A DNA stretch of 45,685 nucleotides, taken from Nitrospirota bacterium. GTDB lineage: Bacteria; Nitrospirota; Thermodesulfovibrionia; Thermodesulfovibrionales; JdFR-88. The notes under the pieces were generated by a model. That model was not told where the DNA came from, ran no database searches, and saw only the letters and a list, made by a program, of their open reading frames with translations. Positions 1-45,685 of the stretch are shown here, in pieces (within the stretch, counting starts at the first letter, position 1; every line of letters begins with the position of its first letter). The DNA is taken from NCBI GenBank assembly GCA_021789555.1, contig JAJYJK010000018.1, forward strand, positions 1 to 45,685. The letters are read 5' to 3'. Position numbers and translations under genes: made by a program.

Positions 1-2
1 TA

Positions 3-1730
3 TCCGAATGGGGCCATGATTTCCGTCCCGATTATCTCAGGCTCTCCATAATACCAAAGGCCTTTCCTTATTTACCCGTTGCGGCTTTCACCGCCACGGC
101 GACCCTCCGCGTGCAGGAGGAAATAATCCGGAAAATAGGCCTCCGGAATGCTTATACCGTGCGCGCCTCCTTTAACCGCGAAAATCTTTTTTACGAGGTA
201 AAACAAAAAAGAAATCTGGAATTGCAAATACTGGAATTCCTCAGGGAACACAAGGGCGAGCCAGGCATTATCTACCGGACGACAAGGGATTCGGTGGCAG
301 AGACGGCCTCTTTTCTGGTTTCGAAAGAGATCAAAGCGCTGCCTTATCACGCTGGGATCGGCCCTGAGGAGCGGACAAGAAACCAAGAGGCCTTCAATAG
401 GGACGAAGTTCAAGTAGTCGTGGCCACCATAGCCTTCGGAATGGGTATAGACAAATCCAACGTCCGTTTTGTCATTCATGGAGACCTGCCAAAGAATGTA
501 GAGGGATATTACCAGGAGACTGGACGCGCGGGGCGTGACGGCGAGCCCGCCCGCTGCCTCCTTTTTTTCAGCAGGGGCGACATCCCTAAAATCCGCTATT
601 TCATCGACCGGATCGAAAACGCCGATGAGCACTCCGCGGCGCTGGAGAAGCTGAACCAGATGGCTGGTTATGCGTCTCATAACATATGCAGGAGGAAACA
701 GCTGCTCGGTTTTTTTGACGAGAACTACCCTGATGACAACTGCCACGCCTGCGATATCTGTTCGGGTTTGGCTGAACAGTACGACATGACGGTAGACGCC
801 CAGATAATCATGTCGGCCGTATCCAGGACAGGGCAGCGCTTTGGCATAGGACATATTATCGATGTGGTTACCGGCGCGGATACAAAGAATATCAGGGAAC
901 GCGGGCATAATGAGATAAAAACCTACGGTGCCGGAAAACATAAAAACAAGAGGCATTGGCAGGACATAATTTATGAATTGCTCGCGCAGGACCTCGTGGG
1001 ACAGGAGGGTGCTCCTTATCCCGTGCTTAAACTAACCCGGAAAGGCCTTGACGTGCTCTACGGCAGGCAACGGGCTTTCGGGTTAAAAAAGGAAGAGACG
1101 GTCTTGTCGCGGCCAGCAGGAACAGAAGAATACGACCAAACCCTGTTTGAACGGCTCCGGGCACTGAGAAAAAGAATGGCCGTAGAGCAGGATATCCCTC
1201 CTTACGTCATATTCTCCGACAGGACATTGCACGAGATGTGCAGGCATTTCCCCAATACAATGGATGAAATGAGAAGTATCAACGGCGTAGGAGACACTAA
1301 ACTGGAGCGATACGGAGAGGAATTCACGGGGGAAATAAAAAACTATATTCATGAAAACCCCGGCATTAACATCGAGAGAAAAATGGCGGACGTTTCCCGG
1401 CACTCTCCTGCCAGCGATAAAAAGGGCCAAAGCGCAAGAAACTCTTACGAGCTTTTTCAAAAAGGGTTGTCCATCTACGACATCTCCAAGCAACGCGGCC
1501 TTGAGGCGACCACCGTGGCTTCACATCTGGCCCAGGCTATCCGGGAAGGCCATGACTTCGATATCGGCCGGATTATGGAACCGGCAAGGCGAAAGGAAAT
1601 TGAAGCGGTATTTTTGCGCCTCGGGGAATGGAAACTGAAACCAGTTGTAGAGCATTTCGGCGGGGCGGCCGGTTACACTGAGGTGGGTCTGGTAAGGGCG
1701 TGGCTCCAGCGCAAGAAAAATAAGGAGTAG
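3..1730 (+). CDS. recQ: ATP-dependent DNA helicase RecQ, 5'-truncated by window edge
   Basis: The reading frame is open from base 3, and its first codons read SEWGHDFRPDYLRL, the RecQ motif just after the DEAH box. The gene therefore starts before the window. RecQ is a 3'-5' helicase of recombinational repair. In order, the fragment shows the second RecA-like lobe (SNVRFVIHGDLPKN, then QETGRAGRDG, motif VI), the RQC zinc cysteines (C-R-R-K followed by CHAC and CSG near 690-765), an HRDC domain (about 1135-1345), and a C-terminal helix-turn-helix of the kind found in long RecQ proteins (about 1440-1700). An internal ATG at 111 is in frame but is not the start. The visible part looks intact. 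Confidence 0.95.
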   Translation, partial: SEWGHDFRPDYLRLSIIPKAFPYLPVAAFTATATLRVQEEIIRKIGLRNAYTVRASFNRENLFYEVKQKRNLELQILEFLREHKGEPGIIYRTTRDSVAETASFLVSKEIKALPYHAGIGPEERTRNQEAFNRDEVQVVVATIAFGMGIDKSNVRFVIHGDLPKNVEGYYQETGRAGRDGEPARCLLFFSRGDIPKIRYFIDRIENADEHSAALEKLNQMAGYASHNICRRKQLLGFFDENYPDDNCHACDICSGLAEQYDMTVDAQIIMSAVSRTGQRFGIGHIIDVVTGADTKNIRERGHNEIKTYGAGKHKNKRHWQDIIYELLAQDLVGQEGAPYPVLKLTRKGLDVLYGRQRAFGLKKEETVLSRPAGTEEYDQTLFERLRALRKRMAVEQDIPPYVIFSDRTLHEMCRHFPNTMDEMRSINGVGDTKLERYGEEFTGEIKNYIHENPGINIERKMADVSRHSPASDKKGQSARNSYELFQKGLSIYDISKQRGLEATTVASHLAQAIREGHDFDIGRIMEPARRKEIEAVFLRLGEWKLKPVVEHFGGAAGYTEVGLVRAWLQRKKNKE

Positions 1731-1737
1731 GAAATTT

Positions 1738-1974
1738 TCAGTCTGAAGCGTTAGTTTTTTTCAGCCGGGCTTTTCTTATCGTCTCATCAACGTCCGATTC
1801 CTTGCCCTTCTCTTTCATCGAGCGGCTGATCTCATCCCAGAGGTCTTTCATGGCAGATTCCATATTGTGCTCTCGGACATACTCCTCCATCAGCTCCCTG
1901 ACCTTTTCATTAACCTATTTCCGTTCCATGCCGGTAAGCCTCTGAATTTTTTCCTTGATCTCCCTGGTACACCC
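1738..1974 (-). pseudogene. Antitoxin-like small helical gene with in-frame TAG
   Basis: The minus strand is open from 1974 down to the TGA at 1738-1740, apart from one TAG at 1915-1917. Before the stop it reads EIKEKIQRLTGMERK. After it, VNEKVRELMEEYVREHN continues, followed by a charged helical tail ending RKARLKKTNASD. The size and amphipathic helices resemble antitoxins of type II toxin-antitoxin modules, but I cannot name a family. A shorter product could start at the ATG at 1888-1890 (50 residues). No start with a ribosome-binding site is evident upstream of the TAG, and no toxin gene is adjacent, so a decayed gene is the best reading. Confidence 0.4.
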
Positions 1975-2316
1975 TCACCATATCTGCAAATTTGTATATA
2001 CAAGGTGAGATATTATCGGAAGGGTTCTGCGTATGGTTTATTTTTTGGGATGAAACCCCATAATTGTACTGGACGCAGTTTTGTTTCGGATCCACCTGGA
2101 AACCCGCAGTTTCGTTTTTATGCAACAAGTTAGGATTATCGAAAATAACCGTTACATTGTTCCTGAAGTCTGAGCGAGGCCAAGTAAGTTTATTCATGTG
2201 GTCCTCTTTTGGAAAGAGACGTCGTCCAGGTAGTATCGCAGTTCGGCATACACGTCTGATTCCTCGCTTTTCTAATGTTAGCAGTCCAAAATGCTCGGAG
2301 ACCGGTTTGCATATCA
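1975..2316. other. Gap with no convincing gene
   Basis: This stretch lies between the antitoxin-like remnant and the peroxidase. The only sizeable frame is a minus-strand one of 95 codons starting at 2197 (MNKLTWPRSDF...), with a weak AGAGGA upstream. It runs into the antitoxin-like remnant in another frame and matches nothing I recognise. It may be a remnant of a lost gene or chance. Confidence 0.3.
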
Positions 2317-2330
2317 GTGACTTCTGTCAC
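2317..2330. promoter_or_regulatory. CRP/FNR-superfamily-like operator upstream of peroxidase
   Basis: The sequence GTGACTTCTGTCAC is a perfect inverted repeat with half-sites GTGA and TCAC spaced by 6 bases, the geometry of CRP-class operators. It lies 58 bp upstream of the peroxidase ATG at 2389. Control of peroxidases by CRP/FNR/Dnr-type regulators is common, but which regulator acts here is not visible. A chance palindrome cannot be excluded. Confidence 0.45.
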
Positions 2331-2388
2331 GGATGGGGCCTTTTACCTCAAAATCTTTCGTGGCAGGCTTTAAGAAGGGAGTAACTGT

Positions 2389-3074
2389 ATGAAAAAACTG
2401 GTAAGTCTTGCTTGTTTATCGTTTTTCCTGTTTGCGGTGGCAACGGCATTTGCAGATGATTTGATGAAAAGAGCACAAGCACTGTTTAAACCGATTCTAA
2501 AAACAGTATCCGAGGTTAGGGGGAAAATCAGGCCGACCCTGTGACCTTCGACAATATGGCAGAGGCGATCGAGGCGTTTGAGGCAACGCTTCTCACTCCT
2601 GACTCCTCCTTCGACCTGTACTTGAAGGGCGACAATAACGCGCTGACTGCAGAACAAAAAGAGGGGTTAAAACTTTTCATGGACAAGGGGTGTGCAACCT
2701 GCCACAGCGGGATCAATATGGGCGGAGAAGCATACTTTCCCTTTGGCCTTGTTGAGAGGCCGCCGGCCGAGATCATTGCCGGTGATACCGGACGCTACAA
2801 GATTACACACTCAAAATCTGATGAATACGTCTTTAAGGCTCCATCCCTGCGGAATATAGAGCTTACGCCGCCCTACTTCCATTCCGGCAAGGTCTGGAAT
2901 CTCAAGGATGCAATAAAGATAATGGGGGCAGCTCAATTAGGTGCTGTGCTCTCCGCCGAGGAAGTTGACAAGATCGATGGATTCCTGAAGACGACTACGG
3001 GCGTCCAACCGAAAGTCGAATATCCAATCCTGCCGGCGTCAACGCGGCTGACGCCAAAACCGAAACTGGATTAG
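2389..3074 (+). pseudogene. Di-heme cytochrome c peroxidase with out-of-frame internal deletion
   Basis: The family reduces H2O2 in the periplasm using cytochrome c electrons and carries two CXXCH hemes. The gene starts with ATG at 2389 behind AAGGGAG and encodes a Sec signal peptide (hydrophobic stretch ending AVATAFA) plus the mature start DDLMKRAQALFKPI. After codon ~44 (SEVRG) the frame jumps to the family's C-terminal half (ADPVTFDNMAEAIEAFEAT), which is one base out of register and meets TGA at 2540-2542. About 100 codons are missing, including the first heme motif. The C-terminal CATCH heme motif (about 2695) and the end of the protein remain. A GTG at 2541 could start the second half, but that product would lack an export signal. 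Confidence 0.8.
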
Positions 3075-3106
3075 AACCCCAAAGAGGGTGCGAAAAGGAG
3101 TTTATC

Positions 3107-3601
3107 ATGACAAAGGACGACAAGAAACTGACCACCAATTTCGGCAAGCCTGTTGAAGACGATCAGAACTCCATGACGGCTGGCTGGCCAGGGTCCGTCT
3201 TGATGCAGGACGTTCATCTCCTCGATAAGCTGGCCCATTTTGACCGCGAGCGCATCCCCGAACGCGTGGTGCACGCCAAGAGAGCCGGTGCCTTCGGTTA
3301 TTTCGAGGTCGCCGCCGATGTTACCAGATGGACCAAGGCGAAGTTCCTGTCCGAGGTGGGCAAACGTACAGAAGTATTTGCGCGCTTTTCCACCGTTGGC
3401 GGCGAGAAGGGCTCCGCAGACGCCGAGCGCGACCCCCGGGGCTTCGCGCTGAAGTTCTATACCGAAGAGGGCAACTACGACATGGTGGGCAATAACACCC
3501 CCGTCTTTTTCATCCGCGATCCGCTGGAATTCCCTGACTTCATTCACACGCAGAAGCGTAATCCGGCGACCAACCTGAAGGACCCCGATATGCTCTGGTG
3601 A
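3107..3601 (+). pseudogene. Monofunctional catalase, C-terminally truncated
   Basis: The start is ATG at 3107 behind AAAAGGAG. The 164 residues match the N-terminal third of clade-type heme catalases (about 480-500 residues): the distal His in [14 protein letters not shown], the conserved RFSTVGGE segment, and the distal-site Asn region [16 protein letters not shown]. The frame reaches DPDMLW and then meets TGA, exactly where the family normally continues. The following bases do not encode catalase. The barrel end, the proximal heme Tyr and the C-terminal helices are gone, so the product cannot bind heme normally. Its neighbour is the deleted peroxidase, so two peroxide-removing enzymes are lost side by side. 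Confidence 0.85.
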
Positions 3602-3872
3602 AAGTTGAGTTTGGAAATTCACGATTTTTATTGGAGTTTGCAAAACAGTGCGTCAATCAAAGATGGATTATTAAGGGTCTGATAATAGTAATGTACAAAA
3701 ACACCCTCCCCTTAAGGGGGAGAGGTGAAGAGGCACAGAAATCCTGAAAGAGCCATATAAAAAAGTTCCTGTCCTTTTATTTTTGGAAAAGCCTTAAAAA
3801 AAGCGGCGTTGACTGATGCTGACCACAAGAATACGGAAGAGTCTTTAAAAGAAAATGATTCCCGCCTGCCTG
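3602..3872. other. Non-coding gap between converging units
   Basis: This lies between the truncated catalase (plus strand) and the end of the oxidoreductase operon (minus strand). It contains a palindromic terminator-like hairpin (listed separately) and AT-rich sequence. Frames crossing it are extensions of shadows of the neighbouring gene. No gene is seen. Confidence 0.5.
3701..3725 (-). terminator. Probable rho-independent terminator of the oxidoreductase operon
   Basis: On the minus strand, CTCCCCCTTAAGGGGAG forms a G/C-rich hairpin and is followed by GGGTGTTTTTG, a short T-run. It lies about 150 bp beyond the last gene (stop at 3873). The palindrome would also form on the plus strand, downstream of the catalase fragment, but without a good T-run there. 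Confidence 0.5.
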
Positions 3873-4652
3873 CTAATCGGGCGGAAGTCCCGATAAGGCT
3901 GATGCCTTCGAGACGCGGAGGCATTCGGGACATAGGTCGCCCGGTGAAGGACGGCCCTGTCCGGAGGTCTTCGCGTTTACATAATCCGCCTGCTTCGGGG
4001 TTACAAAGAGGCGGCCGCAATTGCGGCATTCAACAAGGGGCAGATCGCTTATCACGCGCTCGTTTACGAATATGCGGCGCCTTCCGCCCTCGTCCAGCAT
4101 CCTGATGGCTCCCGTCGGGCAGAGGTTCGCGCACGAGCCGCAGCCTATGCACAGGGACGAGGATTTTTCGAACTCCGCCGTCACATGCCTGCCCTGGCCG
4201 CGCCTGGCGAAGACTATCGCGGAGGCGCCAATCTTCCCTGTGCAGGCGCGCACGCAGATTCCGCATCGCAGGCAATTGTCCGGCTCACCCTGGGCGGCTT
4301 TGAAGCGCGTACCTTCCACGCCGAAGCGGGCGGCCATCTCCAAAAGGGGTTTTGTACGGGGGCTTCGGGCAATGAGTAGCTCGAAGAGTATCTTCCGCGT
4401 CTTTACCACAAGCGGGCTTTCGGTATTGATTGCCATCCCGTCCGCGGCTTTTGCATTGCAGCTTGTTATTAGCGAGGGTTTCAGCACCGGCCCGCTCGCC
4501 TCAACGATGCAAAGCCTGCATGCCCCGTAGGGGCCAAGGGCCTCATGATAGCAAAGGGTGGGTATATCTACGCCCGCCGCCCTGGCCGCTTCAAGAACAG
4601 TTGCGCCGGGGGCGGTCTCCAGTTCTTTTCCGTTAAGGGTTATTTCCGCCAT
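3873..4652 (-). CDS. NuoG-N-terminal/HoxU-like iron-sulfur subunit
   Basis: This 259-residue protein probably wires electrons between the flavin subunit and the molybdoenzyme. Its N-terminal plant-type [2Fe-2S] domain has Cys34, Cys45, Cys48 and Cys65. A NuoG-type linker follows, then two [4Fe-4S] motifs (CLRCGICVRACTG and CIGCGSCANLCPTG). After residue ~195 there is an extra CRNCG ... CPEC pair spaced like a zinc ribbon, which typical HoxU/HydC proteins lack. I chose ATG at 4652 (MAEITLNG), five bases after the stop of the NuoF-like gene, rather than the frame start at 4709 inside that gene. It is last in the operon. Similar subunits occur with NAD-linked hydrogenases and formate dehydrogenases. 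Confidence 0.85.
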   Translation of the reverse strand: MAEITLNGKELETAPGATVLEAARAAGVDIPTLCYHEALGPYGACRLCIVEASGPVLKPSLITSCNAKAADGMAINTESPLVVKTRKILFELLIARSPRTKPLLEMAARFGVEGTRFKAAQGEPDNCLRCGICVRACTGKIGASAIVFARRGQGRHVTAEFEKSSSLCIGCGSCANLCPTGAIRMLDEGGRRRIFVNERVISDLPLVECRNCGRLFVTPKQADYVNAKTSGQGRPSPGDLCPECLRVSKASALSGLPPD

Positions 4653-4657
4653 ATCCT

Positions 4658-6436
4658 CTATGCCTTGGACACGGCCCCGAACTTGCAGGAGTCGAGGCAC
4701 GCGCCGCATTTAATGCACTTATCGGGATCGACAGTGTGCGGTTTCTTTTTCTGGCCGGTAATCGCCCCCTGGGGGCAGTTTCTTAGACACATGCCGCAAC
4801 CCTTGCATCTGTTCTCATCTATACGGAAATTGATAAGGGCGCGGCATGCGGCCGCCGGACACTTTTTCTCGAATATGTGCGCGTCGTACTCGTGCCTGAA
4901 ATATTTCAAAGTGGAGAGGACCGGGTTTGACGCCGTCTTTCCGAGGCCGCAAAGCGAGGCCTCCTTCATCGCGGCGCATATCTCTTCCAGCATGGTTATA
5001 TGCTCCGGCGTGCCCTCGCCCCTGGTTATCTCCTCCAGAAGGCGCACCATCTCCTTTGTGCCCTCGCGGCACGGGGTGCACTGGCCGCAGGATTCGTCCA
5101 TGCAGAATGAAAGGAAGAACCTGGCCACGTCCACCATGCAGGTGTCCTCGTCCATTACGACCATCCCGCCGGAGCCCATTATGGAGCCAAGCGCGCCAAG
5201 GCTTTCGTAATCGACCGGGGTTTCTATGTAGTCGGCCGTGATGCACCCGCCCGAGGGGCCTCCCGTCTGCACGGCCTTCAATTTTTTGCCGTCCGGCACG
5301 CCCCCTCCGATATCGTAAATGATCTCTTTGAGGGGCATCCCCATCGGCACTTCCACAAGCCCCGTGTTTTTTATCTTTCCCACAAGCGAGAATATCTTTG
5401 TGCCTTTGGATTTTTCAGAACCTATGCCGCTGAACCAGGGCGCGCCGTTATTGATAATCTTTGGCACAGTGGCCCACGTCTCCACGTTATTTATATTGGT
5501 GGGCATGCCCCAAAGCCCCTTGTTGGCCGGAAAGGGCGGCTTGGGACGCGGCTCGCCTATCTGCCCCTCCAATGAGGCTATAAGGGCCGTCTCCTCCCCG
5601 CATACAAAAGCGCCGGCGCCAAGGCCGATACGGATGTCGAAATCGCACCCGGAGCCCTGGATGTCCTTGCCCAGCCAGCCGCTCTCCCGCGCCTGCCCTA
5701 TGGCCCGTTTCAGGCGCTCGACCGCAAGCGGGTACTCGGCGCGTATATATACGTAACCCTCGTTTGCACCGATGGCGAAGGCCCCGATGAGCATGCCTTC
5801 AATCACCGAATGCGGGTTTCCCTCCACCACGGACCGGTCCATGAATGCGCCGGGGTCGCCCTCGTCGGCGTTGCAGATGACGCATTTTCGTGTCCCCGGG
5901 GCCTTGCGGCAGAACTCCCATTTCATGCCGGTGGGGAACCCGGCCCCGCCCCTGCCCCGCAGGCCGGACTTCTTTATCTCATTTATGATTTCCTCGGGGT
6001 GGAGCTTTAAAAGCGCCTTTGCCGCGGCCTTGTAGCCGCCATGCTCCATATAAGAGCCTATCTCTTCGGGGTCGATGATGCCGCACTCGGCCAGGACCAG
6101 CTTGTGCTGCTTGCCGTGGAAGGTGGCGTATTCCGGCCCGACGGCCCATTCCATTACCGGATTGCCTTGCAGGATATGCTCGTCCACTATGCGGGGGGCC
6201 ATGCCGGCGCTTATATTCTGATATGTCCGGGTCTTGCCGGCGGCGGTAACGTCCACCAGCACGTCCTTCGCGCAAAAGCCCCGGCAGCCGACCTTATGCA
6301 CCTCGCAGCGTTTTTTAAACTCGGCCTCCACCCCCCGGCCCGCAAGCTCGGTCTCAAACGCCTTTATCACGTCCAGCGCACCCGCCGCCATTCCGCCCGT
6401 GCCCACGCATACGCTTATGATTACCTTCTCATTCAT
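4658..6436 (-). CDS. NuoF/HydB-like NAD(P)H- and FMN-binding subunit
   Basis: This is a 592-residue diaphorase subunit of the three-part kind seen in HndC/HydB/HylB proteins: an N-terminal thioredoxin-like ferredoxin domain (1-95), a 51-kDa complex I core with the FMN/NAD loop GRGGAGFPTGMKW (about residue 173) and the N3-cluster motif ESCGQCTPCREG, then a C-terminal two-[4Fe-4S] ferredoxin (CKGCGMCLRNCPQG, CIKCGACLDSC). It should pass electrons between NAD(P)H and the iron-sulfur partners. In the N-terminal domain the second cluster Cys of the usual C-x4-C is Gly15. Cys10, Cys44, Cys51 and Cys55 are present. It overlaps nuoE-like by 8 bp. Subunits of this architecture occur in electron-bifurcating enzymes, but bifurcation here is only a possibility. 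Confidence 0.9.
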   Translation of the reverse strand: MNEKVIISVCVGTGGMAAGALDVIKAFETELAGRGVEAEFKKRCEVHKVGCRGFCAKDVLVDVTAAGKTRTYQNISAGMAPRIVDEHILQGNPVMEWAVGPEYATFHGKQHKLVLAECGIIDPEEIGSYMEHGGYKAAAKALLKLHPEEIINEIKKSGLRGRGGAGFPTGMKWEFCRKAPGTRKCVICNADEGDPGAFMDRSVVEGNPHSVIEGMLIGAFAIGANEGYVYIRAEYPLAVERLKRAIGQARESGWLGKDIQGSGCDFDIRIGLGAGAFVCGEETALIASLEGQIGEPRPKPPFPANKGLWGMPTNINNVETWATVPKIINNGAPWFSGIGSEKSKGTKIFSLVGKIKNTGLVEVPMGMPLKEIIYDIGGGVPDGKKLKAVQTGGPSGGCITADYIETPVDYESLGALGSIMGSGGMVVMDEDTCMVDVARFFLSFCMDESCGQCTPCREGTKEMVRLLEEITRGEGTPEHITMLEEICAAMKEASLCGLGKTASNPVLSTLKYFRHEYDAHIFEKKCPAAACRALINFRIDENRCKGCGMCLRNCPQGAITGQKKKPHTVDPDKCIKCGACLDSCKFGAVSKA

Positions 6437-6881
6437 ATTTCTTGAGCGCTTCCTTTGCGTTCTTGGGGGTCATCTTGCCGTAGGTCTGGTTATCAACCAC
6501 CATGACCGGGGCAAGGCTGCACGCCCCCACACATCGAACCGCCCCGATGGAAAACCGCATATCGGGGGTTGTCTCGCCTTCCCTGGCCCCCAGTTCCCGT
6601 TCTATTTCCGTGAGCACCCGCTCGGAGCCCTTTACATGACAGGCGGTGCCCAGGCATACGTGCACCTGGTGCCGCCCTTTGGGGGTGAGGCTGAAAAAGT
6701 GATAAAAAGTGGCTATGCTGTAAAGCCTTGTGACCGGCACGCCCGTTTTGGAGGCGAGCTGCCGGAGGGCCTCTTCAGGCAGGTAATGGCAGACGGACTG
6801 GACCTCGTGCAAAATCGAGATGATGGTGCTTTCAGGTTCGGGATAACGAGCGAGTATCCCGTCCAGTTCCTTTAAATCCAT
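6429..6881 (-). CDS. NuoE-like [2Fe-2S] thioredoxin-fold subunit
   Basis: This is a 150-residue homologue of the 24-kDa subunit of complex I and of HndA/HydC-type proteins. A four-helix N-terminus is followed by a thioredoxin-like [2Fe-2S] domain with Cys76, Cys81, Cys117 and Cys121 (CLGTAC, CVGAC), all four ligands present. It forms the diaphorase core with the NuoF-like protein encoded immediately downstream. Start ATG at 6881 has AGAGG eight bases upstream. The stop overlaps the next start by 8 bp, which suggests translational coupling. Confidence 0.93.
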   Translation of the reverse strand: MDLKELDGILARYPEPESTIISILHEVQSVCHYLPEEALRQLASKTGVPVTRLYSIATFYHFFSLTPKGRHQVHVCLGTACHVKGSERVLTEIERELGAREGETTPDMRFSIGAVRCVGACSLAPVMVVDNQTYGKMTPKNAKEALKKYE

Positions 6882-6903
6882 ATAAGACCTCTTTCCATTG
6901 CTA

Positions 6904-7332
6904 TCAGCTTATGATGTAATCCTTCAGATGGTGTATCTCCGCGTGCAGGTTTCCTATTTGCGACTGAACAACGTCCCTTATGGAGAGCATGCCCACCACC
7001 TTGCCATTGTCGCTTACGGGCAGATGTCTTATCCCTTTCTGTATCATTACAGACATTACATCGCAAAGCTCCTCATCCGGCTCGGCCACAATAAGATCGG
7101 AGGTCATCGCGTCCTTAAGGAGGACCGAGTCGAAGGGGCTGCCGTTTGTATTCACGTAACAGCGCACGATGTCGCGCTCCGTGAAGATGCCCACGGGCTT
7201 GCCATCCTCTGTCACTACCAGGGAGCCTATATGCCTGGCGTTCATGGACCTTATTGCGTCCTCGACGCTGTTGCCGGATGCGATGGAGACCACGTCCTTT
7301 CCCTTCGCTTCTAAAAGTTCTTTTACGGTCAT
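6904..7332 (-). CDS. Paired CBS-domain protein
   Basis: This 142-residue soluble protein consists of one CBS pair (Bateman module): repeat 1 with ARHIGSLVVTEDGKPVGIFTERD (shown in part: HIGSLVV, GIFTERD) and repeat 2 with KGIRHLPV and GMLSIRD. CBS pairs usually bind adenine nucleotides (AMP, ATP, NAD or SAM) and regulate partner enzymes. No other domain is fused, so it is probably a nucleotide-sensing regulatory subunit or accessory of the oxidoreductase. It sits between the ferredoxin subunit gene and the NuoE-like gene (56 and 22 bp gaps). Start ATG at 7332 follows CAGGAG. Confidence 0.9.
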   Translation of the reverse strand: MTVKELLEAKGKDVVSIASGNSVEDAIRSMNARHIGSLVVTEDGKPVGIFTERDIVRCYVNTNGSPFDSVLLKDAMTSDLIVAEPDEELCDVMSVMIQKGIRHLPVSDNGKVVGMLSIRDVVQSQIGNLHAEIHHLKDYIIS

Positions 7333-7388
7333 CCGCTTAAATCTCCTGTATTTCTAATCCATTCATTGTTTAACAGGCCCTTATTTTT

Positions 7389-7901
7389 TTAAAAGGGCTT
7401 GCCGGTTAAAAACGTCTCGCGGGCGGACCTTTCTCTCCTTATTTTGGTGCTCTCCTCCGGGGAGACCCATTTCAGCGCCCCGGTGACGCAGCCCGTAACA
7501 CAGGCAGGCTTAAGCCCCTCGTCCACCCGGTGGCGGCAGTAATCGCATTTAAACGCCCTATGGGTCTCTTTATTCCACTGCGGCACGCCCCACGGGCAGG
7601 CCGTGATGCAGGACTTGCACCCCACGCACAGCGACTGATCGATGAAAACGATGCCGTCCTTTTCACGTTTCTGCACGGCCCCGGTCGGGCAGGCGGACAG
7701 ACACCACGGCTTCTCGCAGTGAAAGCAGGGCATGAAGACGAAATGCATCCTCGGGACATTGTCTATGACCTTTGGCCCCACGGGCACTATCATGCTGAGG
7801 CGCGGCCCCGCGGGGACATCGTTTTCGGTCTTGCAGTGCACCTCGCAGGCCCGGCAGCCGATACACCTCTTCTGATCCTGGTATATGTAAAAATCACTCA
7901 T
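7389..7901 (-). CDS. Four-cluster ferredoxin subunit (PsrB/PhsB/DmsB-like)
   Basis: This 170-residue electron-transfer subunit normally pairs with a molybdopterin catalytic subunit. Four cysteine motifs typical of DmsB/PsrB proteins are present: CIGCRACEVHC, CFHCEKPWCLSACPTG, CVGCKSCITACPWG, and CDYC followed by PACVTGC. It has no signal peptide, as expected for a cytoplasmic complex or for a partner of a Tat-exported enzyme. The catalytic gene next door also lacks an export signal. I start it at ATG 7901, seven bases after GAGGAGG, because the preceding in-frame codon is TTG. It begins 12 bases after the molybdoenzyme stop codon. Confidence 0.92.
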   Translation of the reverse strand: MSDFYIYQDQKRCIGCRACEVHCKTENDVPAGPRLSMIVPVGPKVIDNVPRMHFVFMPCFHCEKPWCLSACPTGAVQKREKDGIVFIDQSLCVGCKSCITACPWGVPQWNKETHRAFKCDYCRHRVDEGLKPACVTGCVTGALKWVSPEESTKIRRERSARETFLTGKPF

Positions 7902-7913
7902 CAAAATCCTCCT

Positions 7914-10010
7914 CTAAACGCGCTTCACCGAGACGGTGCACTCGGTAAGCGGGCAGTTGCCGCCCACAGAAACCTTCAGGAGCCCCTTTTGAAGCCGGAT
8001 ATCGCTGGCCCCCTTGCCATATGACCTGCTCCTCACCGGGACGGTGTCTCCGAACCCGTGCAGCATGAAGACAGCCTCGGGGTGGATATAATCGATGAGT
8101 TTCGCCCTGATCCTCTGCGCCGGGGCGTTCTCAACTGCCGGGTTCCCCGCGCTTAACTCCACCATATCGCCGTCCTTTATTCCGAGCTTCGCCGCCTGGG
8201 CGGTATTGATCCATAATTCGTTTTCCGGGGCAAGCTCGTTTAGAAGTGGGTTATTCGAGGTGGTGCGCCCCTGGGTGTGGACGGCCACCTTGCTTGTAAC
8301 CAGCCTGAAACTGCCCTCGGCCGGTTTCTCCGGCCTTTCAAACGGTTTGAACGACGGCACCCCGGCCTTCTCCAGCTTTTCGCTGAAAAACTCTATCTTT
8401 CCAGATGGGGTTTTGAATTTCAGTCCGTCTTTGCGGTCGAACCATATCGGCTCTTTCGCAAGCCCGACAAAACCCTTCGCCCTGAAATCCTCCGGCTTTA
8501 CGCCGGTGCCTTCGAGCTGCCAGGCTATCAGGTCCTCGACTGTCTCATACGGAAAGTACTGTCCAATCCCCATTCTTTTGGCAAGTTCCCTGAATATATA
8601 AGAACGCGGCCTGGAGTCGAACCGGGGCTCGACTGCCTTGTTGCGGAATATCAGAGCGGGTTTCAGGCCGTTTCTGGCTATAACGTGGTCTGTGCGCTCC
8701 AGATACGTGCTTTCGGGCAGTATCACATCCGAGTACCAGCCGGTCTCGCTGTAGTTCACGTCTATCGAAACAAGGAGGTCCAGATTGTCAAACGCCTTCT
8801 TCGTCTGTTCCGGGTCGGGGAGCGAGGCCAGCGGGTCGTGCCGCATGACAATATAAGCCTTTACCGGGTAAGGGTCTTCGTTCAAAATGGCGTGGGGTAT
8901 AAGCTGGGCCATCCCCCACTGGGCGCCTATATGCGGGTATTTCGTCCCCGCGCCATCGAAGCGCTCGCCCTTTGGCTTCGGGACCTGGCCAAGAAGGGTC
9001 CTCAGTTTCACGCCGACATTGCCCAGACCCTTGTTTATGTATATCCCGCCCTTGGCTTCAAACGAGCCCATCATGGCATTGAGGGCATATATGGAGCGGC
9101 GCAGATAGAAGTCGTCGGACCGCCATGCCGTCATCCAGCCGGGGTGGAAGATCACCGACGGCTTGGCCGCAGCGGCCTCATGCGCTATCCTGGTTATGTC
9201 TTTTGCCGGTATGCCCGTCTCTGTCCCGGCCCACTCGGGCGTATATTGAGAGGTGAATTTTTTCAGTTCCTCAAAACCCGCGGTCCACCGCTCCACATAT
9301 TGCGCATCATAGAGTTGCTCACGGATAATCGTGTTTATCAGGGCCAGGTTCAGGGCGTAGTCCGTCCCCGGCCTTATGATATGTAACCTGTCTGCCTTGG
9401 CGGCGGTATAGTTCCAGCGGACGTCTATGCAGACCATTTTGCCGCCCGCCTCGAGCATGTCTATGACATTTCTGGCCTCCCCCGTGTCCAATGACTCCAG
9501 CAGGTTTCGCCCGTATACCACCATGTGCTTGCAGTTCTTGTAATCGTAACCCATACCGTTACGCGCGTACCCTGTGACGGACATATTGGCGTTATGAACG
9601 CTGTTTGAGCATGTGGCATGGTGGTTCACGTAATTCGGGGAGCCGATTGCGGCGATGAAGCTCTTCTGGAAATCGGTGATAGGCCCGCCCCTGTCACTAA
9701 GTATTATGGCCTTCGCGCCATGTTTTTCGATTACCGCTTTTAATTTATTGGCTATCAAATCGAGGGCCTCTTCCCAGGTCGCCTTCTTCCATTTGCCCGA
9801 GCCCCTCCCGCCGTCCCGTATCATCGGGTATTGCGGGCGCTCGTCATCGTATTCGAATGCCTTTCCGGACGCTCCCCTTGGGCAAAGCTGCTGCCCGCCC
9901 AGGATGTGGGGGTTTCCCCAGATGTGCCTTACCGCGCCGTCTTCCACCTCCACCTCTATAGGGCATTTCACGGTGCACATGGCGCAGATCGAATATACCG
10001 TTTCTCTCAT
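7914..10010 (-). CDS. Molybdopterin oxidoreductase, PsrA/PhsA (thiosulfate/polysulfide reductase) type, cytoplasmic
   Basis: This 698-residue bis-MGD enzyme opens with a [4Fe-4S]-binding site (CAMCTVKC and LCPRGASGK). The likely Mo-ligand segment is GSPNYVNHHATCSNS, where the Cys is the expected ligand in PsrA/PhsA-type enzymes. The C-terminal molydopterin-binding part contains HTQGRTTSNNPLLNEL, typical of thiosulfate/polysulfide/tetrathionate reductases. No twin-arginine signal precedes the cluster domain, so it should stay in the cytoplasm, unlike classical PhsA/PsrA. I start it at ATG 10010 (GGAGA just upstream). A longer in-frame TTG start at 10076 would place a strong hairpin inside the coding region. 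The substrate is not determined by sequence; a sulfur oxyanion or polysulfide is likely from the family and the TauE-like neighbours. Confidence 0.85.
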   Translation of the reverse strand: MRETVYSICAMCTVKCPIEVEVEDGAVRHIWGNPHILGGQQLCPRGASGKAFEYDDERPQYPMIRDGGRGSGKWKKATWEEALDLIANKLKAVIEKHGAKAIILSDRGGPITDFQKSFIAAIGSPNYVNHHATCSNSVHNANMSVTGYARNGMGYDYKNCKHMVVYGRNLLESLDTGEARNVIDMLEAGGKMVCIDVRWNYTAAKADRLHIIRPGTDYALNLALINTIIREQLYDAQYVERWTAGFEELKKFTSQYTPEWAGTETGIPAKDITRIAHEAAAAKPSVIFHPGWMTAWRSDDFYLRRSIYALNAMMGSFEAKGGIYINKGLGNVGVKLRTLLGQVPKPKGERFDGAGTKYPHIGAQWGMAQLIPHAILNEDPYPVKAYIVMRHDPLASLPDPEQTKKAFDNLDLLVSIDVNYSETGWYSDVILPESTYLERTDHVIARNGLKPALIFRNKAVEPRFDSRPRSYIFRELAKRMGIGQYFPYETVEDLIAWQLEGTGVKPEDFRAKGFVGLAKEPIWFDRKDGLKFKTPSGKIEFFSEKLEKAGVPSFKPFERPEKPAEGSFRLVTSKVAVHTQGRTTSNNPLLNELAPENELWINTAQAAKLGIKDGDMVELSAGNPAVENAPAQRIRAKLIDYIHPEAVFMLHGFGDTVPVRSRSYGKGASDIRLQKGLLKVSVGGNCPLTECTVSVKRV

Positions 10011-10023
10011 TTCTCCGTTCTCC

Positions 10024-10066
10024 GCGGGGGCCCTTCCCGGCGGCCTGCCGCCGCGGGAGGGCCCGC
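10024..10066 (-). promoter_or_regulatory. Long GC hairpin between transporter and enzyme genes
   Basis: Arms GCGGGGGCCC-TTCCCGGCGG and CCGCCGCGGGAGGGCCCGC pair around a four-base loop, with a few bulges, directly upstream of the molybdoenzyme ribosome-binding site and inside the 82-bp spacer after the small TauE gene. There is no following T-run on the minus strand, so it is not a standard terminator. It could be an RNA-processing or stability element that sets the ratio of enzyme to transporter. Confidence 0.5.
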
Positions 10067-10092
10067 CTTTTATCAAAGTTTCTGAAAAAAAA

Positions 10093-10494
10093 CTATTTCG
10101 GCGTTGGGATCACGTTTATGAGCATGAGCCCAAGGATCAAAAGCCCGACGACGGCCACCCTTTTAATAACAAGCGGGTTCAGGCGTTTGGCAATCTTGGG
10201 GCCTATCATGCCGCCCAGTATCGCGCCTGCGGCCATAAGCCCGAAAAGCATGAAATCCACGTTCCCGAAACTGATAACCCTTGAGGTCGCCATGGCCGTA
10301 TTGAAGAATATCGCCAGAAGCGAGCTCCCAACGACGACGTACATCGGGAGCCCGAGCACTACCGTCATGAGCGGCACCATGAAGGGCCCGCCGCCAAAAC
10401 CGAACATGCTCGACATGATGGCTATGAGGAAGCCGCCGGTGCAGGCAACCACAACATTGACCTTGTATTCATTTCCCCAGAAATCTATTTTCAT
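10093..10494 (-). CDS. Half-size TauE/SafE-family permease (DUF81)
   Basis: This membrane protein of 133 residues has about four transmembrane helices and one copy of the family signature, FGFGGGPFMVPL, followed by YVVVGSSLLAIFFN and an amphipathic GPKIAKRLNP segment. TauE/SafE proteins (export of sulfite/organosulfonates and similar anions) normally have two such halves in one chain of about 250-280 residues. The gene immediately upstream encodes the other half, so the two products probably form a heterodimer. Start ATG at 10494 follows AAGGAGAG. The spacing to the upstream gene is 15 bp. Confidence 0.85.
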   Translation of the reverse strand: MKIDFWGNEYKVNVVVACTGGFLIAIMSSMFGFGGGPFMVPLMTVVLGLPMYVVVGSSLLAIFFNTAMATSRVISFGNVDFMLFGLMAAGAILGGMIGPKIAKRLNPLVIKRVAVVGLLILGLMLINVIPTPK

Positions 10495-10509
10495 TTGGTC
10501 TCTCCTTCC

Positions 10510-11733
10510 TTAAGCGGTTTTTGGGGCGGCTACGGTCTTAGCGGCCGCATCGGCCTGGGCACGCTTCTTGTACTCTTTCAGTATGGCCTGCTCTTTCTTG
10601 TTGTTTGCAACGCGCCCGGGCGTCGTCTGCCAGTACATAATGGCGGCAAGTATTATAAGCACCCAGCCGAATAGAAATTTGAACTGGCTCAAGGTGATGA
10701 TCTCCGTGAGTTTCGGGCCTATGAAGCCGCCCACCAGCATCGCAAGGCCGACGCTTATGCCCAGTTTCCAATTTATGAATTTTATCTTCGAATAGTTGTA
10801 TATGCCTGTGCCCTGGCTGAAGAGGACAGAGGGCAGCACCGATCCCGCTACCACGGTGTGCGGCAGGCCGTAGATGAAAAGCAGAAGCGGGGTCAGAATA
10901 AAGCCGCCCCCCGCGCCTATGAGGACGCCGAAAGTGCAAACTACAAGCGAGAGGAGGAACGGGCCGATGATGCCCATGCTCTGCCCGGCGGTGGAGAAGT
11001 AAAAACGCCCAAAGGAAAGATTGTGCGTGAATGTGACAGGGGCGCTTACTGTATCCTTATCGACCGCGGCGGTCACCGTATAGGCGCCATTGGGTGCGCT
11101 TTCGGGCAGCTTGTAAGTAGCCGAAAACGTGCCATCCGGGTTCACGTTCACTGTTGGGGAAAAGATTCTTTCAGGCCAGCGGTAGCGCGTCTTTAGAAGT
11201 GGCATCGTGGCCTTTTTTGAATCCGCGCCGTCCATCGCCGGAAGGACATTGCCTTTGGAGCCCATTATCGTGGCCAGGATAGAGGCCTGATACCTCTGCA
11301 CATCGGCCTTTGCCGGAATGAGATAGGCGCAAACGGCCCCGCAATTTTTAAGCATTGCCCCCACACTCCATTTTTTGCCGAGTTTCTGCTGGGCCTGGAA
11401 TTCCATGGCGTCGCTCGTGGGCAGGAGCATCGTGTAAGCGGCGGGGATGTCCTTTGTCGTATAGAAGATGTAGGGCTTTTTGCCCGTCTTGGGGTCCGTT
11501 TTAGTGTCCAGGCGCGAGACCTTCACCTTATTTTCCGAGGCGATCTCGATGTATACGGGCTTCCCTTTCGGGGCCGTGCCCTTGATCGTTACTGTCTGGC
11601 TGCCGGTATAGACCTCCTTATCAAGGCTCACTGTTATCCTGGCCTGCCCGGCTGACACCGGACCGCTGGCAAAAAGAAGAGCGGGCAAGCCAAGTACAAG
11701 CACCGCCACCAGCAAAACTACTTTCTTTCTCAT
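10510..11733 (-). CDS. TauE/SafE-type half-permease with large exported N-terminal domain
   Basis: This 407-residue protein has a signal peptide/anchor (residues 1-27, VVLLVAVLVLGLPALLFA) and then an extracytoplasmic part of about 210 residues. The latter starts with a beta-rich Ig-like segment (VTIKGTAPKGKPVYIEIA), contains a Cys pair in KNCGAVCAY, and ends in a second beta-rich stretch (DGTFSATYKLPESAPNGAYTV). From about residue 250 come four membrane helices with one TauE/SafE signature, GAGGGFILTPLLL. The C-terminus is charged and Ala/Lys-rich. It is first in the operon behind GGGAGG and a long leader. The exported domain may capture or sense the substrate; that role is inferred. It is not a full TauE chain. 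Confidence 0.82.
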   Translation of the reverse strand: MRKKVVLLVAVLVLGLPALLFASGPVSAGQARITVSLDKEVYTGSQTVTIKGTAPKGKPVYIEIASENKVKVSRLDTKTDPKTGKKPYIFYTTKDIPAAYTMLLPTSDAMEFQAQQKLGKKWSVGAMLKNCGAVCAYLIPAKADVQRYQASILATIMGSKGNVLPAMDGADSKKATMPLLKTRYRWPERIFSPTVNVNPDGTFSATYKLPESAPNGAYTVTAAVDKDTVSAPVTFTHNLSFGRFYFSTAGQSMGIIGPFLLSLVVCTFGVLIGAGGGFILTPLLLFIYGLPHTVVAGSVLPSVLFSQGTGIYNYSKIKFINWKLGISVGLAMLVGGFIGPKLTEIITLSQFKFLFGWVLIILAAIMYWQTTPGRVANNKKEQAILKEYKKRAQADAAAKTVAAPKTA

Positions 11734-11788
11734 AATCCTGTTTCCTCCCTTGGTTTCCAGAAGATAACTATTTTCACCTTCCCCTTTC

Positions 11789-11808
11789 CGCCCCCTTTAA
11801 AAGGGGCG
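11789..11808 (-). promoter_or_regulatory. Hairpin in operon leader
   Basis: CGCCCCCTTTAAAAGGGGCG is an inverted repeat in the roughly 220-base leader between the sigma-54 promoter and the first start codon. On the minus strand it is not followed by a T-run, so termination is uncertain. It could affect mRNA stability. Confidence 0.35.
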
Positions 11809-11966
11809 AATCTCCTCCCTTTTTACAAATTGTAATTTTCTGCTTGCAGAGAAAAAAAGCGCCCTTGGTGTATTGATGTTCAAAGAGGCTGTCGAGGTCG
11901 TCATACGAAACACCTCCCATAAACTATTGAAAGCCTTTCTTTAAAGCCAACCAAAGAGAGATTGAA

Positions 11967-11982
11967 TGCAAAAGCCATGCCA
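11967..11982 (-). promoter_or_regulatory. Sigma-54 (-24/-12) promoter for the oxidoreductase operon
   Basis: Read on the minus strand, the bases are TGGCATGGCTTTTGCA. The consensus TGGCACG-N4-TTGCA is matched at every position but one, with the GG and GC doublets in exact register. Transcription would start near 11956 and run into the first TauE-type gene at 11733. The divergent neighbour at 13938 encodes an NtrC-family activator with the GAFTGA loop needed to act on sigma-54, so the two fit together. Confidence 0.8.
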
Positions 11983-12090
11983 TTATTGAAAAATAAGAAT
12001 CTGGATTTACAAAAAATCTATTAATTTTAATTATAAGATGGCTGGAAAAAGTAATTATTGCCTATCCGCGATTCGGCAAAAGATGTCCAT

Positions 12091-12140
12091 ATTGTCCCAA
12101 ATGGGACAATATTAAAAAAATCAAGTTCCAAACGGGACAA
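12091..12140. promoter_or_regulatory. Upstream activator sites (palindromes) for the NtrC-family regulator
   Basis: A perfect 20-bp palindrome, ATTGTCCCAAATGGGACAAT, occupies 12091-12110. A second related site, GTTCCAAACGGGACAA, lies at about 12125-12140 (TTCC-aaac-GGGACAA). They sit about 110-160 bp upstream of the sigma-54 element, the normal place for enhancer-binding-protein sites. They also lie 140-190 bp before the kinase gene on the other strand, so autoregulation is possible. Binding by the regulator encoded at 13938 is inferred. Confidence 0.7.
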
Positions 12141-12282
12141 GAATTTCCTCCGAGTGCCTTGATTTATTATTCCGCTGTTGACTATATTTAGAATATCTAT
12201 ATGTATAGCGAGCGTACCTCCTGTGGTCTCAAGCGCGAGGAATCCTGAATTCTAAAAATGATTTCCTTCAGGGGGCAGTGAA

Positions 12283-13941
12283 TTGAACTGGCTTAGTTAC
12301 CATATCGGCGAGGAATCCTTAATATCCGTTTCATGTTTTTACCTTGGGGTGAAGGCTTTCCGGGCGTACAAGGCAAATTCCGGCCACCTTGGCAAGGAGG
12401 AAAAAAGCAGGATAGCCCTTATGAGCTCCGGTTTTGCCCTGATGGGTATGAGTAGCGCCATTCATGCCTTCATCCATTTAGCCGGCTTTGACGAAAACCT
12501 GCTTTACCAGACACTCCTTGGCTACTGTCTGGGGTTTCTCGTCCTGATAGCGGCCATAGCGGCAGACAATCCCCAAAGGTTCAGGCTTGCGCCGCTTTTA
12601 TATCTGCCGACCCTTTTTTTACTGCAGCCGGGCCTCTACAGCAGGTTCCCTCTTTTTGCCGTATTCAGGCCGCTTGCATGGGTTAGCATAGCTTATTTGG
12701 CGGGCCTGCTTTTTCTGCTTCAAATAGCCGTCTATTATCATTCCAGGGCGCAGAGGCATCTTTATACATCCCTTGGATGGGCCTTTCTGTGCATATCCTC
12801 GGTAATACTTTTTTTTCCGGCCGGGATAGGCTCCAAAATGTGGATTTATGGGCACCTCCTGAGGCCCCTCGGCTTTTTCATGCTGCTTGCGGGCATCAGG
12901 CTGGAGGACTTTTCAGGCATGAAAAACAGCCTGCTTTATAAGACGCTTGCCACTTTCGGCCTGTTTTCACTGGCGCCCCTTGTTTTTTTCAGCACTGTGT
13001 TTTTCTACGCGAACGAAGAGCACGTTTATTTTCTGGACAAGAGGCTCACTTTCTTTCTGCTCATCGCGGCCATGCTGGGAACGGCGCTCGCCTTTACGCT
13101 GGGGCTTATCTTCAGCCTTATAAAACCCATTATCCGCCTGAAGGATTCGGTAAACAGGCTTGCGGACGAGGGTTTCGCCGGGAAGATAGAGGTGAGAAAG
13201 ACAGACGAGATAGGCGAACTCACCAAGGCCTTCAACGAGATGGTATTCAAGCTGGACCAGTCCTTAAGGGAAAGGGACAGGCTGAGCCGGCTGGCCGCTA
13301 CAGGAGAGCTTGCCGCCACGCTCGCGCACGAAATCAAAAACCCCCTGAACTCCATAAGCGGGGCCGCCTCGTACATAGGGGAAAATTTCAAGGGGAGCCT
13401 CATAAATGAATTTCTGAAAATAATCAACACCGAGGCGCTCCGGATAAGCAAGCTCTCGACCGCGCTTCTTAATTTCGCCAAGCCCATGAACCCGGATTTC
13501 CAGCGCTGCGATTTAAACAGGCTGGCAATGGAGACACTCACCCTGCTGGAGGTGGAATTCAGGGAGAAAAATGTTTCCCTGGGAACGAGCTTTGACAAAT
13601 CCCTGCCGGCAGTCAGACTGGACCCAGGCCAGATAAAACAGGTGCTCATAAACCTGCTGATAAACGCGCTGGACGCGGTAAAACAGGGAGGCGTCATACA
13701 GGTCTCGACGAGCGCCTCAAGGGGCGGCGTGCGCTTATCCGTACAGGATAACGGTAAAGGCATAAGCGGGGAGATAATGAAAAACATCTTCAATCCCTTT
13801 TTTACGACCAAGACCCGGGGGGCGGGCATCGGGCTTGCGGTTTGCAAAAAGATCGCAAATGAGCACGGCGGCGACATTTTCTTTGAAAGCGAGGAAGGAA
13901 TGGGCAGCAATTTCGCGCTCTGCATTCCGGTGAAAAGATGA
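12283..13941 (+). CDS. Membrane sensor histidine kinase (NtrB/AtoS-like output)
   Basis: This 552-residue kinase has an N-terminal membrane region of about seven or eight helices (to about residue 225) resembling small-molecule or membrane-state sensor regions. A further helix pair and a HAMP linker follow (LKDSVNRLADEG), then a HisKA domain with His348 in LAHEIKNPLNS, and a HATPase domain with N box (LINALDAV), G1 (DNGKGIS), F box (FFTTKTRGAGIGL) and G2 motifs. No large periplasmic domain is visible. The start is probably TTG at 12283 behind AGGGGG, because a GTG just upstream runs into a stop. It overlaps the regulator gene by 4 bp. Confidence 0.92.
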   Translation: MNWLSYHIGEESLISVSCFYLGVKAFRAYKANSGHLGKEEKSRIALMSSGFALMGMSSAIHAFIHLAGFDENLLYQTLLGYCLGFLVLIAAIAADNPQRFRLAPLLYLPTLFLLQPGLYSRFPLFAVFRPLAWVSIAYLAGLLFLLQIAVYYHSRAQRHLYTSLGWAFLCISSVILFFPAGIGSKMWIYGHLLRPLGFFMLLAGIRLEDFSGMKNSLLYKTLATFGLFSLAPLVFFSTVFFYANEEHVYFLDKRLTFFLLIAAMLGTALAFTLGLIFSLIKPIIRLKDSVNRLADEGFAGKIEVRKTDEIGELTKAFNEMVFKLDQSLRERDRLSRLAATGELAATLAHEIKNPLNSISGAASYIGENFKGSLINEFLKIINTEALRISKLSTALLNFAKPMNPDFQRCDLNRLAMETLTLLEVEFREKNVSLGTSFDKSLPAVRLDPGQIKQVLINLLINALDAVKQGGVIQVSTSASRGGVRLSVQDNGKGISGEIMKNIFNPFFTTKTRGAGIGLAVCKKIANEHGGDIFFESEEGMGSNFALCIPVKR

Positions 13942-15257
13942 CCGGCAACATACTGATTGTCGACGATGAAATCAATACCTTGAAAGTGTTGTCGGCCGTC
14001 CTCAGGAAGGAAAAATATTCCGTTTGCACATCGCTTGCCGCCGAAGAGGCCCTTGCAAAGATGGGGGAGGGGCATTTCGACCTTGTAATTACGGATTATA
14101 AACTGCCGGGCATGAGCGGCGAGGCTTTTCTTGAGACGATAAAGAAAACGAATTCCGGCATCCCCGTCGTTTTACTGACGGCGTATGGCACGATCGAATC
14201 CGCCGTAAACGCGATGAAAAAAGGGGCTTACACCTATTTGACAAAGCCCGTGGATTTAAACATCCTCCAATCGGCGGTAAAAGGCGCGCTCGGGCAGAGG
14301 GATGAAGAGGGCGGCAGCCGGCCGGAGGGCCATGAATTCCTGAATATAATAGGTAAAAGCGGCCCCGTAAGGGAGGTTTTCTCCGTCATTCGCCGGGTGA
14401 GCAAGACGGATGCCGGCATCCTCATACTCGGGGAAAGCGGGACCGGGAAAGAACTCGCCGCAAGGGCCCTGCATTATACTTCGCTGCGCGCGGACAAACC
14501 CTTCATACCGATAGACTGCACTACGATACCCTCCGAACTGATGGAAAGTGAGCTCTTCGGCCACGAAAAGGGCGCTTTTACGGGCGCCTTTGGCGTCAAG
14601 ACGGGTCTGATCGAAATGGCCGGGGGCGGCACTGTCTTCTTCGATGAAGTGGGCGATCTGGATTTCTCCCTCCAGAAAAAACTCCTCAGGTTCCTCCAGG
14701 AAAAGGAGATAAGGAAGATCGGTGGAAAAGACAAGATACAGGTTGACGTGAGGATAATCGCCTCCACAAACAAGAACCTTGAGGAATTGGTGGCCAGCGG
14801 AGAATTCAGGGCTGACCTCTTCTACCGGCTGAACGTGATCACCATAAACATGCCCGCCCTGCGTGAAAGGAAGGAAGATATAGAGCTTCTGGCGTCTCAT
14901 TTCCTGGAGGATTTTAGCAGAAAATACAAAAAATACATTAAAGGGTTCGACCTGGCGGTCCTGGAAATCCTTACGAATTACGAATGGCCCGGCAACGTCA
15001 GGGAACTCCAAAACATAATAGAGAGGACGGTTATTTTCTGTCCTTACGACCGGGTAACATTCGAATGCCTGCCGCGGAAGTTCGTCTTCATGAACAGGGA
15101 AGAGGCGCAGGAGGGGGAATTAATGAATTTAAACGGAATCGAAAAAAGGGCAATTACGAAGGCGCTCGAAGCGGCGGCCTGGAACCAGTCCAAGGCGGCC
15201 TTGCTGCTTGGCATAAGCAGGAAACAATTAAGTACCAAGATGAAAAACCTCTTGTGA
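13938..15257 (+). CDS. Sigma-54-dependent response regulator (NtrC family)
   Basis: This 439-residue protein contains a receiver domain (phosphoacceptor Asp53 in VITDYKLPG, Lys in YLTKPVD), an AAA+ domain with Walker A (GESGTGKE), the sigma-54 contact loop GAFTGA (about residue 213), Walker B (GGTVFFDEVGD) and arginine-finger region (FRADLFYRLNV), and a C-terminal Fis-type helix-turn-helix (NQSKAALLLGISRKQLSTKM). All motifs are intact. Its start codon overlaps the kinase stop (ATGA). The most likely target is the divergent sigma-54 promoter at 11967-11982 through the palindromes at 12091-12140. Confidence 0.95.
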   Translation: MTGNILIVDDEINTLKVLSAVLRKEKYSVCTSLAAEEALAKMGEGHFDLVITDYKLPGMSGEAFLETIKKTNSGIPVVLLTAYGTIESAVNAMKKGAYTYLTKPVDLNILQSAVKGALGQRDEEGGSRPEGHEFLNIIGKSGPVREVFSVIRRVSKTDAGILILGESGTGKELAARALHYTSLRADKPFIPIDCTTIPSELMESELFGHEKGAFTGAFGVKTGLIEMAGGGTVFFDEVGDLDFSLQKKLLRFLQEKEIRKIGGKDKIQVDVRIIASTNKNLEELVASGEFRADLFYRLNVITINMPALRERKEDIELLASHFLEDFSRKYKKYIKGFDLAVLEILTNYEWPGNVRELQNIIERTVIFCPYDRVTFECLPRKFVFMNREEAQEGELMNLNGIEKRAITKALEAAAWNQSKAALLLGISRKQLSTKMKNLL

Positions 15258-15311
15258 GATGAGACTGGTGAAAGGACTTCTCAATCCAGGCAAGATTTTC
15301 CAGGAGGCGCG

Positions 15312-16031
15312 ATGAACCCCGGTCTGCTGGCTTGGACGGCGCTGCCTCTTTACCTGGCGGGTCTTCTAAAAAGACGATTTCTCTTTGCGGGCTGCCTTGC
15401 TCAGGCGGCATATCTTCTGGCAAGGGGAATCATGCTTGGCAGAATCCCCCTTATAGGCCCGCATGATACCCTTATATTCCTTGCCGCAAGCCTTGTGGGC
15501 TTCTCTGCCTTCTTTCACGCAAGCTCCGAGAGGGGAAAAATGTTCCGGGTTTCGCTTGGGGCCATGGCCGCTCTCTTCACCGTTGTTGCCATGCTTGCCC
15601 GTCCCTTTGAAGGGCCCCTTCCTCCCGTGCTCAGAACATACTGGTTTGAACTGCACGTGGGGCTTTCTTTCTTCTCCTACGCCCTTTTTGGCATAGGGGC
15701 GGTGCTTGGGATAATTTACCTGGGGCAACGGGAAGCGGCCCTTGAAAAAAGCCAGTACCGAGCTATACTTTCCGGCTATCTCCTTTTCAGCCTTGCCATG
15801 ATAGCAGGCGGGGTCTGGGCATATCTTGCCTGGGGGACATACTGGCTGTGGACCCCAAAAGAGCTCTGGACATCAATACTTTGGCTCTATTACAGCCTTT
15901 ATCTCCATCTGCGCCTCCGGCCCGGATGGTATGGGAAAAAAGCCGCAATAGCAGGGGCCATCGGGTTTGTGGTGGTATTGTTTACATATCTCGGGGTGGG
16001 GCTTCTCATGAAAAGCTCCCATACTTTTTAG
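15312..16031 (+). CDS. CcsA/ResC-type cytochrome c biogenesis (heme handling) protein
   Basis: This 239-residue protein has about seven or eight membrane helices and the WWD-type segment GGVWAYLAWGTYWLWTPKE, followed by LWTSILWLYYSLYLHLR, as in CcsA/ResC proteins. With ResB-like partners these deliver heme across the membrane and ligate it to apocytochromes (System II). It lies 54 bp after the response-regulator gene and 7 bp before its ResB-like partner. The Asp of WWD is replaced by Thr-Pro here (LWTPKE), a known kind of variation. Confidence 0.88.
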   Translation: MNPGLLAWTALPLYLAGLLKRRFLFAGCLAQAAYLLARGIMLGRIPLIGPHDTLIFLAASLVGFSAFFHASSERGKMFRVSLGAMAALFTVVAMLARPFEGPLPPVLRTYWFELHVGLSFFSYALFGIGAVLGIIYLGQREAALEKSQYRAILSGYLLFSLAMIAGGVWAYLAWGTYWLWTPKELWTSILWLYYSLYLHLRLRPGWYGKKAAIAGAIGFVVVLFTYLGVGLLMKSSHTF

Positions 16032-16038
16032 ATTTCAG

Positions 16039-16749
16039 ATGGGATTTCCAAAAAACAAAAAAGCACTGTGGGAGATTCTGATCTCCCAGGGGTTGGCCGT
16101 GTGGCTTCTTGGCCTTGAAATAGCCATCCTGCTTTTGGGCTCTGTTGTCATGGCCAAAAACGTGTCCGTCTCGGGCGCAATGAGCGGATGGATCCCCCTT
16201 TCCATCTGGCTGACCCGGGGCCCGTTTGCGCTTACTTGGTGGATGTGGACCGCGATATTTCTGCTGGCGCTTCTGGCCATAAACACGGTCTGCTGCAGCA
16301 CAGAGAGCGTGAGGCGAAAAAAAGGCGGCCTGCTTCCTTTGCTAGCTCCTCAGATCATACACATCGGGTTTCTACTGATACTTATTGCCCATCTGGTGAG
16401 CTCACTTGGGGCCTCAAAGCTTACGGGACAGTTGCCGGAAGGTGCTTTGGCGAGGCTTCCCTCCGGCTTGGATCTGTTTCTGGACAAGGTGGAGACAGGC
16501 GCAAGGCCCAATGCGGAAGTGGAATTGCTGTCCCGGGGGAACGTCCTTAAGCGCGGGGTCCTTGCCCCCAACCATCCGGTTTTCTTCCGGGGATACGGTT
16601 TTTATCTGCAGGATTTAAAAATGGATCCCTTCCCTGCTGCCTTTATCGAAGTCAGCCGGGAACCCGGCGCCCCATGGGCCCTGTTTGGAGCTATACTTTT
16701 TACGGCGGGCACGATACTGCTTGTGCTGCTAAAGTCGAAACAGGAGTGA
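16039..16749 (+). CDS. ResB-like cytochrome c biogenesis protein
   Basis: This 236-residue protein starts with two helices near residues 15-45 and 70-90, a third helix (IIHIGFLLILIAHLVSSLGA), then a periplasmic beta-rich region of about 85 residues and a last membrane helix. The pattern and the pairing with the CcsA-like gene fit ResB/Ccs1, although the periplasmic part is much shorter than in classical ResB (400-500 residues). The pair may serve a c-type cytochrome linked to the adjacent energy-metabolism module. No such cytochrome gene is in that operon. Confidence 0.75.
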   Translation: MGFPKNKKALWEILISQGLAVWLLGLEIAILLLGSVVMAKNVSVSGAMSGWIPLSIWLTRGPFALTWWMWTAIFLLALLAINTVCCSTESVRRKKGGLLPLLAPQIIHIGFLLILIAHLVSSLGASKLTGQLPEGALARLPSGLDLFLDKVETGARPNAEVELLSRGNVLKRGVLAPNHPVFFRGYGFYLQDLKMDPFPAAFIEVSREPGAPWALFGAILFTAGTILLVLLKSKQE

Positions 16750-16786
16750 AAGAAAAGAGAGGCTGGATGCCTCTATCATCGGGCTC

Positions 16787-17432
16787 TTGTCAATAGGTGT
16801 GTAAAAAGCCATTAGGCGGCCATCCTTTCGAGTGCCTTCGAGGCATCCTTTGCAACCCCATCGACGAACTTTCCCCCTTTATAGACATCAGACAATAACC
16901 AGTATCCTTTTAGGGTGCGAAAACTTTTCTCTGCTACCTGAAGGAGTTTCCAGATCATTGCCGTTGCGTTTTGGACCTTCTTGAACCGTTTCGCCGCATC
17001 AGTCCTCAATCTCACTGCGCTGAAAGGTGATTCCACAATATTCGTGGTCCGAAGATGAACCCAGTGTTCCTTCGGGAATGAGTAAAACGTGACCATCCGG
17101 TTCCAGTCGGTAAAGAGCTTCTCTACCGCTTTCGAATAATCTTTTTTATAACGGGCAGCGAATACATCCCTGAGCCGCTCGCATTCCGAAAGAGTCTCTG
17201 CATAAGGAATACGCTTGATGTATTCCCCGGCGTGACCTCTTCTTCAAGTATGTCCTGAATGAATTCCTTCACCTTCGCCCGGACCAGATCCTCTAATATC
17301 TCGTATGCTGCTCTTGACGGCTTTGCCGTCGCGGTGATACTCTTTCCCACGGGTGGGGTCTCCTTTTCTAATGTTGATTGGCGTCAACTTGAAAGGATAC
17401 ACCGCCTTCTAACTATTTACACATTTTTTGAT
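16787..17432 (-). mobile_element. IS256-type element remnant with internal deletion
   Basis: Imperfect inverted termini are visible: TGTCAATAGGTGTGTAAAAAG on the left and, on the right in reverse complement, CATCAAAAAATGTGTAAATAG. They bracket a truncated IS256-family transposase frame. At about 645 bp the element is roughly half the usual 1.3-1.4 kb. It abuts the broken membrane-protein gene on its right side, which suggests it inserted there. Confidence 0.7.
16812..17350 (-). pseudogene. IS256-family transposase, internally deleted and frameshifted
   Basis: The start at 17350 encodes MGKSITATAKPSRAAYEILE and continues through an IS256 N-terminal helical segment (IQDILEEEVT). The frame then jumps to the C-terminal third in another register: IKRIPYAETLSECERLRDVF, YSKAVEKLFTDWNRMVTFYS, the segment with the third catalytic residue HLRTTNIVESPFSAVRLRT, and the conserved end. 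About 220 residues with the first two catalytic acidic residues are missing, so it cannot transpose. Confidence 0.85.
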
Positions 17433-18090
17433 GATACCCCCGCAAGTGTTGGCCAACTTGAAGATTGCAAGGAGATTTGGCCCTTAAAAGGACAGCTTCA
17501 TTTAGATGGTTTTGAATATAGGGCGCTGACCGGTGAATATACGCCAAAAACATCGGGAGAGCGGCTTGCTTGGTTAAGGTTGCAGCCTGAAAAGCCCTTT
17601 TACCCGCAACCTTATGAGCAGCTTGCGATGGTATTTAAACGAATGGGTCATGAATCCGAGCGCAGAGAAGTTCTCATAGCTAAACAAAATGACTTGCGGA
17701 AAAATGGGGAATTAAGCTGCTTGGCGCGGGCTTGGAATTGGCTTTTGGGCGTATTCGTAGGCCATGGCTATAGACCTTGGAAAATATTGCCTTGAGTACT
17801 GTTTTTTACTTTATTTGGGCACGTATGTTTTTAATTTTGGATACGAAAAGGGCTTCATGCCGCCTTCAAATGCGCGAGTATATATGGATCAGTCTTTCAT
17901 GAAAACCTGGGTCCCATCGGTATATCCCAAATTTTCAGCTATCGTATATTCAATTGATACCCTTGTGCCTTTTCTGAACTTATACCAAAAAACCTATTGG
18001 CTTCCCGATGCTTCGCGAGGTTCACAAGCTCAGTGGGTTCGTATTTATGGATACAATCTTCTTTTCCAGAAGTGCCTTCGCACATGGTGT
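17433..18090 (+). pseudogene. Fragment of a large membrane-associated protein (C-terminal part), frameshifted
   Basis: Immediately beyond the IS256 remnant the plus strand encodes GQLHLDGFEYRALTG, then PYEQLAMVFKRMGHESERREV and LLGVFVGHGYRPW. These resemble the C-terminal region of large membrane-associated oxidoreductase/pentapeptide-like proteins. After the first stop (17795) the same protein resumes in another frame: LGTYVFNFGYEKGFM, YPKFSAIVYSIDTLVPFLNLY, YWLPDASRGSQ. A third frame then gives YLWIQ. At least two frame changes are therefore present, and the N-terminal repeats are missing. The original function is unknown to me. Confidence 0.6.
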
Positions 18091-18275
18091 AAGCGTGTAG
18101 CTGTCAAAATCGAAGTGTGTCCCATGGTACGCAGCCATCCGGATCACGGCGAGAGTTAGTCATCGGCGGAATCGCACTGTGGGTTTAGAGGATTCTCCTG
18201 ACTTCCGCTTTGAGTTTCTTTCAGCAAGGCCATTGCCGTCAACCATGACTTGAGCCTTTTATAAATGGTTTCTAG

Positions 18276-19594
18276 CAGGCCGTTGAAAAACGCCTTTTTT
18301 CAGCAAACATTCCTTCATTTTGGGATGTCCAAATTTTGTATCCTGCATCCGATATCATTATCTTGAGGTCTTTCGACCTTTTTTCATCTGATATTTTGAT
18401 CTGTTTTTCGCCTTTTACCGCATTCATGCCGTGCCAACCCCAAGATTTCTCATTCTTACCAGATTGTATGCCGCCGCTGAGAAGGTGAAGTGCCATGAGA
18501 CTTTCGTTTTACCCCGGTATTTGATCTTCCTCAGATTGCCAACCGTCTTCATCCACCCAAATATTTCCTCGATCCGCTTCCTGTATTTCTGGCTGATCGC
18601 GTATCCCTCATGCCGGGTTGTTCTTTGGTCTATTGCTGAAGAGCGGTTCTTATCATTCTGTGCTACGTGCGGCGTGGCGTTGAACTCCCTCATCGCCTCT
18701 ACAAAGCCGCGCGTGTCGTAGTTCTTGTCGCCAGCGACTGTTATCCGGTGCGAGCCAGGAATATTTTCCACCATATTTTCTGCCGCTTCGCGTTCCGCCG
18801 TCCCGGTTGCAAGCGTAAGCTCGGTATCAACGATAAGACCATTTCTGTTTTCCATCAGCACATGCCCCATATAAGAGAGCTTGGCTTCCTTCCCTTTGCC
18901 CTTCCTGAATAATCTGCTATCAGGATCGGTTATGGATTCATGGGTCTCGTTAGAGCGTTTCTCCCCATGAAAATCCACCTCGTCATTACGGCCACTTCCA
19001 GCGAGCGGCCCCTGTTTGTCTCTCTTCTGGAAACTCTTGATGGATGCCCAGGCCTCTATCAGCGTCCCGTCTATTGAAAAATGCTCGCTCGAAAGCAATC
19101 CGGCTTTCCCCGCCTGCTCCTGTATTTTTTCCAGGAACGCTTTCGCTATATCCGAGTTTATGAATCTCTCCTGGTTCTGGGAGAATGTTGAATGGTCCCA
19201 TACCTTATCATCTATCGCTAACCCAACAAACCACTTGAAGAGGATGTTGTATCCCAACTGCTCCATGAGCATCCGCACGCTCTTGACCGAGTACAGCGTC
19301 TGCAGCAGCAATGCCTTCATCAATTTCTCTGGAGCTATCGATGGCCTCCCCGTATGGGAATACATCTTCTCAAATGAGGATGACAATTGCTGAAGGGCCT
19401 CTTCCGCCATCTTGCGAATTGGCCTCAGAGGATGGTCCGTCGGCACCACGGATTCCGCTGATAAATAACAAAATATTCCTTCCATTTTTTTGTCACCGCC
19501 GCGCATATCGTCTTCCTCCTCGTTCCGGTATCAGTTGAGGCTGAAAATAATATGCACTATTTATGCCATCCCGAGAGACTTTTTCAACAACCTG
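18276..19594 (-). mobile_element. Complete IS5-type insertion sequence with CTAG target duplication
   Basis: The ends are inverted repeats: left CAGGCCGTTGAAAAACGCC, right (reverse complement) CAGGTTGTTGAAAAAGTCT. They are flanked on both sides by CTAG (18272-18275 and 19595-19598), the YTAR-type 4-bp duplication of the IS5 family. The length is 1,319 bp and the transposase frame is uninterrupted, so this copy looks recent and possibly active, unlike the IS256 remnant 0.8 kb away. Confidence 0.85.
18424..19506 (-). CDS. IS5-family DDE transposase
   Basis: This 360-residue transposase carries the N-terminal InsH-type domain (GRPSIAPEKLMKALLLQTLYSVKS) in part, then DHSTFSQNQERF, a first catalytic Asp in HFSIDGTLIEAW, a second in VAGDKNYDTRGFVEAM, and the acidic third residue region IEEIFGWMKTVGNLRKIKYRG. 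It fills most of the IS between its inverted repeats. Starts are possible at 19506 (MRGGDKKMEG) or seven codons later. No interruption is seen. Confidence 0.9.
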   Translation of the reverse strand: MRGGDKKMEGIFCYLSAESVVPTDHPLRPIRKMAEEALQQLSSSFEKMYSHTGRPSIAPEKLMKALLLQTLYSVKSVRMLMEQLGYNILFKWFVGLAIDDKVWDHSTFSQNQERFINSDIAKAFLEKIQEQAGKAGLLSSEHFSIDGTLIEAWASIKSFQKRDKQGPLAGSGRNDEVDFHGEKRSNETHESITDPDSRLFRKGKGKEAKLSYMGHVLMENRNGLIVDTELTLATGTAEREAAENMVENIPGSHRITVAGDKNYDTRGFVEAMREFNATPHVAQNDKNRSSAIDQRTTRHEGYAISQKYRKRIEEIFGWMKTVGNLRKIKYRGKTKVSWHFTFSAAAYNLVRMRNLGVGTA

Positions 19595-19666
19595 CTAGTT
19601 CTGGCCCCGGCTTCCATTGGCGGTTTAGCCAAATCAAGTCTCCCTCCCCGTAGCACCTGGGGGGAA

Positions 19667-20188
19667 TCATCTCCCAATGGGAGCATAAACGGACATCTCC
19701 TGGCCGGCGCCCTTCAGTATATCCTTGGCCTTGGCCAACTCATCCTCCGAGCCATGAACCACCAGCAGGAACTTATCGGACTTGATGGAGGATTCATAAT
19801 TGATAATACTGTCCTTCGGAATGCCAAGGCTGTAAAGACCCGCGCCAAGCGCGCTCAATCCTCCAACTGCCACAGCGCCCTCCAATCCGCCAACGATGGC
19901 GGTGACAATCGGTCCGGCTGCGATAATCGGACCAATTCCGGGAATCCAGAAAAATGCAGCCCCGAACAAGATACCCCACAGGCCGCCCCAAAAGGCGCCC
20001 AGTTTGCCCCAGTACTTCATGCGGTCACCAGTATGGTAGTAGCCTACAACCTGTTCCTCGGTGTGATAGTCTTTGCCCACGACTGACAGCTTCCTCATAT
20101 CGAAGCCGGATTTCTGCAATTCCTTTACGGCATTATCGGCCTCGACGTGAGTATTGAAAATAGCGACAGCTGCATTTCCCTTCGACAT
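19667..20188 (-). CDS. General stress protein-like membrane protein (DUF1269/GsiB-YflT type)
   Basis: This 173-residue protein has an N-terminal alpha/beta domain as in general stress proteins of the 17M type (AAVAIFNTHVEADNAVKELQ, FDMRKLSVVGKDY). A Gly/Ala-rich hydrophobic middle follows (GAFWGGLWGILFGAAFFWIPG and IVTAIVGGLEGAVAVGG), then a second alpha/beta strand set (KFLLVVHGSEDELAKAKDIL). The start at 20188 follows AAGGAGG. It is opposite in direction to the damaged carbon cluster and intact. Proteins like it are usual companions of such stress/fermentation clusters. The molecular role is unknown. Confidence 0.75.
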   Translation of the reverse strand: MSKGNAAVAIFNTHVEADNAVKELQKSGFDMRKLSVVGKDYHTEEQVVGYYHTGDRMKYWGKLGAFWGGLWGILFGAAFFWIPGIGPIIAAGPIVTAIVGGLEGAVAVGGLSALGAGLYSLGIPKDSIINYESSIKSDKFLLVVHGSEDELAKAKDILKGAGQEMSVYAPIGR

Positions 20189-20639
20189 GATTAACCTCCT
20201 TGCGATTTGTGATTTTAATAGTTATAGCGTGACTCGAGTTGAATTGACTACGTCATCGCCAACTCTTTGTAAGTATCGCACGTTCAAGGGGTCATGTCCA
20301 TATAGCCGGATTTTTCGACATAAGCCCGGTTAATTTGATGAGCGTGATTTCGAGCAAAAGCGATGCCCGAGAATATAACGACAGAGTTGCCACCGATAAT
20401 AAACCTTCGTCATTTGGCATCAATCACAATCAAAAGGAAGGTAGATTTGCAAAGTGAGCTGCTGGCTGGTAGTAGGAGTTGAACCCCTGAAATTTTCCCG
20501 GCCTTCGCCCATAGCTCTTATATTTTGCCTTTCCTTTACCTTATCTGAAAATAAGGTACAATTGAACTATAAATCGCATAGTATGAGGCGGGGTGCGAAT
20601 TCCGGCGGGGGTCAAATACAATCCGCCAAACGCCGGGCA
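20189..20639. other. Non-coding stretch before the glycogen/phosphoketolase cluster
   Basis: About 450 bases lie between the stress-protein gene and the phosphoglucomutase remnant. It should hold the divergent promoters. I see no convincing promoter boxes or gene. A short segment near 20471-20490 recalls a tRNA T-arm in reverse, but its stem does not pair properly. Confidence 0.4.
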
Positions 20640-21022
20640 GGCGGAACGTGCCGTAAAGCGGCGGAGATCACGGCCCGGATGGACCGGGATCCTGGCGAAA
20701 TCTGCCACAAACTCACCCGCGAGTTCGGTGAGCCGGTTTACGACCGAGTTGAGGCCTCTGCCACTCCGGAGCAAAAGGCAATGCTGGAGAGACTCTCGGC
20801 GCATCCATCGGCGGGTTGAAAGTAATAGCGGAAAGCGGATGGTTCGTGGCGCGTCCGTCAGGGAAGGAAGACATCTACAATATCTATGCGGAGAGCTTCC
20901 GTGGAGCGGAGCATCTACGCCTCATCCTGGAGGAAGCGCAGACAATCGTCAACGAGGTTTTGGCTGCGGAGCCACAGCGGTCAGGGTTTGCAGGCAATAG
21001 GAATTTGGAAGAGAGACTATGA
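20640..21022 (+). pseudogene. pgm: Phosphoglucomutase, only C-terminal part left, with second deletion
   Basis: The sequence AAEITARMDRDPGEICHKL followed by [19 protein letters not shown] matches the C-terminal region of alpha-D-glucose phosphate-specific phosphoglucomutase (about 545 residues). At LERLS the frame breaks, about 20-25 codons are missing, and the protein resumes out of register as [25 protein letters not shown], the phosphate-binding loop of domain 4 (shown in part: ARPSGKED). The first about 400 residues, including the phosphoserine, are absent. The break lies between two copies of TCGGCG. The stop overlaps the glgP start (ATGA). Confidence 0.8.
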
Positions 21023-23564
21023 GCAAACAAACACCTGTCAGCAAACCGCTTTACAGTCTTTTACCTACGGACGTCGAAGGATTCGATTCCCTGGCCGAAC
21101 TCGCCTTGGATATGCGCTGGTCGTGGAATCATGCCGCCGACGAAGTGTGGCGGCAGCTTGATCCCGCGCTGTGGGATCTTACGTATAACCCCTGGGCCGT
21201 CCTACAAACTGTATCGAGGGACAAACTCCAGCGCGTGTCAGCTGATCCCGTTTTCCGCAAAAGCGTCGATGACCTCGTGCACGCCAGGCGTCAGGCGGCG
21301 AAAGCCCCTGCGTGGTTTCAGCGAGAGCATTCAAAGTCTCTCCTTACCAGGGTCGCGTATTTCAGCATGGAATTCATGTTGAGTGAAGCTCTGCCCATCT
21401 ACTCAGGCGGGCTTGGCAATGTGGCCGGCGGTCAGCTTAAATCGGCCAGTGATCTGGGCGTGCCGGTGGTCGGCGTGGGACTGCTCTACCAGCAAGGCTA
21501 TTTTCGGCAGGTGCTCGACAAGGACGGAGCGCAACAGGCCCTTTTTCCCTACAACGATCCCGGCCAATTGCCCATAACGCCATTGCGCCATGCGAACGGA
21601 GAGTGGTTGCGGCTGAAACTCGACTTACCCGGTTACCCTGTCTGGCTGCGCGCCTGGCAGGTTCAGGTTGGCCGGGTGCGCCTTTACCTGCTCGATAGCA
21701 ATGACCTTGCGAATCTCCCGGCTCACCGGGGCATTACCAGCGAGCTTTACGAGGGCGGGCCGGAGCTGCGGCTGAAACAAGAGATCATGCTTGGGATCGG
21801 CGGGTGGCGGCTGCTCCGCGCGCTCGGCATCCAGCCGGAAGTTTGCCATCTTAATGAAGGACATGCGGCCTTCGCCATTTTGGAACGGGCCCGCAGTTTC
21901 ATGAAAGAGACAGGGCAGCCGTTCGAAGTAGCACTGGCCGTCACGCGGGCCGGTAACCTCTTCACCACCCACACTGCGGTGGCCGCAGGCTTTGACCGCT
22001 TTGATCCAGCCCTCATCGAGCAATACCTCGGTGGTTATGCGGAGCAGAAGCTCGATATCACACTGCACAATCTACTGGCCCTGGGCCGGCGGGACCCGGA
22101 TGACTCGTCGGAAAGTTTCAACATGGCCTATCTGGCGATCCGCGGGAGCGGGGCGGTCAATGGCGTGAGCCGCCTGCATGGAAAGGTGAGCCGGCAGCTC
22201 TTGGGGCCTCTTTTCCCGCACTGGCCGCAAGACGAAGTGCCGGTCGGGCACGTGACCAATGGAGTCCACATGCGGAGCTGGGATTCGGCGCCGGCCGACG
22301 ATCTTTGGACGGAAGCATGTGGGAAAAACCGCTGGCTGGGGACAACGGAAACCCTGGAGCAGGACATTCGCCGCATCTCTGACGCTAGGCTCTGGAAATT
22401 TCGCACGGACGCCGGCAAGGCTCTCATTGAATACGCTCGCGAACGATTGTCCTTGCAACTGGCCGCTTCCGGTGCATCACCCGAGGCGGTCAATGGGGCG
22501 AAGGGCCTGTTTGATCCCAATGCGTTAACGCTGGGCTTTGCGCGCCGCTTCGCGACCTACAAGAGACCAAATCTATTATTGCACGATCCGGAGCGGCTGC
22601 TTTGCCTGTTGACCAATCCAGAGCGGCCTGTGCAACTCATCATTGTCGGCAAGGCCCATCCGGCGGACCAGGCGGGGCAGGCTATGATTCAGGAATGGAT
22701 ACATTTCATCCGGCGGCCCGAGCTGCGCCCCCATGTGATCTTCCTCAGTGACTACGACATGCTTCTGACCGAGCACCTGGTGCAGGGTGTAGATGTCTGG
22801 ATCAACACGCCGCGACGGCCCCGGGAGGCCTGCGGAACGAGCGGCATGAAAGTGCTCGTCAATGGGGGCATCAATCTTTCGGAATTGGACGGCTGGTGGG
22901 CGGAAGCCTACACGCCTGAGGTGGGATGGGCACTGGGGGACGGCCAGGAACATGGCGACGATCCAGCCTGGGATGCTGTCGAAGCCGCGGCACTCTACGA
23001 CCTGCTCGAACACCAGGTGATCCCCGAGTTCTATACTCGCGACAAGGAGGGCATCCCCACTTCCTGGGTGGCGCGGATGCGTGGAAGCATGGCGTGTCTA
23101 ACCGCCCGCTTCTCCGCCAACCGCTCGGTTCGCGAATACACTGAGCAACACTACCTGCCGGCTGCTATAGCCTATCGTAAACGAGCTGAAAAAAAGGGGC
23201 CGTGGGCAGACGGGTGGTTGATTGGCGGCATGCAGTGGAGCAAAAATGGGCCGCACTCCACTTCGGCGAATTGAAGATCGAGACCAAAGGGAAGCAGCAT
23301 GTATTCGAGGTTCAGGTCTATCTCAATGACCTCGACCCGAAGACGGTGCGTGTAGAGCTTTATGCCGAAGGCGTTAACGGCGGCGGTCCGGTGCGGCAGA
23401 AGATGCAGCTCACCCGGCAACCAGAGGCTGCAGACGGCGTTTATGTTTATCGTGCGCAAGCGCCTGCGAGCCGTCCGGCGGCGGACTATACGGCGAGGGT
23501 GATCCCGCACTGCTCCGGCGTTACCGTTCCCCTGGAAGCCGATCCCATTCTCTGGCAGCGGTGA
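21019..23564 (+). pseudogene. glgP: Alpha-glucan (glycogen/starch) phosphorylase with one -1 frameshift near the 3' end
   Basis: The family (GT35) releases glucose-1-phosphate from alpha-1,4-glucans. The first frame, 751 codons from 21019, carries YFSMEFMLSEALPIYSGGLG, HLNEGHAAF, RFATYKRP and the PLP-lysine loop EACGTSGMKVLVNGG. Near 23175-23210, after YRKRAEKKG in an A7G4 run, the family's C-terminal region continues one base back: GRRVVDWRHAVEQKWAALHFG, ending LEADPILWQR at 23564 (about 848 residues in total). Without the missing base, the product ends in 22 foreign residues. The catalytic core is complete, so partial function is possible, and a sequencing error in the run cannot be excluded. 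Confidence 0.85.
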
Positions 23565-23592
23565 TTAAATTTTGAATGGAGGACTGCGAATT

Positions 23593-24281
23593 GACAAGCA
23601 AGTTCAGGGGAAACGAGTCGCGGTCATCAAAACTGGATTGACACCCGCGTGATCACGGCTTCTTTCAAGGCAGAAAAGACCCTTACCAAAGATACGGTGC
23701 CGGTGGACGTAGAGGCAGTGCTATTCTGGAAAGTTTTGGACCCCAAGAAAGCGGCCCTGGACGTAGCCGACTATATAGGCGCAATAAGTTGGGCCTCCCA
23801 AACGGCTCTGCGTGATATCATTGGCAAGACCATGCTCGCCGACATGCTGGAAGGAAGGGAAAAGATTAGCGGTGAGCTGCAAAAGGTTATTGATGTGCGC
23901 ACCGAGCCATGGGGCATTAATGTTATTTCGGTGGAAGTCAAGGATGTCCTCATTCCCCCGGCCTCGGAGAATGCGATGTCGATGCAGGCCCAAGCGGAAA
24001 GAGAACGTCAGGCCAGGGTGATTCTGGGAGATTCGGAGCGGCAGGTGGCGGAGAAGTTTGGAGAGGCGGCCAAGACCTATACCGACAATCCTATCGCTCT
24101 TCACTTGCGGGCTATGAACATGCTTTATGAGGGTTTGAAGGAGAACGCCACGATCGTAATTGTACCCAGCACGGTCGTGGAAAACATGCAGCTAGGGGGT
24201 ATTGCCGGGGTGACAGCGCTGACCTTGGGATTGGGCCAGGAGCGCGCAGACAAGGAGAAGGGAAGCGAGTTCGGAAAATAA
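23593..24281 (+). pseudogene. Slipin/SPFH (band 7) protein lacking its N-terminus
   Basis: The open frame gives WIDTRVITASFKAEKTLTKDT, then the slipin core (VDVEAVLFWKVLDPKKAALDV, EPWGINVISVEVKDVLIPP) and the C-terminal oligomerisation helix (ERQARVILGDSERQVAEKF), ending STVVENMQLGG. Slipins are membrane scaffolding proteins of about 250-270 residues anchored by an N-terminal hydrophobic helix. Here the anchor and first beta-strand are missing, and the preceding bases (from the TGA at 23592) are unrelated. A GTG at 23649 could start a soluble remnant of 210 residues. A GGAGG at about 23578 followed by a TTG start encodes only 16 unrelated codons. Confidence 0.75.
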
Positions 24282-24330
24282 AATCACTTCAATGAGCGCC
24301 GGGTGTTGTCGAGACTCGATATCATGTTGC

Positions 24331-24486
24331 CGCGTCCGGCAACCAGCGGGGGCGGCCAACGATTACGCCTATCGCGCGCCGGAGCCTGAAACACACACTG
24401 GGACAGATTATACGGCGCGAGTCATATGGCGCCACGATGGCGTTGTGGTCCCACTGGAAGACGCACGAATCCTGTGGCAGCGGTGA
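24331..24486 (+). pseudogene. Orphan C-terminal tail of a second alpha-glucan phosphorylase
   Basis: Fifty codons read RVRQPAGAANDYAYRAPEPE, continuing to DYTARVIWRHDGVVVPLED and ILWQR. They parallel the end of the preceding phosphorylase (DYTARVIPHCSG... ILWQR) residue by residue, and the DNA is also alignable (CCGGCAACCAG shared). The divergence shows it is not a recent copy. Both tails are followed by a similar GATTA-A/G-ATTT spacer. All upstream parts of this second gene are gone, and the slipin remnant sits directly before it. Confidence 0.75.
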
Positions 24487-24508
24487 TTAGATTTCGAAAG
24501 GTAAAAGA

Positions 24509-26725
24509 ATGAATAAAAAAGACCCAATACGTAAAGATATTACGGCGTCCGAACGCCCTCTGCATGATTATGTGGCAGAAGTATCGGAGCGGACTGATGT
24601 TCGGGTTGGTTCGCCAGTGCCTCTGGGAACCTATGCACGTGGCGAAGGAGTGAACTTTGCGTTCTTCAGCCGGCACGCCAGCCGCGTCCGCCTGGAGTTG
24701 TTTGATCATCCCGAAGATGCCACAGTTGCCAGGGTGATTGATCTGGATCCCGCGCGCAACCGCACTGGTGACGTGTGGCACGTCTGGATTGAGGGGATTC
24801 GGCCCGGCCAGCTGTATGCCTATCGCGTGGACGGCCCATATCAACCCAAGGACGGTCATCGTTTCAATTTCAACAAGCTGCTCCTGGACCCATTTGCGAC
24901 AGCGATCACGCCGTTGCCTGATTGGGATTTTGGCCAAGCGCGGGGATACGATCCGTCGGCGCCAGAGCAAGACTTGGTTTGTTCGAAAGTCGACGATGCC
25001 GGAGCCATGCCGAAATGCGTGTTCACTCATGAGCACTTCCACTGGCATGACGACCGGCCGCCCAGACATCCCTGGTCAAAGACAGTGATTTATGAAACGC
25101 ATGTTCGCGGTTTCACTATTCATCCCAGCTCCGGCGTGGAGAATCCCGGCACGTACCGGGGGCTAATGGAAAAAATCCCCTATTTAAAAGAACTGGGAGT
25201 GACGGCTGTGGAATTGATGCCCGTATACGAGTTTAACGAATCCCAGGTGCAGGGAATCAATCCACAAACAGGCAAGCCACTCAGAAATTACTGGGGCTAC
25301 GATCCTGTGGCCTTCTTTGCGCCTAAAGCTTCCTATAGCAGTTCGGGAGGCGTGGGTCAGCAGAAACTGGAATTCAAGGAAATGGTCCGGGCCTTTCATG
25401 GGGCGGGCATCGAGGTGATCCTGGACGTGGTTTTCAATCATACTGCCGAGGGAAACGAACTGGGGCCCACACTCTGTTTCCGCGGGATTGATAACACGAT
25501 CTTTTACATGCTGGCGGACGATAAACGTTCTTACAAGGACTACACGGGCACCGGCAACACCATTAATGCCAACCACCCCGTGGTGCGGGAACACATCTTG
25601 GACGCGTTGCGCTACTGGGTGGTGGAGATGCATGTCGATGGATTTCGGTTTGACCTGGCCGCGGCGCTCGGTCGGGGCCGTTCCGGCAACTTGCTGCCCA
25701 ATCCCCCGCTTCTCGAGCGGATCGCCGAGGACCCAATCTTAAGGGATGTGAGAATCATCGCCGAGGCGTGGGATGCCGCCGGAGCGTATGAGGTCGGGAA
25801 CTTCTCCGAACGCCGGTGGGCGGAGTGGAACGGCCGGTACCGGGATGACGTCCGGCGTTTCTGGCGCGGCGATGATGGGATGCTCGGTTTGTTTGCCAGC
25901 CGCATCTGCGGCAGTGCCGACATCTACACCAGGTCGGGCAAAGGCCCCGAGAGCAGCATCAATTTCGTCACCTGCCACGACGGCTTCACTCTGAACGACC
26001 TGGTGAGCTATCGCTACAAGCACAATGAAGCAAACGGAGAAAACAACCATGACGGGACCGACGCCAACTTCAGCCAGAACTACGGCGCTGAAGGCGAGAC
26101 AACGAATGCCGGGATCGAGACCTTTCGAAAAAGCCAAATCAAGAACTTCCTGCTGACTCTGTTAATCTCACGCGGGGTGCCGATGCTGCTCGGCGGAGAC
26201 GAATATCGCCGCACGCAAGGGGGCAACAATAATGCCTACTGCCAGGACAACGAAACGAGCTGGCATGACTGGAGCTGTCTGGAACGGCACAGGGAAATTT
26301 TCCGCTTCACCCGTGGCATGATCGCCTTTCGTCGTGTCCATCCGATTCTGAGTAAGGAGCAATTTTACACGGACGCCGAGATACATTGGTTTGGCCCGCA
26401 AGGAGGATTGCCCAACTGGTCCAACCCGAAAGAAAAACAGTTTGCCTGTCTGATCCATGAAGATGAACAGTGCGCACTCTGCCTGATGTTCAATGCGGGC
26501 ACCGATGCGGTAGATTTCGGTCTGCCGCCCTTACTGCCGGGGGCTCGGTGGCATCTGGCCGTTGACACCTCTCGCGAAGCGCCACAAGATTTGTTTGCTG
26601 CGGGCGAGGAACCGCTTTGGGAAGATCCTCAAGCTTACCACCTGGGCCCCCGATCCAGCGCCATACTTCTTGCCCGAGGGACAGACTGTCAAAGGCGGCA
26701 GACGGCGTTGACGGAGGTCAAATGA
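24509..26725 (+). CDS. glgX: Glycogen debranching enzyme GlgX-type
   Basis: This 738-residue GH13 enzyme hydrolyses alpha-1,6 branches of glycogen left by phosphorylase. An N-terminal CBM48-like domain (GVNFAFFSRHASRVRLELFD) is followed by a catalytic barrel with VIYETHVRGFT, LDVVFNHTAEG, the nucleophile in VDGFRFDLA, the acid/base in IIAEAWDAAG, and the third acid in NFVTCHDGFTLNDLV. A C-terminal beta domain follows. Length and motifs are complete, so this is the best-preserved enzyme of the cluster. AAAGG precedes ATG 24509. The stop overlaps the HAD start by ATGA. Confidence 0.93.
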   Translation: MNKKDPIRKDITASERPLHDYVAEVSERTDVRVGSPVPLGTYARGEGVNFAFFSRHASRVRLELFDHPEDATVARVIDLDPARNRTGDVWHVWIEGIRPGQLYAYRVDGPYQPKDGHRFNFNKLLLDPFATAITPLPDWDFGQARGYDPSAPEQDLVCSKVDDAGAMPKCVFTHEHFHWHDDRPPRHPWSKTVIYETHVRGFTIHPSSGVENPGTYRGLMEKIPYLKELGVTAVELMPVYEFNESQVQGINPQTGKPLRNYWGYDPVAFFAPKASYSSSGGVGQQKLEFKEMVRAFHGAGIEVILDVVFNHTAEGNELGPTLCFRGIDNTIFYMLADDKRSYKDYTGTGNTINANHPVVREHILDALRYWVVEMHVDGFRFDLAAALGRGRSGNLLPNPPLLERIAEDPILRDVRIIAEAWDAAGAYEVGNFSERRWAEWNGRYRDDVRRFWRGDDGMLGLFASRICGSADIYTRSGKGPESSINFVTCHDGFTLNDLVSYRYKHNEANGENNHDGTDANFSQNYGAEGETTNAGIETFRKSQIKNFLLTLLISRGVPMLLGGDEYRRTQGGNNNAYCQDNETSWHDWSCLERHREIFRFTRGMIAFRRVHPILSKEQFYTDAEIHWFGPQGGLPNWSNPKEKQFACLIHEDEQCALCLMFNAGTDAVDFGLPPLLPGARWHLAVDTSREAPQDLFAAGEEPLWEDPQAYHLGPRSSAILLARGTDCQRRQTALTEVK

Positions 26726-27369
26726 AAAGAGCGACCCCGATCACGACGTTGTTTCTGGATATCGGCGGTGTCCTGCTCACCAACGGGTGGGACCATCATG
26801 CCCGCAAACGGGCGGCAGTGAACTTCAAGCTGGAGGTGGCCGAGATGGAGGCCCGGCATCACTTGACCTTCGACATCTACGAGGAGGGAAAGCTCACGCT
26901 GGAAGAATATTTAGGCCGGGTGGTCTTCTACCAAAAGCGTCCGTTCACCCGGGCTCAGTTTCGGCGTTTCATGTTCGCGCAATCGAAACCTTACCCCGGG
27001 ATGATCGGGCTGGCCAGTCAACTCAAGGTCCGGCACGGGCTGAAGATCGCCGTGGTCAGCAACGAAGGGCGCGAACTCAATTCGTATCGGATCCGAAAGT
27101 TCAAGCTGGATGGGTTCGTGGATTTTTTCATTTCCTCCTGCTTCGTCCACCTCCGCAAGCCGGACGCGGATATATTCCGAGTTGCGCTGGACATAGTCCA
27201 TGCGCCGGCCGGGCAAATACTCTATATCGAAAACACCCCGATGTTCGTCCAGGTCGCGGAAGGTCTGGGAATTAGAAGCATTCTTCATACGGATTACAAG
27301 TCCACGTGCAAGCAACTGGCTTCGTTCGGATTGCAGAATGACGAAGGAATCATCCATGAAACCAGCTAA
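26722..27369 (+). CDS. HAD-superfamily hydrolase (subfamily IA-like)
   Basis: This 215-residue protein has motif I FLDIGGVLL (nucleophile Asp, second acidic position Gly as in many DxGGVL members), a helical cap (residues ~20-95), motif II VVSNEGREL, motif III lysine in HLRKPDADIF and motif IV YIENTPMFVQVAEGLG. It probably acts on a sugar phosphate or similar metabolite. The substrate is unknown. The start at 26722 overlaps the glgX stop (ATGA), with GGAGG just upstream. It overlaps the acetate kinase fragment by 14 bp. It looks intact. Confidence 0.85.
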   Translation: MKRATPITTLFLDIGGVLLTNGWDHHARKRAAVNFKLEVAEMEARHHLTFDIYEEGKLTLEEYLGRVVFYQKRPFTRAQFRRFMFAQSKPYPGMIGLASQLKVRHGLKIAVVSNEGRELNSYRIRKFKLDGFVDFFISSCFVHLRKPDADIFRVALDIVHAPAGQILYIENTPMFVQVAEGLGIRSILHTDYKSTCKQLASFGLQNDEGIIHETS

Positions 27370-27463
27370 CCCACGCATCCTGACGATCCATGGCGGCTCG
27401 TCGAGCATCAAGTTCGCGCTGTTCGAGTCCGGTGACTCGCTCCGACGGATTCTGGAGGGCTGA
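27356..27463 (+). pseudogene. ackA: Acetate kinase, N-terminal 35 codons only
   Basis: Starting inside the end of the HAD gene, the frame reads PRILTIHGGSSSIKFALFES, the acetokinase-family N-terminal motif (here GGSSSIK for the usual NxGSSS(I/L)K), then SLRRILEG and a TGA. About 360 residues that should follow are missing. A C-terminal piece of an acetate kinase lies 560 bp further on, beyond a PRC-barrel gene. Confidence 0.75.
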
Positions 27464-27520
27464 TTTCGGCGGGCGGGGTACCCCCATAGCGAAGCCACTC
27501 CCTACCGGCGCAATTGAGCG

Positions 27521-28026
27521 TTGGCACGACAATTCGAGGAGGCCTACTACGGGTATTATGGATGGCCGGTGTTTGGAGAGGCCCATACATATGGGGATAT
27601 TATCCCCACATTGTGCGTGACCGTGAAAAATGGAGAAAATCCACCCAAAGTGAGAAAGCGTGGGATCCCCATTTGCGCAGCACTCACGATGTGAGTGGCC
27701 ATCACATCCAAGCCGCAGACGGAGAAATTGGCCATGTCGAGGATTTTATCATCGATGACGATGCATGGGCGATTCGTTATCTAATCATCGATACACGGAA
27801 CTGGTGGCCGGGAAAAAAGGTCCTGATTTCACCGCAATGGATCGAGCGCGTTAGTTGGAGCGAGTCGAAAGTCTTCGTCAATCTTCCCCGCGAGACCATT
27901 AAGCAGTCACCGGAATACACGGAGGAGTCTTTGTTAACCAGGGATTACGAGATCAAACTGCATCGGCATTATAATCGCCAGGGATACTGGGCCGATGAAC
28001 CGGCTGCCAAGGGGCATTCCCGGTGA
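27521..28026 (+). pseudogene. PRC-barrel domain protein with one -1 frameshift
   Basis: A first frame from TTG 27521 gives ARQFEEAYYGYYGWPVF. The natural continuation, WRGPYIWGYYPHIVRDREKW, is one base back, which is explained by loss of one T from a T4 run near 27572. It continues through the PRC-barrel (HHIQAADGEIGHVEDFIIDD, WAIRYLIIDTRNWWPGKKV) and the conserved tail YEIKLHRHYNRQGYW to 28026. PRC-barrel proteins of this kind accompany stress and fermentation clusters; their role is unclear. A product starting after the frameshift would still contain the whole barrel. Confidence 0.65.
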
Positions 28027-28150
28027 AGCAAACGCGAGAAAGGTCAAGAAATGGATCGACTCCTATGCCGCAGCGCCCGGCGGATTGGACACCCTGGTCT
28101 TTGCCTGTGGCATAGGTGAAAATGCGCCACTCGTCTGCGTGCGCAATTGA
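28022..28150 (+). pseudogene. ackA: Acetate kinase, short C-terminal fragment
   Basis: The frame reads KKWIDSYAAAPGGLDTLVF followed by ACGIGENAPLV, matching the acetate kinase segment with the nucleotide-binding GGIGEN motif (normally FAGGIGEN; here Cys replaces the first Gly). It ends prematurely at CVRN and a TGA. The last ~40 residues of the family are missing, and there is no start codon. Together with the piece at 27356 only about a sixth of the gene survives. Confidence 0.75.
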
Positions 28151-28201
28151 AAAGGAACATGATCATGAAAATAAAAAAGGTTGTCCGAAAGGAGGATTGC
28201 T

Positions 28202-30627
28202 ATGAAAGTGAAAAATAATGTTAAGGATAACATCGCCGTGGAAACAGGGGAGATGAACAAAACGGACAAATTGTTGTCGCCCGATCTGCTCCACAAGATG
28301 GATGCCTACTGGCGCGCCGCCAACTATCTGTCGGTAGGCCAGATTTATCTCTACGACAATCCGCTGCTGAAGCAGCCTCTGAAACTGTCTCACGTGAAGC
28401 CTCTGGTGGTCGGACACTAGGGCACGACTCCGGGTCAGAACTTCATCTACGTGCACCTGAACCGGGTCATCAAGAAGTATGACCTGGATATGTTCTACAT
28501 CGCCGGTCCCGGTCACGGCGGCCCGGCGCTGGTGGGCAATACTTACCTCGAAGGCACCTACAGTGAGATTTACCCAGACATCAGCCAGGACGAAGCGGGC
28601 TCAAGAAGCTGTTCATGCAGTTCTCGTTCCCTGGCGGCATTTCCAGCCATGTTGCGCCGAGTACGCCGGGGTCGATTCACGAAGGTGGCGAGCTGGGGTA
28701 CTCGCTCAGCCATGCCTTCGGGGCCGCGTTCGACAATCCGGACCTGATCGTCGCCTGCGTCATCGGCGACGGTGAAGCGGAAACGGGCCCCTTGGCGACC
28801 GCATGGCAGTCCAACAAGTTTCTCAACCCAATTACTGATGGCGCCGTGCTGCCGATTCTGCATCTCAATGGCTACAAGATCAGCAACCCGACCGTCCTGG
28901 CCCGCATCGAGCATGAGGAATTGGAGCAATTTCCACGAGGCTGCGGCTGGACGCCCCACTTTGTGGAAGGTTATGAGCCGGAAGAGATGCATCAACTCAT
29001 GGCCGGCACTTTGGGAAAGGCCATCGAGAGCATTCGGCAAATCCAGAGCGATGCACGGAACAAGAACGACACCACCCGGCCGCGCTGGCCAATGATTGTC
29101 CTGAGGTCACCCAAGGGCTGGACGGGACCGAAATTTGTCGATGGTCTGCAAGTTGAAGGCACGTTCCGAGCGCACCAGGTGCCGCTCCTGGTGGATGCCG
29201 ATCATCCCGATCATCTCAAACAGCTTGAAAGCTGGATGAAGAGCTACAAGGCGGAAGAACTGTTCGATGAGGATGGCCGGCTCATGCCGGAATTGGCCGA
29301 GCTGGCGTCTAAGGGTGACCGGCGGATGGGCACCAATCCCCACGCCAATGGAGGCATTCTGCTGCGCGACCTGCGCATGCCGGACTTCCGCGTCCACGCG
29401 GTGAATGTGCCTTCGCCCGGCGCCGTTGACGGCCAGGATACGCTCGTGCTGGGTAAATTCCTGCGTGACGTGGCCAAGCTGAATCAGGAGCAGCGTAATT
29501 TCCGGATATTCGGTCCCGAGGAGACGCTCTCGAATCTCCTGGGCGCGGTCTTTGAAGCAACTAATCGTCAGTGGGACGCCCGGGCAGTAAAGAATGATGA
29601 ATTCCTCGCGCCCGCCGGACGCGTGCTGGACTCGATGCTCAGCGAGCACCAGTGCGAGGGTTGGCTGGAGGGTTATCTGCTTACCGGACGGCACGGATTG
29701 TTTAACTGCTACGAGGCGTTCATTCACATCATTGATTCGATGTTCAACCAGCACGCCAAGTGGCTGAAGGTCACATCGCAACTGCCGTGGCGGAGGAAGA
29801 TCGCCTCGCTGAACTATCTGCTCGCCTCCCACGTCTGGCAGCAGGACCACAACGGCTTCACGCACCAGGACCCCGGCTTCCTCGACCACGTCATCAACAA
29901 GAAAGCCGATATCGTGCGCGTTTACCTTCCGCCCGACGCCAACTACCTGTTGTCGGTTTTTGATCACTGCCTGCGCAGCCGGCACTATGTGAACGTGGTG
30001 GTTGCGGGAAAACGTGCACTGCCCCAATGGCTGACCATGGAAGAGGCAGTTGTGCATTGCACGGAAGGAATTGGCATCTGGCAATGGGCCAGCAACGGCC
30101 AAGGCGGCGAGCCGGACATTGTAATGGCCTGTCGCGGAGACACGCCGACGCTGGAGATATTGGCCGCCGTTTCCATTCTTCGCCAGCATCTGCCCGATCT
30201 GAAAATCCGGGTGATCAATGTCGTCGATCTCATGAAGCTGCAGCCCAGTACGGAGCACCCGCACGGGCTGAGCGACAAGGATTACGACTCGCTCTTCACG
30301 AAAGACAAGCACATCATCTTTGGCTTTCATGGATACCCCTGGCTGGTCCACCGGCTGACCTACCGCCGGACCAACCGCAACCTGCATGTCCGAGGCTACA
30401 AGGAAGAGGGCACAATCACGACGGCCTTTGACATAAGGGTGCAGAACGACCTGGACCGGTTCCATTTAGTGCAAGACGTAGTTGATCGGCTGCCGCAGTT
30501 GGGCGCCAAGGGGGCCTACCTGAAGCAGATGGTGCAGGACAAGCTCTTCGAGCACAAGCAGTACATCGACAAGCACGGCCAGGACATGCCGGAAATCCGG
30601 AACTGGAAATGGAGCAATCCCAAATGA
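28202..30627 (+). pseudogene. xfp: Xylulose-5-phosphate/fructose-6-phosphate phosphoketolase with amber stop and -1 frameshift
   Basis: Phosphoketolase cleaves X5P/F6P to acetyl phosphate, the substrate of acetate kinase. The start ATG at 28202 has GGAGG seven bases upstream. At 28417-28419 the expected Trp of [11 protein letters not shown] is TAG. At about 28598 one G is missing from a G-run (SQDEAG | [13 protein letters not shown]). From there the frame is open for about 670 codons to 30627, with the TPP motif [14 protein letters not shown] and the complete C-terminus. The coding remains are nearly full length (about 808 codons), so the inactivation looks recent. The stop overlaps the fba start (ATGA). 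Confidence 0.9.
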
Positions 30628-31013
30628 ATGTGCAAGAGCTTATAGACACCGCGAGGAGGCTGGTTGCAGGCGACAAAGGCCTGCTGGCGATGGATGAAAG
30701 TAATCCAACCTGCAACAAACGATTTGCCAGGTTGGGGATTCCCCAGACCGGGGAGGCCCGGCGCGCCTATAGGGAGTTGATTGTGGCCACACCCGATCTC
30801 GGTAAGTGCATTAGTGGCGCGATCCTCTGCGACGAGACGATCCGTCAGCATAAGAAAGACGGCACTCCCTTTGTCAAAGCCATCACCGATGCGGGAATTA
30901 TTCCAGGCATCAAAGTTGACACCGGCGCAAAGGACATGGCAGGGCATCCGGGAGAGAAAATAACCGAAGGCCTGGACGGATTGCGCGACCGCCTGGCTGA
31001 ATACTCTCAAATG
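30624..31013 (+). pseudogene. fba: Class I fructose-bisphosphate aldolase, truncated after 130 codons
   Basis: The N-terminal third of a class I aldolase (about 340 residues) is clear: LVAGDKGLLAMDESNPTCNK, ELIVATPDLGKCISGAILCDE (in part), GIIPGIKVDTGAKDMAG and EGLDGLRDRLAEYSQM. The family continues GARFAKWR and so on, but here the sequence switches at 31013-31014 to a P-type ATPase in another frame, and the read-through ends at 31055. The Schiff-base lysine is lost. The start codon overlaps the xfp stop. Confidence 0.85.
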
Positions 31014-31014
31014 T

Positions 31015-31620
31015 TATCAGGTGGTCCATTTCCAGCCGTTCGACCCGGTGCATAAGCGCACCGAGGCCGCCGTCACAGCCGCGGATGGTAAGACGTTCAA
31101 AGTGACCAAAGGCGCGCCGCAGGTAATCTTGGAGTTGTCGGCCAATGCAGGGCAGGTCAAGGCCGCCATCGAGAAGGCGGTTAACGAATTTGCGGCGCAC
31201 GGCTTCCGTTCACTGGGTGTGGCTCGGGCGGACGCGCAAGGTCCATGGCAGTTTCTAGGCGTGTTGCCCCTTTTCGACCCGCCCCGGGAAGAAGCCAGGG
31301 CAACCATCGCGACCGCCCGGCAGATGGGGGTAAACGTAAAGATGGTGACGGGAGATCAACTGGCCATCTCCCGGGAAACCACCGGGAAACTGGGTCTGGG
31401 AACAAATATCCTTGATGCCAGCGGCTTCGGCGATACGAAGCATCACGAGACGGCGCAGTTGGCGGAGTCCATCGAGAAAGCGGACGGCTTCGCCCAGGTG
31501 TTCCCCGAACACAAGTTCCACATTGTAGACGTCCTGCAGCAACGCGGCCACATCGTAGGCATGACGGGAAACGGGGTGAATGATGCCCCCGCGCTGAAGA
31601 AAGCCGACTGCGGCATCGTC
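31015..31620 (+). pseudogene. P-type (proton-efflux type) ATPase, internal fragment
   Basis: The frame reads YQVVHFQPFDPVHKRTEA, TFKVTKGAPQVIL (the KGAP nucleotide-binding motif), LPLFDPPREEARATIATARQ, VKMVTGDQLAISRET and ends at GMTGNGVNDAPALKKADCGI. This is the N- to P-domain portion of a plasma-membrane-type P-ATPase. The membrane part and the phosphorylated DKTGT site upstream and the last helices downstream are absent. The conserved TGDGVNDAP motif has Asn for the first Asp. It is joined head-on to the aldolase fragment and ends 30 bp before the nitroreductase stop codon. Confidence 0.85.
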
Positions 31621-31649
31621 TCATCTCAGTGCATCGCGCATTGCGTTTC

Positions 31650-32213
31650 TCACTTTGCACCCCACTGTTCGAAAGAGCAAAAATCAGAGACGGGTTTACG
31701 TGATGGTCCAGCCTTTGGCTCTTCCGCCGGATACCCCAGCGGAAACAGCCCCACGATCCGGATCGCATCCGGGATATTAAGCAGTTTTTTCAGTTTGTCT
31801 TCATCAAAAACGCCTACGAACACGCTGCCAAGCCCCAGCCCGCGGGCCGCCAGCATCAAATTCCCGGCCGCGATGCCTGCGTCGACGAGATAATATTGCT
31901 GGTTCCAGAGCTTGCCCGATTTTTCAGGGTCCGCACACAGCACGATGACAACGGGCGCCTCGGCCAGGGCCTTCATGGAGGGATTTGATTTATATCCCAG
32001 AGGGGCAAAAAAAGATTCAACATATGACAGGCCGCTAATCTTTGCCTTGATGTCTTTCTCCTTCACCACGACAAGGCGCCAGCACTGAAAATTAGCCCAT
32101 GACGGCGCCATTCGGACCGCCTCGAGTATTGCCTGGAGCTTTTCAGTCTCTATCGGTTTGTCCAGGTATTTGCGAATGCTCCGCCTTGTCTTGATAGCAT
32201 CGAAAATATCCAT
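31650..32213 (-). CDS. Nitroreductase-family FMN protein
   Basis: This 187-residue enzyme is probably FMN-dependent. The N-terminal motif [15 protein letters not shown] is the phosphate/FMN-binding start of the family; [16 protein letters not shown] and [17 protein letters not shown] follow, and [21 protein letters not shown] closes it. Such proteins reduce nitro compounds or flavins using NAD(P)H, but this subgroup is not assigned to a substrate. The start at 32213 is preceded by GAGGTC. It is the first intact gene to the right of the decayed cluster and marks its border. Confidence 0.88.
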
Positions 32214-32321
32214 AGAGGACCTCCCTATGATTCAGAAATATTCATTTCAGAATACAGCGGCTTTTCCAGCTTCTGCACCGGGCCTGAGACATGCAATCTG
32301 TATGCATCTCAGCCGTTCTTG

Positions 32322-32642
32322 TTAAACTTGGCGTCCCTCCGCTTCAACGGAGGGCGAAGCTTCTTTCTTTTTTCTGCCCCTCTTGCCGGCGGTCTTAGCG
32401 GCTTTTTTCCCCCGTTTGGGAGCAGACACTCTTTTAGCTCTCCTGGGGGACCGGCCGGGGGCTTCACCAAGCACGTTTTTGCGGATGTCATTAAGGAAAT
32501 CCTCTACGCTTTTTTGTCTCGTATTTTCCGGAATGAGATTTATAACATGCTTAAGTTGTTCCGAGAGCTTGGCGCCCAGTTCGCGGAGTTCAGAGATTCG
32601 CTGCTCGCTCTGTTTTTTAATTAATTTGATTATATCGGCCAT
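32322..32642 (-). CDS. Small protein with coiled helices and Lys/Arg-rich tail
   Basis: This is a 106-residue unrecognised protein. Residues 1-60 form amphipathic helices (IKLIKKQSEQRISELRELG, SVEDFLNDIRKNVLG). Residues 62-98 are strongly basic and low-complexity (RRAKRVSAPKRGKKAAKTAG, RGRKKK), like the tails of histone-H1-like or polyphosphate/nucleic-acid-binding proteins. The start at 32642 has a strong AAGGAGG. No function can be assigned; nucleic acid binding is a guess from charge. Confidence 0.65.
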   Translation of the reverse strand: MADIIKLIKKQSEQRISELRELGAKLSEQLKHVINLIPENTRQKSVEDFLNDIRKNVLGEAPGRSPRRAKRVSAPKRGKKAAKTAGKRGRKKKEASPSVEAEGRQV

Positions 32643-32745
32643 GAGAACCCCTCCTTAAGATTTTTGAATACTATATGTCTCAAAGGACAATCTGTCAAGA
32701 AATTGTCCCATCAGAGGAAATGGCATGGGAAGGCGAGGGGGAAGC

Positions 32746-33546
32746 CTACTCTTTTACCGGGCAGGTGCGTTTAACACGCTCTGCCGGGTCTTGGCGATAG
32801 TACGCGCTGAGGACGCGGTAAAGGTCGGGGGCGTGCTTCTGGAGGTCAAGGGGACGGTCGAAGAACTCCTCGGTTGCCACGGCGAAGAACTCTGCCTCGT
32901 TCTTCGCGCCGTAGGCGTCAAGGAAGGTTTTATGGCCATTCTCGGCAAGCCGGCGCAGCCGCAGGAATTCGTGGGAGCACACGGCCATCCATTCGGCGAG
33001 CTGGGCGCGATCAGCGATGGGCGGAGTGCCGTCGGCAGCATTGTCGAGCATGTCGAGCTTGTGGGCGAACTCGTGGTACACCAGGTTATGCCCCTGCTCG
33101 GGATGGCGCGCTCCGTGGACGACTGCGTCCCACACCAGGATTACCGGCCCCCGGGCGAAGGACTGGCCAAGGATGGGGACAGAAGGCTCTACCGGACCTT
33201 CCACACGCTCGAATACGCCGGGGCGGTGCTCGGGAGGCACTACGGTGGAGGGGTAGACGAGGATCGACTCCACATCGGGATAATAATCATGGGGGAGCCC
33301 CAGTTGCAGCAGACATGCCTGGGCAGCGATGGTGACGCGAATCTCATCGGTGAGATCGAGTCCACCACACCCCTCCCAACGTTTTTCTTCCAGGAAGACC
33401 TGCATCATCGCTCGCAGTTCGGCGCGCTCAGCGCCGTCGAGCATGCAGTAATGGGCCATGTTCGCCCGCAATAAGGTCTCCCACTCGGGAGGGAACGGGC
33501 GCTTTCGCGCCTCGGCGCGTCGATGGTCGCGTAGCCAGTGGAACAC
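32746..33546 (-). CDS. mtfA: MtfA-type zinc metallopeptidase (M90)
   Basis: This 266-residue protein matches MtfA, a cytosolic peptidase that in Escherichia coli interacts with the repressor Mlc. The zinc-binding HEFAH is at residues 158-162 (LVYHEFAHKLDMLD), with the conserved NEAEFFAVATEEFF downstream providing the third ligand region. QACLLQLGL and YPDVESILVYPS are also typical. The start is GTG at 33546 with AAGGAG upstream. It is a lone gene in its stretch, and no Mlc homologue is nearby. Confidence 0.92.
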   Translation of the reverse strand: MFHWLRDHRRAEARKRPFPPEWETLLRANMAHYCMLDGAERAELRAMMQVFLEEKRWEGCGGLDLTDEIRVTIAAQACLLQLGLPHDYYPDVESILVYPSTVVPPEHRPGVFERVEGPVEPSVPILGQSFARGPVILVWDAVVHGARHPEQGHNLVYHEFAHKLDMLDNAADGTPPIADRAQLAEWMAVCSHEFLRLRRLAENGHKTFLDAYGAKNEAEFFAVATEEFFDRPLDLQKHAPDLYRVLSAYYRQDPAERVKRTCPVKE

Positions 33547-33645
33547 GGCAGATAAATCTCCTTTAGTGGTAGTTTAACACGTCGGAGGGTACAGCCTCTT
33601 TTACGCTGAGATCTTCAATATCAGTGTTTAGAAGGGACTCGCATA

Positions 33646-34701
33646 TCAGTGTCCGAAGAAGCCGCGTCCCTTCTTGTCTGGAATGTGATAAAGGACGATG
33701 CCCCTGTCCTCGCAGAACCTGACAACATCCTTATCCTTGATCGAGCCGCTTGTAGCCACTATGGCCTTGATGCCCGCCTCGGCAAGCACCTCTACACCGT
33801 CGGTGAACGGGAAGAAGCTGTCGCTTGAGGCCGAGGCGCCTTTTGCGTCGTGGCCGGAGTAAGAGACAAGGTTAAGCGCAAGCTTTGCGCCGCGCACTCT
33901 TGCCTGCTGGCCTACGCCGTTTGCGATGAGCTGGCCGTTCTTCACAACGGTTATCGTGTTACTGTTGCTTGTATCGCCGATGGCCTTCGCTACGAGCATG
34001 TCGTCTTCTTGCTGGCGCGTGACCTGGCCGTATTTTTTAAGTTCCGGGTCGTTAAAGTCGAGGACGTAAGTGTAATTGGGCTGGGCAAGGAAGCCGCCGC
34101 GCACATAGCGGTAGCGGGGCGAGGAATCAAGGCTCGCTCGGCCCAGACCGGCAAGGGCCGGGTTTGCAAGCAGTCTGCATTTGTCTCCCTTGCGCTGGAA
34201 AAACCCTATCGCTTTGTCATCGAATGATGGCGCTATGATGCCGTCCAGCGGTCTGCGCCGCCCCTCCGGCATGCCGTGGCCCACGAGCGCCTCCGCCACA
34301 TCCTCCGTCACCGGGTAGTTTACCATTACGAGCCCGCCGAAAATGGCAAGCGGGTCGCCCATTATCATCCGGCGGGCGGCCTCCGCCGGGTTGTCGGCGG
34401 CAACCGCGGCCCCACAGGAGTTCCCATGCTTCACGCCCACGGAGATAAGGGGCGCTTTGCCACGGTTCACCTCAAAAGAGGCTGCGATATGGGTGACCGT
34501 CTGGAGCAGGCGGTCCAGGTCGCAGAGATTATTATAGCTAGGCTCCGTCCCGGCCACGATCCGGAATTTCTCCAGCGCCAGGGGATCGGCTGTGCCCCCC
34601 TCGTAAAGCGCCGCCGGCACTTGGTAGCCGTTCTCACCGTATTTGCAGGTAAGGGCAAGCCTGCCAGAAAATTTCATCTCGTCCTTCGGTTTGTTTTCCA
34701 A
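33646..34701 (-). CDS. Stand-alone AICAR transformylase (PurH C-terminal domain type)
   Basis: This 351-residue protein resembles the AICAR formyltransferase half of PurH, which adds the formyl group in the penultimate step of IMP synthesis. It has KYGENGYQVPAALYE, the catalytic-region VKHGNSCGAA (family KHxNPCG), IFGGLVMVN, and SDSFFPFTDGVEVLAEAGI. The N-terminal IMP cyclohydrolase (MGS-like) domain found in fused PurH proteins is absent from the start codon on. No cyclohydrolase gene is in the window. Split arrangements exist in some bacteria. The motif differences (NSCG) suggest a divergent subgroup. Confidence 0.82.
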   Translation of the reverse strand: MENKPKDEMKFSGRLALTCKYGENGYQVPAALYEGGTADPLALEKFRIVAGTEPSYNNLCDLDRLLQTVTHIAASFEVNRGKAPLISVGVKHGNSCGAAVAADNPAEAARRMIMGDPLAIFGGLVMVNYPVTEDVAEALVGHGMPEGRRRPLDGIIAPSFDDKAIGFFQRKGDKCRLLANPALAGLGRASLDSSPRYRYVRGGFLAQPNYTYVLDFNDPELKKYGQVTRQQEDDMLVAKAIGDTSNSNTITVVKNGQLIANGVGQQARVRGAKLALNLVSYSGHDAKGASASSDSFFPFTDGVEVLAEAGIKAIVATSGSIKDKDVVRFCEDRGIVLYHIPDKKGRGFFGH

Positions 34702-34982
34702 CTACAAACACCTCCTCGTATTCAGTATGTGAAAGATTATACATTCCAGGAGAAAATAGAGACAAGGACGAAGAATGTCTTGGGGAAGCGAATGCCTCTA
34801 CGCTGGCTGAGAGAGGCATTGTTGCAGGTTGCGTGTTGATCTAAAACAGGCTTTCGAAGTACAGGTTCGTCCAGGACCCCGCGTCTAGCAAGTCGCCTCT
34901 AATTATGCGGAGTATGCCCTCAAGTCGTCGTAGGCAAGAGACATGAAATGTGGCGCTTTTCAGGAGAAACAAACGGTCACAA
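34702..34982. other. Intergenic stretch, no feature recognised
   Basis: These 281 bases upstream of the AICAR transformylase gene should include its promoter. I see a ribosome-binding site (AGGAGGTG near 34707) but no clear promoter, terminator or additional gene. Confidence 0.4.
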
Positions 34983-35435
34983 TTAAAATCCTTCCCCAAG
35001 CGGCGCTATAGGCATTTTTTTGTTCTTCCAGACCTTAAACCCTTCTGAATATATAGCTATGTTCGAATAACCCGCTGCCTCCGCCTTTTTTGCCCATTTT
35101 TTGCACTCGGTTTTCACGCCGTCATTGCAATAAACGACCAGAGGAGCATTCTTGTCTTTCGGCAGGAGGGCCTTTGACTTGTCGAAATTTGCTTCCGGCA
35201 CGCTTACTGCACTTAGAATGTGGGCCTTACAATATTCCTTTTTCGGCCGGGCATCGATAACCGTGAACTTTATAGCCTGGCCAGCTTCCATTTGATGCGC
35301 ATTGTCCACCACCATTGAATGCAGCCGAGCCGTATCTATGGCCTTAAAATCACACCCTGCAAATGATTTTGTGGCAACGACCAGGATAAAAATCAGAAAA
35401 GCCATGAATATCGTTATCGTTTTTTTTGTGTTCAC
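34983..35435 (-). CDS. Exported rhodanese-domain protein
   Basis: This 150-residue protein has a Sec signal peptide or membrane anchor (residues 8-26, FMAFLIFILVVATKSFA) and a single rhodanese domain: FTVIDARPKKEYCKAHI and the active-site loop VVYCNDGVKTEC with Cys103. Rhodaneses transfer sulfane sulfur. An additional Cys (111) lies eight residues after the catalytic one. A role in periplasmic sulfur handling is plausible but unproven. It is located next to the mddA-like remnant, separated by 42 bp. Confidence 0.88.
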   Translation of the reverse strand: MNTKKTITIFMAFLIFILVVATKSFAGCDFKAIDTARLHSMVVDNAHQMEAGQAIKFTVIDARPKKEYCKAHILSAVSVPEANFDKSKALLPKDKNAPLVVYCNDGVKTECKKWAKKAEAAGYSNIAIYSEGFKVWKNKKMPIAPLGEGF

Positions 35436-35477
35436 ATGTTTCTCCTTATATCATGTTTTGTCTGAAGCAGGACGTTT

Positions 35478-35942
35478 TCATTTGCTTCCCGGAAAAGGCA
35501 GAAGCATGGATACGCGCTGCCGGTATTCTTCATATGCCGTTCCGTAAATATTTACCAGGTCTCGCTCCTCAAGTCGAATGCCTATCACGATGTAGACGGT
35601 CATGGCAAGAGCAAAGACAAGATGGCCAATGGTCATCCGCGGTGCGGACCAGAACGCGATAATATATGCAAGCATTATCGGATGACGAACGATTTTGTAA
35701 ACTGTTGGCGTTTTAAACCCTATGGGGATATACTTTCGGCCCTTAACATACATATAAACCTGTCGTAATCCGAATAGGTCAAAGTGGTTGAGGAGAAAAG
35801 AACTTAACACTACGAAGGCCCAACCGCTCCAGAATAAGGACAGCAAAAGGGAATGTCCTGCCCGGCTTTCAATGTTCCAGACTGTCATATCAAGCGGCTG
35901 CCATTTCCAAAAAATCAGAAGAGACGCCAAGCAAGCCTGCAC
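35478..35942 (-). pseudogene. MddA-like (methanethiol S-methyltransferase/NnrU-type) membrane protein, N-terminally truncated
   Basis: The frame gives LIFWKWQPLDMTVWNIES, FLLNHFDLFGLRQVYMYVKG, VYKIVRHPIMLAYIIAFWSAP and IGIRLEERDLVNIYG..YEEYR. This is the C-terminal 150 residues of the isoprenylcysteine-methyltransferase-like MddA group (about 250 residues). The first about 100 residues are missing. The frame opens inside the 3' end of the antiporter gene with only GTG as a start, and no ribosome-binding site is evident. MddA makes dimethyl sulfide from methanethiol, but this remnant lacks the first membrane helices. Confidence 0.7.
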
Positions 35943-37476
35943 CGACGGCTATAATCGCCAGAATCAGCCCGCCGGTGGCAAACCAGACTTCACCTGCAGC
36001 AGTCAGTCCCAACCAGGAGATGCCGATAACGGGCGCCGAGCCCACGGCAGTCATTAACGGATTAATGACATAGTTTACGGCCAATTGTGGTGCAACACCC
36101 AGTACGACACTGCCTGCCGCCAAAGCGGCTATCCCGGCAAACATGGCGCGGGGAGGCTCCTGGCCCTGCGCTGCGCCGGGACTTTCATCCCCCAGAAAAA
36201 CTGTGCTGGTGGCCCTCAGAAAGGCAAAGACAGTAAGCACATTTGCAACCCAGGCGATGAGGGCCGGGGCTATTTGTCCGGCTTGGAAGGCAGCAACATA
36301 TATGAGCCATTTGCTGACGAATCCGCTCAAAAGCGGCACGCCTGAAATGCTGCCTGCCAGGATTAACCACATGAAGGCGGTTTTTGGCATGCGCCGCACC
36401 AGTCCGCCCAAGCGGTCCATATCTCTGGTCCCCGTAGCTTGTTCTACGGCCCCCGCACACAGAAAAAGCCCACCTTTAAACAAACCGTGGTTCAGGCAGT
36501 ACAGCAGACCGGCGGCTATTCCCAGAGGAGTTCCCAATCCCAGACCCAATATCATATAATCGATCTGGCTAACGGTGGAGAAGGCCAGGAACCGTTTCAG
36601 GTCTGACTGCACCAGGGCAAAAAGCACGCCCAACAGGAGGGTAACCGTGCCAATCCAGATTACGATGGTCTGCCAGCTTGTGGGCCATGCCCCAAAGCTG
36701 TGCAATCGGGCTATAAAATAGACGCCTGCCGTAACGTAACAGGCGGCGTGGAGCAATGCGCTGACCGGCGTAGGCGCTGCCATGGCATCCGGGATCCAGG
36801 TATGCAGGGGGAACTGGACCGATTTGGCCACGGCCGCGAGCAAGGTCAATAAGAAAAGCCCTGTGCCAAATGCGGCGGAGACTCCTTGACCGGTCCACAA
36901 CGTGCTGCCGGTTTTTACATAAAGAATGAGCACCGCCGCCAGAAGTCCATAGCCTGCGATATGGGTCATTACAAGCACTTTGCGCGCCCCGTCGGCCGCC
37001 TCCTTCTGCCCATACCAGAAGCCGACAAGCAGGAAGGAGCACAGGCCGACAGTCTCCCAGCTAAGGTAAAAGATAAAGGGGTCGGCGCTGTAGACCAAAT
37101 TAATCATGCCGGCGATGAAGACCAGCATCAGCACATAAAAGCGGGTGGCTGCCCGGTCCTGAGCCATGTAAGAAACGGAGTAGATCATGACCACGGCGCC
37201 AATGCCGGCGGCCATCAGGGCAAACAATTGGCCCAGGCCGTCTATGTGGTAAGCTAAGGCAATCGGACCGTCCCAGGGGAAAAGACGAAAGTCAAGCGCA
37301 TGCCCTCGCAAGGTGATCGGCCACAGAGCCAGCACCCCGGCCAGGGCCACAAGGCTTGAGGCGAAGGCAAGCCAGCCCTTGCCCCGCGCGGAGAGAGCCG
37401 GCGCCAGCACGCATTGCAGCGCCACCCCCACCAGCAGGGCGCAAACAGGGACCATCCCCAGGACTACAGGTGACAC
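35890..37476 (-). CDS. Complex I-like proton/ion-translocating antiporter subunit (NuoL/HyfB/Mrp-type), 3' end replaced
   Basis: This is a 528-residue polytopic protein with the Proton_antipo core: YLSWETVGLCSFLLVGFWYG (Glu of the proton path), AVAKSVQFPLHTWIPDAM (lysine), PTPVSALLHAACYVTAGVYF, LKRFLAFSTVSQIDYMILG, and NHGLFKGGLFLCAGAVE. The start is probably GTG at 37476 after a G-rich AAGGGGG. The last dozen residues (VSSDFLEMAAA) are encoded by mddA-derived DNA in another frame, so the original C-terminus was lost and replaced. Its place after cooF-cooS suggests a former CO- or ferredoxin-linked ion-pumping complex, but no hydrogenase subunits are present. Confidence 0.8.
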   Translation of the reverse strand: MSPVVLGMVPVCALLVGVALQCVLAPALSARGKGWLAFASSLVALAGVLALWPITLRGHALDFRLFPWDGPIALAYHIDGLGQLFALMAAGIGAVVMIYSVSYMAQDRAATRFYVLMLVFIAGMINLVYSADPFIFYLSWETVGLCSFLLVGFWYGQKEAADGARKVLVMTHIAGYGLLAAVLILYVKTGSTLWTGQGVSAAFGTGLFLLTLLAAVAKSVQFPLHTWIPDAMAAPTPVSALLHAACYVTAGVYFIARLHSFGAWPTSWQTIVIWIGTVTLLLGVLFALVQSDLKRFLAFSTVSQIDYMILGLGLGTPLGIAAGLLYCLNHGLFKGGLFLCAGAVEQATGTRDMDRLGGLVRRMPKTAFMWLILAGSISGVPLLSGFVSKWLIYVAAFQAGQIAPALIAWVANVLTVFAFLRATSTVFLGDESPGAAQGQEPPRAMFAGIAALAAGSVVLGVAPQLAVNYVINPLMTAVGSAPVIGISWLGLTAAGEVWFATGGLILAIIAVGAGLLGVSSDFLEMAAA

Positions 37477-37574
37477 GCAAACCCCCTTCCCCCTTGTTAG
37501 ATAGCTGCTGTCCTGCCTGCCCCGGCCCAGCCTCTTTCGGGCGCGCTATTACACTCTCTTGGCCTGCAATATTT

Positions 37575-39091
37575 TCATTTTGTTCCCAGGCCGGCAAGCT
37601 CCTTCTCTATTCCCAGTTTCGCCCGTTTTTCCCTGATGTGGGCAATCATCAGCCCCGCTGCTTTGACCGGTCGTTACCACCAGCACATCATTCCTGATGA
37701 GTTCCCTGACCAGGTTGATGTGGCTGTAGTCGTGCCGGACTTTGACGTTGTTGCACCCAACCACTGCCGCAATGCCCATTATCGCGCCGCTTTTTACTGC
37801 CTCCAGCAGAGGATCCAGCTTTCCGCCCATCGCGGACACTATTGCCTCCACGCTGAATCCGACCATGCAATCCATCTTTTCGTCGGGGATTCGCACTTGG
37901 GCAGCCTTGCGGAACCGGTAGTTCTCCACAGCGGTGCGCACTATCTCCCTTGCGATGTCATAGGCATGTTCCTCGTGAAACTCGATGTGGGTTGCACCGG
38001 GGAACTTGGCCTTGGGAGAGGTGGAGATGAACTTGGTATGGAAGCAGCCGCTCAGATCCCCCAGGGCAGGCATGATGCACTGCACATCCACAACCATCGC
38101 CTCAACCGAGCCTGTGATAATGGCCAGTTCCTGTGCCGGCTATGGGAATGCCGTGCCGCATGAGCACCTCGTTGCCGGTGCAGCATATGCCGGCCACGTT
38201 GATGCCCCCGGCGTTGTATTTTTTGGCAAGCGCCAGCATATCAGGGTCCCGAGACGCGGCGACGATCATCTCTGACAGGATCGGCTCATGTCCGTGGACA
38301 ATGATATTCACTTCATCGCGTCTGAGAACACCCATGTTTGCCTGTGAGCGAACTGGAGCGGGTGTGCCAAAGAGGACGTCGGACAGCTCAGTGGCTATCA
38401 TGGAACCGCCCCAACCATCCGCGACAGACGCCCTGAGCCCCTGCAGTATCAGGTTGACAGGGTCGTTGTCCACGCCCATATGGGTGCGGTGCATGATTTC
38501 CACAATCTCACGGTCAATGCCGCGCGGTTCGATGCCCAGTTTCCGCCACAGGGCAACGCGCCTCTGCGGGGCGCGCCTGGTGAATTGTATCGGGCCTTCC
38601 TGCTTGCCGAACTCCGCATACACGGCGCGGGCCAGGTCCAGGGCTATTTCGGCATTGCCTCTTTCGTTGACCTTTATGCCATACTCCATGGCCAGGGTTT
38701 TGAGTTTTGCCTCGTCCCTGATCTGGTAACCGCCGCCTTTCCCCTGGGCGGTCAACAGCAATGTATGGGCGACGTCTCGCGCATGGTCGGAGTGGGCAGC
38801 TGCACCGGCAGCGATCATGCGAAGCAAGCCGCGTGCCACCATGATGTCGGCTGTAGCTCCGCAGACTCCCTTTTTCGGGCCTTCTTCCTCGAAAGGACTT
38901 ATTCGGCATGGACCCATATTGCAGTGGCGACAGCAAATCCCCAGCTCACCAAAGCCGCACTGTGGCAGCATGGCCTCATACCGGTCCCAGGCAACCTCAA
39001 GCCCCAGCTCTTCCGCCCGGGCAAGCAACTCTTGCGCGGAAGGGTCGATGCTCCTGCCCAGAATTTTATTGCTATATGACTTTTCAGCCAC
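37575..39091 (-). pseudogene. cooS: Anaerobic Ni-CO dehydrogenase catalytic subunit with two deletions
   Basis: CooS oxidises CO at a Ni-Fe-S C-cluster. The 5' part is good: cluster-D/B cysteines in CGFGELGICCRHCNMGPC, GVCGATAD, MHRTHMGVDNDPVNL, VNIIVHGHEPILSEM, and GINVAGICCTGNEV. At GIPIAG, about four codons plus frame are lost (38120 region), and the protein resumes as QELAIITGSVEAMVVDVQC. At NDVLVVTTG (about 37665), roughly 200 codons are missing, and the C-terminal LMIAHIREKRAKLGIEK follows out of frame, ending at 37575. Several C-cluster ligands lie in the missing part. I place the start at GTG 39091, preceded by GGAGG within the end of cooF. Confidence 0.88.
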
Positions 39092-39677
39092 GGAAACCAC
39101 CTCCTTGGGTCATGGTTGATTTGAGTTCATGATGGCTTTTCAAGGCTTCCAGAAACTGTCTGGACGTTAAGGCTGTGGCCTGCTGCGTGACCTCGCGGGG
39201 ATAGCGAAGGCTAAGGGCTCCGGTAGGGCAGGCCTCAACGCAGGCAGGGCCACCGGGCCGGTCTGCACACAGATCGCACTTGAAGGCAGCCTTTTTTATG
39301 CGGCCGGCTATTTCCGTAGTGGCCACGCGAATCGCGCCAAACGGGCACACCATCATGCACAACCGGCAGGCAATGCAGCGCCGCTGATCCACCGCCGTAT
39401 AGGTCTCGGTGCGGTAGGTGGCCCCGGTGGGGCAGACCCGCACGCAAGGCGCGTCCTGGCATTGGCGGCACTGTGTGGACAGTCTGACACCGTCCACCTG
39501 GACCACATGGTTGCGGGGAACTAACCGTGCGCCCTCCAGCGTCGCACCTATGATGCTTCCCGCCTTCGTGTGAGCCGCCGCACATTCCAGTTCGCAGGTG
39601 TGGCAGCCGACACACCGCTCGGGATTGACCAGAATAAATGGGCCCTCCAGAGACATCCTTTTATTTTTTATCTCCAT
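39084..39677 (-). CDS. cooF: CooF-like four-cluster ferredoxin
   Basis: This 197-residue protein matches the electron acceptor of CO dehydrogenase. Its cysteine motifs are CVGCHTCELEC, CRQCQDAPCVRVCPTGA, CIACRLCMMVCPFGAI and CDLCADRPGGPACVEACPTGAL. The start ATG at 39677 is preceded by GAGGAGG. It overlaps cooS by 8 bp when the GTG start is used. Unlike cooS it is uninterrupted, so it may still be translated, or may be used by another enzyme. Confidence 0.88.
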   Translation of the reverse strand: MEIKNKRMSLEGPFILVNPERCVGCHTCELECAAAHTKAGSIIGATLEGARLVPRNHVVQVDGVRLSTQCRQCQDAPCVRVCPTGATYRTETYTAVDQRRCIACRLCMMVCPFGAIRVATTEIAGRIKKAAFKCDLCADRPGGPACVEACPTGALSLRYPREVTQQATALTSRQFLEALKSHHELKSTMTQGGGFRG

Positions 39678-40062
39678 TTTTCACCTCCTCGAACGCACGT
39701 ATGGTCGAGTCGTTTTGCATGCAATTCCTGGATTTTTTTATGCTTTAGATGGGGTTAGGAGATTCTTACGTCTTGTCCGTTTCTCTTTTTAGAAATGGTT
39801 TATTTCGGCTTTATCTAAAACTTTCTATACTGCGTACTAGGCTCTTCGCGCCATTTCAATGTGCTCTTTCGGGTTTTCTATTCAGGAGACTTTCCATTGG
39901 CCGCAAAGGCCCCAAGTCATGAAAAAGCAATGGGTTTTATAAAACTTGCTTGTTAATTCCCTCTAAGAAAAATCTACTCCTGATTACTGAACTTGTCAAT
40001 GAAATGAAGCAGTTGGAATGGGCTGACAGCTCCGGACTTCAGTTCCGATGTAATATAAATAT
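39678..40062. other. Divergent intergenic region
   Basis: These 385 bases lie between cooF (minus) and the radical SAM gene (plus) and should hold both promoters. The sequence is AT-rich with several short frames. I see no clear CooA/CRP-type operator, terminator or RNA gene. Confidence 0.4.
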
Positions 40063-41151
40063 ATGAAGTATTTTCCAAGGCCGGATGCGATAGCTGCATT
40101 GGATGCGCCAGTCATCAGGAAAATCTTTCCCAGGTACAGAGAAGTGGTCAGAGGACAACTGCCCGCCGTCTTCCAGATTTTAAAAGAGATAAAAGCGGAA
40201 TTCGATGAAAGAGCAGACATCGAAGCTCTCTGGGACGTGCACGAGCGGTCGATGAGAGTTTTTTACGAGATCAGAAGAAAGATTGATGCCGGCGAAATAA
40301 GGCCGGAAGATCAGATAACAGAGGAAAGATCACTGCTGGATTTGAAACTGCTACTGGTTAAAAGAATCATGGAATCCTGCCAGTTATGCGAGAGGAGATG
40401 CAAGGTAAACAGATGGGCGGGGGAGCTTGGGATCTGCCGCGTGGGGGACCGCTGTCTGATTTCATCGGAATTCATACATATGGGAGAAGAACCCTATATC
40501 ACGCCGAGCCATACGATCTTTTTCATGGGTTGCCCGCTTAAATGCCAGTTTTGTCAAAACTGGGCCATCTCACAATGGTATGAAGAAGGTACGGAGATAG
40601 AGGGAAAGACCCTGGCGGGAATCATCGATGAAAGGAAGAAAGAGGGGGCAAGAAATGTCAATTTCGTGGGCGGCGAGCCAACTCCTCAGCTTTTCTGGAT
40701 TATCGAGTCCCTGAAGTATTGTAATGAGAATGTGGCGGTTGTCTGGAACTCGAACATGTACATGACTGAAAAGACCATGAATATCCTGAACGGGGTTGTG
40801 GACATGTACCTTTCGGATTTCAAGTATGGCAATGACGGATGCGCCCTGAGGCTTTCAAAGGTAAATGGGTATTTTGGGGTGGCTTCCAGAAACCATTTGA
40901 TCGGTTCAGGGCATGCCGAGATGACAGTAAGGCATCTGGTCCTGCCGGGCCACATAGAGTGCTGCACAAAGCCCGTGCTTAAATGGATTGCGGAAAACAT
41001 CAGGGAAAGATGCCTGGTCAATCTCATGGACCAGTATTATCCTTGCTGGAAGGCCCATCTTTATCCGGATATCAATCGAAGGCTTACGCAGGGCGAATTC
41101 GAAGATGCAGTTGGCCTTGCAACACTGGCGGGGCTCAATTTCATCCGGTAA
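40063..41151 (+). CDS. Radical SAM protein, PflA/PflX-like
   Basis: This 362-residue enzyme carries the radical SAM cluster motif CPLKCQFC (Cys157, Cys161, Cys164) and the GGEPTP SAM-binding segment (NFVGGEPTPQLFWI). Four cysteines upstream (106, 109, 113, 125; CQLCERRC...GICRVG) are typical of the PflX/YjjW-like group of glycyl-radical-activase relatives. The N-terminal 100 residues are helical (LQ/KE-rich) and not seen in short PflA proteins. No glycyl radical enzyme is nearby, so the target is unknown. Confidence 0.88.
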   Translation: MKYFPRPDAIAALDAPVIRKIFPRYREVVRGQLPAVFQILKEIKAEFDERADIEALWDVHERSMRVFYEIRRKIDAGEIRPEDQITEERSLLDLKLLLVKRIMESCQLCERRCKVNRWAGELGICRVGDRCLISSEFIHMGEEPYITPSHTIFFMGCPLKCQFCQNWAISQWYEEGTEIEGKTLAGIIDERKKEGARNVNFVGGEPTPQLFWIIESLKYCNENVAVVWNSNMYMTEKTMNILNGVVDMYLSDFKYGNDGCALRLSKVNGYFGVASRNHLIGSGHAEMTVRHLVLPGHIECCTKPVLKWIAENIRERCLVNLMDQYYPCWKAHLYPDINRRLTQGEFEDAVGLATLAGLNFIR

Positions 41152-41244
41152 GCGCTTCTTTCCGCGAGTATATCAAGGCCCGAAAATTACATAAGTAAAC
41201 AAAAAGACCCCTTGATTGAAACATATATTCTTTGATAGCATCGA

Positions 41245-41425
41245 ATTATACCTGGGGCAAGAGACCATGGGACATAAGAAACTCTGGTACGGGAGTCCCA
41301 GGTGCGATTGTGGTTGGGCATTCCCCGGACCTGATTAGTCAAGGGGAAGCCTAAACGGCCATCAGATACTCAAATCGGGTTTAAGCCCTCATGGCTTGAA
41401 TCCCGGGAAAATTCAAGGGCGGGCA
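41245..41425 (+). ncRNA. 6S RNA-like non-coding element (candidate ssrS)
   Basis: The gap holds no gene but has strong RNA-like pairing. CCTGGG (41252) pairs with CCCAGG near 41305; CAGGT pairs with ACCTG around a G/C apical stem (TGGGCATTCCCC). The stretch GGGGAAGCCTAAACGGCC resembles the conserved AAGCCTTAAAAC region of 6S RNA, and the later CTTGAATCCCGGG...TTCAAGGG hairpin resembles the CCTTGAACCAAGGGTTCAAGGG hairpin in the 3' half of E. coli 6S RNA. Size (~180 nt) fits. A clean closing stem between the ends is not evident, so the ends are approximate. Confidence 0.45.
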
Positions 41426-41764
41426 ATGGGCATAAAGGCCGAAGAAAAAAGAAGGGAAGAACTCCTTAAATTTCTCGACGAAAAACTATTCGACGCCATT
41501 TTGCGCGCCTCCCCCGACGATTATAAAAGCGAAGACCTCAAGAAAAAACTGCACGATGTAAAAAAGCATATCGAGAGGGAGAAGCACCGTTTCCACGACC
41601 GGGACCAGTATCCGACCGCCGAGGATGTAAAAAAGAATGTCCTTGCTGACCTGCACTCAAAAACGGGCAGGAAAATAGACCATGAACTCGATGGACTCAA
41701 GCTTTCATGCCTGCCCAAAATAAAGGACGAATTCTTAAGGCTCTGCGAAGAACTCAGCGTCTGA
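41426..41764 (+). CDS. Small helical conserved-looking protein
   Basis: This 112-residue soluble, highly charged, helical protein (EEKRREELLKFLDEKLFDAI, LKKKLHDVKKHIEREKHRFHD) is not recognised. I prefer ATG 41426 (MGIKAEEKRR), as the longer frame start at 41396 lies in the predicted RNA structure. No cysteine cluster or catalytic motif is seen. It follows the 6S-like element directly, where many bacteria have other genes. Confidence 0.55.
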   Translation: MGIKAEEKRREELLKFLDEKLFDAILRASPDDYKSEDLKKKLHDVKKHIEREKHRFHDRDQYPTAEDVKKNVLADLHSKTGRKIDHELDGLKLSCLPKIKDEFLRLCEELSV

Positions 41765-41883
41765 TCACGCCGCCTGGGTCCTGATTAATAATCGTGAGCA
41801 GCTTTTTAAATCGGTTTTTATTGGAGCCGGCGCGTTTTTTTTAAAAATGGGTAAGGAGCCAGGGTTGTGCTAGCATTTTAGAA

Positions 41884-42939
41884 ATGGTGGAAATAGACGG
41901 CAGTACGGGAGAGGGCGGCGGCCAGATATTGAGGACTGCCCTGGCCCTTTCCTGTCTGAAGCAGATTTCGGTCAGGCTCTTAAATATCAGGAAAAAAAGG
42001 AAAAAAACGGGGCTCCAGCCGCAGCACCTTTGGGCCGTGAGGGCCTCGGCTGCCATATCAAAAGCAGATGTCCGGGGAGACGAGATAGGCTCAGAGGAAT
42101 TGACCTTCTCTCCAGGCCCGGTCCGGCCGGGCGATTACCTCTTCGATATAGGCACGGCAGGCTCAACTACGCTCCTTTTCCAGACCATCCTGCCGGCACT
42201 GGCATTTGCAAAAGGGGCCTCGACTGTAAGGATTATCGGGGGCACCCATAACCCGCTCGCCCCGCCTTTCGAATATGTGAAAGAGGTCTTCCTGCCCATG
42301 TTGGGCAGACTGGATCTGAATGCCAGGGCGAACATAAAACGGTATGGTTTTTATCCCAAGGGAGGAGGCATAGTGGAGTTTTTCATAGATAATGGCCAAT
42401 TAACCGGAGCCGACATAGTGGAGAGAGGACGGCTTTTGTCGCTCTCCGGCATCTCAGCCGTCGCCAATCTGCCGATCTCCATCGCGGAAAGACAGCGGGC
42501 CTCCGCGGCTTTAAAACTGAAAGACTTTTCCCCTGAAATAGTGATACGGGAACTTCCTTCCTACGGTGCCGGGACTTTCGTGTTCCTTCTGGCCAGGTAT
42601 GAGGGCGCGCTATGCGGTTTCAGTTCATTGGGAGAGCGCGGGAAAAGGGCAGAAACAGTCGGCGAGGAGGCCGCGGCGAAATTCCTCGCCCACCATTACC
42701 CGGAAGATGCCGGGGCATCCGGAGAAATGTCCGGAAACGCGGCCCTAGATCCCAACATGGCGGACCAGATAGCTCTGTACCTTGCCCTCTCGCGCCGGAA
42801 AAGAAAGATATCTTTCTCCACTTCAAGGACTACGGAACATCTGTTTACAAACCTTTGGGTAATAAGCAGGTTCGTCAGGTTTGAATATGCAATTACCGGA
42901 GAGAAAGGAAAACCTGGCCTGGTGGAGCTGAGATTCTGA
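41884..42939 (+). CDS. rtcA: RNA 3'-terminal phosphate cyclase
   Basis: This 351-residue RtcA converts RNA 3'-phosphate to a 2',3'-cyclic phosphate with ATP. It shows IDGSTGEGGGQILRTALALS, GTHNPLAPPFEYVKEVFLPM, RYGFYPKGGGIVEF and the nucleophilic His in SRTTEHLFTNLWVI near the C-terminus. The full family length is present. No clear Shine-Dalgarno lies before ATG 41884. No rtcB or rtcR partner is next to it, and no sigma-54 site is seen upstream. Confidence 0.93.
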   Translation: MVEIDGSTGEGGGQILRTALALSCLKQISVRLLNIRKKRKKTGLQPQHLWAVRASAAISKADVRGDEIGSEELTFSPGPVRPGDYLFDIGTAGSTTLLFQTILPALAFAKGASTVRIIGGTHNPLAPPFEYVKEVFLPMLGRLDLNARANIKRYGFYPKGGGIVEFFIDNGQLTGADIVERGRLLSLSGISAVANLPISIAERQRASAALKLKDFSPEIVIRELPSYGAGTFVFLLARYEGALCGFSSLGERGKRAETVGEEAAAKFLAHHYPEDAGASGEMSGNAALDPNMADQIALYLALSRRKRKISFSTSRTTEHLFTNLWVISRFVRFEYAITGEKGKPGLVELRF

Positions 42940-42989
42940 TTCCTGATGCCGTATGCTTAAAGTCGGAAAATCGATTGCCTCCTTTTGTT

Positions 42990-44120
42990 TCAAATCTGCC
43001 GGTGCGGGGCCGCAGGCGCACATAGGACACCCTTTTTGGAAAGAAGTATTTGCCAGACCTGGAGACACCGGGACCTGAATGTGCCCGCGGCACTTAACAG
43101 ATAATACTTCCACATCCGATAAAACCTCTGATCATAGAACTCATTCAGTTTATCCCAATTCCCGTCAAAGTTGTTAAACCATGAGATCAGGGTCGCATCG
43201 TAATCATGGCCCAGGTTCTGTACGTCTTCCACTATGAACAAGCCTTCAATAGAGGCGCTGATTTGCTTCATCGAGGGAATGAGCGAATTAGGGAAAATAT
43301 ACTTGCCCATCCAGGGGTCAGTGGTAACCTGCGAGACGTCTCTCCCTATGGTATGCAACAGAAACAGCCCATGGTCTGTCAGGCAATCGTGCGCCTTCTG
43401 CATATAGGTCCTGTAATTCCTGTATCCCACATGCTCGAACATGCCGATAGATGCGATATGGTCAAATTTTTCGTCCATATCCCTGTAATCCTGCAACCTG
43501 ATTTCTATGGGCAGTCCGCAGCACAATTGCCTTCCGAGCGAAACCTGCTCGCTTGAGACCGTTATGCCCACGGCCTCCGCATTATAGTGTTCGGCCGCAT
43601 ACCTGGCAAGGCTTCCCCAGCCGCAACCGATGTCCAGAATCCTGTCGCCCGTCTTGATGCCCAATTTCCGGCAGATCAGATCCAGCTTGGCTTCCTGGGC
43701 ATCATCCAGGTTCCCTGCCCCCTTCCAGTAGGCGCAGCTGTAGACCATTCTCCTGTCGAGCATACTTTTAAAGAGATCGTTTCCCCTATCGTAATGCCTC
43801 TCTCCTATCCGGAATGCCCTTGACTTCCTGCCCGGGTTAATGAGCCTGGCACCCAGCACCCGTAAAAGGAGCCTCCAACTTTTCTTGATCCTGTCCTCCG
43901 GCTGGGTAGGCAGTATCCTTGAGAAAAACTCGTCCAGGCGTTCGCACTCCCACCACCCCTCCATATACGATTCCCCGAGCCCCAAACTGCCGTCCCTCAC
44001 CACTCGCCGGTAAAACCTCTCATCCTTCACCCGGATGTCCCACGGGTTTTCGCCATCGAGAGCGATCCCTGCGGGATATAGAATTTCCTGAATAATGCTT
44101 TTTGATCTATCAGTTCCCAT
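42990..44120 (-). CDS. cfa: Cyclopropane-fatty-acyl-phospholipid synthase
   Basis: This 376-residue SAM-dependent enzyme transfers a methylene to unsaturated acyl chains of phospholipids. It carries LGLGESYMEGWWECERLDEF, YDRGNDLFKSMLD, YSCAYWKGAGNLDDAQ, the SAM motif ILDIGCGWGSLARYAAE, GMFEHVGYRNY and WFNNFDGNWDKLNEFYDQRF. This is a full-length match, convergent with rtcA (50 bp gap). The C-terminal 25 residues are Cys/Pro-containing and variable. Confidence 0.93.
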   Translation of the reverse strand: MGTDRSKSIIQEILYPAGIALDGENPWDIRVKDERFYRRVVRDGSLGLGESYMEGWWECERLDEFFSRILPTQPEDRIKKSWRLLLRVLGARLINPGRKSRAFRIGERHYDRGNDLFKSMLDRRMVYSCAYWKGAGNLDDAQEAKLDLICRKLGIKTGDRILDIGCGWGSLARYAAEHYNAEAVGITVSSEQVSLGRQLCCGLPIEIRLQDYRDMDEKFDHIASIGMFEHVGYRNYRTYMQKAHDCLTDHGLFLLHTIGRDVSQVTTDPWMGKYIFPNSLIPSMKQISASIEGLFIVEDVQNLGHDYDATLISWFNNFDGNWDKLNEFYDQRFYRMWKYYLLSAAGTFRSRCLQVWQILLSKKGVLCAPAAPHRQI

Positions 44121-44250
44121 TCTTCCTCAGTCGCCCCATTCCGCTCTCTCTAATGATTACATGCTATCAATTCTCGCCCCTTTTTCCAATGGCGTTGATA
44201 AAATTATAAAATTACGCGTTTCATTACAAAACCGGGGCAAATAAAATATG

Positions 44251-45144
44251 CTAATCACCGCACATCTTACCGATTAAAACGGAGCATCTTGAGTGCGAAA
44301 GCACGTTTCTCGACACGCTCCCCATCATCCCCTTGATTCCGGTCAACCCCCGGCACCCTACGGCTATCAGGTCGGCTTTTAAAGTCTCCGATACGGCTAG
44401 TATTTCCGAAGAGGCATCGCCTTCCACCGACAAAACATTTACATGCTCAAATCTCCTGCTTAAATAATCCCTTGCCCGATCGATTATCCTGCCGGATTTC
44501 ATGCGCTCGGATTCCCTGGCCGTTTCGACGATCTCAATAAACCTTTCCCTGATTTCAGGAACAACTGTAAGAGGTATATCCGAAAGGATCGGCGGCGTTA
44601 CGTTTAATACCATAATCTCGGAATTGTCGGGAAACGGCATCGAAGATAAAAATTCCTGGGTGGAAATTGAATAATCGGAGCCGTCCGTGGCAAAAAGTAT
44701 TTTCATCCCATCCCGCTTAATACTCAAAGGCAACTTGGTAACGAGGACAGGTATTGAGGATTTGATGGCAACGGCCCGTGTAACGCTCCCCAGAAGAAGT
44801 GATTCAATGCCTTTTATTCCTCTTGCGCCCATAACAATCAAATCCATTCCTGCTTCCGCTGTTTTTTCTACGATAGTCTGCTTGGCGGGGCCTTCAACAA
44901 TAGCGGTGCTGATTTTTGCTTTCACCGGCTTTAAAATATTCAAAGCAGAATCCAGAATCCCGGGCACCAATAATTTCTTGAGCTCTTTTATTGCCTGGTA
45001 GGATTTCTCATTGTAGGGGAAATGGCTACAATGGAGCGCATGGAAAACGGTAATTTCATCATTAGGATACAAATTCAGAAAGGTCAAAAATTTTGCCGCG
45101 CCTTCCGAGTATTTGGACCCGTCGATGGGAAGTAATATTTTCAT
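44251..45144 (-). CDS. Tandem universal stress protein (two UspA domains)
   Basis: This 297-residue protein has two UspA folds. The first opens MKILLPIDGSKYSEGAAKF and has the nucleotide-loop GARGIKGIESLLLGSVTRAVA. The second opens MKILFATDGSDYSISTQEF and has GCRGLTGIKGMMGSVSRNVLSH followed by SVLIGKM. Both have the G-x2-G-x9-G-S ATP-binding pattern. Upstream it faces the gene at 45252, and the intervening ~100 bp holds the divergent promoters. Confidence 0.92.
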   Translation of the reverse strand: MKILLPIDGSKYSEGAAKFLTFLNLYPNDEITVFHALHCSHFPYNEKSYQAIKELKKLLVPGILDSALNILKPVKAKISTAIVEGPAKQTIVEKTAEAGMDLIVMGARGIKGIESLLLGSVTRAVAIKSSIPVLVTKLPLSIKRDGMKILFATDGSDYSISTQEFLSSMPFPDNSEIMVLNVTPPILSDIPLTVVPEIRERFIEIVETARESERMKSGRIIDRARDYLSRRFEHVNVLSVEGDASSEILAVSETLKADLIAVGCRGLTGIKGMMGSVSRNVLSHSRCSVLIGKMCGD

Positions 45145-45251
45145 ATTCCATCCATTATCTAAATTATAGGGAAAGACGGAATGACAGGCTAGACGTTGAC
45201 TTCATTGGGCAGACCTTCAGACGGCCCTTTCAGATTGGAGTAGAATATAAA

Positions 45252-45555
45252 TTGACAGGCGCTGATCCGCATATACTGATCCCGGAGCGGCTTCGGGAAA
45301 ACGGCACATGGAAGATATATCCCATGGAACATACCGGGCATAGAGTTTCGGGCGGCATCCTTCTGTACAGGCTCTATGATGTGTCGTGGGATATTGATCT
45401 TGCCGCCGTAGAAGAAAGAGTCAGGGACTACAAACGTCAGAGTATCGACAGGAAACGCTTCACCAAGGCTTTTGAATTTATAAACCCGCCACTTTCACTG
45501 ACCCTGAAGACCTTTGAAAAAGATCTGCACGGGAAACTATTCACTACTAATGTTT
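45252..45555 (+). pseudogene. N-terminal part of a conserved protein (RMD1/DUF155-like) cut by an insertion sequence
   Basis: From a TTG at 45252 (GGAG 12 bases upstream) the frame reads TGADPHILIPERL, WKIYPMEHTGHRVSGGILLYR, LYDVSWDIDLAAVEERV, FEFINPPLSLTLKTFEKDL. The YDV-x-IDL segment and the PPL-xL strand recall the N-terminus of RMD1/DUF155-type proteins, but the match is tentative. After about KLFTTNVYG the frame runs into what looks like the terminal repeat of an insertion sequence and stops at 45626, so the rest of the gene is lost or displaced to the right of the window. Confidence 0.4.
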
Positions 45556-45685
45556 ATGGGGGTCTTCTCCAAATCGAGTGGGCGATTGTAAGTTGTATTT
45601 CATATCGGCTTGAGCATACAGGTTAGGATTTTAAGGCGCAGATATTCCTCATCACGCAAGCCGTAAGCCCTTCTCTGGATCACCC
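45556..45685 (-). mobile_element. Insertion sequence end with 3' part of its transposase (ISL3-like), cut by window edge
   Basis: Reading the minus strand from the window end down to the TGA at 45600-45602, the frame gives VIQRRAYGLRDEEYLRLKILT and ends CMLKPI, a typical transposase C-terminus of the ISL3-like kind. Beyond the stop, GGGTCTTCTCCAAATCGAGTGG (plus strand, from about 45556) looks like a terminal inverted repeat. The other end is outside the window. Confidence 0.6.

Follow-up and report, generated by a model that had tools for sequence, protein, structure and literature searches.

A predicted TauE/SafE-family transporter split over two conserved genes in a Nitrospirota bacterium

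The window analysed here is a stretch of 45,685 nucleotides from a Nitrospirota bacterium, and it contains two adjacent genes, A and B, that match the TauE/SafE permease family (Table 1). Against the Pfam TauE profile (PF01925; 237 positions, curated cut-off 32.6 bits), residues 258-377 of A align to profile positions 2-114 (E 1.4e-18, 67.9 bits), and residues 11-124 of B align to positions 123-236 (E 4.7e-23, 82.5 bits). Both matches lie above the cut-off, and together they make up complementary halves of one domain. A sequence-only reading of this DNA had proposed a TauE/SafE permease halved over two genes, one of them carrying an exported domain, and the ORFs and the complementary Pfam halves confirm it. 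The same reading assigned one GxGGG-type signature to each gene, found here as GAGGG in A and GFGGG in B. It also gave the upstream gene a signal peptide, about 210 exported residues and a CxxxC pair, all of which are present in A: the protein begins with a signal-peptide-like helix, and a beta-rich domain with the motif KNCGAVC (Cys131 and Cys135) spans residues ~30-242. Because each of the two repeats has its own gene, in the window as in 80/80 relatives, we classified A/B as a split variant of TauE/SafE. Rfam and tRNA scans of the whole window returned no matches.

Table 1. Positions of genes A and B, their parts, and the genes downstream of B in the window
Feature	Position	Strand	Basis
Gene A: signal peptide, exported domain and N-half of TauE/SafE, 407 aa	10510..11733	-	ORF, Pfam, AF2
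Signal-peptide-like N-terminus of A, residues 1-28	11650..11733	-	sequence; AF2 helix 2-21, then low-confidence linker
Exported MG2/Ig-like domain of A, residues 30-242, helical insertion at about 106-190	11008..11646	-	
Re-entrant helix pair of A, residues 256-288, tip GAGGG	10870..10968	-	AF2 models, VIA-align
Three TM helices of A, residues 292-315, 322-343, 348-369	10627..10860	-	AF2 models, loop charges
Basic C-terminal tail of A, residues 370-407, predicted to be cytoplasmic; corresponds to the linker in the one-chain paralogue	10513..10626	-	
TAA stop of A, then GGAAGGAGAG-ACCAA, Shine-Dalgarno of B	10495..10512	-	
Gene B: C-half of TauE/SafE, 133 aa	10093..10494	-	ORF, Pfam, AF2
FWGNEY motif of B			
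Re-entrant pair of B with GFGGG	10354-10455	-	
Three TM helices of B	10120-10344	-	
PhsA-like molybdopterin oxidoreductase, no Tat signal, co-directional, 16 nt downstream of B	7914..10076	-	
DmsB/PhsB-like 4Fe-4S subunit	7389..7904	-	

A and B lie in the same frame with only the TAA and five codons between them (TAA-GRRDQ), and a six-frame PF01925 scan of the genome merged them into one match across this single stop. A nonsense mutation or a sequencing error therefore had to be excluded. We found that nine homologues from the same taxonomic order (53-56% identity) keep the split as the same two ORFs. A search of named genomes, from which the best 80 of 143 relatives were kept, recovered the pair in Thermodesulfovibrio, Caldimicrobium, other Nitrospirota, Desulfobulbales, Desulfamplus, Syntrophobacteraceae and Ammonifex. 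A is a separate ORF in 80/80 of these best relatives (Nitrospirota, Desulfobacterota, Ammonifex), and B follows in all 77 whose contig continues, after a gap of 2-150 nt (median 23) and almost always with a length of 129-135 aa. The two genes share a frame in 33 of the 77 and differ in frame in 44. A Shine-Dalgarno-like motif precedes B in 77/77, compared with 23% by chance, and the coding sequences of both genes are strongly conserved. The conserved split in relatives ruled out stop-codon read-through or sequence error as its cause.

The two genes also occur together. In 148 genomes of the window's phylum, A was found in 19 and B in 20, the extra B lying 151 nt from a contig end; in 297 genomes of the Desulfobulbus phylum, both were found in the same 23 (23/23). 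A second gene without the first was looked for across these 445 sampled genomes, and this contig-edge B was the only case. Because the split is conserved across sulfur-cycling bacteria, the comparison of sequences indicates that A/B is a genuine transporter in two parts rather than a gene that has been disrupted. Searches of the open literature found no published split TauE, and such a transporter is apparently undescribed there.

The pair was not found in the 11 sampled genomes of the source's own genus and family, and its nearest relatives (60-62%) are in Thermodesulfovibrio sp. N1 and Caldimicrobium. This pattern hints that the pair was acquired horizontally or was lost repeatedly. Two A/B pairs are present in one genome, and one of them belongs to a more diverged subtype.

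A distant one-chain paralogue was identified in three Desulfobacterota genomes (L162, L163 and L164). It resembles A/B in domain order, with a signal peptide, an exported domain, the N-half of TauE, a lysine-rich linker, an FWGE motif and the C-half of TauE, but unlike A/B it is a single polypeptide of 558-568 aa. Its alignment with the read-through of A and B by hhalign extends over 472 columns (E 3.6e-31) and covers the FWGE motif in the N-terminus of B as well as the KKK-rich linker, while the exported domains can be aligned mainly over their first ~50 residues. The break between A and B falls within a linker homologous to that of the paralogue. Since the paralogue shares the linker and the motifs at the break, A and B would together make up one transporter. 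In two of the three genomes (L162 and L164), a gene for a Rex-type redox repressor lies directly upstream of the one-chain gene.

A tree of half-domains placed A with the N-halves and B with the one-chain C-halves (support 0.92 each); its halves are of ~120 residues, its supports modest and some deeper nodes weak, and one FULL_N sequence fell among the C-halves (support 0.02). This grouping suggests that the repeats had diverged before the split, which makes fission likelier than a primitive unfused state. We conclude with good confidence that the split arose by fission and not by primitive separation.

To describe the membrane part, we used AF2 models of one continuous read-through chain, an input in which the proximity of the two halves is forced. 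In the full chain the exported domain was confident (pLDDT about 90) and the membrane part weaker. The membrane part alone, with 60 sequences, reached a pLDDT of 85.4 and a pTM of 0.82, and was low only at the A/B junction. The sequence-only reading had expected about four helices in each gene; a membrane half per gene was borne out, but in the models each half consists of three TM helices and a re-entrant helix pair that carries GxGGG at its tip. With Foldseek alone, no match fell below E 0.001, and PDB sequence searches with the A and B alignments returned nothing useful. VIA-align, in contrast, matched the joined fold to BacA/UppP (6fmt/5oon) with Z 13.5/12.8 over 232-236 residues at an rmsd of 4.2, the next match having Z 5.5. 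Pfam UppP was not among the matches listed for A or B. In BacA, each of two repeats holds a re-entrant pair and three TM helices, and the repeats have opposite orientation (PMC5852022).

Loop charges agree with a BacA-like topology. Over 81 A and 78 B sequences, the mean number of K+R residues was 2.9 in the A TM1-2 loop, 6.7 in the A tail and 4.1 in the B TM2-3 loop, all predicted inside, compared with 1.0 in the A TM2-3 loop and 0.0 in the B TM1-2 loop, both predicted outside. An exported domain outside and BacA-like repeats together place the A tail and the B start in the cytoplasm, and we consider this topology very likely.

The MG2/Ig-like fold is often a structural or docking module. Structure comparison matched the exported domain of A to the MG domains of complement/alpha-2-macroglobulin (Z about 9, 2.2 A, ~91 residues), with other Ig-like folds a small margin below MG2 (Z 7.5-8). 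The MG2-like part is built from residues 30-105 and 190-242, with the helical insertion between them. The fold is thus MG2-like, while the MG2 profile itself (PF01835) scored 25.7 bits, under its curated cut-off of 32.8. PF09608 (alph_Pro_TM) also scored under its cut-off of 24.5, with 13.0-17.1 bits, and TIGR02186 was not among the matches listed for A. However, hhalign of the exported domain against a TIGR02186-type protein gave a probability of 94.9 (E 4e-8), and by this profile comparison the domain is evidently a distant relative of the TIGR02186 family.

The PhsA-like enzyme next to B recurs within 1.2 kb downstream of B in 28 of the 64 relatives with enough sequence, and not in the other 36. 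No Tat signal was seen by eye in those of the relatives' enzymes that were inspected. Further downstream (3873-7332), the window holds genes for a CBS-domain protein and for NuoE-like, NuoF-like and NuoG-N-like (2Fe-2S/4Fe-4S) proteins. These genes suggest that the molybdoenzyme is backed by an NAD-linked electron module. Upstream of A (12283-15257) lie a divergent membrane histidine kinase and a sigma-54 response regulator, and a similar regulator is found near A in 27/80 relatives. A gene for a PhnD/PtxB-like periplasmic binding protein is close to A/B in 11/80, directly behind B in some and ahead of A in others, and a universal stress protein recurs near the pair. At three other loci, the molybdoenzyme cluster has ORFs of 948-972 aa whose beginning looks TorD-like by eye, as in a fusion of chaperone with enzyme. 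The window also contains an IS-type transposase (DUF772 / DDE_Tnp_1; 18424-19506).

The classic role of TauE is sulfite export, opposite in direction to the thiosulfate import proposed here. In Desulfovibrio vulgaris and D. alaskensis, the TauE gene (DVU0251/Dde_0598) is clustered with genes for a histidine kinase, a response regulator and a PtxB-like protein. Mutants of this cluster are nitrate-resistant, and a leaky thiosulfate transporter was proposed (PMC4001038). Loss of TauE, of the PtxB-like binding-protein gene or of rex leads to the same phenotype, and the thiosulfate growth defects of the mutants are preliminary data (PMC4001038). This TauE is of a different subtype, one chain of 320 aa, unlike the split A/B, and the substrate of A/B is therefore approached by analogy. 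Neighbouring genes and Desulfovibrio genetics would favour thiosulfate or sulfite, and that A/B moves some sulfur oxyanion is moderately probable. Import of thiosulfate for a cytoplasmic reductase would be the most economical reading, because the PhsA-like neighbour has no Tat signal and because of the Desulfovibrio TauE genetics; we place it somewhat short of even odds.

A competing reading is that A/B exports sulfite made by the neighbouring thiosulfate/polysulfide reductase, as proposed for Cupriavidus necator TauE. The name and role of the family, as cited in PMC5840216 and PMC3949148, agree with export; PhsA-type enzymes release sulfite, and such an enzyme is the neighbour in the 28 relatives mentioned above. 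However, for sulfate reducers and disproportionators, sulfite in the cytoplasm is a valuable intermediate, a cytoplasmic PhsA-like enzyme requires imported substrate, and nitrate resistance upon loss of the Desulfovibrio TauE fits entry, not exit (PMC4001038). We consider sulfite export rather unlikely.

Taken together, we propose that A and B each supply one of the two inverted-topology repeats in a single TauE/SafE (TSUP) transporter for a sulfur oxyanion, made as separate chains and working with the PhsA-like enzyme, and we give this model as a whole a probability of about 0.78. The transport pathway would form only once A and B assemble, with the GxGGG tip of each re-entrant pair meeting that of its partner near the membrane centre beside the three TM helices of each chain. 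The exported domain of A would lie in the periplasm and the tail of A in the cytoplasm, and B, in the opposite orientation, would start in the cytoplasm. The pair would descend from a one-chain ancestor whose gene broke in the central cytoplasmic linker. The cargo would most likely be thiosulfate, less likely sulfite or tetrathionate, and the partner would be the cytoplasmic PhsA-like molybdoenzyme. Co-occurrence, the 77/77 gene order, the one-chain paralogue and the confident joined fold strongly support the obligate two-chain transporter of the earlier reading, and that A physically assembles with B is highly probable.

It is also conceivable that A and B are two independent transporters in a common operon, each forming a homodimer or a dual-topology dimer. 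Dual-topology homodimers are the presumed ancestors of inverted-repeat transporters, and each half has a complete re-entrant pair and three TM helices. But A and B match complementary profile halves, group separately with N-halves and C-halves in the tree, co-occur almost perfectly and have a one-chain counterpart; their opposite charge bias is clear, which is not dual topology. Independent dimers are accordingly improbable.

The exported domain, which the earlier reading supposed to capture or sense the transported anion, might most likely gate the pathway or dock a periplasmic partner, an assignment that we make tentatively. More doubtful is a specific form of it, in which the MG2-like domain would be a docking platform for the PhnD/PtxB-like oxyanion-binding protein of a binding-protein-assisted secondary transporter. 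If so, the split would let the receptor-bearing half and the plain half be made and assembled separately. The earlier suggestion that the CxxxC pair acts in thiol chemistry on the transported anion has very little probability left: Cys131 and Cys135 are indeed part of the exported domain in this single protein, but among 81 sequences no relative has the pair and 72 exported domains have no cysteine at all, and at the family level we rejected it. A one-chain gene interrupted by a nonsense mutation or by faulty assembly has a negligible chance of being the explanation, since the shared frame, the short gap (one TAA and five codons) and the existence of a one-chain paralogue are outweighed by the split in 80/80 relatives, the Shine-Dalgarno-like motif in 77/77, the 44 out-of-frame pairs and the strong conservation of both coding sequences.

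A small antiparallel dimer, duplicated and fused, is the presumed origin of inverted-repeat transporters. The authors of the BacA structure raised whether isolated repeats could be stable (PMC5852022). A/B seems to be a naturally occurring form of such a protein on two genes, and both one-chain relatives and relatives with a separate exported protein are available for comparison; how the repeats assemble, which topology they take and whether they must be linked covalently are therefore directly testable. The pair further suggests that bacteria which reduce or disproportionate sulfur have a conserved anion transporter that may have been overlooked; in these bacteria, thiosulfate and sulfite transport are poorly assigned.

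A/B may be distinct from the published YTD and MOLY sulfur-disproportionation clusters, whose papers make no mention of a sulfite exporter or SafE. As described, the YTD cluster has YedE, of another family than TauE, and the MOLY enzymes are likely extracellular with a TorD-type chaperone, unlike the molybdoenzyme without a Tat signal next to A/B. Several known systems resemble A/B in part. MamO and MamE of magnetotactic bacteria have an exported domain that is a trypsin-like protease, unlike the MG2/Ig-like domain of A. Like A, they fuse the exported part, called "protease domains", to a TauE domain, which was not described as split (PMC4287615).

Closer in composition is a widespread pair of full-length TauE with a TIGR02186-type exported membrane protein, encoded a few nucleotides behind it in many Desulfobacterota and in Ammonifex; DVU0251-DVU0250 of D. 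vulgaris is possibly such a pair. These TIGR02186/PF09608 pairs also join TauE with an exported domain of related fold, but their TauE is complete in one gene, and the exported domain is encoded by a second gene, with a C-terminal TM helix of its own, instead of being fused. With the one-chain paralogue, TauE with an exported partner thus recurs in three layouts: as a separate gene, in one chain, and split. Compared with BacA/UppP, the predicted fold of A and B is alike in its interdigitated inverted repeats, each with a re-entrant pair and three TM helices; BacA/UppP is one chain and a lipid phosphatase, with 8-10% identity, and the likeness implies no common function. Finally, TauE/SafE proteins (PF01925; TSUP, TC 2.A.102), such as TauE of Cupriavidus necator, share with A/B the profile match and one GxGGG per half, but they are normally one chain, whereas A/B is encoded by two genes with an exported domain on the N-half.
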